Assembly (NCBI GenBank): GCA_012517435.1
Contig: JAAYUY010000123.1
Location: 1-38,181, forward strand
Source of the DNA: Sphingobacteriales bacterium
GTDB taxonomy: Bacteria; Bacteroidota; Bacteroidia; CAILMK01; JAAYUY01
Reading direction: 5' to 3'
Length of the DNA stretch: 38,181 nucleotides
Positions within the stretch are counted from its first letter, which is position 1. Every line of letters begins with the position of its first letter. Of this stretch, positions 1-38,181 are shown in pieces. Below the pieces are notes generated by a model. That model did no database searches. It worked only from the letters and a program-made list of their open reading frames with translations, and was not told the DNA's origin. Made by a program: the position numbers and the translations under genes.

Positions 1-23
1 CAAAAATGCCTACAAATTATTTT

Positions 24-130
24 CTTCGTGTCTTGGTGTCTTTGTGGTTAATAATTTTTTCACCACGGAGGCACGGAGAGCACGGAGAACACAGAGTTTT
101 TTTTACCATGCAGGCACAGAGATTTTTTTT
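24..130. repeat. Degenerate CACGGAG/CACAGAG intergenic repeat with inverted arm
   Basis: Bases 62-96 are four back-to-back 8-9 bp units (ACCACGGAG, GCACGGAG, AGCACGGAG, AACACAGAG); a further GCACAGAG follows a T-run at about 114-121. Bases 24-48, read on the other strand, give ACCACAAAGACACCAAGACA and so form an imperfect inverted copy of the same unit. The whole could fold into a long imperfect hairpin. No reading frame is supported in 1-232. Similar CACNGAG stretches occur between genes in a variety of environmental bacterial genomes (general recollection, not checked); their function is unknown to me. Confidence 0.6.
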
Positions 131-177
131 ACCACATTAAAACTGAATATATTCCGATTGTTATAACACATGAAATA

Positions 178-204
178 AAGGCATGGAAAGCCTTGGTTTT
201 TCTT
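178..204. terminator. Weak candidate terminator hairpin
   Basis: A 5-bp stem AAGGC (178-182) and GCCTT (190-194) with a 7-base loop is followed on the plus strand by GG and a T-rich tail (197-204). It lies just past the end of the ZIP gene, which is read on the minus strand, where the tail after the stem is less T-rich. It may serve a gene left of the window or act in both directions. The stem is short, so confidence is low. Confidence 0.25.
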
Positions 205-232
205 ATAAGTAAATGGAATTGAATATTTTCGT

Positions 233-1048
233 TTATCCCAGCGCCACATCCAGCAACATCATGGTAGCAAAGCCTAATAGTGCTCCTATGGAGGATAAAT
301 CGGATTCGTTGCCGCTTTGTGATTCAGGGATCAGCTCTTCGACTACCACAAAAATCATGGCTCCGGCAGCAAATGAGAGAGCATAAGGAAGCAATGGGGT
401 GATATGCAGAACCAGATAGGCACCAATAACACCTGCAACAGGTTCGACAATTCCAGATAACTGTCCGTAATTAAAGGCTTTCAGCCTTGAAAAACCTTCT
501 CTTCTGAGTGGAATGGAAACAGCAGCACCTTCCGGAAAATTCTGGAGGGCAATGCCAATAGCGAGTGCAATAGCTCCGGTTAAAACGCCAGCATCAGGAT
601 TGTGTGACAATGCACCGAAAGCAACCCCAACTGCCAGACCTTCGGGAATGTTGTGCAAGGTGATGGCCAGCACCAGCAGCACACTTCTCTGCCAGGAAGT
701 TTTGATGCCTTCCGCTTTATCGACCGCCAGACCAATATGAATATGAGGTAAAAGTTTATCAACCAATAACAGAAAAGCACCACCAGCCAGAAAGCCTATG
801 ATGGCAGGTATCCATGCAATTTTGCCCTGTTGTTCGGCCATTTCAATAGCAGGCTTTAGCAAAGACCAGAAACTGGCAGCTATCATTACTCCGGCAGCGA
901 AACCCAACATTGAGTTCAGAATTTTCTTATTGATGGATTTGAAGAAAAAGACCATCCCTGATCCTAAAGCTGTAACTGCCCATGTAAATAAAGTGGCTAT
1001 TAAAGCAAGCAAGACAGGATTAATCCCTAACAAATCATTCATTTTCAT
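233..1048 (-). CDS. ZIP-family divalent metal transporter (ZupT-like)
   Basis: Inner-membrane transporter of the ZIP family, expected to import zinc or related divalent metals. From the ATG at 1048 it is 271 aa, a normal length for bacterial ZIPs. The two signature metal-site motifs are present in adjacent membrane helices: HNIPEG (about residues 132-137) and QNFPEG (169-174). The rest is about eight hydrophobic helices with a short charged loop between the third and fourth. An upstream in-frame TTG at 1087 would add 13 polar residues; the ATG with an AAAAAGG stretch about 10 bases upstream is preferred. It is followed by nothing on this strand inside the window and is 151 bp downstream of the TerB-like gene, so it may be transcribed on its own. 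The metal specificity cannot be read from the sequence. Confidence 0.9.
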   Translation of the reverse strand: MKMNDLLGINPVLLALIATLFTWAVTALGSGMVFFFKSINKKILNSMLGFAAGVMIAASFWSLLKPAIEMAEQQGKIAWIPAIIGFLAGGAFLLLVDKLLPHIHIGLAVDKAEGIKTSWQRSVLLVLAITLHNIPEGLAVGVAFGALSHNPDAGVLTGAIALAIGIALQNFPEGAAVSIPLRREGFSRLKAFNYGQLSGIVEPVAGVIGAYLVLHITPLLPYALSFAAGAMIFVVVEELIPESQSGNESDLSSIGALLGFATMMLLDVALG

Positions 1049-1199
1049 AGAATTAAAGCCTTTTTCTGATTCCGGATATATTTGCAAAATTTAAACCGCA
1101 AATATTAGCGGCTTGCCTGATCTTTTGATGATGAATATCATCTTACCTCTTCAAACCAAAACCCTCTTATCTCAATAAAATACTGATAATCAATCGTTA

Positions 1200-1535
1200 T
1201 TATTTGGTTTCTTCTATTAATTCATTGAGAACATTTTCACTGATTGAAAACTTATCAGCTATTTTTTTCAGCAAAAGCATTTCTGAGGGGTTGATGTTGC
1301 CATCTATTTTCATCATTTTAACAAGGTCTTTCAGTTGGTTTTTCTTTTCTTCTTCACTTTCAGGCGGATGAAATTCAAAATCAATTTGCTGATTTAAAAT
1401 GGTGATGATTTCACTTTCATCGATATCGTAACGTTCGGCTATTCTGTAAAGCAAATCAAGCTCTTTTTTATCAAGTTTACCATCTTCATAAATAAGTGCT
1501 ACCAGATTAGAAAGATGACTCAGATGTTCCTTCAT
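1200..1535 (-). CDS. TerB-like small protein
   Basis: Cytoplasmic 111-aa helical protein with no signal peptide or membrane segment. It contains two copies of an acidic motif typical of the TerB/DjlA-N superfamily: EDGKLDKKELDLL (about residues 17-29) and IDGNINPSEMLLLKKIAD (76-93), each a loop with D, G and a following E like a degenerate metal-binding hairpin. TerB domains were named from tellurite-resistance operons, but most stand-alone copies have no proven role, so no resistance function is claimed. It begins 37 bp after the stop of the adenylate cyclase gene on the same strand and is probably co-transcribed with it. Confidence 0.7.
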   Translation of the reverse strand: MKEHLSHLSNLVALIYEDGKLDKKELDLLYRIAERYDIDESEIITILNQQIDFEFHPPESEEEKKNQLKDLVKMMKIDGNINPSEMLLLKKIADKFSISENVLNELIEETK

Positions 1536-1572
1536 GATGTTAAATTTTATTTTTTGCTTTAATTAAAAAAGG

Positions 1573-3744
1573 TTAAAAGTTAGTTTCAAGAAAATACATA
1601 TTCATCAGTCCTTTGCCTTTCACTTCCAGCGGTGGCCTTTCGGTAAAGTTGTATTTATCTTTTAACAGATGATAGGTATTTTCTGAAACATTGATTCTCA
1701 TTACTTCAGAATTGGATTCCATACGTGAAGCCGTATTGACGGTGTCTCCGAAAACATCGTACAGGTATTTTCTGACACCTACAATCCCTCCTACTGCCCT
1801 GCCAGAGTTTATTCCGATACGTATATTCCATTTGTGCTGGTGCGTGGCATTTCTCTCATTTAGGTATTTGATCACATCCACTGCAGCGTTGACAATATTT
1901 TCCGCATGTTTTTCATTCCTGACAGGCATGCCGCAGACAGCCATGTAAGCATCTCCTATCGTTTTGATACGTTCACATTCATGACGCACGAAAATATCAT
2001 CAAAAGCAGTAAACATATCATTCAATTCGCTGATGAGTTCATCCGGATCCATGGTGGCTGAAGCTTTTGTAAAACCAACAATATCAGAGAAAAAGACACT
2101 GACATTTTCGAATCCTTCGGGCTGGGTACTTCCTTTTTCTTTAAGGTCGTTTACCACTTTAACCGGTAAAATATTAAGCAGCAATTCTTCGACTTTAGCC
2201 TTTTCACGAGCAATGATGGCATTGTCACGTTTCTTTCGCTGCAAACTTTGCAGAATGACAATGACAAGTATTAATACCAAAACGAGTCCGACAACAAAAA
2301 ACACAATAACAGTCCGCTGGCGGGCGAGCTTTGTGGCCTGAATTTCCTTGTCTTTGTTCAGCAGCTCAATCATCTGCTTGTTCTTTTCTGTTTCGTATTT
2401 GGTCTGCAGTTCGCTGATTTGCCGGAAGAGGTTTTCATTCAGCAGAGAATCATTCACCTGTGAATAAAGTTCATGATAATCAAGTGCTTTCACATAATCT
2501 CCTGTGGTTTTTGCCAATTGATATAAAGACAGATAAGTGTTTTTTCTGATTTCGAGAGAACCCACCTGATAAGAAATGGATAGGCTTTGGTTGTAGTAGT
2601 CATAGGCGCTGGGGTATTGCTTAATGTCTTTGTAAATATTACCGATTGCCAGAAGATTGGAAGCCATTTCCTTTTTATTGTCCAGCATCTGATTGATTTC
2701 ATAGGCATTTTTGTAATATTCAAGTGCTTTGGCATTTTCATTCAAACGTTGATAGGCTAATCCAATATTTTGGAGACAGACGGCTATTCCTGCTTTGTCA
2801 TTAATTTCTCTTTTGATTTTCAGGGCTTTTTCGAAATATTCAATCGATTTTTTACTCTCATTTTTAAGCGAATAAACTATTCCGATATTTGTATAAGCAT
2901 CGCTTACACCTCTTTTGTTCCCTGTTTCTTCTGTGATTTTCAATGATTTCTGATAGTATTCAAGTGCTTTTTCCAGATTGTTCATTTTCTGAAAAATGAT
3001 ACCATATAGGTTGTAGCAGTTTGAGATATATTCCACCTGATTTATAGCTTCAAAGGTATTCAGGGCATTTTGCAGGTTGTCCATGGCCAGATCGTATTTA
3101 TCCAGATTCAGATAGCTGTTGCTGATGTTGTAGTATAAAATAGCAACTCCCCTTTTATCTTCTAATTTTTCTTTGATTTTCAACGATTTCTGATAATATT
3201 CGATGGCTTTGTCAAACTGGCTTTTGTTTGAATAGATCTGTCCGATACCATTAAGTGTTTTGGCGATTCCTATCTGGTCATCCAATTCTTCTCTGATTGT
3301 CAATGCTTTCTGATAATATTCCAATGCCTGATCATAGTTCCCGGATTGGTCATTTAAAATACCCATCAGGTGGTAGGCTTCGCCAAGATTGGATTTGTCT
3401 TTCAGTGTTTTTGCAATGCTGATAGCCTGCAGAGCATAATTTTTTGATTTTGAAATTTCATCAAAAGAAGAATAAACAATGGCCAGATTTATATACGCCC
3501 TTGCTTTTTCGGTGTTGTTTTTTTGCTTGTCTGCTGATTTTAGCGCCATTTCGGCATATTTGATACAATCTTCTGTGAGTCCTGCATAAAAACATTCCCT
3601 TGCCAGATCATTGAGACATTTTGCCTCATGTGCTTTACCAGCCTTATTCAAAGCACTTTTTAAGCTATCGATGGTGCTCTGGCTGGATACATTCAGGTAA
3701 AGTAACAAAAAAACCTGAATTATAAAAGCAGTTTTCAATTTCAT
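1573..3744 (-). CDS. TPR-repeat membrane protein with class III adenylate cyclase domain
   Basis: 723 aa: signal peptide (1-22), about ten TPR repeats (about 30-440), coiled coil (about 440-470), one membrane helix (about 478-498) and a class III cyclase domain (about 524-715). This predicts a periplasmic TPR sensor driving a cytoplasmic catalytic domain that makes cyclic nucleotide. Catalytic residues are intact: metal aspartates D554 (FFSDIVGFT) and D598 (KTIGDAYM), and transition-state N670 and R674 (NTASRM). The purine-selecting positions are K594 and D663, the adenylate rather than guanylate pair, so cAMP is the expected product. It starts 121 bp after the giant secreted-protein gene, behind a terminator and its own -7 box, and is followed by the TerB-like gene. 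The ligand or partner of the TPR part is unknown. Confidence 0.88.
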   Translation of the reverse strand: MKLKTAFIIQVFLLLYLNVSSQSTIDSLKSALNKAGKAHEAKCLNDLARECFYAGLTEDCIKYAEMALKSADKQKNNTEKARAYINLAIVYSSFDEISKSKNYALQAISIAKTLKDKSNLGEAYHLMGILNDQSGNYDQALEYYQKALTIREELDDQIGIAKTLNGIGQIYSNKSQFDKAIEYYQKSLKIKEKLEDKRGVAILYYNISNSYLNLDKYDLAMDNLQNALNTFEAINQVEYISNCYNLYGIIFQKMNNLEKALEYYQKSLKITEETGNKRGVSDAYTNIGIVYSLKNESKKSIEYFEKALKIKREINDKAGIAVCLQNIGLAYQRLNENAKALEYYKNAYEINQMLDNKKEMASNLLAIGNIYKDIKQYPSAYDYYNQSLSISYQVGSLEIRKNTYLSLYQLAKTTGDYVKALDYHELYSQVNDSLLNENLFRQISELQTKYETEKNKQMIELLNKDKEIQATKLARQRTVIVFFVVGLVLVLILVIVILQSLQRKKRDNAIIAREKAKVEELLLNILPVKVVNDLKEKGSTQPEGFENVSVFFSDIVGFTKASATMDPDELISELNDMFTAFDDIFVRHECERIKTIGDAYMAVCGMPVRNEKHAENIVNAAVDVIKYLNERNATHQHKWNIRIGINSGRAVGGIVGVRKYLYDVFGDTVNTASRMESNSEVMRINVSENTYHLLKDKYNFTERPPLEVKGKGLMNMYFLETNF

Positions 3745-3787
3745 GGTTTTTCCTTATTTGGCGTATGCGGTCAGTTAATTTTCATGG

Positions 3788-3795
3788 CAAAGCTA
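3788..3795 (-). promoter_or_regulatory. Predicted -7 box for the TPR-cyclase gene
   Basis: On the minus strand TAGCTTTG matches the Bacteroidota -7 consensus TANNTTTG exactly, 43 bases before the ATG and just after the terminator of the preceding gene. No good TTTG at the -33 position was found, so this rests on the -7 match and location. Confidence 0.45.
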
Positions 3796-3810
3796 CAAAT
3801 ATTATCAAAA

Positions 3811-3844
3811 TAAAAAAAGCTGTCAACCATCGCTGACAGCTTTT
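3811..3844 (-). terminator. Rho-independent terminator after the giant secreted-protein gene
   Basis: A perfect 11-bp stem (3815-3825 with 3834-3844; AAAAGCTGTCA against TGACAGCTTTT) encloses an 8-base loop. On the minus strand it is followed by an uninterrupted T-run (complement of 3812-3818). It lies 21 bp past the stop of the 3866-10441 gene and upstream of the cyclase gene, separating the two transcription units. Confidence 0.88.
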
Positions 3845-3865
3845 CTTTAAATCAGGTATTGTTAT

Positions 3866-6800
3866 TTATTTCGTAAATATCTGACGGACAAGGGTTTTTT
3901 CTCCCGAGACAGCCCTCAGGATGTAGAATGAAGAACTGTAGGCGGAAAGATCAACCGTATATTCTCCGGTGAAACTGGTATTCAGAAGTTGCTTCCCGTT
4001 CAGATCATACAGTTGTATGCTGATGATTTCGCCTGAAAGATCAGTCAGATAGAGTGTTTTGCCTGAAATAAAGTAATTCATCTTCAGGTCATTATTTTCA
4101 GCAACCGAAATGTTTGTGGTAGTAAAACTTAGCTCTGCTCCATAGACGGTTCCTTTTGCATTGGTGGCATAAGCCCTTACATAATAGGTTGTTTTCGGGC
4201 TTAATCCGGTTATCTGGCTGACAAAAACACCTGAACCGCTCCCATCACTTGTTTTTGTGGATAAAGTAAAATCCGGATTAGGTGATGTGCTCCAAACCAC
4301 TCCCCTTTGGGTGACAGAAGCTCCTCCTTCATAGGTAACATCTCCGCCACAGGTGGCTTCATAGTCTCCGATATTTGTTACGGGGGAAGTTGTAACTGCC
4401 GGATAATCAATGTCTGTAGTGAAGAAAGTATCGTTTCCGTAGGTTGTTCCCAGACTGTTTTCGGCCTTAACCCTATAATGATAGGTGGTATTTGGCTGAA
4501 GTCCTGTCAGGCTGTAAATGACATTTGAGGTAGTCATTCCGTTGAGGGAGTCCGGAACGGAGTTTACGCTGTTTCCGTAAGCGGTTGTGGTTCCCCATTC
4601 AAAGGTAATTTTAGTCGGAAGGTTATTGGGGTTCACTTCGGCATTCAGCTGGGCGGAATTAACGTCAATATTGGAGGCAGCAAGTGTTTTTGCATAGGGA
4701 ACATCCTTGAAATCGGTTGTGAAAGACTGATCTGCCCCATAAACAGTACCTGCCTGATTGCTGGCAACGACTCTGAAATGATAGGTCGTATTCATGTCGA
4801 GTCCGGTGATTGTAATGTTAATATTTTCCCAATTCATTCCGAAAACTGAATCAGGAGCAGGTGTTATGGTATTGCCGTAAGTAATGGTTTTCCCATATTC
4901 AAAAACAACGCTTGTCGGAGAATTATTGGCTTTAACCAAAGCATGCAGTTCGGCAGATGTAGTCTGAACGTTATCAGCACTTTGGGTGACCGCTTCCGGT
5001 AGAATAGACGGTGTGTTAAAGACAGAATCAGCACCATAGCTAATGCCAGCCTGATTTTCGGCAACCACACGGTAATGAATCGTTGAGTTCGGCAGTAATC
5101 CTTTAATTTGGTATGAAACAGCCGTTTGATTCATTCCAAAGACTGAGTCGGGCTGAGCATCAACGGTAGTTCCGTAAGCACTGGTAGCTCCATATTCAAA
5201 TTTGACCTTAGTCCCTGAATTATAAGCAGTTACTAAAGCATTAATGGTGGCTTCACTGTCGCTGATACCGGTAGCTGATTGTGTAAGGGCTTCAGGTGGC
5301 AATGCAGTTGTAGTAAACTGAACATCATTACCATAAACAGTACCTAACTGGTTGTTCCCGACAAGGCGGTAGTGATAGGTAGTATTAGGTTGAAGGTTGG
5401 GCAGGTTTTCTGAAACAATAATATCATTCAGCCCATTTACCGGACTTTGCGGAACAGATAAGGTGCCACCGTAATTTGTGGTTAGTCCATATTCAAAATA
5501 AACTGTTGTAGAAACGTTATTGGGATTAACCTTTCCTCTTAAATCGGCTGAATATGCCTGAATATTTGTTGCACTCATCGTACTGACAACAGGTAATAAG
5601 GAGCTTGTAACGAAATGTGTATCAAGGCCATAGCTTATTCCAGCCTGATTGACGGCCACTACTCTGTAGTGATAGGTGGTGTTAGGTAATAAATTGCTCA
5701 GGTTGAAACTGACTGCCTGTGGATTGGTTCCATTCAGCGGACTTTGTGTTGCGGTATCAATATTTCCGTATGCCTGGGTTTGCCCGTATTCGAAATAGAC
5801 AACTGTCTGACTGTTTTCAGCATTTACAGTGCCGTTCAGAGTGGCCTGATAAGCTGAAATATTGGAAGCAGCATCGGTTTGTGCACTTGGTTTTACGGCC
5901 AGTGTAGTAAAGGAAGAATCAGCTCCTTTTACTGTACCTGCCTGATTTGTGGCTGATATTCTGTAATAATACTTTTGATTGGGCATCAGGCCTGAAAGCT
6001 TGGCTGAAACATTGGTCAGTGTATCGCTGTAAGCATATTTAGGATTTGCATCCATTTTCGATCCATAGGAAGTAGATGTGCCATACTCAAACTCAATGGT
6101 TGCAGTGGAATTATTCGGGTTGACACTGCCGAAAACTTTTGCTGAACTTCCTGAAATGCTGTCCACTTTACCGGTATAAACATCAGATAATTTTGCTAGA
6201 GTAAAGAAAGAGCTGTCGGCACCTGTGGAGGTTCCGCATGCTGATTGAGCCGAAATGGTATAATAGTATTTTCCGTTAGGTGATAATCCTGTCAGGTTGG
6301 CATAGACAATGGAATCCTGTACCCCTGCCAGAGACGATGGAGTGGCATTGACAGAAGTGGTGTAGGCTATTGAAGGTCCATAATAGAACTTAATGGTCGT
6401 ATTTTCATTATTTGGATTCACCATACCGGTTATTTTTGCTGCATTGGAAGTAATTTGAGAAGCGGTAAGGGTTGAAGTCATTGGTTTTGGACAAAACTCG
6501 ATGGCACCGATATCCGGAGTTGTACTCCTTGTATTCCCAAAGAAATCGGTTGTAATGCTTAAATCTTTGGCAGTATTGTTAAGAAAACCGTTTTGTGGTT
6601 CAAAGTTATTCTGTGCTTTGAATAAAGGATTTACATTGTAAGAAGCAGTATCTTGTCCGGTAGCGGTTTTCCAGTCAGAAAATGTGCTCATGGCAGATCC
6701 GTAATAACCAAAAACTGCATTGCTGCCATCTGCCCAGTAGTCATTGTTATTGATGGTCTGAACATTTGCCGAACTGTAAATATAGGCACTGTAAGCTTTT

Positions 6801-9800
6801 GTTCCGCTTCCGCCTGTCATGCTGTTGTAGAAAATGTTGTTCCTCAGATCGAGTCCTGTTACTGATGAAGTTGTGGTGATAAATGCTGCACATTGATCGG
6901 CAGTGGAAGTATTGGCAATTGCTCCCCGCATGATCACAGTATTAAAATATACCTTGACATTGGTTCCTCCGGCCAGTCTGATACCGTAAGGATTATAAGT
7001 AGTACTTGTGCCGTCTCCGTCTGTAATTAAGTCATGAATCAGGTTGTTCTGGATGGTCATATTATTATTGGAAGTAGTGGAAGAAATAACAATACCATAG
7101 GCTCCCCAACCACCAGTACTTAATGAATTCAGGTTGTACACATGATTGTTTTCTACTTTTGCTCCGCTGCAACCGGCACCAATGTCTATTCCTGCTATGT
7201 TGATACTGTTGGTGGTCAGAAAATTATAAATGGTATTCCCTGAAATGTAAGGAGAATTGCAATAACTGATGTAAATGCCCTTGTATAAGACACTTATAGA
7301 AGTAGAATCATTTCCGATAGTATTATTGGTTATCACCAGGCTATCGAATGGATTGGCAGAGTTTCCATATCCGTCAATTCCATAATATGCATTGTAAATG
7401 TGATTGTTATGAATGGTCAGGTTATGATGTCCGTAACCTGAAGATCCTAAATTACCTCCGAAATAAATGCCATAGGAAATGGCCGTTTGAAATCCATTTT
7501 CAATATTACAGTTTTTAATGGTAATATAGGTTGCTCCGTTTGTTGTGCTAAGTGAATTTAACCCAACTACTGTATTTGAACCACTGGTTTTGGTGCTTTT
7601 CAAAGTCAGGTTTCTTGAAGTTGAATTATTATTGCTCCCATCTATGGTAATGTAATCGGCTCCGTTGAATAAAAACACGGCTGTATCGGCTTTGATAACG
7701 ACATTTTTACCAGAGGCAGGTTTTAAAGTAACTCGTCTTGCATAGCTCAATCCGGCATATTCTTCAAATTTGATGGGAAATGTCTCGTTTGTATAAAGGG
7801 TATCGGTCAGCAGGAAGGTGACCGGACATGTTATTTCATTGATTTTTAAGGCATTTACTGCATTGGTTATGGTAGTGTAGGTGTTTCCTGTTCCGACATT
7901 GTATGTCCCGCACATTGAACCAAGAATAAGGTACTGGTCGGGTGATGCCGGTGGTACCGAAGCTGCCGGAGGATTGGCGGAAAATCCGCTTGCTCCTGCC
8001 GGTTTGCTGCCAACATTGGGAGTGGATGCATTGTCCTGAGCCACGATATAGTATTTTACAGTATCTCCGCTTGAAACAGTCGGACTGAGTGTGAAAGAAA
8101 AACTATCATTTCCGTTATAGGAAGCAGTTGCTGTTGTCCAGCTGCCACTGTTGACCCTGTAGTATAATCTGGGTAAACCTGAACCGGAGGTGGGTACGCC
8201 TGAAGCATCAGTAATTTTTGTTTTTAATACTCGTGAAGAAGTTGAAGAAGTATTGGACAGTGGACTATAGCTGATATTTGGAGCGGATAAATCTGCACCG
8301 GTAAAACTACCTTCATCAGCCCCTATGTCAGGAGTATTTGTATTTCTGCTGTTCCCATCAATATCGTCAGTGATGGCAACAGGAGAACTTACCGGAGCAG
8401 CTCCGCTTTCAATCTGAGTGGCTACATTGGTTTTAATGTGCAGATCATAAGGTTTAGAGCTGACATTAACGAATGGAGGATTTTCTGAAATAGAATTGCT
8501 TTCAGCCGGATTGAAACGATTTTTAAACTGGGCAAGCGTTGAGTCCTTGTTTGTTCCGTCATAGAAGATAACATTATTGCCTGACGGAGTTCCGGCATAC
8601 AATAAGTTATTGTTTGAGGATGAGGAATGAGTGGTTTGTGTGGTGGTACTTCTTTTATAAGCTGCATTTACTCCTGATGAACCTGTCATTGAAAGATTCA
8701 CAAGAATGTTGTTTCTTACATCTATATTAACAGAAGTGCTTGTGTACAGAGCATTTGAGCCAAAAGTAGAAGATGTTCCCATAGCTTTCAGATAAACGGT
8801 ATTGAAATATACTCCGGCATTAGTTCCACCGTTGAAATAAATCCCGTTTACTGAATTGGCACCAGAAGAGGAAGGAGCTTCCAGATCCGATACAAAATTG
8901 TTGTAAATCCATCCATTGGTCCCACTCGACATGTAAATACCATAAACAGTTGCATTAGCATTCATTGATGTCAGGTTATAGATTTTGTTTTTGTACAGAT
9001 AGATGGAATCACCGGATGCGGTAGATATACCGTAAATTGTTGTCCCTAATGTAGTTAACCCGTAAACTGTATTGGAAAAAATTTCTTTGTTTGTACTTGA
9101 AACAGGGTATGAATAAATGCCATAGATATTCCCTGTCGAGGTATTGCTGATATTGTAAACTGTATTACCATATATGTATTCATAGCCATTGGTGGCGGTA
9201 TTGTACTGGTCAATTCCGTAAGTAGTCCCGGTACCGGTTTTTGTTACGTTTCTGACAATATTGCTGTCAAGGTATAATTTTAGATAGGTCGCACTGGTGT
9301 AAATACAATACAAAGATCCGGAACCCGGTATATTTACAGAATCAATAAGATTTTTTTCGATAAATACTTTATCAGCAGAAGCACTGTTATAAATGCCATA
9401 AAAACTTCCTGTATAAGTTGAAATGGCTGTAATATTTTTAACCGTATTATTGTAAATCTTTACCGTATTGTTTGCAGCGGTCGATCCCATAGCATTATTT
9501 ATTCCATAAGTGCTTGAAGAAGAGGAGCTTATATAGAGTGAAACAGTGTTTTTGTAAATTTCTACATTTGAACTGGTACCTGTTGATAAAAATATGCCAT
9601 AAAGTGTTGTAGTCGTTCCAATTGTGCCATTGCTGATGTTATTGTTGGCTATCTTCAGATTGTTCTGATAAATGGCGTAAATTCCGTAAGCTGTACTGGA
9701 GCCTCCTCCGTAATTTAATAAAACATTGCCGCCATCAACTCCGATTTCATTGTTCTGGTCGTAAAGTGAATAGGGTGATGAAGCTGAATAGCCTTTTATT

Positions 9801-10441
9801 GAAATAGAAACATAGGCACCGGTAATTTTGTTGTTATAGATTTTCAGGTAGCTGTTTGTACCCGAGGAAGTAGTAACTGTCAGCGAGGATGTAGAGGTTG
9901 ATGTATGATTCCCAGAGTAAATACCAATTGTGTTTACATTTGAGTTTTTCAGTGAAACGTTGCAGTTTTTAATGGTAACGTATTGAGAACCATCTGTTCC
10001 TGAATATTTTAGTATGGCATATCCCCATTCCATCAACGTGGTATTGTTGGTTGATGTTGAAGTATCGGCCACATCAATCCCGTCAAAAGTGATGTAATCG
10101 GTACCTTCGATTTTAATAATACCGTCTGTAGTAGTTGAGCTTCCGGGCGTTGCATAAATGATTGGATTACTCCCACTCCCTACTTTTTTGAATACAATAG
10201 GACTGGAAGAAGATGAGGTCGCTGTACTGATGGTTAAATTTGAGGCGGTTTCAACAAAATTGGCATCAATTTCAAAAGTTACCCCTCCGCTGCCAACTCC
10301 ATTGCTGTTGAGGTCGGAAATGGCCGAAGCTATTGAGGAATAGTTACCTCCTGAGGTTTTAATTGTTTTTGTTCCTGTAAGCTGTGCACTGACTCCAGTG
10401 GCAAAAAGGCTTAAAATGGCTAATAAATATAACGGTTTCAT
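3866..10441 (-). CDS. Giant T9SS-secreted protein: two beta-helix modules, eight fibronectin-like repeats
   Basis: About 2191 aa from the ATG at 10441. Order: signal peptide (ending FATGVSAQ); a parallel beta-helix module rich in N-x-I/V-Y-x-N rungs that ends at DIGADEG (near 8320); a beta-sandwich linker; a second beta-helix module ending at DIGAIEF (near 6500); eight ~97-aa fibronectin-III-like repeats (4119-6490) with the recurring core FEYGxTxxYG and LxPNTTYHYRVVAxNQAG; and a type A T9SS sorting tail (last ~80 aa: IQLYDLNGKQLL, FYILRAVSGEK). The DIGAxE ends are those of the choice-of-anchor Q type. It should be exported by Sec, cross the outer membrane through T9SS and be surface-anchored or released. 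Beta-helix proteins of this type include polysaccharide lyases and adhesins; no catalytic site was recognised, so adhesin or glycan binding is only a guess. An upstream TTG (10468) lies inside the -7 box and is rejected as the start. Confidence 0.88.
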   Translation of the reverse strand: MKPLYLLAILSLFATGVSAQLTGTKTIKTSGGNYSSIASAISDLNSNGVGSGGVTFEIDANFVETASNLTISTATSSSSSPIVFKKVGSGSNPIIYATPGSSTTTDGIIKIEGTDYITFDGIDVADTSTSTNNTTLMEWGYAILKYSGTDGSQYVTIKNCNVSLKNSNVNTIGIYSGNHTSTSTSSLTVTTSSGTNSYLKIYNNKITGAYVSISIKGYSASSPYSLYDQNNEIGVDGGNVLLNYGGGSSTAYGIYAIYQNNLKIANNNISNGTIGTTTTLYGIFLSTGTSSNVEIYKNTVSLYISSSSSSTYGINNAMGSTAANNTVKIYNNTVKNITAISTYTGSFYGIYNSASADKVFIEKNLIDSVNIPGSGSLYCIYTSATYLKLYLDSNIVRNVTKTGTGTTYGIDQYNTATNGYEYIYGNTVYNISNTSTGNIYGIYSYPVSSTNKEIFSNTVYGLTTLGTTIYGISTASGDSIYLYKNKIYNLTSMNANATVYGIYMSSGTNGWIYNNFVSDLEAPSSSGANSVNGIYFNGGTNAGVYFNTVYLKAMGTSSTFGSNALYTSTSVNIDVRNNILVNLSMTGSSGVNAAYKRSTTTQTTHSSSSNNNLLYAGTPSGNNVIFYDGTNKDSTLAQFKNRFNPAESNSISENPPFVNVSSKPYDLHIKTNVATQIESGAAPVSSPVAITDDIDGNSRNTNTPDIGADEGSFTGADLSAPNISYSPLSNTSSTSSRVLKTKITDASGVPTSGSGLPRLYYRVNSGSWTTATASYNGNDSFSFTLSPTVSSGDTVKYYIVAQDNASTPNVGSKPAGASGFSANPPAASVPPASPDQYLILGSMCGTYNVGTGNTYTTITNAVNALKINEITCPVTFLLTDTLYTNETFPIKFEEYAGLSYARRVTLKPASGKNVVIKADTAVFLFNGADYITIDGSNNNSTSRNLTLKSTKTSGSNTVVGLNSLSTTNGATYITIKNCNIENGFQTAISYGIYFGGNLGSSGYGHHNLTIHNNHIYNAYYGIDGYGNSANPFDSLVITNNTIGNDSTSISVLYKGIYISYCNSPYISGNTIYNFLTTNSINIAGIDIGAGCSGAKVENNHVYNLNSLSTGGWGAYGIVISSTTSNNNMTIQNNLIHDLITDGDGTSTTYNPYGIRLAGGTNVKVYFNTVIMRGAIANTSTADQCAAFITTTSSVTGLDLRNNIFYNSMTGGSGTKAYSAYIYSSANVQTINNNDYWADGSNAVFGYYGSAMSTFSDWKTATGQDTASYNVNPLFKAQNNFEPQNGFLNNTAKDLSITTDFFGNTRSTTPDIGAIEFCPKPMTSTLTASQITSNAAKITGMVNPNNENTTIKFYYGPSIAYTTSVNATPSSLAGVQDSIVYANLTGLSPNGKYYYTISAQSACGTSTGADSSFFTLAKLSDVYTGKVDSISGSSAKVFGSVNPNNSTATIEFEYGTSTSYGSKMDANPKYAYSDTLTNVSAKLSGLMPNQKYYYRISATNQAGTVKGADSSFTTLAVKPSAQTDAASNISAYQATLNGTVNAENSQTVVYFEYGQTQAYGNIDTATQSPLNGTNPQAVSFNLSNLLPNTTYHYRVVAVNQAGISYGLDTHFVTSSLLPVVSTMSATNIQAYSADLRGKVNPNNVSTTVYFEYGLTTNYGGTLSVPQSPVNGLNDIIVSENLPNLQPNTTYHYRLVGNNQLGTVYGNDVQFTTTALPPEALTQSATGISDSEATINALVTAYNSGTKVKFEYGATSAYGTTVDAQPDSVFGMNQTAVSYQIKGLLPNSTIHYRVVAENQAGISYGADSVFNTPSILPEAVTQSADNVQTTSAELHALVKANNSPTSVVFEYGKTITYGNTITPAPDSVFGMNWENINITITGLDMNTTYHFRVVASNQAGTVYGADQSFTTDFKDVPYAKTLAASNIDVNSAQLNAEVNPNNLPTKITFEWGTTTAYGNSVNSVPDSLNGMTTSNVIYSLTGLQPNTTYHYRVKAENSLGTTYGNDTFFTTDIDYPAVTTSPVTNIGDYEATCGGDVTYEGGASVTQRGVVWSTSPNPDFTLSTKTSDGSGSGVFVSQITGLSPKTTYYVRAYATNAKGTVYGAELSFTTTNISVAENNDLKMNYFISGKTLYLTDLSGEIISIQLYDLNGKQLLNTSFTGEYTVDLSAYSSSFYILRAVSGEKTLVRQIFTK
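4119..6490 (-). repeat. Eight tandem fibronectin-III-like repeats (coding)
   Basis: About 296 bp per unit. Units 3-7 are the most alike, each with V(N/K)xxNSxT, F-E-Y/W-G, YG, PNTTYHYR and a G-D/A-D-x-x-F-x-T end. Unit 1 is divergent near the beta-helix junction. Unit 8 has lost the FEYG core and carries RGVVWSTSPNP instead, as is common for the last repeat before a T9SS tail. Confidence 0.75.
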
Positions 10442-10465
10442 GAATTTAGATTTAAAATTTTGTGG

Positions 10466-10473
10466 CAAAAATA
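10466..10473 (-). promoter_or_regulatory. Predicted -7 box for the giant secreted-protein gene
   Basis: TATTTTTG on the minus strand matches TANNTTTG exactly. Transcription would begin about 18 bases before the ATG at 10441, which excludes the upstream TTG start. The -33 region is only TTTTC-like. Confidence 0.45.
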
Positions 10474-10496
10474 ATTAGGAAAGAGAGAGGGAAAAA

Positions 10497-10862
10497 TTAT
10501 TTTTTTTCGAGGTTTAACTCAACGGTTTTGCGGTGCCCCGGCTCTACAGTAACGGCAATATAACCATATAGATAAACTTCATTATTGTTGATGTATTTGA
10601 AAGCATCGCAGTAATAAGATCCGGGAGGAAGAGCTCCAAAATCGGCAAGTCCGTCAATATTGGCATGAACCTGTTTGACATAATTCCCTAAATCGAGGTT
10701 TTTCTTACTGGTTGATATGGAAGCAACGGCATTATCAACAGCTTCACCATTGTAATAAATCTGAATTGAAAGTCTTCCGTTTTCATTGGGATCAGTCCGT
10801 TCACATGAAAATATGCCGGCTGTCAACAGGAAAATAAAGCTGAGTAATCCGATTTGTTTCAT
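10497..10862 (-). CDS. Small outer-membrane-type lipoprotein, prealbumin-like fold
   Basis: About 121 aa from the ATG at 10862. A lipoprotein signal peptide (MKQIGLLSFIFLLTAGIFSC) ends in the lipobox cysteine; the mature part begins ERTDPNENG. The remaining ~95 residues look like one beta-sandwich of the carboxypeptidase-regulatory/prealbumin kind: LSIQIYYNGEAVDNAVASIS, then GLADFGALPPGSYYCDAF, then VTVEPGHRKTVELNL. No enzymatic motif is seen. Other in-frame starts are ATG at 10871, ATG at 10883 and GTG at 10901; a -7 box at 10886-10893 makes the last two unlikely. It lies 55 bp upstream of the giant secreted-protein gene on the same strand, with a promoter between them, so they may be functionally linked but not necessarily one transcript. 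Confidence 0.75.
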   Translation of the reverse strand: MKQIGLLSFIFLLTAGIFSCERTDPNENGRLSIQIYYNGEAVDNAVASISTSKKNLDLGNYVKQVHANIDGLADFGALPPGSYYCDAFKYINNNEVYLYGYIAVTVEPGHRKTVELNLEKK

Positions 10863-10885
10863 TAATTTCATTACTTTTTGCATTG

Positions 10886-10893
10886 CAAAGGTA
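10886..10893 (-). promoter_or_regulatory. Predicted -7 box for the lipoprotein gene
   Basis: TACCTTTG on the minus strand is an exact TANNTTTG match. Transcription would start near 10879, giving a very short leader before the ATG at 10871 or 10862. No clear -33 box. Confidence 0.4.
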
Positions 10894-11003
10894 TATTTCA
10901 CTGTAATTGTAATTATAGTTTGGTTATTAAATAATTGTGAATAACTTTTCTGCCTCTAATAACTTAAAAGCAAAAATTTTATTTCAAAGACGAAAAGATT
11001 TTT

Positions 11004-13679
11004 TCAGAGGTTTAAATAGCGGGAAATTAAATATAGCAATTGTTCGCGTTTGATTGGTTTTGCAATATAATCGCTGCAGCCAGCTTCCAGCGCCATCATC
11101 CTGTCATCATCTCTTGCATAAGCAGTTATGGCAATAATGGGCAACTTTTTATACATTTCCTTGATTCGTTGGGTGGCTATTAATCCGTTTAATTCGGGTA
11201 GTTTTATATCCATCAAAACAAGGTCGATATTTCTTGATCTGCAGGCATCCACGGCCTGTTTCCCGTCTTTTGCCCAGATGATCTGTGCATTGGTCTTGCT
11301 GAGTACCGTTCGCACCAGATTGAAGTTTGAATCGATGTCTTCAACAACCAGTATGGTTTTACCTTCCAGATTGAGATTCCCTATTTTCTGATATTCAATG
11401 GTTTGTAAAATATTCTTTGCATCTACCGGAAAATACGGCAAGGTGAAATAGAAAGTGGAACCCTTTCCATACGTACTGCTTACCCAAATATCTCCTCCAA
11501 GCAATTTGACTAATCTTTGTGAAATAGTGAGTCCAAGACCTGATCCGCCAAACTTCTTCCAGATTTTTTCATCGGCTTGCTTGAAGCGGTCAAAAATTAC
11601 GGTTTGCTTATCTTCAGGAATGCCGATTCCGGTGTCTTTTACGTAAAACTCAATGAAAAGCTCCTCTCCTGTCAGCAACTGGTTGGATTTAATCTTGTAT
11701 CCTATTTCGATGCTTCCGGTGGTTGTAAACTTTTGAGCATTGCTGACAAGATTGGTCAGTATTTGCTTGAAACGGTAAGGATCAGTCAGAATAGCAAAGT
11801 TTTCGGATATTTTTGGCACCGAGATGATGACCTCGACATTTTCTTTACCTTGTTTTTTCAGGTTGTCGCGTGCTTCGAGTGCGGTTTCATTTATAATTGA
11901 ATTAACATGACATTCTGTGTTTTCTATTCTGAGTTCTCCGGTTTCAATTTTGGCAATGTCGATAATGTCATCGATTAAATGCAGTAAAATCTCTCCGTTA
12001 TTATTAATCAGCTTGATAAATTCTTCTTTTTCCTTTTCAGTGAAATCGGGGTCATTAAGCAGATCGGCAAAGCCGATGATGGCATTCATGGGTGTTCGTA
12101 TTTCATGCGACATGGCAGCGATAAATGCAGTTTTTTGCTTGTCTGCTAATTCTGCCATAATCTTTGCTTCCGAAAGCTCTGCCAATAGCTTCTTTCTGGA
12201 AAAATATTCATCTGATTGTTTCAGACAGTCATAACAAAGGCTTGAAATCTGCTGGCAAAGCGACCATAAATCATTGGTTGCCTTCTCGATATATTGTTTG
12301 TTCGGAAGTGGTTCATTTTCAATCAGATTCTTAATCTCTGACCGGGAAAAATTCAGACGCTGAAAAAAATTACTCTGACTTAATTTTTCAAAACCTTCGA
12401 TATTGACGAAACCACATACCCAATTGGCTATTTCTTTGCCATTTGCCAGAATCGGGATTTTTTTAACTGTGATGTTACAGCTTTCGCATTTCTGGACTTC
12501 AAAAACACTTTTTGAAAAATGAGAGGTTAATGCCAGATCAACAAAAAAACATTTGTCATCAATAACTTTTCCCCTTGAAAGAATTTTGCAGGCACTGCTG
12601 AAATTACTCATTTTTGTCAGGGGAGCACCATTTTCATCCACTATCAGGCTGGCTATCTTGTAGGTATAACTGAATTCATCCTGCAAACGTTGAAGGGCAT
12701 CTTTGCTGATGATTTCCTGTAACATCAACTGATGACTATCTCCTTCTTTGAAGTAATTGGCCTCCAGCTTTTGAGAAAAAATATTTTTACTCTCCTGAAA
12801 TAAGCTTGTCTTGGTCTTTTCAAGCATCTGAAAAAGGCGTTCTTCCCTTTCCTTATTCTCTTTTTCCTTTTTATGTTTTTCAGAATAATCGATGAAAGAT
12901 ATGATGAAGCCTCTCAGAGAGCCTTCTCTTTCTTTTTGAGCAGTGATGCTGAATAAAATATCAGCCGGACCTTGTATGGTTTCAATCGAAGTATTGTTGA
13001 CAAAATAACTGGCATTTCCTTCTGCAATGATAAATTTGATCAGGCTCTCTGTTGAATTGAAAAAAATATTACAGTTGAGCTTGAATATCTCATTGATATG
13101 TCTGCCTACTGCCTCTTCTTTTGATATACCAATTTTCTTACAGGCAGAATGATTGATAAACAGTGTCTTTCCTGTCAGATCTGTTTCAATAATTCCTTCG
13201 GGTAATTGTTCCAGAAACTTTAGGTATCTGTCTTCATTTTCAGTTTTTATCTGTTTTTCTTCAACCACTATTTCAGGATGAAAAATAATCAGTTTTTTTT
13301 GCGGATGCTCAACAGAATAAATGGAAATCAGGTAATTTTTTCCCGTAGTGGTAAGTGAAACTTTCTCTTGTCGATATTCTTTTGACTGACTTTCAATAAT
13401 TTGAATGATGTCAGGCTCTGTCTGATTTTCAAAAAACTCTCTGATATGGTGGCCAAAAAGCTCTGCCTTGTTTTTATTGAAATAATTCAAAGCCGATTGA
13501 TTGGCATTTTCAATAATATTATTTTTGTCGAGTTGAAAGACGATTTCTTCAAATTTCTCAAAAACTACCGACCAGATATTCTCAAAGTTTTCTGATGCCG
13601 GAGAATAAAGCTCAATTATTTTACTTTCAAGTATTTTAATTCTGCTTTCCAGATCCTCGTATGTCGGTGAATTTGCCAC
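11004..13679 (-). CDS. Soluble hybrid histidine kinase/response regulator with PAS and PocR domains
   Basis: 891 aa, GTG start (no other plausible start; a stop lies just upstream in frame). No signal peptide or membrane helix, so a cytoplasmic sensor. Order: coiled coil (about 4-25), PAS (about 35-135), PAS (about 150-265), coiled coil (270-305), PocR-type ligand domain (about 318-435) with cysteines C364, C377, C398 and C401, HisKA with phospho-acceptor H525 (SHEIRTP), HATPase with N647, DTGIG (682-686) and GGSGLGL (711-717), then a receiver with D781, phospho-acceptor D824, T852 and K874. All catalytic residues are present. The output is probably phosphotransfer within the protein and then to an unlinked partner, since no regulator gene adjoins it. 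PocR domains bind small hydrophobic ligands or metals in known cases; here the ligand is unknown. Confidence 0.9.
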   Translation of the reverse strand: MANSPTYEDLESRIKILESKIIELYSPASENFENIWSVVFEKFEEIVFQLDKNNIIENANQSALNYFNKNKAELFGHHIREFFENQTEPDIIQIIESQSKEYRQEKVSLTTTGKNYLISIYSVEHPQKKLIIFHPEIVVEEKQIKTENEDRYLKFLEQLPEGIIETDLTGKTLFINHSACKKIGISKEEAVGRHINEIFKLNCNIFFNSTESLIKFIIAEGNASYFVNNTSIETIQGPADILFSITAQKEREGSLRGFIISFIDYSEKHKKEKENKEREERLFQMLEKTKTSLFQESKNIFSQKLEANYFKEGDSHQLMLQEIISKDALQRLQDEFSYTYKIASLIVDENGAPLTKMSNFSSACKILSRGKVIDDKCFFVDLALTSHFSKSVFEVQKCESCNITVKKIPILANGKEIANWVCGFVNIEGFEKLSQSNFFQRLNFSRSEIKNLIENEPLPNKQYIEKATNDLWSLCQQISSLCYDCLKQSDEYFSRKKLLAELSEAKIMAELADKQKTAFIAAMSHEIRTPMNAIIGFADLLNDPDFTEKEKEEFIKLINNNGEILLHLIDDIIDIAKIETGELRIENTECHVNSIINETALEARDNLKKQGKENVEVIISVPKISENFAILTDPYRFKQILTNLVSNAQKFTTTGSIEIGYKIKSNQLLTGEELFIEFYVKDTGIGIPEDKQTVIFDRFKQADEKIWKKFGGSGLGLTISQRLVKLLGGDIWVSSTYGKGSTFYFTLPYFPVDAKNILQTIEYQKIGNLNLEGKTILVVEDIDSNFNLVRTVLSKTNAQIIWAKDGKQAVDACRSRNIDLVLMDIKLPELNGLIATQRIKEMYKKLPIIAITAYARDDDRMMALEAGCSDYIAKPIKREQLLYLISRYLNL

Positions 13680-13737
13680 TTCAGAACAGATATTCTTTTA
13701 TTCTTCGTTTAATTCCTTTCAGGACTGATTTGTTCCA

Positions 13738-13769
13738 CAAAATTATGTAACTCTATTTCACATTGCAAA
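13738..13769 (-). promoter_or_regulatory. Complete promoter for the hybrid histidine kinase gene
   Basis: On the minus strand TTTG (13766-13769) is followed by exactly 20 bases and TAATTTTG (13738-13745), matching the TTTG-N19/21-TANNTTTG housekeeping promoter of Bacteroidota at every fixed position. The predicted start of transcription is near 13731, about 50 bases before the GTG codon. Confidence 0.75.
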
Positions 13770-13805
13770 TTTAAGGAATAGTCTTTTTGAAAATTGTAAT
13801 GTGGA

Positions 13806-13813
13806 TAACTTTG
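13806..13813 (+). promoter_or_regulatory. Predicted -7 box for the thioredoxin-fold protein gene
   Basis: TAACTTTG matches TANNTTTG exactly on the plus strand, with TTTTTG 16 bases upstream (13784-13789), a shorter spacer than usual. It would give a leader of about 130 bases before the ATG at 13949. It is divergent from the kinase promoter. The rest of 13680-13948 is AT-rich and shows no gene. Confidence 0.4.
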
Positions 13814-13948
13814 TACCTATTAATTAATTAATTGGCAGCAGTATCGGTTGTTGTTAAGCTGAAGCAAAAATAAATTCTTAAAAGCCTTTAAATTGTCTGT
13901 ATTTTGCAACTAAAATAAACGCAACGATTTACATCAAAAATAAAAGCA

Positions 13949-15388
13949 ATGAAAAAAATTTTTCTGGCCTTTCTGTTAAGTTTGTTTATCATAGTTCTGA
14001 AAGCCCAAAATACCGAGATCAAAATCAAATTCAGAACTTTTAAAAATCAGGATATTTATCTTGGATTTCATTATGGTAATAATAAATACATCAGAGATAC
14101 CACTCATGTTGACAACAAAGGAATAGCTGTTTTCACAGATAAAAACAAGGATCTGAAAGGTGGTATTTATTTGATAATTACGCCCGATATGAATTATTTC
14201 GAATTTATTCTTGCCGAGAAAAAGATTTTTCTTGAAACAGATACAGGAGATTTTATCAAACAAATGAAAGTCATTGAATCTGAAGAAAATAAGATTTTTT
14301 TCAACTACTTATTATACATTGAACAGAAACAGCAGGAAAAGCAGAATATTCTTAAAGAAAAAGCCATTTTTGCCGATAATAAACAAAAATCGGATGAATA
14401 TGATAAAAAAGTCAGTCAGGTGGATGAGGATGTTAAAAACTATATGAAAAGCCTGATTGAAAAATATCCTGATAAGTTTTTTCCTAAGGTGCTTAAAATG
14501 ATGAATGATCCTGTGCCGAGAGAAAAGCTTAATAATGAAGCAGATTCTACCTATTCAGAGTATTTATACAATTTTTACCAGCAGCATTACTTTGACAATG
14601 TTGATTTTTCGGATGAAAAAATTTTACGCACCCCTATTTATGAAAGCAAAATTGACCGTTTCATGGATCGTATGACCATGCATCATCCCGATTCAATTAA
14701 ACTCTCAGCCTCAAGGGTGATTGACCTTAGCAGGGCGAATGAAGAAGTTTTCAAATTCACTTTGGTAAAACTTTTTAATAAGTATGCCCAGTCTGAATAT
14801 ATGGGCATGGATGCCGTATATGTTTATCTGGCTGAACGATATTACCTGAGTGGACTGGCAAAATGGGCTGATTCTGCACAAATCAAGAAAATTTATGATC
14901 GCGTGGTTAAATTAAGCTCAAACCTGATAGGAATGAAAGCCCCTGAGCTGATCATGAAAGATACCAACGATCAATATCATTCCCTTCATGCACAACCTGG
15001 TATTTACACGATTTTAGTTTTTTGGGACCCAAGTTGCGGACATTGTCAGAAGGCTATTCCTTTTCTTGAAAAGTATTGGGAGCGTGTTTCACATGATTCA
15101 TTTTCAATATATTCCGTTAATATTGGAAATGATGGAAAAGAATGGAAACAATTCATTGCAGATAATAAACTCAGTTTTCTGTGCGTGTGGGATCCGTTAA
15201 ACTACAATAATTTCAGGGTTTTATACGATATTTTCAGTTCTCCGGTTGTTTACCTGCTGGATAAAAACAAGAAAATTGTTGCTAAAAGAATCGGTGTCGA
15301 TAAAATTGAAGAAATAGTCAATATTCTTGAAGGGCGAACTATCCCTGAAAAAAATGACCTTCAGGATAGCAAAAAGGAAAATGACTAA
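13949..15388 (+). CDS. TlpA-like thiol-disulfide protein with DUF4369-type N-terminus
   Basis: 479 aa exported protein. Signal peptide (1-20, ending LKAQ); N-terminal beta domain resembling DUF4369 (about 21-110: KIKFRTFKNQDIYLGFHYG); helical middle region with charged coiled coil (about 115-300); C-terminal thioredoxin fold (about 325-460) with the active site C363-G-H-C366 in FWDPSCGHCQKAIPF and a cis-proline region at SSPVVYLL. CGHC is the motif of oxidising/isomerising thioredoxins, so it may act on disulfides in envelope proteins. Such long TlpA-family proteins are common in Bacteroidota. Its stop codon overlaps the stop of the convergent XRE gene by 4 bp. Confidence 0.85.
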   Translation: MKKIFLAFLLSLFIIVLKAQNTEIKIKFRTFKNQDIYLGFHYGNNKYIRDTTHVDNKGIAVFTDKNKDLKGGIYLIITPDMNYFEFILAEKKIFLETDTGDFIKQMKVIESEENKIFFNYLLYIEQKQQEKQNILKEKAIFADNKQKSDEYDKKVSQVDEDVKNYMKSLIEKYPDKFFPKVLKMMNDPVPREKLNNEADSTYSEYLYNFYQQHYFDNVDFSDEKILRTPIYESKIDRFMDRMTMHHPDSIKLSASRVIDLSRANEEVFKFTLVKLFNKYAQSEYMGMDAVYVYLAERYYLSGLAKWADSAQIKKIYDRVVKLSSNLIGMKAPELIMKDTNDQYHSLHAQPGIYTILVFWDPSCGHCQKAIPFLEKYWERVSHDSFSIYSVNIGNDGKEWKQFIADNKLSFLCVWDPLNYNNFRVLYDIFSSPVVYLLDKNKKIVAKRIGVDKIEEIVNILEGRTIPEKNDLQDSKKEND

Positions 15389-15891
15389 TTTTCAGGGTAA
15401 AAGATTTCATATTCATTGTCGTCATAAAAAACAGTAATCATTTTTATTTTCCTTTTACGAGGATGTATGCTGGACATAATCATTTTTTCCGAAATAGCTG
15501 ATTTTTCCTCAGTATATTGTTTTTCAATGCTTTGAGACTCTTTTTCAACAGACTCAACTGTCTGAGATTTAATTTTTTTCACTTCGCTGATAGCAGGGCT
15601 ATGAATTTTTGAATCTGAAGCCGGTTGATTTTCAAATAAACCACCAAAACTGACGGATGCTCCGGAAATATCATCCCTGAAAGTATTACCCTGACCAAAT
15701 AAAAGCCATTCAGGATTGATATCAGGAAAGCAATTCAGTATGCTTTGAACCATTTCAAGGCTGGGATTGTTTCTGCCAGTCAAAATATGTGACAATCTCG
15801 ACCTGTTCACATTGATGGCATCAGCCAGACGGCTTGGAGTGAGGTTTTTCATTTCAATTATTTGCTTGATTCTGTCAGTTATAGTTGCCAT
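15385..15891 (-). CDS. XRE-family transcriptional regulator
   Basis: 168 aa. The N-terminus (about 5-60) is a Cro/C1-type helix-turn-helix: DRIKQIIEMKNLTPSRLADAI, then the recognition helix NRSRLSHILTGRNNPS, followed by PEWLLFGQG, which is usual for this Bacteroidota family. A polar, probably disordered linker (about 70-140) leads to a short conserved beta tail (KMITVFYDDNEYEIFYPE). No peptidase or ligand domain is seen, so it is not an SOS-type repressor. Its promoter (15942-15973) and start codon are overlaid by operator-like TTAC-N4-GTAA sites, which strongly suggests it represses itself. Other targets are unknown; the second operator cluster at 16324-16380 points to the region upstream of the M1 aminopeptidase gene. 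Confidence 0.88.
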   Translation of the reverse strand: MATITDRIKQIIEMKNLTPSRLADAINVNRSRLSHILTGRNNPSLEMVQSILNCFPDINPEWLLFGQGNTFRDDISGASVSFGGLFENQPASDSKIHSPAISEVKKIKSQTVESVEKESQSIEKQYTEEKSAISEKMIMSSIHPRKRKIKMITVFYDDNEYEIFYPEN

Positions 15892-15958
15892 ACAAATGTA
15901 AATTTAATAAGTTAACAATTGTAATCACTTTTGTAACGCTGCAAAATTACAAATGTGT
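15890..15958. promoter_or_regulatory. Operator-like cluster 1 (four TTAC-N4-GTAA sites)
   Basis: Four 12-bp dyads fit NNAC-N4-GTNN: ATACAAATGTAA (15890-15901, over the XRE start codon), TAACAATTGTAA (15913-15924), TCACTTTTGTAA (15925-15936, over the predicted transcription start) and TTACAAATGTGT (15947-15958, touching the -7 box). Sites 1 and 2 are 23 bp apart, and sites 3 and 4 are 22 bp apart, about two helical turns. The protein that binds is inferred to be the XRE regulator itself. Confidence 0.6.
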
Positions 15959-15973
15959 ATTCAAACATACAAA
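15942..15973 (-). promoter_or_regulatory. Complete promoter of the XRE regulator gene
   Basis: On the minus strand TTTG (15970-15973, within TTTTG) lies exactly 20 bases before TAATTTTG (15942-15949), a full match to the Bacteroidota consensus. The start of transcription would fall near 15935, inside operator-like site 3. Confidence 0.7.
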
Positions 15974-16151
15974 ATTAATTTTTCAGTAAATGAATGTTAG
16001 CTTTGAGTTATGTCCTTGATAGGAATTAAACTATCAGCTTTGAGTATTTCTTTTCCGGTTTAAATTAGGAAAAATTCGTGATATTGCCTAAATGAATAGA
16101 TAAAGCTATATCTGTTTCTTTAAACTGAAGAAAGTAGCATAACCTGTCTAG

Positions 16152-16196
16152 TAATCAGCATACTTCTCTAAATAAATTTATCTAAAATGCTGATTA
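16152..16196. repeat. 10-bp perfect inverted repeat
   Basis: TAATCAGCAT (16152-16161) and ATGCTGATTA (16187-16196) are exact reverse complements separated by 25 bases. ATACTTCTCT at the inner edge recurs soon after the right arm (about 16209). No T-run follows, so it does not look like a terminator. Confidence 0.5.
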
Positions 16197-16323
16197 ACAG
16201 ATTGATATACTTCTCTTTTAATACGGTTGCTTTATTGATTAACATTGTAATTTCCACATAAATTTACCTTGAAAAAAGATTACCTAAATACAAAAATTCG
16301 GGAATAAAAGATTTCAGATATAG

Positions 16324-16380
16324 TAACAAATGTTTATTTTTGAAAATCACAAATGTAAATTTTATTATTTACAAAAGTAA
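16324..16380. promoter_or_regulatory. Operator-like cluster 2 (three TTAC-N4-GTAA sites)
   Basis: TAACAAATGTTT (16324-16335), TCACAAATGTAA (16347-16358) and the perfect dyad TTACAAAAGTAA (16369-16380) begin 23 and 22 bp apart. They have the same sequence and spacing as cluster 1, about 430 bp away. The sites themselves contain TACATTTG and TACTTTTG on the minus strand, which are -7-like, so a minus-strand promoter here is possible. The nearest gene on the right is the M1 aminopeptidase. Confidence 0.55.
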
Positions 16381-16642
16381 CTCTTTCAAAAGTCTGCAAT
16401 TTCAATATGGAATAAAACTGAAAAAATTTTTACTTACATAAATGAATCATTCAACGATAACAGGAAAAAGCAAGAATAATATTTTTAATGCTGACCTGCT
16501 TAAGGCGTAATCCTGAGTATATCAAAAAGAAAATCAGCTCTTTAGACTATTATTTTTCTTTAATCGTAAACGCTGAGAATTTAAAATTGGAGTTTACTCC
16601 ATTACTTGGTAAGAAAATTTCAAAAAGAATGTCCTTAAGATT

Positions 16643-16650
16643 TACCTTTG
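16643..16650 (+). promoter_or_regulatory. Predicted -7 box for the M1 aminopeptidase gene
   Basis: TACCTTTG matches TANNTTTG exactly, with TTTC 21 bases upstream (16618-16621). The in-frame TTG at 16648 is the end of this box, so the true start is the ATG at 16672, directly preceded by GAAGGA. Confidence 0.5.
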
Positions 16651-16671
16651 TATGAAATTAATTTTGAAGGA

Positions 16672-18996
16672 ATGAAAAAAATTTTATTGGCTGTTGTCAT
16701 TATCCTCCTATCCTATTACAAAGCGCTTTCAGGTGACACAATTGGATATGATGTACTCAGATATAACCTTAAGATTGATTTGAACGACCTTGATTCAAAA
16801 ACTATTATAGCTGTAGCTGAAATTGTTCTGGTAGAAACTGACAAAATAAAAAACAACTTCGTATTTTGGCTGAAAGGACTAACAGTTGACTCCGTATCAG
16901 AAAACAATACATTACTCAGTTTTTCAATTGCAAATGAACTTTTAATCATTCAAAAACAAAGCTCAGGCATCGACACACACAGAATTAAGGTATATTATCA
17001 TGGACAACCCAAGAAAGATTCTTACTGGGGAGGATTTTATTTTAGTTCAAATGATGGTGGATATGCCTATAATATGGGGGTCGCTTTCAATGATGTTCCG
17101 CACAGCTATGGGCGTGTTTGGTTCCCCTGTTCTGAAAGCTTTACGGATAAAGCATTGTTTTCTTTTGAAATTATTACCTCCTCAGATAAAATGGCTGTTT
17201 GTAACGGATTATTAACAGCTGTAACCAATAATTCAGATGGTAACAAAACATGGCATTGGACGCTCAACGAGCCTATCCCCTGCTATCTGGCTTCGGTGGC
17301 GGTAGGGAACTATACCTTGGTTAAATCTGTTCACCAGGGCATTGAGAAAAAAATTGACATCATAAATGCCTGTCTGCCGGCTGATTCTGTTAAACTAAAA
17401 AATTCCTTCCAGCACCTTCCGGATTGTATTAATATTTTTGAAAGGAAATATCTGCCTTATCAGTTTGAGCGTGTTGGATTTGTCTTGGTTCCGTTTACTC
17501 AGGGTGCTATGGAACATGCGACCAATATTGCATTTCCCAAATATGCCGCTGATGGGAGTTTGTCGAATGAAACCCTTATGGCTCATGAGTTTTCGCATCA
17601 TTGGTGGGGCAATTTGCTGACCTGCCAGACACCTGAAGACATGTGGATTAATGAAGGATGGGCCAGGTGGTCAGAGTGGCTTTTTCTTGAGGAAATGTAC
17701 GGAAAAGAAGCCTATCAGCAGGAATACCTGAGCAATCATCGCGAAGTCTTACAATATGCCCACATTCGCGATAAAAAGATCTTGCCCGTAAGTCCGGTTC
17801 CTTCAGATGTAACTTATGGTGCCCACGTTTATGATAAGGGTGGCGATATTGTTCACACTTTGAGAAATTATCTTGGCGATTCCCTGTTTTTTTATTCAAT
17901 TCATAAGATATTGGAAAACAATAAGTTTGGAAATATTAATTCCTCTCAGTTTCGTGATTCGCTGACTAAATATTCCGGCAAAAACATGAATAGTTTTTTT
18001 AACAACTGGGTTTTTGAAAAAGGATTTCCATGTTTCAGAGCAGAGATCAGAAACTATTCCACTAATACTGAAGTAAAAGTATATCAGTTCTTAAGGTTTA
18101 CCGACAGGAAATATACTGAGGTTCCGCTGGAAATTACTTTTTACGGAGATAATATGGAAAAGGCCGTCAGAAATATTGTTTTAAATGAAATGGAAGAGAC
18201 ATTTGACTTTAAACTTCCTTTTGTTCCACAATTTGCGGTTATCAATGAAAACATGAAACTGGCAGAAGCCAAATCACCGGCTAAAATTATCGTTAAAACA
18301 ACAGGTAGCTTCGATATGTCAGATGCTTTACTGACTTTATATGTCAATGATATTCAGGATTCAGCGCTTGTATATGCGGAACATTTATGGGTCGCTCCTG
18401 TTTCATGGCCTACAGCAGTCAGTGGAATCAGGTTCTCAGATTACAGATATTGGAGCTTTAACGGAATTTTCCCTCAACATTTTGATGCTTATGCCCGCAT
18501 TAAATACAATGGCAAAGAAGGCAGCATGACAGGAGACAATTATCTCGACCATACTTTAAATATTATAAATGAAGATAGTCTTGTAGTGCTCTACAGAGAA
18601 AACATCAGTGCGCCATGGAATATTTATCCTGATTATAAAATAATTACCGGAAGTAAAACAGACAAAGTCGGAATGATTGAAATTTATCACCTCAAAAAAG
18701 GAGATTATTGCCTGGGAGTCAGAGATTATCAGCAAAGCATTAAAAAATCAGGACAAGCCAGACCAGTTGAGATTATTCCTTACTGGAAAAATGATGAAAT
18801 AACATTTTCAGTCAGTAATGAACTGCCTTTTGAAAGACTGATTTGCTACGACACATTCGGAAAGGTGATGAAAGATATTCAGATACAACAAAATGAACTA
18901 GTTAAGCTTAATACATCAGAGCTATCTTCCGGTTGTTATTTTTTTAAATTTATTGCCGGAAATGAGGTAATCACACTTAAATCCATCAAACCCTGA
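16672..18996 (+). CDS. Secreted M1-family zinc aminopeptidase with T9SS tail
   Basis: 774 aa. Signal peptide (about 1-21), N-terminal beta domain (about 22-230), catalytic domain (about 230-460) and a C-terminal T9SS type A-like sorting region (last ~65 aa: PFERLICYDTFGKVMKDI, SSGCYFFKFIAGNEVI). The zinc site is complete: H305-E306-F-S-H309 (HEFSHHWWGN) with E328 (NEGW) 18 residues on; the transition-state tyrosine is in HVYDKGG. The exopeptidase motif GxMEN reads GAMEH here, so the residue after the substrate-binding glutamate differs from the usual asparagine. It should cut N-terminal residues from peptides outside the cell or at the surface. It is followed 43 bp later by the ECF sigma gene with no clear promoter between. 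The start was moved from TTG 16648 to ATG 16672. Confidence 0.87.
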   Translation: MKKILLAVVIILLSYYKALSGDTIGYDVLRYNLKIDLNDLDSKTIIAVAEIVLVETDKIKNNFVFWLKGLTVDSVSENNTLLSFSIANELLIIQKQSSGIDTHRIKVYYHGQPKKDSYWGGFYFSSNDGGYAYNMGVAFNDVPHSYGRVWFPCSESFTDKALFSFEIITSSDKMAVCNGLLTAVTNNSDGNKTWHWTLNEPIPCYLASVAVGNYTLVKSVHQGIEKKIDIINACLPADSVKLKNSFQHLPDCINIFERKYLPYQFERVGFVLVPFTQGAMEHATNIAFPKYAADGSLSNETLMAHEFSHHWWGNLLTCQTPEDMWINEGWARWSEWLFLEEMYGKEAYQQEYLSNHREVLQYAHIRDKKILPVSPVPSDVTYGAHVYDKGGDIVHTLRNYLGDSLFFYSIHKILENNKFGNINSSQFRDSLTKYSGKNMNSFFNNWVFEKGFPCFRAEIRNYSTNTEVKVYQFLRFTDRKYTEVPLEITFYGDNMEKAVRNIVLNEMEETFDFKLPFVPQFAVINENMKLAEAKSPAKIIVKTTGSFDMSDALLTLYVNDIQDSALVYAEHLWVAPVSWPTAVSGIRFSDYRYWSFNGIFPQHFDAYARIKYNGKEGSMTGDNYLDHTLNIINEDSLVVLYRENISAPWNIYPDYKIITGSKTDKVGMIEIYHLKKGDYCLGVRDYQQSIKKSGQARPVEIIPYWKNDEITFSVSNELPFERLICYDTFGKVMKDIQIQQNELVKLNTSELSSGCYFFKFIAGNEVITLKSIKP

Positions 18997-19039
18997 AATT
19001 TTCCGAAAGAAAAAATAAAGTTGTTTGTCTGACAAAAGT

Positions 19040-19624
19040 ATGACCGAAAAAGAGTTAATAGAGGGTATTATCAAAGGTGACAAAATTGCTTTAAAATCTT
19101 TTGTTAGTCAATATAAAGACTTGGTTTTCAGGGTTTGTTATTCGGTTGTACAAAATAAAGATGATGCAGATGATCTGGCACAGGAAGTATTTATCAAAGC
19201 TTTTCATCATGCTACAGGTTTCCGGAATGATGCTAAAATTTCGACATGGCTCTACCGGATTGCACTCAATCTCTCTATCAATTTTATCAAAAGTAAAAAG
19301 AAAAAATCGTTTGTCGATTTTGTAGATCATATTATTTTTAAGTCCACAGAACAGGCAAAACCTGAAGTTGAGCAAATGGATTATGAGAATACACAGGAAA
19401 AGAAATACAAAATACTCTACAACAGCATTCAACAACTACCTGTCAATCAGCAGAAAGCATTTTTATTACATCATCAGGAAGGACTCTCCTATTACGAAAT
19501 AGCAGAAGTGATGCAGACCTCCCATGCTGCAGTCGAGTCATTGATACACAGGGCTAAGGTTGGACTGAAACAAAAACTTATTAAGGAATTAAAAAAACAA
19601 AATCTTTTCGAAAGTTATCAGTAA
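19040..19624 (+). CDS. ECF-family RNA polymerase sigma factor
   Basis: 194 aa. Region 2 (about 19-86) has the -10 and core-binding signature DDADDLAQEVFIKAFHH and STWLYRIALNLSINF; a basic KSKKKK follows. Region 4 (about 126-178) has LPVNQQKAFLLHHQEGLSYYEIAEVMQTS followed by VESLIHRAKVGLKQKL, the helix-turn-helix that reads the -35 element. A variable acidic linker joins the two, as in other ECF factors. It is followed at 21 bp by a zinc anti-sigma gene, the standard arrangement for control by sequestration. An upstream TTG at 19025 (adding MSDKS) is possible. A short dyad TTGTCTGACAA just ahead of the ATG may be regulatory. The genes it turns on are not known. Confidence 0.9.
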   Translation: MTEKELIEGIIKGDKIALKSFVSQYKDLVFRVCYSVVQNKDDADDLAQEVFIKAFHHATGFRNDAKISTWLYRIALNLSINFIKSKKKKSFVDFVDHIIFKSTEQAKPEVEQMDYENTQEKKYKILYNSIQQLPVNQQKAFLLHHQEGLSYYEIAEVMQTSHAAVESLIHRAKVGLKQKLIKELKKQNLFESYQ

Positions 19625-19645
19625 CAGATTTGTCAAATTAAAGTT

Positions 19646-20071
19646 ATGAATTGCAGAGAATTTCAGAACATATTATTCAAAGGACTTGATAGTCAGACAG
19701 ATAAAGCATTCTTTCTCCATAAGGAAAAGTGTGAGGGCTGCCGGATTTTGTACGAATTACATCACGAAAATTATACTGATGAAAGTTTACGACAGATTAA
19801 AGCCGATGATTTCTTTTATTCCCGACTTGAAAACAAAATCTCTAAAGGAACTATCAAAACATTTACGTATTCCAGATGGCTTGTGGCTGCTTCAATAATA
19901 CTAATTCTTGCTTTCTCGGGAATTTTAGGTTACATGATTGGAAATCCTTCATCAATTCTTTATTCCACCAAACAAAATAATTCAGTTAAAAGTGTGGATA
20001 ATGAATACTTTAGTCTGGTGTCTCAAAATGATATTTCAGAAAGCTATTTAAAACTTATAAGCAATGAATAG
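19646..20071 (+). CDS. Membrane anti-sigma factor with zinc-binding (ZAS-like) motif
   Basis: 141 aa single-pass inner-membrane protein. The cytoplasmic N-terminus carries H25-x3-C29-x2-C32 (HKEKCEGC), the zinc motif of anti-sigma domains that clamp ECF sigma factors; C3 may supply the fourth ligand. One membrane helix spans about 77-97, and a ~44-residue tail faces the periplasm. It lies directly after the ECF sigma gene and its last 8 bp overlap the start of the Spy/CpxP-like gene, implying coupled translation. The expected role is to hold the sigma factor at the membrane until a periplasmic signal releases it. Confidence 0.82.
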   Translation: MNCREFQNILFKGLDSQTDKAFFLHKEKCEGCRILYELHHENYTDESLRQIKADDFFYSRLENKISKGTIKTFTYSRWLVAASIILILAFSGILGYMIGNPSSILYSTKQNNSVKSVDNEYFSLVSQNDISESYLKLISNE

Positions 20072-20600
20072 AAAAATTAATTGGACAGTATTGCTCAGTA
20101 TTGGAGTGATTATCTTAATGATTATCAATATTATAGCTTTAATCACCATTATCAGCCTGAACAAAAAGAAACAGGTGGTTAGTAGAGAGGAACGCCCACA
20201 TTTTCACGAATTCATGAACAATGAACTCAACCTGACTGATCAACAAAAAGACACTTTTTTTAAGCTCAGGCATGAGTTTATGATGGATGGGAAGAAATAC
20301 CTTGATCTGATTCAAAACTATCGGGATTCTGTCTTTAATGAACTGATGAATGCGCATCCGGATACCATTTTGATTAATCACTATAATGATCAGATTGAAT
20401 ACTTTCACTCGAAGATGATACGATTAGCTTATCAGCATTTCCTGACCATGAAAGAAATCCTTGACAGCAATCAGCAGCGTAAGTATTTCATGTTTTTAAA
20501 CGACAAAATGAGAGTAAAATTCAGGGGAATGAAATACAAAAAAGGTTGCTGTGAAAATGAGGCAGGGCCTCCTCCACCTTTTCCAAATATGGACTTTTAA
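20064..20600 (+). CDS. Membrane-anchored Spy/CpxP-like periplasmic sensor
   Basis: 178 aa: one N-terminal membrane helix (about 8-31), then a helical periplasmic domain with the paired LTxxQ-type motifs of the CpxP/Spy/CnrX superfamily: LTDQQ (57-61) and LDSNQQ (133-138). The stretch RPHFHEF (44-50) and a terminal CC followed by PPPPF could bind metal, though this is not certain. In cnrYXH-type systems a CnrX-like sensor, an anti-sigma and an ECF sigma factor form one operon responding to metal; the same three parts are present here. The signal could be metal or misfolded envelope protein. The gene ends 4 bp from the convergent lnt gene. Confidence 0.78.
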   Translation: MNRKINWTVLLSIGVIILMIINIIALITIISLNKKKQVVSREERPHFHEFMNNELNLTDQQKDTFFKLRHEFMMDGKKYLDLIQNYRDSVFNELMNAHPDTILINHYNDQIEYFHSKMIRLAYQHFLTMKEILDSNQQRKYFMFLNDKMRVKFRGMKYKKGCCENEAGPPPPFPNMDF

Positions 20601-20604
20601 TTGT

Positions 20605-22236
20605 TCAGAGTGGCTTCTTTTTTATTAATCCTTTGGAAATTAATAATATCAGCAACAAAACAGAAGTAAAGGCAGCTATTCTGCCAAGGTAGTCACCCGT
20701 TCGGGTATAAAAAGTAAGCTTATCATTTACAAGCACAGGAACTTTAATTGCTGCTTCTTCCCAGAATTTCGTCTGTTCAATGATATTTCCTTCCGGATCA
20801 ATATAACCTGAAATGCCTGTATTTGCTGATCGGACGATGTATTTTCCGGTCTCGATGGCTCTCAATCTGGCATACTGAAAATGCTGCCGGTGTCCTGCTG
20901 TGTTTCCCCACCAGCCATCATTGGTCATGATGGTAATCAGGTTAGCCTTTTTTTTGACAAATTTACTTACATAATTACCAAAAACACTTTCATAACAAAT
21001 GATAGGGGCAGCTGTAATTTTTTCATTCACCTGAAAGATAGAGGGTTCAGCCTGTTTACCCAGGCTCCCTGAAGTTCCTCCAAGGTCGATGGTCAGCCTG
21101 GATAAAAATTTGAAAACCTTTGGATATGGCATTTTTTCGACACCCGGAACAAGAATAGATTTATGATAAAATTCAAATCTTCCCCTGAAATCCATGAATA
21201 CTGCAGCATTGTAAGCATCATAGTAACTGCTGTCATATTCATAAAATCTGGCTGTTTCGCTCAGCTTCTCTCCTTTTTTGAAAAATCTATAGGAATCAAT
21301 ACCTGAAATCAACTTTGCATTTGGGTATTTTGCCAGAAACTCAAGAATCACCTGCGTGTAATTGCTTTCAAGAAATCTTTCTTCATCAAATGGAAGCGAA
21401 AGAGCTGTTTCAGGCCACACAAACAGTAAGGTATTACTGTCTGCCTGTGATTCGCTTAGCCGTATAAGCGTCTGAAGTTGTTCAGTAAAAGTTCCGCTGG
21501 CAAATTTTTCATGATACGGGTCAATATTTGGCTGAACAATAACAATATTTCCTTTAATCTCTTCTGATTTAATATTTTTAATTGAAAATGAAATAATTAC
21601 AGGAAAGATAATAAAAATTATCAGTAAAATAATATAGGAAATAATGTTGAAAGACATGCTAAATTTTAAAGTCTGTAATTTTGGAGAAATGATGAGTAAA
21701 ATGTTAAAAACCAAAATGTTAATTATCCAAATCCATACAGCACCACCAAAGATTCCGGTAAATTCATACCATTGAACGAATTGGGGAACGGTGGCAAAAA
21801 CATTTCCGATATTCAGCCATGGCCATGCCAGATCCCAGTTCAGAAACAGATATTCAAGACCAAGCCAGAAAACAGCAATAAAATAAACCGGCATCCTCCT
21901 TTTCATGACAACGGAAAGTTTATGATACAGCAGAAAAGGAAGAAACATCATCAGGCTATTGAGAATAACAGTGGCAATAGCTCCAGCGAGGGTGGCTTTA
22001 TGAATCCAGAACGATGTCAAAAAGTTCCATATTAAAAACGCAGGAAAAATAAAGAGAAACAATTTAATAGACTTATTTTCAGCTGTGTAATGCCAAATAA
22101 TATGATCGATAATTAAAAGAGGGACAAAAGCAATAAAAATGATAAAAGGAAAGCCTTTGTCGGGCCATGATGCCCATAAAAGCAGGCCACTAAGAATTCC
22201 TGACAGGGCTAAATGAAGTTTATTTATCTTTTCCAT
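20605..22236 (-). CDS. lnt: Apolipoprotein N-acyltransferase
   Basis: 543 aa inner-membrane enzyme that adds the third acyl chain to the N-terminal cysteine of lipoproteins, using a phospholipid donor. About six to seven hydrophobic helices (1-215) precede a periplasmic nitrilase-fold domain (about 225-500), then a final membrane helix (about 512-532). The nitrilase triad is intact: E276 (VWPETALS), K359 (YHKSILVPG) and C414 (IICYESVFG), matching E267, K335 and C387 of the E. coli enzyme. The ATG at 22236 overlaps the 3' end of rsmI by 17 bp, so translation is probably coupled. A TTG at 22242 would add two residues. The lipoproteins in this window (Omp28 and the 10497 gene) are potential substrates. 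Confidence 0.94.
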   Translation of the reverse strand: MEKINKLHLALSGILSGLLLWASWPDKGFPFIIFIAFVPLLIIDHIIWHYTAENKSIKLFLFIFPAFLIWNFLTSFWIHKATLAGAIATVILNSLMMFLPFLLYHKLSVVMKRRMPVYFIAVFWLGLEYLFLNWDLAWPWLNIGNVFATVPQFVQWYEFTGIFGGAVWIWIINILVFNILLIISPKLQTLKFSMSFNIISYIILLIIFIIFPVIISFSIKNIKSEEIKGNIVIVQPNIDPYHEKFASGTFTEQLQTLIRLSESQADSNTLLFVWPETALSLPFDEERFLESNYTQVILEFLAKYPNAKLISGIDSYRFFKKGEKLSETARFYEYDSSYYDAYNAAVFMDFRGRFEFYHKSILVPGVEKMPYPKVFKFLSRLTIDLGGTSGSLGKQAEPSIFQVNEKITAAPIICYESVFGNYVSKFVKKKANLITIMTNDGWWGNTAGHRQHFQYARLRAIETGKYIVRSANTGISGYIDPEGNIIEQTKFWEEAAIKVPVLVNDKLTFYTRTGDYLGRIAAFTSVLLLILLISKGLIKKKPL

Positions 22237-22894
22237 GTACAACGATTACTATTTCTCCTTTGGGCGTATTGCGTCTGAAATGAGCTGATAAATCAGCAAG
22301 AGTGCCACGTATGGTTTCTGCATGTATTTTCGAAATTTCTCTTGAAACAGAGGCTTTTCTCTCCTCTCCGAAGTATGTATTTAACAACTCAAGTGTATTG
22401 AGCAGTCGGAAAGGCGATTCATAAAAGACAATCGTTCGTGTTTCCTCTGAAAGGCTTTTTATTTTCGATAATTTTCCTTTTTTATGTGGCAGAAAGCCTT
22501 CAAAAACAAAGGAACTACAAGGTAATCCGGATTCAACAATGGCAGGAACGAAAGCAGTGGCTCCTGGCAGGCATTCTACCGGAATTTCATTAACAATACA
22601 TTGATTGACAATCAGGTAGGCAGGATCAGAAATCCCGGGTGTTCCTGCATCTGAGACAAGAGCATAGTTTTTCTCACCCTTTAAATTTTCGATGACATTT
22701 TCAACAATTTTATGCTCATTATACTGATGAAACGCCTTTAGTGGTGTTTTAATCTGATATTTGTTCAAGAGCTTGGAGCTTTGGCGGGTGTCTTCTGCCA
22801 GAATTAAATCAACCGTCTTTAAAACATGAATCGCTCTCAGAGTTATATCTTCCAGATTGCCAATTGGTGTCGGAACGATATAGAGTTTTCCCAT
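22220..22894 (-). CDS. rsmI: 16S rRNA (cytidine-1402-2'-O)-methyltransferase
   Basis: 224 aa tetrapyrrole-methylase-fold enzyme that uses S-adenosylmethionine to methylate the ribose of C1402 in the decoding centre of 16S rRNA. Diagnostic stretches are YIVPTPIGNLEDIT (5-18), LAEDTRQSSKLL (32-43), SDAGTPGISDPA (81-92) and VFYESPFRLLNTL. It is shorter than the E. coli protein (286 aa) and lacks the C-terminal extension, which is common in this phylum. It begins 1 bp after the stop of the Omp28 gene and overlaps lnt by 17 bp, so it sits in the middle of a tightly packed four-gene operon. Confidence 0.93.
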   Translation of the reverse strand: MGKLYIVPTPIGNLEDITLRAIHVLKTVDLILAEDTRQSSKLLNKYQIKTPLKAFHQYNEHKIVENVIENLKGEKNYALVSDAGTPGISDPAYLIVNQCIVNEIPVECLPGATAFVPAIVESGLPCSSFVFEGFLPHKKGKLSKIKSLSEETRTIVFYESPFRLLNTLELLNTYFGEERKASVSREISKIHAETIRGTLADLSAHFRRNTPKGEIVIVVHGKDK

Positions 22895-22895
22895 T

Positions 22896-23771
22896 TTACT
22901 TAAGCTTCACGGATTCTGCCTGATAAACATCAAAAACACTGCTGTTCCGGTGAATATACGCAACTATTTCGCAATTGTCAATATTCCAGTCAGCAGGTAT
23001 CGTTACTTTGAATTCCTTGATAATCACACGACTGACTTCAGGATTATTCATCAGGAAGTTTCCGGTGGGATTGGTCAGCGTTTTCCGTAAAACATGCTTA
23101 TGGGTATAAAAGGAATCCACGTGTCCATCAGGTTGTGTCTGAGGCGATTGCATATTGCTTTCTGCCAGAGCAACCGTGAGATAGGTTTCATCTGAGACTG
23201 CCGTATGAAATTCAGCCTTGATGTTGATGATAAATGTTCTGTTTTGTCCTGCAACAGCCTTAGGTGTGATAGTAATATTGACAGGACTCGGTATAGCCAT
23301 TCTTTCTGTAAAATAATTTGTCCATTTATTAACATTGATAAGTATCTGACTTTCAGCAGTAAATTTAACCTGATCGATGGCACCGATGGGCAATGCCCCA
23401 GATTTTCCAAGTAAATTGAAAATTTGTGTCGCTTCTTCTGTTCTATAATCAGCTGATGCAATATGTGGGGTGGTGAATGGGTTGTTTTTGATGTGTAAGG
23501 CCATGGCTACCACTTTTCCAGGGTAGGTGCTATCGAGTTCATGAATTTTTAAAGCTGCATTCGGACAATTAGGACACCTGACTCCTGTAAAATCACTGAT
23601 TAAGACTTTTTTTGGCTTTGGAAATATTTGCTGAGGAGTCAGATAACTCGTATCCACCAAAGTAGTATCGGTGGGTTCAGGATTCAGGTTGATGTAGGGC
23701 CCTATTTCGGTACATGAAATTAAAAGAACTCCGAAAATACTGAAAATCAATAAATTAATTAGTTTATTCAT
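22896..23771 (-). CDS. Omp28-family outer membrane lipoprotein
   Basis: 291 aa from the ATG at 23771. A lipoprotein signal peptide ends with the lipobox LLISC (C20). A thioredoxin-like domain follows (about 45-180) with C66-P-N-C69 in DFTGVRCPNCPNAAL, then a beta domain (about 190-290). Omp28 of Porphyromonas gingivalis is a surface protein of the same family; its biochemical role is unsettled. The CxxC pair suggests a redox or binding role at the envelope. An in-frame extension to 23870 would overlap the upstream gene and spoil the signal peptide, so it is rejected. It starts 1 bp after the DUF6029 gene ends; that pairing recurs in Bacteroidota as far as I recall. Confidence 0.85.
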   Translation of the reverse strand: MNKLINLLIFSIFGVLLISCTEIGPYINLNPEPTDTTLVDTSYLTPQQIFPKPKKVLISDFTGVRCPNCPNAALKIHELDSTYPGKVVAMALHIKNNPFTTPHIASADYRTEEATQIFNLLGKSGALPIGAIDQVKFTAESQILINVNKWTNYFTERMAIPSPVNITITPKAVAGQNRTFIINIKAEFHTAVSDETYLTVALAESNMQSPQTQPDGHVDSFYTHKHVLRKTLTNPTGNFLMNNPEVSRVIIKEFKVTIPADWNIDNCEIVAYIHRNSSVFDVYQAESVKLK

Positions 23772-23772
23772 A

Positions 23773-25341
23773 TTAAAAGCTTGTTGACAGATTAAACTTG
23801 ATACCGCTGAAAGCAGGCTCAACACGGCAAACTCCACCCGTGCAAACAATCCCTTCCACCTGTTTGGCATATCCGATCGAAAATCGTGTCTGCTCTATCG
23901 AATAGGCAATGAAGAAATTGTAATAATGTTTGACTTCTGAAAGTTTGAGTGGCCTGGTGTTGACCATATCGGAAACAGAAAATGAATAGTGCGGAGCAAT
24001 AGTAAATTCAAGCAGTCCGAAGAAAAAATCGCCATGATCCTGTTGGGTAAATAAATATTGAATTTCTCCCCGCAAAGACCTTTTATGATCAAATTTATAA
24101 ATTATCTCGCTGAAAGGTGTTAAGGTTTCAACGGGTTCTTCCCTTTCATTCTGGTAGGCGTAAATATCGTAGTAAACAGACTGAATACCTATCGTTGTAT
24201 TTAGTTTTTTCGAGAACTTATGGTAATATTCAAGATATAACTCTCTGAAGGTCATCTCTTTATCTGAATTCTCGACATAAGTTCCGTTTGCAAGCAGTGT
24301 GTTCTTTTTATTGGGAGAAAAAGTGATTTCAACCTGGGTTGCATTTTCTCCAAGTTCAAGGGCTGAGATGCTGTAACGGGCAGGAAGGGTTTTGGCATGT
24401 TGACGGCTCATTGGTGGCATATAATTGAAAGTACCGACCAGAAAAGAGGTAAATGGTGATGTTCTTAAGGAAAAAAAGTCGGAGCGCTTGTGCTGAACAA
24501 TGATCCCAAATCCTGAACGGGAATAATTCATAGTTGTGTAAAAAACATATCCGTTTTTCAGGATAAACTTATCTCCTTCTTTATTTTTAACGGCTTCCTT
24601 CGATTTGAATGCATATTCAACATACCAGTTGAAATTTTTGAAAACCAGTGTGTTGTAAAAAGTGGCAGCATAAACATTGTATTTTGGGATAAAACGGTCT
24701 TCAAGTTTATATCCGTTTATCTCATTGGCTAAAATATTCATTGTGGCCTGGTCCAATGTCCGGTTGACCATGCCGGCACCCGTAAAAATTTTAAAATCAT
24801 CATTAATCAGAAAATCTTTTTCCATATTAATGCCTTTCATCGCCTGTTTATGCGTTTCAAATCTGTTTTTTTGTCGTCCGGCAAATGCTTTCACACGAAA
24901 TGTTTCAGAAAAATTGTATTTCAGATTAATGCCATTTACTGCGTAATCAAGCCCCAAAATGCGGTCTTCATATGCTCTGAAAATGATGCCGGAGGCAAAC
25001 TGATCATAAAAGTGGCCTCCTGTCAGTTCAAGATTCCCGATTTTTTTATTGGCCTGATAAAAACCAAGCCCATGGTCGGTGTAAACTTCATTGGGGTCTA
25101 ATAATGCCGAGTTGTTGAAAAGGTCGTAACGAATACGGAAATTAAAATCATTGATGGAATAATTGAGGAAAAGCCATGCTTCGGTAGAAGAAAGTTCATG
25201 CTGATATTGGCTGGTATTGGCACCAATAGAAGTGTCCCTGAAATAGAAGTTTGAATTGGTCAGAAAATCACCGGTTAACTGGGCAATAAGAGAAAAACGG
25301 ATAATTATCAGGAAACAAACGGATGAAATGATTTTTTTCAT
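23773..25341 (-). CDS. DUF6029-type outer membrane beta-barrel protein
   Basis: 522 aa from the ATG at 25341: signal peptide (MKKIISSVCFLIIIRFSLIAQ), then alternating aromatic/hydrophobic strands throughout (e.g. NFRIRYDLFNN, FNWYVEYAFKSK, YSFSVSDMVNTR) ending in an aromatic residue (LSTSF), the C-terminal phenylalanine expected for an outer-membrane barrel. No enzymatic motif is seen. It matches in layout the DUF6029 proteins of Bacteroidota, and it heads the operon DUF6029-Omp28-rsmI-lnt. A TTG start at 25368 would lie inside the -7 box and is rejected. Its function is unknown; co-translation with Omp28 suggests they work together at the outer membrane. Confidence 0.78.
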   Translation of the reverse strand: MKKIISSVCFLIIIRFSLIAQLTGDFLTNSNFYFRDTSIGANTSQYQHELSSTEAWLFLNYSINDFNFRIRYDLFNNSALLDPNEVYTDHGLGFYQANKKIGNLELTGGHFYDQFASGIIFRAYEDRILGLDYAVNGINLKYNFSETFRVKAFAGRQKNRFETHKQAMKGINMEKDFLINDDFKIFTGAGMVNRTLDQATMNILANEINGYKLEDRFIPKYNVYAATFYNTLVFKNFNWYVEYAFKSKEAVKNKEGDKFILKNGYVFYTTMNYSRSGFGIIVQHKRSDFFSLRTSPFTSFLVGTFNYMPPMSRQHAKTLPARYSISALELGENATQVEITFSPNKKNTLLANGTYVENSDKEMTFRELYLEYYHKFSKKLNTTIGIQSVYYDIYAYQNEREEPVETLTPFSEIIYKFDHKRSLRGEIQYLFTQQDHGDFFFGLLEFTIAPHYSFSVSDMVNTRPLKLSEVKHYYNFFIAYSIEQTRFSIGYAKQVEGIVCTGGVCRVEPAFSGIKFNLSTSF

Positions 25342-25365
25342 TGAAAAAAGAGATTTTTTTGAAAA

Positions 25366-25373
25366 CAAAGGTA
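25366..25373 (-). promoter_or_regulatory. Predicted -7 box of the DUF6029-Omp28-rsmI-lnt operon
   Basis: TACCTTTG on the minus strand matches TANNTTTG exactly, with a TTTTC stretch 17-18 bases upstream (25391-25395). It lies in the short gap after radC and gives a leader of about 18 bases to the ATG at 25341. Confidence 0.5.
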
Positions 25374-25395
25374 GCCAGTAAATGTATTCTGAAAA

Positions 25396-26103
25396 CTATG
25401 TTTTTAACTTTCCTTCATCAGCAAAGCTGAAATAGGTATCGCCTGCAAAAATGATATGGTCAATTAGTTTGGTATCAAAAAATTTTGCAGCATTGCCAAT
25501 TTTATCAGTCAGTGAAATGTCATTTTCGCTTGGCATTCTGTTTCCGGAAGGGTGATTGTGAGCAACAATAAAAGAAGAAGCCCTTTCCTCACTGACTATT
25601 TTAAAAATCTCTTTCACATCTACAACAGTTCCGGTATTGCTTCCCCTGCTGATTTCAGCGTGTTTTAAAATATGAAGGGATCTGTTCAGTAAAATAATTA
25701 TAAAAGTTTCCTGAGGTAAATCAGCCATCAGAGGATAGAGGTATTCGTATGCATCGCGGCTGGTGGAAATTTTGATTTTTTCATTGGAAGCGCCTGATTT
25801 TCTTCTTCTTCCAAGTTCAAGAGCGGCAGCAATGGTGATGGCTTTTGCTTCTTTAATCCCTTTTATCTTTTTAATTTGAGCAAGACTTAATGAGCCAAGT
25901 TTATTTAGGTCATTGTCAGTACTTTTCAGGAGCTCTTTGGCCAGATCAAGGGCACTTTTTTCCTTTGTGCCTGTATTGATTAATATGGCAAGCAATTCGG
26001 CATCTGATAATGCTTTCGGGCCTTTTGAGGATAATTTTTCTCGTGGACGGTCTTGTTCAGACCATGATTTGATTCCGGATTTTACTGTTTTTTTTATTGC
26101 CAC
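25396..26103 (-). CDS. radC: RadC-family JAB/MPN-domain protein
   Basis: 235 aa cytoplasmic protein with two helix-hairpin-helix-like segments (about 30-95: LSDAELLAILINTGTK, LAQIKKIKGIKEAKA) and a JAB1/MPN metalloprotease-like domain (about 112-230). The zinc motif is complete: E132, H182-N-H184 (AHNHPSG) and D195. Once linked to DNA repair through a misassigned E. coli mutant; its real substrate is not known. GTG start; the next ATG would remove the N-terminal domain. It begins 8 bp after the rpsT stop codon, so the two are probably on one transcript. Confidence 0.92.
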   Translation of the reverse strand: MAIKKTVKSGIKSWSEQDRPREKLSSKGPKALSDAELLAILINTGTKEKSALDLAKELLKSTDNDLNKLGSLSLAQIKKIKGIKEAKAITIAAALELGRRRKSGASNEKIKISTSRDAYEYLYPLMADLPQETFIIILLNRSLHILKHAEISRGSNTGTVVDVKEIFKIVSEERASSFIVAHNHPSGNRMPSENDISLTDKIGNAAKFFDTKLIDHIIFAGDTYFSFADEGKLKT

Positions 26104-26111
26104 TTGGGACT

Positions 26112-26366
26112 TTAAGCAAGGTGAGCAATATACCTGTGCAATTCTGATTTTTTATTTGAAGCATTGTTCTTGTGGATAACACCTGTTTTGGCAAGCTTGT
26201 CAATTTTTGAAGCTAAGGTATTGTATTCAGCTAATGCTTCTTCTTTTGTCTTGATTGTCTTGAACTTACGTATAGCATTTCGGACAGTTTTATACTGATA
26301 ACGGTTTCTCAATCTCCTGACTTCGTTTTGACGAATTCTCTTCAATGCTGATTTATGATGTGCCAT
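26112..26366 (-). CDS. rpsT: 30S ribosomal protein S20
   Basis: 84 aa, highly basic and helical, the usual size for S20, which binds 16S rRNA early in small-subunit assembly. Recognised from ANHKSALKRIRQNE-type N-terminus (here MAHHKSALKRIRQNEVRRLR), the KTVRNAIRKFK stretch and the ending GVIHKNNASNKKSELHRYIA. Preceded by its own -7 box and followed at 8 bp by radC. Confidence 0.96.
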   Translation of the reverse strand: MAHHKSALKRIRQNEVRRLRNRYQYKTVRNAIRKFKTIKTKEEALAEYNTLASKIDKLAKTGVIHKNNASNKKSELHRYIAHLA

Positions 26367-26385
26367 TCTAATTTTTTTTGAGGTG

Positions 26386-26393
26386 CAAAAATA
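26386..26393 (-). promoter_or_regulatory. Predicted -7 box for rpsT-radC
   Basis: TATTTTTG on the minus strand matches TANNTTTG, followed by CACC. A TTTTTC stretch lies about 18 bases upstream. The leader to the ATG at 26366 would be about 13 bases. Confidence 0.45.
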
Positions 26394-26417
26394 TGCAAAG
26401 GTTTTTTTTCTGAAAAA

Positions 26418-26918
26418 CTATTTTCCACAAATTTCCTTAATTTGTTTCTCAAGATTGTATTCGTCTCCTTCAACATAACCGTTGTGGATATAGACAATTT
26501 TTTTATTTTTGTCGATGATAGCCGAAAACGGAACTGTCGGGTAATTGAATACAGGTTTGGTATCCTGATTGATATCCAGCAATACAGGAAATTTATAGCC
26601 CTTTCCGTCAATATATGGCTTTACTTTACCGGAATTTCTGGAGTCATCAATTGAAATGGCTATCAAATCAACCGGATATTTCTTTTTCCAATCATCCAGC
26701 ATTTCATCAACATTTTCCAACTCTTTTTTACAGGGAGAACACCACGTAGCCCAGAAAATAATAACTGTTGTTCTTTCAGGCTTCACCATTTCTTTCAGGT
26801 CGATGGTCTTGTTATCAAGTGTTTTCAGTTTGATGGAAGGCAGGTCTTTGTTGATTTTTTGTCCAAAGGAAGTAAACATGATTCCTGTGAGCAGTGTGAT
26901 AAATAATATCCTTTTCAT
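26418..26918 (-). CDS. TlpA/ResA-type periplasmic thioredoxin
   Basis: 166 aa. Signal peptide (about 1-19, ending FTSFGQ) and a single thioredoxin fold with the active site C60-S-P-C63 in FWATWCSPCKKELENV and a cis-proline at YPTVPFSAI. The fold contains the central insert typical of TlpA/ResA proteins, which pass electrons to periplasmic disulfides such as apocytochrome or partner proteins. The mature protein starts NKDLPSIKLKTLDNKTIDL, as in others of the family. It has its own -7 box and stands 51 bp upstream of rpsT. Confidence 0.88.
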   Translation of the reverse strand: MKRILFITLLTGIMFTSFGQKINKDLPSIKLKTLDNKTIDLKEMVKPERTTVIIFWATWCSPCKKELENVDEMLDDWKKKYPVDLIAISIDDSRNSGKVKPYIDGKGYKFPVLLDINQDTKPVFNYPTVPFSAIIDKNKKIVYIHNGYVEGDEYNLEKQIKEICGK

Positions 26919-26935
26919 TGTTTTTAATTTGGGTG

Positions 26936-26943
26936 CAAAAATA
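26936..26943 (-). promoter_or_regulatory. Predicted -7 box for the TlpA-type thioredoxin gene
   Basis: TATTTTTG on the minus strand with TTTG 17 bases upstream (26961-26964). The downstream sequence GCACC is nearly the same as after the rpsT box. Confidence 0.5.
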
Positions 26944-27023
26944 AGTTTTTAATAAACTCTCAAATAACATGCTAAATTATTTTTATCATTTGCTCAGGAT
27001 GCAATCTATTGCATATTTTCAAG

Positions 27024-27031
27024 TAATTTTG
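27024..27031 (+). promoter_or_regulatory. Predicted -7 box for the PAP2 phosphatase gene
   Basis: TAATTTTG matches TANNTTTG on the plus strand, 37 bases before the ATG at 27068. The -33 region is not convincing. Confidence 0.35.
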
Positions 27032-27067
27032 TGTTAGTATTTTTTAACAAATTTGAATGACAAATCC

Positions 27068-27901
27068 ATGCTAAAGAAAACTGTACTTATCAGTCTGACT
27101 ATTTTTCTTATGTTGACAGGAAAAATTTTTGCTCAGGAAAGGTTTCCTTACCGTAGTATTGACGAAGATGATACATGGGTAGCATTGGCAAACTTCACAA
27201 TATTCTATCACTTGTTTATTAAGGATGATGTTAAACCTTTGACCATAGACGAAATCAATAAATTGAACCGTCAGAAGATACCTTTTTTCGACAGATTTGC
27301 TATCGATAACTACTCTCCTGTTTCGGCAAAATGGAGTGACAGGCTGTTGATTTCATCTGTCGCAGTCAGTACCCTGTCGTCTTTTATCCTGCCTGTTTTT
27401 AATGCTGATTCAAAAAAAGATTACTTATGGCAATTTCTTAATCTGGCCAAATTAACATTTACAGTAAATTATTTATGTATATCATTTACCGATTTTTCAA
27501 AAATCACTTTTACACGTCCCCGCCCCTATGTTTACCGTTCCGATACTACTTTTGACAAATTTGCACAGGATGCAAGGTTTTCTTTTTTTTCCGGGCATAC
27601 TTCCATTGCGGCAGCCAATTGCTTTCTGGCAGCCCGGCTGTGTTATGACTATTATCCTGAAGCTAAATGGAAAAAATTTGTTTTGATAGGAGCAGCTATT
27701 TTTCCTGCCTGTGTGGGCTATCTGCGTGTGGATGCCGGTAAACATTTTTTAAGCGATGTGGTAACTGGCTATGCAGTTGGAGCATTGTGTGGCTGGTTTT
27801 ATCCAAAAACCTTAAAATTAAACCAAAATAAAACTAAAATTTCCCTTTTCCCCTTTCAATCAGGACGTTACAATGGACTGGCTGCCCAGATAACATTTTA
27901 G
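27068..27901 (+). CDS. PAP2-superfamily phosphatase
   Basis: 277 aa. Signal peptide or signal anchor (1-23, ending KIFAQ), several hydrophobic helices and the full acid-phosphatase signature: K145-x6-R152-P153 (KITFTRPRP), S175-G-H177 (FFSGHTS) and R220-x5-H226-x3-D230 (RVDAGKHFLSD). PAP2 enzymes remove phosphate from lipids such as phosphatidate, undecaprenyl pyrophosphate or lipid A; the substrate here is not evident. The ATG at 27068 is chosen over a TTG at 27053 because it gives a clean signal peptide. The gene ends 3 bp before the convergent PKD-protein gene, with no terminator between. Confidence 0.9.
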   Translation: MLKKTVLISLTIFLMLTGKIFAQERFPYRSIDEDDTWVALANFTIFYHLFIKDDVKPLTIDEINKLNRQKIPFFDRFAIDNYSPVSAKWSDRLLISSVAVSTLSSFILPVFNADSKKDYLWQFLNLAKLTFTVNYLCISFTDFSKITFTRPRPYVYRSDTTFDKFAQDARFSFFSGHTSIAAANCFLAARLCYDYYPEAKWKKFVLIGAAIFPACVGYLRVDAGKHFLSDVVTGYAVGALCGWFYPKTLKLNQNKTKISLFPFQSGRYNGLAAQITF

Positions 27902-27904
27902 TAT

Positions 27905-30900
27905 CTACTGAACCACAAATTTTGCCTGCCCGATTTTTTCATTCATGCCGAAAATCTCAACTGAATACATCCCTGCAGGTAAATTATCCCTGTAAATCAA
28001 TATTTTATCTTTTCCAATCTGATATTTGAAATAAACCTCCTGCCCTATTGAATTAAAGAACCTTGCATGAATCTGTTCCTCAGATGAAACCACGATACTG
28101 GCTGAAGAAGAAAATGGATTGGGAATAACTTGTAATGAATAATTCTTTAAGTTTTCCGTTAGTCCTGCTCCGGTAACCGTGATATCTTTACAGGTCGGCT
28201 GGCTGTATCCGGCTGAATTTTTTACAATCAGGCAAACATGGTGGAGTCCGTTTACCCTGAAGGTGTAAACGGGATTTTTCAAAGCTGATGAATCATTCCC
28301 TTTATCGTCAAAATCCCAGTGCCATTCTACAGGACTTCCAACCGACTGATCTGTAAAACTAACGGTTGGCATTGCAGAGTCATCATAAATAAAACCGGCA
28401 ACGGGAAGTGATTTTTGAACAGTAACCTGCTTGCATACCGAATCACTGCCTCCGTTGTTGCTTACCTTCAGGCAAACGAGATGCATTCCGTTTTCAATAA
28501 AGCTATAGGTTGGATTTTGATCTGATGAAGTGTTCCCATGATCGTCAAAGTCCCATTTCCATGTTATAGGAAGATTGGTCGATTTGTCAGTAAACTGAAC
28601 AATCGGGTCATTATTTGCATCAAAAATAAAATCGGCTTTTGGCGGAATATTCCGGATAGTAATTGTTTTACATGTTTCATGGTTCCCGCCAATATTGGTT
28701 ACTTTCAGACAAACATTGTGTTTCCCATTAGTTTTAAAAGTATAAACAGGATTCTGACTATTGGAATATCCTCCGTCATCATCAAAATTCCATGTCCATG
28801 TTAGCGGATCATTAGTGGATTTATCTGTAAAGCTGATTGTTGGGTCAAGAGATGTATCGGCTACAAAATCAGCTATTGGAGGAACTTTTCTTACCAATAT
28901 GTTTTTACAAATTGAGTCGCTGCCACCGCCATTTGTGGCTTTAAGACAGACTTTATGAGTACCGTTTTTCTTGAAAGTATATACCGGGTTTTGTTGGTTT
29001 GAAGTTCCTCCCACCTCATCAAAATTCCATAACCATGAAGTGGGATTATTCTTCGATTTATCGGTAAAACTTAAAGTCGGGTCAGTGCTGTTGTTATAAA
29101 TGAAATCAGCAACCGGAGGAACATTATTTATGGTTATCAACTGGCATAAGGTGTCCTTTCCTCCTGCATTGGATACGATCAGGCAAACATTGTGATTCCC
29201 ATTGGTTGAAAAGGTATGAACGGGGTTTTTCAGGTTTGATGTAGTAAAATTATCATCAAAATCCCAAAGCCAAGCAGTTGGTAAATTGGTAGATAAATCA
29301 GTAAAGACCACTATGGGATCCTGAGATTTATCATAAGAGAAATTTGCTTCTGGTGGTACATTCTTAACATTGATATTCTTACAGATAGAATCAGAACCTC
29401 CCAAGTTAGTTACTTTTAAACATACGTTAAATACCCCATTTTTCTGGAATTTATAGCTTGGATTTTTAATGCTTGATGTCCCGCTTCCATCGCCAAAATC
29501 CCATTTCCAGCTCGTGGGTTGGTTTGACGAGAGATCATAGAAGTTAATCACCGGATCAGCATTGGTATCAGCTGTAAACAGTGCTTTTGGAGGGATTTTA
29601 CGTATAGTAACTGACTTGCAGGCCGTATGAAAACCACCGGCATTATATACCTGCAGGCACACATTATACGTACCGTTTTGAGAGAATGTATGCGTGGCAT
29701 TTTGTGTATAGGCCTTTGCTCCATTATCATCAAAGTCCCACATCCAGTTGGTGGGAATATTTTTGGATTTGTCGGTGAAAACAATTTTGGGATCCTGAGT
29801 AGTGTCGATTTCAAAATCAGAAATGGGTGGAACTTTCAGAAGGGTGATATTTTTACAAATGGAATCGCTTCCTCCTGGATTGCTTACCTTAAGGCAGACT
29901 TTATGAAGACCATTGACAGTAAATGTATAAGTTGGATTCTGAGCTGTTGAAGTAGCTCCATTATCATCAAAATTCCACAACCAGGAGGTGGGAATGTTCT
30001 GAGAGGTATCAGTAAAGCTAATTGTGGGATCTTTACTTTGATCAAAGGTAAAATATGCTTTTGGCGGAATTTTGTAAACCGTAACATTTTTGCAGGTGGT
30101 ATCGCTACCATAGCTGCTTGATGCAATAAGGCAAACCTTGAATGTGCCGTTCCTTGTATAGGTATGGGTTGGATTCTGCAAAGAGGAACTTGCAGAGTTA
30201 TCTCCAAAGTCCCATTTCCACGAAGTTGGTGAGTTTAATGATTTATCAATAAAAGCCAGTTTAGGGTCCTGAGTGGTATCCACAGCAAAATCGGCATAAG
30301 GTGCTGCCTTGGTGATTTTAATGTACTTACAGGTTGAATCGCTGCCACCAGCATTTGTAACTTTCAGGCAGACTTTATGAATACCATTTACCTGAAAGGT
30401 ATAAACAGGATTTTTAGCTGTTGAAAATCCACCTTTATCATCAAAATCCCAATACCATGAAGTAGGAATATTTGTCGAATTGTCGGTAAAAGTAACTTTG
30501 GGATCCGAAAGGGTATCAGCAGAAAAAGCAGCCACAGGAGGAACTTTACGCACAGTCTGATATTTACATAAAGTATTGGAACCATCAGTGTTGGAAGCAG
30601 TTAAACAAACTTTATAAGTACCATTGGCTGTATAGGTATGTGATGGATTTTGCTGGTAAGAATAGGAAGAATTGTCACCAAAATCCCATTTCCATGAGGT
30701 AGGTGAATTAGAAGATTTATCGCTAAAGGTTATTTTCGGGTCAGCCGAAGAGTCTGCCGTAAAATCGGCATAAGGATAAGTATGTTCGATATTAATGCTC
30801 ATCAAAAAGTCTTCAACATCAATGCTTCGGTAATCAGCCCAGCTGCCTGCCAGTACTTCATAAGTCCTTCGACTGATTGGGGGTGTGTTGTCGCGTCCAA

Positions 30901-32314
30901 GGTTAATTCCTGCCCCTCCCATTTCCCAGTAAAGATAAACCCCGCCACTTGTGATTTTGATGTTTGAACTGGCCGTATTAATTGTCAGATAAGTATTTAA
31001 TGAAATGGAAGATGGAGACACATAAACAGAATCCAGCAAGGTTCCATGGCTGCCGTTCGGGCCATTGTCGTCATATATTTTTGCATAAAATCCAACGGGA
31101 GTAGTAGCATTTGCGGTTATATAAAAACGAGTACTAACTATTTTACAAGGATAAAACGGAGGTTCGAAATATTCAGCAATTCCGCCTCCTCCTCCATTCC
31201 ACCCCAGTCCTCCGTTGGATGAGCCATCACTGTAATCAAGTGTTACTGTCTTTGGAGTTGTATCCACCACAATTATTTCCTGTATCATCCGGTTATTGCT
31301 TGCTACCATATCTGTTGTCAAACCGACAATACTTGTGATAAACTGGTATGTTCCCGCGTTGGACGGATTGAATGTGTTTGGAAATGTGATAGTTGAATCA
31401 ATGCCAACTCCCAGGGAAGATATAGTTTTTGAACCAGCTGAAACCACCTGACTTGAACTGTTTAAAACGGTATCATAAATGGTAAAATTACCGATATTCT
31501 GATTGCCGAAGTTCCGGATATTTGACTTTAAAGAATATTGTCCCCCATCCTTTTTCAAGAATATTCCACCGTTTTTGGTATTGTCGTTCCAGCGGATTCC
31601 GGCATCAGTTACCTGATAGGTTACAACTTTAGGATAGTAATACTTGATAGACATGGTATCAGGAGGCAAAACATCAATATAATTGCTGATTCCGATAGTA
31701 CCTGTCGAATTTTCTATTCCCACAGCATCATCGATGGAAGTCAATGTCCCCATGTTGGTTATCAGATAATTAAAGGTTATTGAGCTGTCGAGCCGGCTTA
31801 ATACAATCTGGAAGGTATTCTGACCTGTGTAAGGTGTAGTGGCATTCACCCAGAATGGCACATCTATGTAACTGATGACAATTGAATCTGAATTGACAAA
31901 ATAGTAGCATTTGCCAGGGTTGTTTGTGCCTGAGAAGTTCAGGTCTGCCATAAGCGGGGCTATCCAGTTATTTGCTCCTGAGGAAAGCGGAATACTTGCC
32001 GGAAAAGGAGAAGCAATGTTATTTCCGTCAAATGAGACATATCCGTTTGAGCCAATATAAAATTTGTTGATATCGTACCAGTAATAATGAAATGGGCTGG
32101 ATAAATAAATAGGACCAATATAATTATCATCACCCAGTCCGATGACCTGAGTGCCTCTTGTGGTAATATCAACCCATGAAAAAGGAGGCGGGCTGCTGTT
32201 GTGATTACTGTTTTTCCATGTATAACCATAGGTATCTGGTCCACCAGCGGTTTGTGAAAAAGCAAAACTGCTTATCAGAACTGAAACCAATAAGATGAGT
32301 AGAAACTTGTTCAT
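27905..32314 (-). CDS. Secreted protein with eleven PKD domains and a T9SS tail
   Basis: 1469 aa from the ATG at 32314. Signal peptide (MNKFLLILLVSVLISSFAFSQ); N-terminal beta domain (about 22-235, YIGSNGYVSFDGNN); a CARDB-like beta sandwich (about 245-345); a further beta domain with GGGGG (about 350-510); eleven PKD domains of ~79 aa; and a type A T9SS tail (IPNPFSSSASIVV, FFNSIGQEVYF, LPAGMYSVEIFG). Each PKD has the core W-x-W-(D/N)-F-(G/D)-(D/E) and a C-x12-C pair (13 in the last) in VCLKVTN-GGSDSICK, likely one disulfide per domain. Expected on the cell surface or released; PKD arrays usually act as rigid spacers or bind carbohydrate or protein. No catalytic domain is seen. Convergent with the PAP2 gene. 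Confidence 0.88.
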   Translation of the reverse strand: MNKFLLILLVSVLISSFAFSQTAGGPDTYGYTWKNSNHNSSPPPFSWVDITTRGTQVIGLGDDNYIGPIYLSSPFHYYWYDINKFYIGSNGYVSFDGNNIASPFPASIPLSSGANNWIAPLMADLNFSGTNNPGKCYYFVNSDSIVISYIDVPFWVNATTPYTGQNTFQIVLSRLDSSITFNYLITNMGTLTSIDDAVGIENSTGTIGISNYIDVLPPDTMSIKYYYPKVVTYQVTDAGIRWNDNTKNGGIFLKKDGGQYSLKSNIRNFGNQNIGNFTIYDTVLNSSSQVVSAGSKTISSLGVGIDSTITFPNTFNPSNAGTYQFITSIVGLTTDMVASNNRMIQEIIVVDTTPKTVTLDYSDGSSNGGLGWNGGGGGIAEYFEPPFYPCKIVSTRFYITANATTPVGFYAKIYDDNGPNGSHGTLLDSVYVSPSSISLNTYLTINTASSNIKITSGGVYLYWEMGGAGINLGRDNTPPISRRTYEVLAGSWADYRSIDVEDFLMSINIEHTYPYADFTADSSADPKITFSDKSSNSPTSWKWDFGDNSSYSYQQNPSHTYTANGTYKVCLTASNTDGSNTLCKYQTVRKVPPVAAFSADTLSDPKVTFTDNSTNIPTSWYWDFDDKGGFSTAKNPVYTFQVNGIHKVCLKVTNAGGSDSTCKYIKITKAAPYADFAVDTTQDPKLAFIDKSLNSPTSWKWDFGDNSASSSLQNPTHTYTRNGTFKVCLIASSSYGSDTTCKNVTVYKIPPKAYFTFDQSKDPTISFTDTSQNIPTSWLWNFDDNGATSTAQNPTYTFTVNGLHKVCLKVSNPGGSDSICKNITLLKVPPISDFEIDTTQDPKIVFTDKSKNIPTNWMWDFDDNGAKAYTQNATHTFSQNGTYNVCLQVYNAGGFHTACKSVTIRKIPPKALFTADTNADPVINFYDLSSNQPTSWKWDFGDGSGTSSIKNPSYKFQKNGVFNVCLKVTNLGGSDSICKNINVKNVPPEANFSYDKSQDPIVVFTDLSTNLPTAWLWDFDDNFTTSNLKNPVHTFSTNGNHNVCLIVSNAGGKDTLCQLITINNVPPVADFIYNNSTDPTLSFTDKSKNNPTSWLWNFDEVGGTSNQQNPVYTFKKNGTHKVCLKATNGGGSDSICKNILVRKVPPIADFVADTSLDPTISFTDKSTNDPLTWTWNFDDDGGYSNSQNPVYTFKTNGKHNVCLKVTNIGGNHETCKTITIRNIPPKADFIFDANNDPIVQFTDKSTNLPITWKWDFDDHGNTSSDQNPTYSFIENGMHLVCLKVSNNGGSDSVCKQVTVQKSLPVAGFIYDDSAMPTVSFTDQSVGSPVEWHWDFDDKGNDSSALKNPVYTFRVNGLHHVCLIVKNSAGYSQPTCKDITVTGAGLTENLKNYSLQVIPNPFSSSASIVVSSEEQIHARFFNSIGQEVYFKYQIGKDKILIYRDNLPAGMYSVEIFGMNEKIGQAKFVVQ
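28170..30777 (-). repeat. Eleven tandem PKD repeats (coding, ~237 bp each)
   Basis: The repeat unit runs from PPxADFxxDxxxDP to CKxITVxKV. Repeats 1 and 3 share SPTSWKWDFGDNS and HTYTxNGTxKVCLxAS, while 2 and 4 share NIPTSWxWxFDD and TFxVNGxHKVCLKV, so repeats 1-2 and 3-4 look like a duplicated two-domain block. Repeat 6 returns to the FGDG form; the others have FDD or FDE. Confidence 0.8.
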
Positions 32315-32382
32315 ATCTGCTTTATTTAAACAAATGAAAGAATAAAATTTCACTATAAAAATAATACTAATTTTACTAAAAG

Positions 32383-33225
32383 TTACAAACCCCAGGCTGC
32401 TAAATTTAATTCCCTTTCAACTTTCTCCATGAAGTCTCTATCTGTTTTAAAAAAGAAATCATAAGAGGTGAAACGTTCAAGACTATCTACTGTAATGGCA
32501 AATTCTTTTATGTCCCTTGATGAACCTTCATTTCTAAGTAAAAAAGCAATGGCTTTAATGTCAGGCAATGAAACATCGAGAATAACCTTGAAAAAATAAC
32601 CCGGAATGCTGACCTGATTCAGACCAATTTTACCTGAAATATCTTTAAAAACAGGACCCGTAACTACGATAATACTATCGTTTTCTTTAGCCCAGCTTCT
32701 GACTTTTTCCTCCAGCTTTTTCCAGATTCCCCTGTTAAAAGCAGGTTTCTGGGGGCTGATATTACTCATCAAAAAAGATTCATCCATCGCTGTTTCCGAC
32801 CACTTCATATCGGCTGCAGGAGCCAGATGGCCTCTGTCAAATCCTGAATTTGTGTAGTCTGATGGCAATGCCGATTTCGTTAATATGTTTTTATCTTCCC
32901 TGAAATTGTCCTTTCTGCTTACATTTCCATTAGTTTTTTCCAAAGTATGGAGGTAAATGACCCAGTCTGCCTGTTCATTATCTTCATTATAGCATAAATC
33001 AAAACCGCTGTAACTGACAATCTGATGATTATTTTGCGTAATGACGGGATAAAAATCCTGAATTTTACTATAATAAAACTTATAATTTTGAATATCAGAT
33101 GTTTGCGTATAAATATCCTGATTGTCTGTACTGAAATAAGAAGATTGGCTGCTTTGTTTTCTGAAAAAGTAAGCCAGCATCATTAGTACGAGAAATAAAA
33201 TTGTTACCAGTGCAGCCTGTTTCAT
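32383..33225 (-). CDS. Membrane-anchored DNA/RNA non-specific endonuclease
   Basis: 280 aa from the ATG at 33225. An N-terminal hydrophobic helix (about 5-20) acts as anchor or signal. The nuclease domain (about 60-275) has the beta-beta-alpha-metal site: DRGH with the general base H133 (FDRGHLAPAADM), and the metal-binding asparagine in NISPQKPAFNRGIWKKLE. It should cleave nucleic acid outside the cytoplasm, for nutrient use or defence. An in-frame extension to 33309 adds residues without a proper signal, so the ATG is preferred. It is divergent from the small barrel gene and 68 bp upstream of the PKD-protein gene on the same strand. Confidence 0.87.
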   Translation of the reverse strand: MKQAALVTILFLVLMMLAYFFRKQSSQSSYFSTDNQDIYTQTSDIQNYKFYYSKIQDFYPVITQNNHQIVSYSGFDLCYNEDNEQADWVIYLHTLEKTNGNVSRKDNFREDKNILTKSALPSDYTNSGFDRGHLAPAADMKWSETAMDESFLMSNISPQKPAFNRGIWKKLEEKVRSWAKENDSIIVVTGPVFKDISGKIGLNQVSIPGYFFKVILDVSLPDIKAIAFLLRNEGSSRDIKEFAITVDSLERFTSYDFFFKTDRDFMEKVERELNLAAWGL

Positions 33226-33378
33226 TGATACAAATTTTTCTGCCGTAAAGTTAAGATATTTTAAATGACGTAAATAATGCAAGCTGGTTGATTTAAAAAA
33301 CAAGATCATTGATATTAATTTTACATCAACAGAATGGAATATTTTTTGGAAGAAACCCTGCTTTAATCGATTAAAATT

Positions 33379-33936
33379 ATGAAGAGCATTTTATTTACCC
33401 TGTTTTTATTTTTCTCCTTTTATGTTGTTGAAGCCCAGAGTTTTGAAAAGGTTCCGAAACTGAAAACATTTGAAGCAGGATATCGTTATAATTATTCCAA
33501 CAGCTATTCAGACCTGTCTGCCAACGGATTGACCATTGCCTTTGACTATGCATGGCAATTGTCTGGTTTTGGAAAAAAGAAAGCTGCTTATATCAGTGTT
33601 CCACTCGGATACACTTATTTCCCTTCTGATGGTAGCGGCAAAAATGCCAGCCTGATTTATTACGGATGGACAGTACGTCATAATCTTGCCAAAGATAAAA
33701 AATTTATTCCCTATCTTGGATACAATTTATTACTTAACCAATTGAAATTCAAAGGTGTTTCGGGCAGAGATATCGGACATGAAACGCGTTTTGAATTTGG
33801 GTACAACATCCATCTGAAAGAAAAACAGGAATGGGTTATTAAATTGGAATATGGAATGACTTTTATTCCGTCTTTCAACCAGACAAAGTCGCAAAGTATT
33901 AAATATTTTGGTTTGAAAACAGGATTCAGATTTTAA
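33379..33936 (+). CDS. Small outer membrane beta-barrel protein
   Basis: 185 aa: signal peptide (about 1-19, ending YVVEAQ), then about eight amphipathic strands (e.g. TFEAGYRYNYSN, GLTIAFDYAWQL, RFEFGYNIHLKE, WVIKLEYGMTFIP) ending GLKTGFRF with a C-terminal phenylalanine, as expected for an outer-membrane barrel. The exact family is not recognised. It ends 5 bp before the convergent CHAT gene stop codon. Confidence 0.75.
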   Translation: MKSILFTLFLFFSFYVVEAQSFEKVPKLKTFEAGYRYNYSNSYSDLSANGLTIAFDYAWQLSGFGKKKAAYISVPLGYTYFPSDGSGKNASLIYYGWTVRHNLAKDKKFIPYLGYNLLLNQLKFKGVSGRDIGHETRFEFGYNIHLKEKQEWVIKLEYGMTFIPSFNQTKSQSIKYFGLKTGFRF

Positions 33937-33941
33937 CCCTC

Positions 33942-36900
33942 TCAGTGAAGCAGCACAAAAGCTGCCCAGTAATATGGCGAATATCTGGCGCTCATTTCTT
34001 TCTGAGTTTCGGCAAATGCCTGCCTGACCGTTATTCCTGTAAGCCATTTATTGTAGAACATTTGCATAAACTCTGAGGTTTCTTTGTCGGGCACCTGCCA
34101 TAAACTCATGATAATATATTCAACACCGGCTTTTTTAAATGCTCTTTGCAACCCGTAAACCCCTTCATTTCCTTTAATCTCGCCTAAACCCGTTTCACAG
34201 GCTGAAAGAACTACCAGTTTGGTTTTGCTCAGATCCAATGTGGAAACTTCATAAGCGGTCAATATTCCATCATCAGTTCCCTGTGGCCTGTCTTTTCCAT
34301 GCCAGCTCAGGTTTCCACCGGCAAAAAGTAATCCTGAGCGGAAAAGCGGATTTTCTGCTGATTCAAACATGTTTTCATCGATCTTTGGTTTTGTGCTTTT
34401 ATCAGGAAAGAAAAATCCATGTGTCGCAATATGCATCACATCAGGACTATTTTTTCCGCTCATTTGCTTAAATTTTTCTTCCGTTGCATTTTTACCGGTT
34501 ATCAGATTGATCTGCTTGCCTTTTACCTTTGCAGTCTGTTCTATTTTATTGCTTTCTTCGAGGGTTCCGGGCAGGTAATTCCAGTTTTCACCCCGGCTGT
34601 TTTCTTTGATAGGTATTTGCTCTGATGTGGTTTGGTAAATATTGTCTTTGTCATAAGAGACTTTGCTTTCTGAATAATCACTATTGTAATCAATTCCCCC
34701 ATAGATATTGAAAACATTGACATCAGTACCTTTGAGTCCTTTGGTCTTTTCGTCAGTTAAAAAGCGGGCATTGCTCAAAACATTGAGATTGTATTGCTGG
34801 CAAAGAAATTTCGATTGGTCAGCCGGCAAAGCAGCAAAAGAAATCTGATGTAAAAGCCCGGATGGAACCATGTAGACGGTTTTAATTTCTTTCAGGAATG
34901 GTTGCAATGGTTTCCATAAGTATTTTGCCAGGCTATCGCCCTTAAATCCGCTATACTTAATGGTTTGCGTAGTGGCTCCTGCTCCCCTGCTGGATGTATA
35001 TAACGAATTGACAAACTGATTCTTGTCTTTTGATACATTGCCGATAATGCGTGTTAAGTCAGATTCTTTACACAGATATACTATTTTTGGGGCAGTCATA
35101 TTTTTTGTCAAAACAGCAGCACAATAAATTACCTTCCCTGTCAGATATTGTTCAAATAATTCAAAATTAAGGAATTCTACTAAAGCTTCCCCCTCTGATA
35201 AATTCTCTTTTAAAGATTTCCAGTTAATTTTAGTATTTTCCTGATTAATTCTGAAATCTGCCGAGAGCTGGTAAAGCTGTTTTTCAAGATTATTGGCTTC
35301 TGTTTCCATGTCAACAAGATTTTTATCTCTCTGGTCAATGGGTTTTGCATAATTAACAGCAAGTTCTTTCTTGATATTCAGCCATTTATCGTATATCTCA
35401 TTGAGTTTTTCATCTTTACTATTTTGAATTTTAACACGCATACTTCTTTCCGACCCAAGCAACAACCCGTTCATAAATATCTCATTATCAAGTAAATTTC
35501 CTGCCAACTCAGGTTTAACATCTTTTCGGGTATAATAGAAGGAATTGATGGCTTTGAAATCATTTGCCACGGTCGTCATATAAGCTTCTTTTTCAGTTTC
35601 TGACATAAAACTGATGGTGTTCAGAATCACATCAAACAAGAGCTGATTGGCTTCCACAAATATAGGTTCGGCTTTGTCGGGCTTGTTCATACTGATATAC
35701 AGGTAGGATAAATTATTCAAAATATTGATGTAATCAATGTTCTTTTTTCCGACTTTGCCCTCTGCAATTTTCAGTGCATTCTGGTATTGCGTTTCAGCAA
35801 GGGCATATTTACCCATGCTTTCATAGGAATTGCCAAGATTGGATAATGTTTTGGCATATATCAGGTTGTCTTTCCCAATTGTATTTTGATAAATTGCCAG
35901 GCACTTTTCAAAATATTCTGCTGCTTTTTCCGACTTTCCGATTTCTTCATTTAGCAAACCCAGTTGATATAAACCAGATGCATAATCCTGATGGTTTTCC
36001 CCGTAAAGTTCTTTTCTGATATCGAGTGATTTACTGAAATATTGAGTTGCCATGTCATATTTTGCTTCTGCCAGATAATAATTACCCATATTGTTCAAAG
36101 CTCTCGTATAAAGTTTTTTTTCTGTAAATGCAGGATTTTCAAGAATGGCAATGGCTTTTGTCAGATAGTCAAACGTTTTTTTCAGGTTACCGAGATCATC
36201 ATATAAAGAAGCAAGATTCACCATTGAGCGGGCAATTTCGGGACTGTTTTCTCCATATACCTTTTTTTTCAGGTCGATGCATTCCAGATGTGCAGCTTCT
36301 GATTTATCAAATCTGCCGGTGTTATGAAACAATACAGCCAGATTATTTAGCGTGGTAGTGTAATCCGGTGTTTGTTTCCCGCTCAGGTTCATCCTGATTT
36401 CAAGTGCTTGTAAAAGGTATTTTTCTGCAGTTTCCGTATTTCCTCTTTGTTCATATATCAGTGCCAGGTCGTTGAGCGAAAACGCATATTCAGAGGACTT
36501 TTCACCAAATATACGTTTACGTGTTTCCATGACTTCTTCATAGGTTTTGGTAGCCTGAACAAGCTGCCCCATTTCGGCATACAATCCGGCAAGATTATTC
36601 AGTGCAGATAAATAGTTGGATGACTCTTTTCCCACACTTTTTTCAAAAATTGCAAGTGATTCCTGATAGGTTTTCAGGCTTAAATCGTGTTTACCAGCAT
36701 TTTCATATACCATTGCAAGATTGTTCAGAACGTTGGCATAATTGGCACTGCTGTTACCGTAAACAATTTTCATCAATTCAAGACTTTGATTGAGGTATTT
36801 TTCTGCCTCGGTATAATTGCCGTAAGTGGTGTAAGTCATTCCCAACTGATTGAGTAAATCGGCATAGCCTGCATCATTCTTTTTCCCGGCCTTTTCCCTG

Positions 36901-37568
36901 ATAGCCATGGCTGATTTATAGTAATTGACAGATTTATCATAAGCACCGGCATTTGAGTAGGCATGTGCCAGGTCTTTATACATATTGGCTGTTTTAATAT
37001 CATTTTCTCCAGCCAGACTTTTTATTAGCATGGCTGCCTGTTCGAGAAGGGCAACCGCTTCTGAATAATACCCTGCCAGATCGAGATTTACACCAAGATT
37101 GTTCAGGCTAATCGCATATTCTTCTCCTTTTGTACCGAAGTAGTTTTCACATGCTTTCAGGTTTTGACGATAGTACTCAATGGCTTTGATGAGGTTTCCA
37201 TTCATGCTGTAATAACCACCTACCATTTCAAGCCCGTAAACATAGCTTTCGCTTTTTTCTCCATCTGTCTGCCGGGTCATTTCGAGTGCATCCAGATAAT
37301 ATTTTTCCGCTTCTTTTGAATAATTGTTAAATTCAAGAAACAGCGCCACTGTAAACATGGCTTCTGCGGTTTTGCTATGTTTCTGTCCAAATTCCTTTTG
37401 TGCCTGTTTCAATGCTTTTTGGGCATTTTCCAATGCACCGGCCAAATCTCCCTTGTCGTATAGTGCCCAGGTTTTATCATCCAGTTTTGCATACGACTGT
37501 GCCCCTGAATAAAAAAAACAGCAGCCAATAATGACTGCTGTCAGAATAAAACTTCTTAAAACATTCAT
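33942..37568 (-). CDS. TPR-CHAT protein (caspase-like protease domain)
   Basis: 1208 aa from the ATG at 37568: signal peptide (about 1-22, ending FFYSGAQ), about fifteen 42-residue TPRs (about 20-640) of the kinesin-light-chain type (ALNNLAxLYxxxG, AExYxxALEIR), a helical segment (about 640-880) and a C-terminal CHAT domain (about 900-1208). The caspase-like dyad is present: H1050 (HIATHGFFF) and C1124 (LSACETGLG). The protein ends PYYWAAFVLL, the usual CHAT end. The signal peptide indicates a periplasmic or exported protein, unlike the cytoplasmic CHAT proteases of Craspase or gasdermin systems. It follows by 10 bp the gene whose visible end is a DUF4384 domain, so the two are likely one operon. 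TTG at 37574 is rejected as start. Substrate unknown. Confidence 0.9.
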   Translation of the reverse strand: MNVLRSFILTAVIIGCCFFYSGAQSYAKLDDKTWALYDKGDLAGALENAQKALKQAQKEFGQKHSKTAEAMFTVALFLEFNNYSKEAEKYYLDALEMTRQTDGEKSESYVYGLEMVGGYYSMNGNLIKAIEYYRQNLKACENYFGTKGEEYAISLNNLGVNLDLAGYYSEAVALLEQAAMLIKSLAGENDIKTANMYKDLAHAYSNAGAYDKSVNYYKSAMAIREKAGKKNDAGYADLLNQLGMTYTTYGNYTEAEKYLNQSLELMKIVYGNSSANYANVLNNLAMVYENAGKHDLSLKTYQESLAIFEKSVGKESSNYLSALNNLAGLYAEMGQLVQATKTYEEVMETRKRIFGEKSSEYAFSLNDLALIYEQRGNTETAEKYLLQALEIRMNLSGKQTPDYTTTLNNLAVLFHNTGRFDKSEAAHLECIDLKKKVYGENSPEIARSMVNLASLYDDLGNLKKTFDYLTKAIAILENPAFTEKKLYTRALNNMGNYYLAEAKYDMATQYFSKSLDIRKELYGENHQDYASGLYQLGLLNEEIGKSEKAAEYFEKCLAIYQNTIGKDNLIYAKTLSNLGNSYESMGKYALAETQYQNALKIAEGKVGKKNIDYINILNNLSYLYISMNKPDKAEPIFVEANQLLFDVILNTISFMSETEKEAYMTTVANDFKAINSFYYTRKDVKPELAGNLLDNEIFMNGLLLGSERSMRVKIQNSKDEKLNEIYDKWLNIKKELAVNYAKPIDQRDKNLVDMETEANNLEKQLYQLSADFRINQENTKINWKSLKENLSEGEALVEFLNFELFEQYLTGKVIYCAAVLTKNMTAPKIVYLCKESDLTRIIGNVSKDKNQFVNSLYTSSRGAGATTQTIKYSGFKGDSLAKYLWKPLQPFLKEIKTVYMVPSGLLHQISFAALPADQSKFLCQQYNLNVLSNARFLTDEKTKGLKGTDVNVFNIYGGIDYNSDYSESKVSYDKDNIYQTTSEQIPIKENSRGENWNYLPGTLEESNKIEQTAKVKGKQINLITGKNATEEKFKQMSGKNSPDVMHIATHGFFFPDKSTKPKIDENMFESAENPLFRSGLLFAGGNLSWHGKDRPQGTDDGILTAYEVSTLDLSKTKLVVLSACETGLGEIKGNEGVYGLQRAFKKAGVEYIIMSLWQVPDKETSEFMQMFYNKWLTGITVRQAFAETQKEMSARYSPYYWAAFVLLH

Positions 37569-37578
37569 AATCAATATT

Positions 37579-38181
37579 TTATTTTTCTATCTTAAAAACA
37601 ATAGTATAGGTGTTGGCAGAGCCTGCCGGAACGGTTGAAACACCGCTACCGCGTGTATTTCCATAACTATTGGCAAGCAATTGCTCCAATGGATTCATAT
37701 TTCCTCTTGTGCCTGTTCCCTTGTTTAATACAATGGGTTCAAGGTTGATAGGATCCTGAGAGGCAATCAGCTTAAATACCTCTGTGCCAGTCGGGGGAAA
37801 AATGTCAAATACATAATCAAGTTCAATGCTTTCGCCAGGCATGATTCTGAATTCAGTGTTCGGAATTCTGACCTGACGTACATTATCATAAACAGGTATC
37901 AGCAGATTGACCACATTGTCAGGCTGAATGTCAATTAAGGCATAATAAGCTGGTTTGCTGCCCTTATTGGTGATTTTCAGCTTAAAATGATCTCCGTCTT
38001 TAAAAACAATCGTGTTGTTGTTATCGCGCTTGCTGTCTATGGAAAGTTTTTCTTTGACCGTTCCATCGGCATTGACGGTTACCGGAATGAATTCAAATTC
38101 AACATTATAATTTTCAGCAACCATTTCAAGGTTTCTGAGAAAATTACCCTGAGCATAAGCTTTGATAAGCTCTGTGACATC
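37579..38181 (-). CDS. Partial gene ending in a DUF4384 domain (5' end outside window)
   Basis: Only the last ~200 codons are present; the frame stays open through 38181 and the start lies beyond the window edge (an internal ATG at 38122-38124 is not taken as the start). The visible part begins DVTELIKAYAQGNFLRNLEM, then a beta-rich DUF4384 domain (FKDGDHFKLKITNKGSKPAYY, NLLIPVYDN, PTGTEVFKLIASQDP), then a Gly/Asn/Ser-rich stretch and the end NTYTIVFKIEK. DUF4384 commonly sits behind caspase-family (peptidase C14), kinase or TPR domains; with a CHAT gene 10 bp downstream a caspase-like N-terminus is plausible but cannot be seen here. Confidence 0.75.
   Translation of the reverse strand, partial: DVTELIKAYAQGNFLRNLEMVAENYNVEFEFIPVTVNADGTVKEKLSIDSKRDNNNTIVFKDGDHFKLKITNKGSKPAYYALIDIQPDNVVNLLIPVYDNVRQVRIPNTEFRIMPGESIELDYVFDIFPPTGTEVFKLIASQDPINLEPIVLNKGTGTRGNMNPLEQLLANSYGNTRGSGVSTVPAGSANTYTIVFKIEK

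Follow-up and report, generated by a model that had tools for sequence, protein, structure and literature searches.

A conserved ECF sigma, anti-sigma and CnrX/Spy-type sensor cassette in a Sphingobacteriales bacterium: a probable envelope-stress switch with a candidate promoter ahead of its inhibitor gene

We describe a three-gene cassette that probably (we put the probability at roughly 0.7) constitutes an envelope-stress switch working like CnrYX-CnrH, in which the sigma factor would transcribe its own inhibitor and sensor. Its genes, their domains, a fold prediction, the conserved cassette and a conserved motif at fixed spacing are what we observed; what the signal is and that the response shuts itself off we infer, as we do sigma's recognition of the motif and the pairing of sensor and anti-sigma in the membrane. 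The piece under study covers positions 16,672 to 20,600 of the window, i.e., the whole stretch of DNA that was analysed (38,181 nt from a Sphingobacteriales bacterium; GCA_012517435.1, contig JAAYUY010000123.1, positions 1 to 38,181, forward strand). Its features are:

16643..16650, + strand: Bacteroidota housekeeping -7-like element TACCTTTG, 5' of the peptidase gene
16672..18996, + strand: secreted, M1 aminopeptidase-like protein; T9SS sorting domain at the C-terminus (PF01433, PF17900, PF18962)
19002..19032, + strand: sigmaE-like promoter candidate CGAAAG-N17-GTCTGA in the 43-bp gap before the sigma gene (matrix scan)
19040..19624, + strand: ECF sigma factor, ATG start (PF04542, PF08281)
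19607..19637, + strand: CGAAAG-N17-GTCAAA, an internal candidate for a sigmaE-like promoter, lying 8 nt upstream of the anti-sigma start codon ATG (matrix scan)
19646..20071, + strand: single-pass membrane anti-sigma with H-x3-C-x2-C, FFxxRLxxKI and a small-xxxGxxxG helix (helix by eye and hydropathy)
20064..20600, + strand: membrane-anchored CnrX/Spy-type sensor with LTDQQ and a conserved N22 in the membrane helix (profile, fold)

All four genes of the initial annotation are present, and the 43-bp gap that it placed after the peptidase gene is correct. The sigma and anti-sigma genes are separated by 21 nt, the anti-sigma and sensor genes overlap by 8 nt, and the cassette's immediate neighbours are the peptidase gene and lnt. 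Conservation was judged in two sets of loci that were drawn differently, the first by a sigma search and the second by a sensor-profile search: sigma, anti-sigma and sensor were all found in 68 of the 80 named loci of the former, and in 79/82 loci, unnamed ones, of the latter. Where all three genes are present, their order is sigma, anti-sigma, sensor in 72/76 and 79/79 loci, which bears out the earlier proposal of a cnr-like unit with the sensor last. As judged from this conservation, the three genes form a real unit. The sensor profile also matches in 112/395 genomes of the class at E 1e-5, not all of these matches being cassette sensors.

The motif CGCAAG-N17-GTCTAA is sigmaE-like, with a conserved GTC in its -10 part, and was learnt from stretches upstream of related sigma genes. 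At a score of at least 12 it lies upstream of sigma in 55/126 loci, against 1.6% in shuffles, these loci being the set on which the matrix was trained. The window's own site at 19002-19032 is weak and off consensus: with a matrix that leaves out the window's family it scores 10.8 (p 0.0026 in the 43-bp gap, 0.0125 in 230 bp). The initial annotation's view that there is no clear promoter between the peptidase and sigma genes is not borne out: this family-specific ECF-type motif, weak as it is, makes a candidate one. Stretches upstream of the anti-sigma gene took no part in training the matrix, and there the site at 19607-19637 scores 17.9, the highest in the window (p<1/5000 in 90 nt; the same score is reached anywhere in 3/60 shuffled whole windows). 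An internal site occupies the position upstream of the anti-sigma gene in 104/155 loci (the window included; kinship among loci is uncorrected in this and the other motif counts) and is wanting in about a third of the 155 at the threshold used; controls gave 2/155 on the opposite strand and 46/764 for other ORFs. Its spacing is identical in 101 of the 104. When a wider stretch was scanned, the motif preceded the anti-sigma gene at a score of at least 15 in 8/8 Chlorobiaceae and 2/3 Ignavibacteria loci. The internal site is strong in genome G001 (p<1/5000) and weak in G002 (score 5.5, p 0.033), and upstream of sensor genes the motif was found in 0/165 cases at a score of at least 8. Among named relatives, the site before the anti-sigma gene scores 22.4 in Niastella vici (L062) and 21.3 in Aureibaculum flavum (L120), and the zinc-type Gaoshiqia sediminis (L058) has sites of 22.8 before sigma and 12.1 before the anti-sigma gene. 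A regulon search of the window's own genome yielded no further convincing site, its pattern counts being no higher than backward controls (1 vs 6; 5 vs 16); over the four family genomes the counts were 4 vs 4, and nothing scoring at least 10 lies near L237, the Spy-like gene of G002. The motif stands before both the sigma and the anti-sigma genes of the window, and autoregulation of the operon is a candidate property; the sigma factor, whose PDB relatives are SigH, SigW, RpoE and CnrH, would recognise this sigmaE-like motif. As a separate observation, the site at 19607-19637 is stronger than that at 19002-19032 and had been missed in the initial annotation.

The sensor matches PF07813 below the gathering threshold (E 0.027). 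In an alignment of eight sensors (A2), seven match PF13801 and seven match PF07813 (E up to 0.1), the window's sensor matching the latter but not the former. A profile of these eight sensors retrieved from the PDB Spy (4.9e-8), NccX (6.8e-6), ZraP (1.5e-5) and CnrX (6.2e-4). The predicted fold has a mean pLDDT of 87.3 and an anchor helix at residues 7-38, the periplasmic part being residues 40-160; Foldseek placed CnrX first (E 0.024, probability 1.00), with no match at E 0.001, and VIA-align placed CnrX among its first rows at Z 11.0, where the tool advises 13 for helical bundles and unrelated bundles reach Z 10.

The anti-sigma carries HKEKCEGC (H-x3-C-x2-C) at residue 25, the N-terminal motif of class I zinc anti-sigmas (ASDI). 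Against Pfam and NCBIfam it matched no family at a meaningful E-value, matches lying below the curated cut-offs; Pfam zf-HC2 did not match it and matches one of eight relatives, and the anti-sigma profile retrieved no convincing match among PDB sequences (best E 0.17). Its FFxxRLxxKI stretch is common to short anti-sigma forms. Across 156 loci, 137 have short anti-sigmas without the zinc motif and 19 have anti-sigmas with it. Among the 137 non-zinc rows, the membrane Asn is present in 123 and the sensor's His72 in 118; among the 19 zinc-type rows, the corresponding numbers are 0 and 1. We do not take coupled evolution of the zinc motif, the membrane residue and His72 as proven: a single supported branch of the sigma tree, 39 rows in size, takes in every one of the 19 zinc rows, and while the zinc label changes at least five times, just two well-supported independent pairs result, so that a sign test cannot reach significance and the split is treated as shared ancestry. 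Furthermore, non-zinc rows placed close to the zinc-type ones (L059, L088, L098, L110) are also without His72, and the first three of these are without the membrane Asn as well. A fused sigma/anti-sigma model (pLDDT 77.6, pTM 0.64) was not counted as interface evidence.

We hypothesize that the anti-sigma uses its cytoplasmic part to keep the ECF sigma bound at the inner membrane, and that the CnrX/Spy-type sensor, anchored beside the anti-sigma and pairing with it in the membrane, would keep the sigma complex inactive. A signal, be it unfolded envelope protein or metal, would meet the sensor's helical cradle and so release sigma. Free sigma would then transcribe the anti-sigma–sensor pair from the internal candidate promoter at 19607-19637 and, more weakly, itself from 19002-19032; since activation would mean that more inhibitor is made, the response would shut itself off.

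Promoters of E. coli RpoE carry the elements GGAACTT and GTCAAA/TCTGA, and in its sigmaE-like promoter elements the cassette resembles RpoE-RseA; the rpoE operon is not known to include a gene for a sensor of CnrX/Spy type. The H-x3-C-x2-C motif is shared with zinc-type class I anti-sigma systems. The nearest described systems are cnrYXH and the cirYZ-spy genes of Phocaeicola vulgatus. CnrYXH (Cupriavidus metallidurans pMOL28) and NccYXH, like the window, have adjacent genes for an ECF sigma, a single-pass anti-sigma and a CnrX-type membrane sensor; that the window has such an anchored sensor next to its sigma/anti-sigma pair is indicated by profile, fold and gene order. The CnrY membrane helix contains an Asn (by eye), as in most cassette relatives, and the window's internal candidate promoter has a likeness in cnrYp, a promoter that depends on sigma and lies right in front of cnrY, the gene for the anti-sigma (PMC9045368). 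On the other hand, the gene order differs (Y-X-H versus sigma, anti-sigma, sensor here), CnrY is a short anti-sigma of class II that has no zinc motif (PMC7406223) whereas the window's protein has HKEKCEGC, and the stretches before cnrY and cnrC fail the cassette motif (scores 3.2 and -1.7). CirY/CirZ-Spy is likewise from Bacteroidota and has the order sigma, anti-sigma, Spy/LTXXQ, a likeness of gene order. Deletion of its anti-sigma gene, cirZ, is reported to raise both cirY and spy, the latter being co-transcribed (PMC13114119); the accessible part of that description mentions neither an internal promoter nor a zinc motif. The cassette group may already be numbered in the ECF re-classification.

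That the switch is a strict cnr-like metal-resistance regulator, its sensor binding Ni, Co, Cu or Zn and its output driving metal handling, seems to us unlikely. In favour are the rank of CnrX as first fold match and the five CnrX ligand positions, which we take to be H42, H46, E63, H119 and M123: the window has H48, N52, R69, H125 and M129, so that three (His/His/Met) are matched and equivalents of H46 and E63 are lacking. Because two of the five differ, metal sensing is a candidate function at most; G002 keeps 1/5 and G001 2/5. The PHFH and CC/PPPP segments, which the initial annotation thought could bind metal, are real but not conserved among relatives; in the alignment, CnrX H42 falls opposite the second His of PHFH. 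Sensors of the wider family conserve His72 (73/79), His125 (68/79) and Cys133 (68/79; non-zinc rows, second set), which speaks for metal there; the window's sensor, however, is without His72 and Cys133. Motif-bearing neighbours at other loci point the same way: the motif precedes genes for YHYH proteins, multicopper oxidases and di-haem peroxidases. It also precedes genes for Spy-like proteins, and copper or else envelope stress may be what the wider family is tied to (45/50 sensor places lie near a YHYH gene, these places being hand-picked and the figure not a rate). CnrYXH has linked metal efflux genes, whereas the immediate neighbours of the window's cassette include no gene for efflux, MbnP, a YHYH protein or an oxidase, nor any YHYH match in four genomes of its family, and zinc-type loci have the motif before Spy-like genes (5/8 such genes).

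We regard as unlikely a reading in which stress is sensed by the anti-sigma alone and the third protein serves as an effector, a Spy chaperone. The relation of this protein to Spy by profile and fold is consistent with that role, and the P. vulgatus authors treat the third gene as a chaperone (PMC13114119). However, the membrane anchor of the first LTXXQ protein is apparently not cleaved off, and it has N22 in 78/83 cases (L18, 78/83), whereas most of the 29 second copies have signal-peptide-like N-termini without that Asn (by eye), and the usual anti-sigma of ~100 residues offers little periplasmic part for sensing. The second LTXXQ genes carry the motif at a score of at least 12 in 4/29 cases when each ORF is given its longest form; if the start is instead set downstream of the site, eight such genes turn up at a score of at least 17.

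A four-gene stress operon, its peptidase and switch sharing both transcription and function and the protease being an output or input of the switch, is quite improbable: peptidase and sigma genes adjoin on one strand in the window (43 bp) and in G002 (58 bp), and a scan found no terminator in the 43-bp gap, so that some read-through into the cassette may occur, but the sigma gene lies downstream in just these two of the best 30 peptidase matches (1.5 kb flanks); G003 (L026), a congener of G002, retains HTH-peptidase-lnt at the equivalent place but has no cassette there; and sigma in G001 is preceded by a gene other than M1, the peptidase being on a different contig with different neighbours. 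In the sigma survey, an M1 gene is directly upstream in one of 80 named loci (L117, a distant M1, phmmer E 8e-30; 72 of the 80 have at least 1 kb upstream of sigma), and in L104 an M1 fragment lies at a distance of nearly 5 kb. The peptidase itself is sound: PF01433 matches at E 1.2e-31, the translation has HEFSH...NEGW with the HExxH of M1 aminopeptidases, and PF18962 is marginally above its cut-off (27.9 bits against 27). The matrix scan found no ECF motif before its gene (best score 4.2), where instead there is TACCTTTG, an element like the Bacteroidota housekeeping -7 (TAnnTTTG), with TATCTTTG in the matching region of G002 and G003; the window has 62 TAnnTTTG against 49.5 expected, so that this element is weak evidence alone. 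A standard sigma-70 scan of 15800-20900 was uninformative (23 sites vs 19.9 expected). On synteny and on promoter motif we rejected the peptidase as a member of the unit; it is probably a neighbour and not part of the switch, and the link appears local and mostly accidental, if shared by one family relative (G002). The initial annotation had suggested that peptidase and sensor may be expressed together, a view to be given up if sigma had its own promoter and the linkage was not conserved; largely, this is what we found.

As a broader reading, we tentatively propose, at a little short of even odds for the reading as a whole, an ECF circuit class across Bacteroidota, Chlorobiaceae and Ignavibacteria: from a sigmaE-like internal promoter, sigma would transcribe its own inhibitor and sensor, and the regulon would comprise extracytoplasmic proteins that handle copper or serve the envelope, namely Spy, EF-hand and YHYH proteins, multicopper oxidases and di-haem peroxidases. 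In the window's branch, the sensor's His72 (often also Cys133) and the Asn in the membrane helix of the anti-sigma would have been given up in exchange for an anti-sigma that bears the zinc motif and whose membrane helix is rich in glycine, and this branch may have shifted from metal to protein-damage sensing. Class I anti-sigma genes are reported to lie near just 6% of Bacteroidetes ECF sigmas, for which broken synteny or the dominance of other classes has been proposed (PMC7406223); this cassette, with mostly short zinc-less anti-sigmas (137/156), may be one such other class. Its common promoter motif would offer a direct route to regulon prediction and to the function of YHYH-domain proteins, and placing an internal promoter in front of the gene for the inhibitor would be a simple feedback design, open to testing.

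The four genes that the initial annotation had placed here are all found in the window, which is the complete contig C123 of a 3.19 Mb genome spread over 252 contigs. Judged from the genes it carries and their relatives, the genome probably belongs to Bacteroidota. The gene order is as follows.

15385-15891, minus strand: HTH regulator
16672-18996, plus strand: M1 peptidase
19040-19624, plus strand: ECF sigma factor
19646-20071, plus strand: anti-sigma factor
20064-20600, plus strand: LTXXQ sensor
Beyond the sensor, minus strand: lnt

A domain search finds M1 domains in the peptidase, together with a C-terminal T9SS sorting domain that lies marginally above its family cut-off. The sigma factor is an ordinary two-domain ECF factor; the anti-sigma factor combines the zinc-type motif HKEKCEGC with a single membrane helix (identified by eye); and the sensor comprises an LTDQQ hairpin and an anchor helix. 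By itself the sensor falls under the Pfam cut-off; a profile from eight relatives, the window's sensor included, matches Spy, NccX, ZraP and CnrX. The predicted sensor structure has a mean pLDDT of 87.3 (helices 7-38, 47-54, 59-94, 101-132 and 135-154), and CnrX ranks first in Foldseek (E 0.024; no match is as good as E 0.001). VIA-align superimposes the model on CnrX with Z 11.0 across 103 residues; this is close to the Z of about 10 for unrelated helical bundles, so the fold assignment leans on the sequence profile too. In the window sensor, the CnrX ligand positions are occupied by H48, N52, R69, H125 and M129: His125 recurs in 128/165 family rows, His at 48 in 5/165 and Met at 129 in 8/165. 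Of the PHFH segment, earlier proposed as a possible metal binder, one residue thus falls on a CnrX ligand position, but the complete ligand site is absent.

The window's genome has a second LTXXQ/Metal_resist gene (G000:C153:1-291, locus L165), a candidate Spy-like chaperone whose GCCGGYHGG tail resembles the GCC...PFP tail of the window sensor; the contig start cuts this gene, so its promoter is out of view.

The cassette behaves as a unit in two samples. The first, drawn by sigma similarity, took the best 80 of 588 sigma relatives confirmed in named genomes: both partners lie beside sigma at 68/80, the sensor only at 7/80 and neither at 5/80. The second was drawn by sensor profile, with hits at E 1e-5 in 112/395 genomes of the class; among the 82 sensor places examined (22 + 60 loci, excluding weaker matches and one contig-end place), 79 hold the complete three-gene cassette. 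The order sigma, anti-sigma, sensor is found in 72/76 cassettes of the first set (with the window and eight further loci added) and in 79/79 of the second; the other arrangements are three divergent loci and L014, which has the cnr order of anti-sigma, sensor, sigma. Locus L109 duplicates L017, and was kept among the 80 and dropped from the other cassette, motif and residue counts; L161, the same place as L054, was kept in the second-set cassette, residue, tree, and sigma- and sensor-upstream counts, and dropped from the 155-locus internal-site, zinc-type site and score ≥17 neighbour-gene counts. In the divergent loci (L057, L076, L080), the anti-sigma and sensor genes occupy the strand opposite sigma, a second LTXXQ gene stands behind sigma, and motif copies precede more than one of the transcripts. 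At L178 (G206:C9), possibly a decaying cassette, a stop breaks the sensor reading frame and neither a sigma nor an anti-sigma gene was found.

A promoter motif was sought in the stretches, each up to 230 nt long, that precede 126 sigma genes. The words CGCAAGTT (15 vs 0.4 expected) and CGTCTAA (11 vs 0.7) are enriched relative to a rough-shuffle expectation, and a two-block matrix scores at least 12 in 55/126 of these regions, on which it was also trained, vs 1.6% in dinucleotide shuffles. With the matrix trained without the window's family, the top site of the whole window, TTCGAAAGTT-N12-TTTGTCAAA (19607-19637, score 17.9), straddles the 3' end of the sigma gene, stopping 8 nt short of the anti-sigma ATG; 3/60 shuffled windows contain a site with that score. 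A score of at least 12 occurs within 90 nt before the anti-sigma gene at 104/155 loci (2/155 on the opposite strand), with identical spacing in 101/104, and before 46/764 of the remaining ORFs at these loci, some of which are probable targets. Upstream of the sensor gene, no site reaches even 8 (0/165). Outside Bacteroidota, scores of at least 15 precede the anti-sigma gene in 8/8 Chlorobiaceae and 2/3 Ignavibacteria loci. The internal sites of the three cassette-bearing family members share spacing, that of G001 being strong (18.9) and that of G002 weak (5.5, p 0.033). Among sigma-then-anti-sigma cassettes, the internal site is present in 95/133 non-zinc and 11/16 zinc-type cases, and the site before sigma in 38/133 and 8/16, respectively. 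We take the motif before the anti-sigma gene as a conserved internal ECF promoter, predicted from sequence, that would be read by the cassette's own sigma factor.

The peptidase is a neighbour of this switch. There had been said to be no clear promoter between peptidase and sigma, but the gap (18997-19042) holds a motif copy, TCCGAAAGAA-N12-TTTGTCTGA (score 10.8, p 0.0026; same matrix); none was found upstream of the peptidase gene, where the best score is 4.2. Nor was a conserved four-gene order borne out. The peptidase is widespread (61/100 relatives at E 1e-60), and sigma adjoins it at 2/30 best-matching peptidase loci examined with 1.5 kb flanks, namely the window and G002. In G003, a congener of G002, the order is HTH, peptidase, lnt, with the cassette absent, a presence/absence case which shows that peptidase and cassette are separable; in G001 the peptidase is on C132 and the cassette on C410, behind a different gene. 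Elsewhere, one first-set locus (L117) carries a distantly related M1 gene 71 nt ahead of sigma, and the two are separated by a clear ECF motif; the four-gene order is therefore a trait of one small lineage. An HTH regulator is divergent from the peptidase in both the window and G003 (L026:260-784), across some 680-780 bp, and is more likely than the sigma factor to be the peptidase's local regulator.

Non-zinc anti-sigma factors carry an Asn in the membrane helix (123/137) and partner sensors with His72 (118/137); in the zinc type, Gly, Ser, Ala, Thr or Ile replaces the Asn in 19/19 and His72 occurs in 1/19. Within the second set, where a single row is zinc-type, the non-zinc rows give 71/79 and 73/79. 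The FFxxRLxxKI stretch of the anti-sigma factor is conserved in both branches. Every zinc row lies within one supported branch of the sigma tree, so this split characterises the window's branch and is no proof of coupling. Zinc motifs of membrane anti-sigma factors can be structural, according to PMC7406223.

At a score of at least 17, an ORF begins within 200 nt of 206 sites; the genes concerned are 98 anti-sigma, 41 sigma, 13 LTXXQ and 54 other. Eight of the motif-bearing LTXXQ genes form a cluster, judged by eye to be secreted Spy-like, 5/8 in zinc-type loci. A YHYH-like cluster numbers 31 (PF14240 in all four members tested); there are also eight outer-membrane barrel proteins (one tested, PF14905), five EF-hand genes (one tested), three CotH-like genes (one tested), two multicopper-oxidase-like genes (one tested, PF07732) and one di-haem peroxidase. 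YHYH is the largest motif-bearing neighbour cluster of Bacteroidota cassettes after sigma and anti-sigma. At L013:7545-10645, likely a copper-handling operon, the genes after the sensor encode MbnP and a di-haem peroxidase, and a YHYH protein comes next behind a strong ECF motif (9233-9264). YHYH occurs in 78/112 genomes with the sensor vs 76/283 without, uncorrected for relatedness; no match was found in the four genomes of the window's family, so the copper reading applies to the wider family and not to the window.

We infer that the sigma/anti-sigma/sensor cassette is a CnrYX-like switch, a variant of known systems. For cnrYXH, PMC9045368 describes CnrH-dependent transcription from a promoter that precedes the anti-sigma gene, together with a housekeeping baseline; the window cassette differs in that its sigma gene comes first, and resembles it in that the inhibitor gene seems to retain its own sigma-dependent promoter. 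The CnrY membrane helix contains an Asn, as in most of the zinc-free relatives. An annotated YHYH-domain gene lies near cnrYXH of C. metallidurans (pMOL28, L226, 691-813). The nearest described Bacteroidota case that we found is cirYZ-spy of P. vulgatus, likened here by its description in PMC13114119. Of greatest interest are the conserved putative internal promoter and the regulon predicted from its motif.

Follow-up and report, generated by a model that had tools for sequence, protein, structure and literature searches.

Caspase relatives are widespread in bacteria, where substrates for most of them are not known, and those CHAT and caspase systems that are best known work inside the cytoplasm. 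The window analysed here, a stretch of 38,181 nucleotides from a member of the Bacteroidota, carries at its right end a TPR-CHAT protease gene (33942..37574, minus strand) beside the 3' part of a gene that ends in a DUF4384 domain (37579..38181, minus strand), raising the question of where such a pair would act, and on what. The initial annotation had proposed an envelope-located clan CD protease pathway rather than a cytoplasmic death switch. This proposal is favoured by the analysis below, in which the DUF4384 gene is identified as a metacaspase predicted to be secreted, within a run of five consecutive genes with export leaders.

A protease operon across two contigs

The right end of the window is the end of contig C123, and comparison of contig ends revealed an exact overlap of 141 bp (38041..38181, without strand) with the start of contig C207. 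Extension to the right, as the initial annotation had advised, supplies the missing 5' part of the DUF4384 gene, with 200 codons lying in the window and the rest on C207 (L078:1-1563, minus strand). Beyond the overlap, the same strand encodes an HtrA-like protease, a 143-aa secreted protein, a 186-aa TPR protein, a predicted anti-sigma factor and a predicted ECF sigma factor (L078:1554-5641, minus strand). The co-directional order, which from sigma to CHAT depends on the C123-C207 overlap, is therefore ECF sigma, TPR anti-sigma, TPR protein, small secreted protein, HtrA-like serine protease, caspase-DUF4384 and TPR-CHAT, with catalytic residues intact in all three proteases (HtrA-like, caspase and CHAT). 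The adjacency of CHAT and caspase thus stands, while the notion of a pair is too narrow, as the system also includes the ECF sigma factor, the anti-sigma factor, the HtrA-like protease and two small exported proteins, and the partner of the caspase is not always a CHAT.

The complete gene across the join encodes 674 aa, comprising a signal peptide, a Peptidase_C14 domain (H109/C177) and DUF4384. The DUF4384 domain lies at 37750..38004 on the minus strand (Pfam, E=1.8e-10), in agreement with the earlier description, and within a long beta-rich part fused to the caspase domain; the 5' part on C207 matches Peptidase_C14 (PF00656, E=5e-23, Pfam), so that of the peptidase, kinase or sensor domain expected upstream if the proposed pathway were real, a peptidase is present. 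Both features that define a metacaspase, the p20 fold and the His-Cys dyad, are found, and Foldseek matches the caspase to metacaspases and to 3bij (E 1e-13 to 1e-9). H109, C177 and D175 are kept in 91/91 caspase sequences and D56 in 90/90. D56 and D175 align with acidic positions of the metacaspase S1 pocket for Arg/Lys, the pocket residues being assigned after TbMCA2. Because this acidic pocket is conserved, the caspase is predicted to be Arg-specific. Basic residues are likewise the cleavage point (P1) of orthocaspases (PMC6426788).

The TPR-CHAT protein, identified from its open reading frame and Pfam, has 1210 aa from a TTG start and 1208 aa from the ATG at the third codon (37568). The spacing of 10 bp given earlier is correct from the ATG and becomes 4 bp from the TTG; likewise, the H1050/C1124 dyad reported as intact is present and corresponds to H1052 (codon 34419-34421) and C1126 (codon 34197-34199, both minus strand) in TTG numbering. 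A TPR region of kinesin-light-chain type repeats (about residues 33-640; 35655..37478, minus strand), in which TPR_12 matches 10 stretches (Pfam), is followed by the CHAT domain (residues 880-1208; 33951..34937, minus strand; PF12770, E=2e-60), and this match together with the His-Cys dyad places the protein among the CHAT proteases. As the initial annotation suggested, the TPRs may offer a partner a large surface for binding.

The HtrA-like protease (PF13365, E=6e-31) has H91, S202 and candidate D125 as a trypsin-like triad, and falls below the cut-offs of both the full-length Do model (TIGR02037, 163 vs 416 bits) and the DegS model (132 of 423 bits), for which reason it is filed as neither DegP nor DegS. 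The 143-aa protein matched no Pfam family, and its matches to beta-sandwich folds are weak (best E=0.004). The sigma gene scores 40.0 bits against the sigma70-ECF model, whose cut-off is 42.9, and matches of its neighbour to anti-sigma models are weak; the assignment of both fits the order of the genes, the presence of a TM segment and the homology of the two to sigma/anti-sigma pairs elsewhere, with the anti-sigma factor consisting of a cytoplasmic domain, a TM segment and a TPR domain. In the G002 and G003 genomes, no overlap was found that would join the contigs at the end carrying sigma and anti-sigma, and the link there is consistent but putative.

Predicted export and partner genes at related loci

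In Bacteroidetes, Sec/SPI signal peptides follow a Q-rule, with A/S|Q after the hydrophobic leader (PMC5837995). By this simple pattern, used here rather than SignalP, signal peptides are predicted in 5/5 effector proteins, encoded by consecutive operon genes from the TPR protein through CHAT. The leaders of caspase-DUF4384 and CHAT both fit, and the signal peptide earlier ascribed to CHAT (37500..37574, minus strand; predicted cleavage SGA|QS) is credible. Taking the CHAT leader for a lipoprotein signal (IIGC) was considered and set aside, as the Q-rule site fits and is common to the other four leaders. No type IX sorting tail was seen on CHAT.

These leaders bear on whether the operon is instead a cytoplasmic conflict system, that is, an abortive-infection caspase/CHAT/trypsin death switch as in multicellular prokaryotes. 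Its protease folds are the same, and the EACC1-associated caspase model and a PADLOC caspase are weakly matched. Nevertheless, the EACC1 match reaches 34.8 bits, far short of the NF047832 cut-off of 140 bits, every effector protein carries a predicted signal peptide, and none of the operon's genes was recognised, by reading and Pfam, as coding for an NTPase, EAD, TIR or nucleotide signal, making a death switch very improbable. PADLOC returned general matches only.

The pairing of CHAT with DUF4384 recurs in other Bacteroidota and so is not confined to one genome. In 95 unique cases, the immediate neighbour of the caspase-DUF4384 gene is a CHAT in 17, and another Peptidase_C14 adjoins it in 21 further loci, far above the rate predicted from flanking DNA for a CHAT or second caspase. 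The partner slot beside the caspase is conserved, while its occupant is swappable. A sigma gene lies near the caspase in 11/67 loci, and many loci have none close by. Gene content at caspase loci is highly variable, and some encode trypsin-like proteases that may prefer Arg. The nearest TPR-CHAT relatives by overall sequence (L033-L072) have no caspase at their loci, so that a CHAT-only search misses the system, which was recovered by a caspase search.

Variable gene content, including 10/67 full-flank loci without any of the partners, is what chance gene adjacency would predict. The distance profile contradicts chance, as genes for CHAT, C14, HtrA-like and small proteins cluster up to 2.5 kb from the caspase and become scarcer farther out, and same-strand gaps between neighbours are short in many lineages; coincidence is therefore extremely unlikely.

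The [ST]RG motif

A common [ST]RG motif occurs after the caspase Cys, in the caspase C-terminal tail, in the small protein's linker, at the CHAT edge and in the anti-sigma linker, and its sites fall at domain borders or in disordered loops. In the caspase, T-R-G surrounds R633 (37702..37710, minus strand) and R651 (37648..37656, minus strand), the latter in a disordered segment and kept in 90/91 sequences. In CHAT, S-R-G is found at residues 862-864, the N-terminal CHAT border (34983..34991, minus strand), and at residues 993-995, in a loop of CHAT (34590..34598, minus strand), which are predicted as first and second cleavage sites. The predicted cuts thereby fall after R184, R190 and R651 in the caspase, after R67 in the small protein and after R863 at the CHAT border.

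Observed against expected counts, for a motif that was noticed before counting and in families whose sequences are not independent, are 35/1.2 in the small protein, 26/3.7 in a 515-aa partner, 23/6.3 in CHAT and 36/10.1 in partner caspases, compared with 54/63.7 and 38/28.7 in other neighbours and ratios near 1 for control motifs. Among 400 [ST]XY tripeptides, [ST]RG is the only one enriched in 4/5 unrelated families. The motif is present in 20/26 caspase-linked CHATs vs 7/38 unlinked ones (Fisher p=6e-6), and when linked CHATs are matched with their closest unlinked relatives, the discordant pairs run 16 to 0 with the motif in the linked member (p=3e-5). The SRG of the anti-sigma linker is kept in 3/3 members of this family at 33-35% identity; it is found in 2/9 anti-sigmas near caspase genes, an enrichment that is not significant for the class (2 vs 0.7 expected). 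[ST]RG is absent from the sigma factor, from the TPR protein and from the HtrA-like protease, and for this reason the view of all operon proteins as substrates was abandoned.

The exported protease set could be real and its [ST]RG sites cut instead by a co-encoded S1 protease or by CHAT, or serve as a binding or sorting tag. The trypsin-like proteases of some loci would suit the first of these. Taken together, these alternatives are rather unlikely, since the small protein retains its sites where the caspase is the sole recognised protease at the locus, the caspase's own sites are conserved in 90/91, HtrA-type enzymes usually cleave after small hydrophobic residues, and a sorting tag would have no need to sit in the catalytic loop as well as at domain borders. 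It is also quite improbable that these are ordinary secreted proteases that serve nutrition or quality control of the envelope and follow no cascade logic: many proteases are secreted by Bacteroidota and an HtrA-like protease is a typical quality-control enzyme, whereas the motif statistics across partner proteins, the anti-sigma link, the large TPR/WD40 scaffolds and a CHAT without visible type IX sorting tail all argue against it.

Proposed cascade and comparison with known systems

The operon probably encodes a proteolytic cascade that is exported and linked to a stress-type sigma switch, its metacaspase being Arg-specific and cleaving both its own chain and those of its partners at [ST]R|G; the cleavage itself, the succession of steps and the trigger are our inference. 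After export, the caspase would process itself in the loop after the catalytic Cys and in the C-terminal tail, then liberate the 143-aa protein's beta domain, and separate CHAT from its TPR scaffold or activate it. Sensing or recruitment may fall to the TPR scaffold or, where a second caspase replaces CHAT, to the TPR/WD40 scaffold of that caspase, with envelope damage or attack as the most plausible trigger. In this locus's anti-sigma family, the caspase may also cut between the TM and TPR domains, which would release sigma and amplify the operon; with SRG in 2/9 anti-sigmas, such feedback would be at most a local feature. More tentatively, a wider Bacteroidota extracytoplasmic caspase cascade may be envisaged, with an Arg-specific initiator metacaspase, a shared [ST]R|G site, an executioner slot whose occupant can be exchanged and feedback on transcription; that its zymogen-like partners comprise CHAT, second caspases, S1 proteases, the small beta-domain protein and one family's anti-sigma is put forward with the same caution. 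The result is a defined set of three protease types, predicted to be exported and to share a cut site, for which candidate substrates can be named and a control gene is identified. Relatives are present in strains under cultivation, namely Leeuwenhoekiella blandensis, Winogradskyella sp. KYW1333 and Lutibacter agarilyticus, making the substrate question directly testable.

Metacaspases and orthocaspases (Yca1 4f6o, AtMC4 6w8s, AtMC9 9n3d, TbMCA2 4afp and bacterial GSU0716 3bij) have the fold, His-Cys dyad and acidic pocket in common with caspase-DUF4384, which differs in its predicted export, beta-rich DUF4384 fusion, operon with CHAT and an HtrA-like protease, and several conserved [ST]RG sites. 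EACC1/EAD conflict systems also use caspase, trypsin and CHAT effectors, coupled to NTPases, EADs and sensors, whereas the effectors here are predicted to be exported and are sigma-linked (PMC7159879, PMC8195603, PMC10907252). Multi-metacaspase operons of Bacteroidetes and sigma-factor neighbours were recorded in 2012 in a paper from which the words CHAT and trypsin are absent (PMC3501461), and alphaproteobacterial proteins join DUF4384 in a single chain with the folds of a trypsin and a caspase (PMC6426788); the passages of these two papers drawn on here describe no exported cascade or common motif, unlike the operon reported.

Craspase, of type III-E CRISPR (Cas7-11, TPR-CHAT Csx29, Csx30 and CASP-sigma), likewise joins a TPR-CHAT to an ECF sigma and that sigma's inhibitor, the latter being the substrate (PMC10028731). 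The present operon differs in its predicted exported proteins, a caspase as proposed first enzyme and a membrane TPR anti-sigma, and no Cas-like product, including a Cas7-11 effector, was found by reading and Pfam in the operon or its near neighbours; it would also connect clan CD proteolysis with control by an ECF sigma in a setting other than CRISPR. The DegS-RseA-sigmaE system of E. coli, named as a parallel in the same work (PMC10028731), also sets an HtrA-like periplasmic protease and a membrane anti-sigma over an ECF sigma, as opposed to the operon here, where clan CD proteases are central and the HtrA-like enzyme lies below the DegS cut-off. The proposed activation of partners by a caspase outside the cytoplasm somewhat resembles that by animal caspases or clotting proteases and, if true, would follow a logic like that of the caspase or complement cascades of animals, sited in the bacterial envelope.

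The caspase-CHAT gene pair and its operon

As defined by its reading frame and Pfam domains, the TPR-CHAT gene occupies 33942-37574 (minus strand), and a residue check of its product bears out the intact dyad that had been claimed for the CHAT domain (PF12770). The stop codon of the upstream gene precedes it by 4 bp (10 bp when counted from the ATG), and the final 200 codons of that gene, which lie inside the window, carry DUF4384 at the gene's end; both the spacing and the C-terminal domain given in the initial annotation therefore hold. Nearby (32383-33309, minus strand) is a gene for a DNA/RNA non-specific endonuclease (PF01223, E=7e-53) whose N-terminus has a hydrophobic segment. Because the window is an entire contig, the upstream gene is truncated at the contig end. 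A Peptidase_C14 search of the same genome returned a caspase frame truncated by the start of another contig, C207, whose first 141 bases are identical to the 141 terminal bases of the window, and such overlaps are a typical residue of k-mer assemblers between adjoining contigs. We infer from this overlap that the two contigs join; the frame runs through, and complete orthologues elsewhere share the layout. The part of the gene that was to be sought beyond the contig was thus located on C207 and contains a peptidase domain (Peptidase_C14), the joined product being a protein of 674 aa with a predicted signal peptide, a caspase domain (H109, C177), a long beta-rich region and DUF4384.

Upstream on the same strand of C207 lie five more genes. 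The first encodes an HtrA-like serine protease and shares 10 bp with the caspase gene; beyond it come those for a secreted protein of 143 aa (the small protein), a 186-aa TPR protein, an anti-sigma factor (a 287-aa membrane protein whose C-terminal part is a TPR domain) and an ECF sigma factor. Intergenic spacing in the operon ranges from the 10-bp overlap up to 81 bp. The leaders of all five effector proteins end in A↓Q or S↓Q, matching the Q-rule for Bacteroidetes signal peptides (PMC5837995); signal peptides were called by this simple pattern and not by SignalP, and on this basis both the CHAT protein, as first proposed, and the caspase are predicted to carry one. The CHAT protein stops with its CHAT domain and has no visible type IX sorting tail, which makes the periplasm the likeliest location.

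A partner slot beside the caspase

Among 395 genomes from the class, about 20 encode close relatives of the caspase. Scanning 84,980 species genomes yielded 562 relatives; the best 80 of these, being top matches to one query and no random sample, were combined with the first set into 95 unique annotated caspase genes, with neighbour domains called from profiles made in this analysis. In this set, CHAT genes occur at 0.050 per kb within 2.5 kb of the caspase versus 0.004-0.015 farther away, and other C14 genes at 0.072 versus about 0.028; genes for the small protein and for the HtrA-like protease hardly occur outside that interval. The immediate neighbour is a CHAT gene in 17 cases and another C14 gene in 21 further loci of this set (which includes the best 80 of 562), and a second clan CD protease lies nearby in 39 of the 67 loci flanked by 4 kb or more on each side; the pairing is thus not confined to the window genome. 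In two same-family genomes a TPR-caspase takes the place of CHAT, and at other loci caspase-TPR or WD40-caspase proteins do. The slot itself is thus conserved, and what fills it can be exchanged.

A second CHAT gene (C69:1-3100 of the same genome; 568 aa visible, C-terminal TM) is convergent to a pair encoding a TPR anti-sigma and an ECF sigma factor, and like layouts occur at L064, L066, L067 and L068. CHASE2-domain membrane proteins are encoded near the caspase at L129:11998-13194 and 6 more loci, in several cases followed by a gene for a protein of about 265 aa, with which they could form a sensor pair. An ECF sigma gene followed by an anti-sigma with PKD-like repeats in its periplasmic part, adjoining a divergent secreted-protein gene, is conserved across three genomes from the family (L213, on contig C15 of the window genome; L214; L215). 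In the window itself, 16648-20071 (plus strand) encodes, in this order, an M1 peptidase that bears a type IX secretion tail, an ECF sigma factor and a protein of 141 aa, possibly the anti-sigma of that factor.

The [ST]RG motif and its likeliest reader

The tripeptide S/T-R-G was spotted while the partner proteins were being read and was counted afterwards. Relative to composition, [ST]RG is strongly over-represented in the small protein, the CHAT protein, the partner caspases and the caspase itself, as well as in a 515-aa secreted partner of unassigned family at other loci; no excess was found in ordinary neighbour proteins, nor for control tripeptides. Raw p-values for the motif are optimistic, as sequences within one family are related. 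With close homologues removed, [ST]RG alone among 400 [ST]XY tripeptides reaches significant excess in four of the five partner families, which are unrelated to one another. It is present in 20 of 26 caspase-linked CHATs versus 7 of 38 unlinked ones, and among matched nearest pairs, a design that lessens the effect of shared ancestry and does not abolish it, the discordance is 16 to 0. These matched-pair and cross-family results appear the safer ones. Three further Peptidase_C14 proteins of the window genome (contigs C163, C137 and C239; L075-L077) hold one [ST]RG in total.

As counting followed the first sighting of the motif, three additional checks carry weight: the linked CHATs, structure models and anti-sigma orthologues. 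In models made after the counting, R67-G68, invariant in 21 small proteins, occupies the last linker position ahead of a confidently predicted beta domain, and the caspase segments with pLDDT <50 (178-182, 206-225 and 652-658) hold R182, R223 and R652, counterparts of R184, R221 and R651 in the caspase of the window genome; the [ST]RG sites thus lie in predicted disorder. Among anti-sigma orthologues, also collected after counting, SRG is kept at the same linker column in two genomes at 33-35% identity, and two other anti-sigmas in the alignment lack it at that column. S1 proteases of other loci have [ST]RG, or the similar R-x-[VI]-[FY]-G, near the mature N-terminus in a zymogen-like position; the latter form is that of exported trypsin-like proteases near the caspase (L162:11946-13490, which ends in ankyrin repeats, and 11 more loci). 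An exported family of about 470-540 aa without Pfam match, found near the caspase in 21 loci (e.g. L180:8444-9964, L147:12023-13570), frequently has [ST]RG near residues 125 and 232.

The nearest solved structures to the caspase, by sequence and by fold, are metacaspases, and D56 and D175, which we take to be the S1 pocket aspartates of metacaspase structures, are invariant among aligned relatives. Caspase-type enzymes are processed in the loop after the catalytic Cys, and R184 and R190, 7 and 13 residues past that Cys, would fit such a loop. One study reports orthocaspases cutting after basic residues (PMC6426788). Every one of these loci encodes the caspase, the protease that they share, and the small protein retains its [ST]RG sites where any other recognised protease is absent; for these reasons, together with its metacaspase-like fold and conserved pocket, the caspase is the likeliest enzyme to read [ST]R↓G.

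Proposed mechanism and known systems

Sequence and structure models show the gene order, domains, residues, motif statistics and disorder; the scheme proposed on this basis infers the cleavages, the order of events, the location and the signal. The sigma factor would drive production of the operon set, and its proteins would be exported; a signal would then activate the caspase, which would mature via self-cleavage. The active caspase would cut the small protein and the CHAT protein and, in the family of the window genome, also the anti-sigma factor, giving positive feedback.

No description of this cassette or of the [ST]RG motif was found in the open-access literature, subscription journals lying mostly outside the search. 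A 2012 catalogue lists metacaspase operons that include sigma factors, along with multi-metacaspase operons from Bacteroidetes (PMC3501461). Caspase-trypsin-CHAT conflict systems have protease folds in common with the cassette, but the export and the link to a sigma factor are absent from them. In Craspase, a TPR-CHAT protease can act on an inhibitor of an ECF sigma factor, and its authors draw a parallel with DegS-RseA (PMC10028731). The present cassette is similar in logic to both Craspase and DegS-RseA, and it is assigned to neither.
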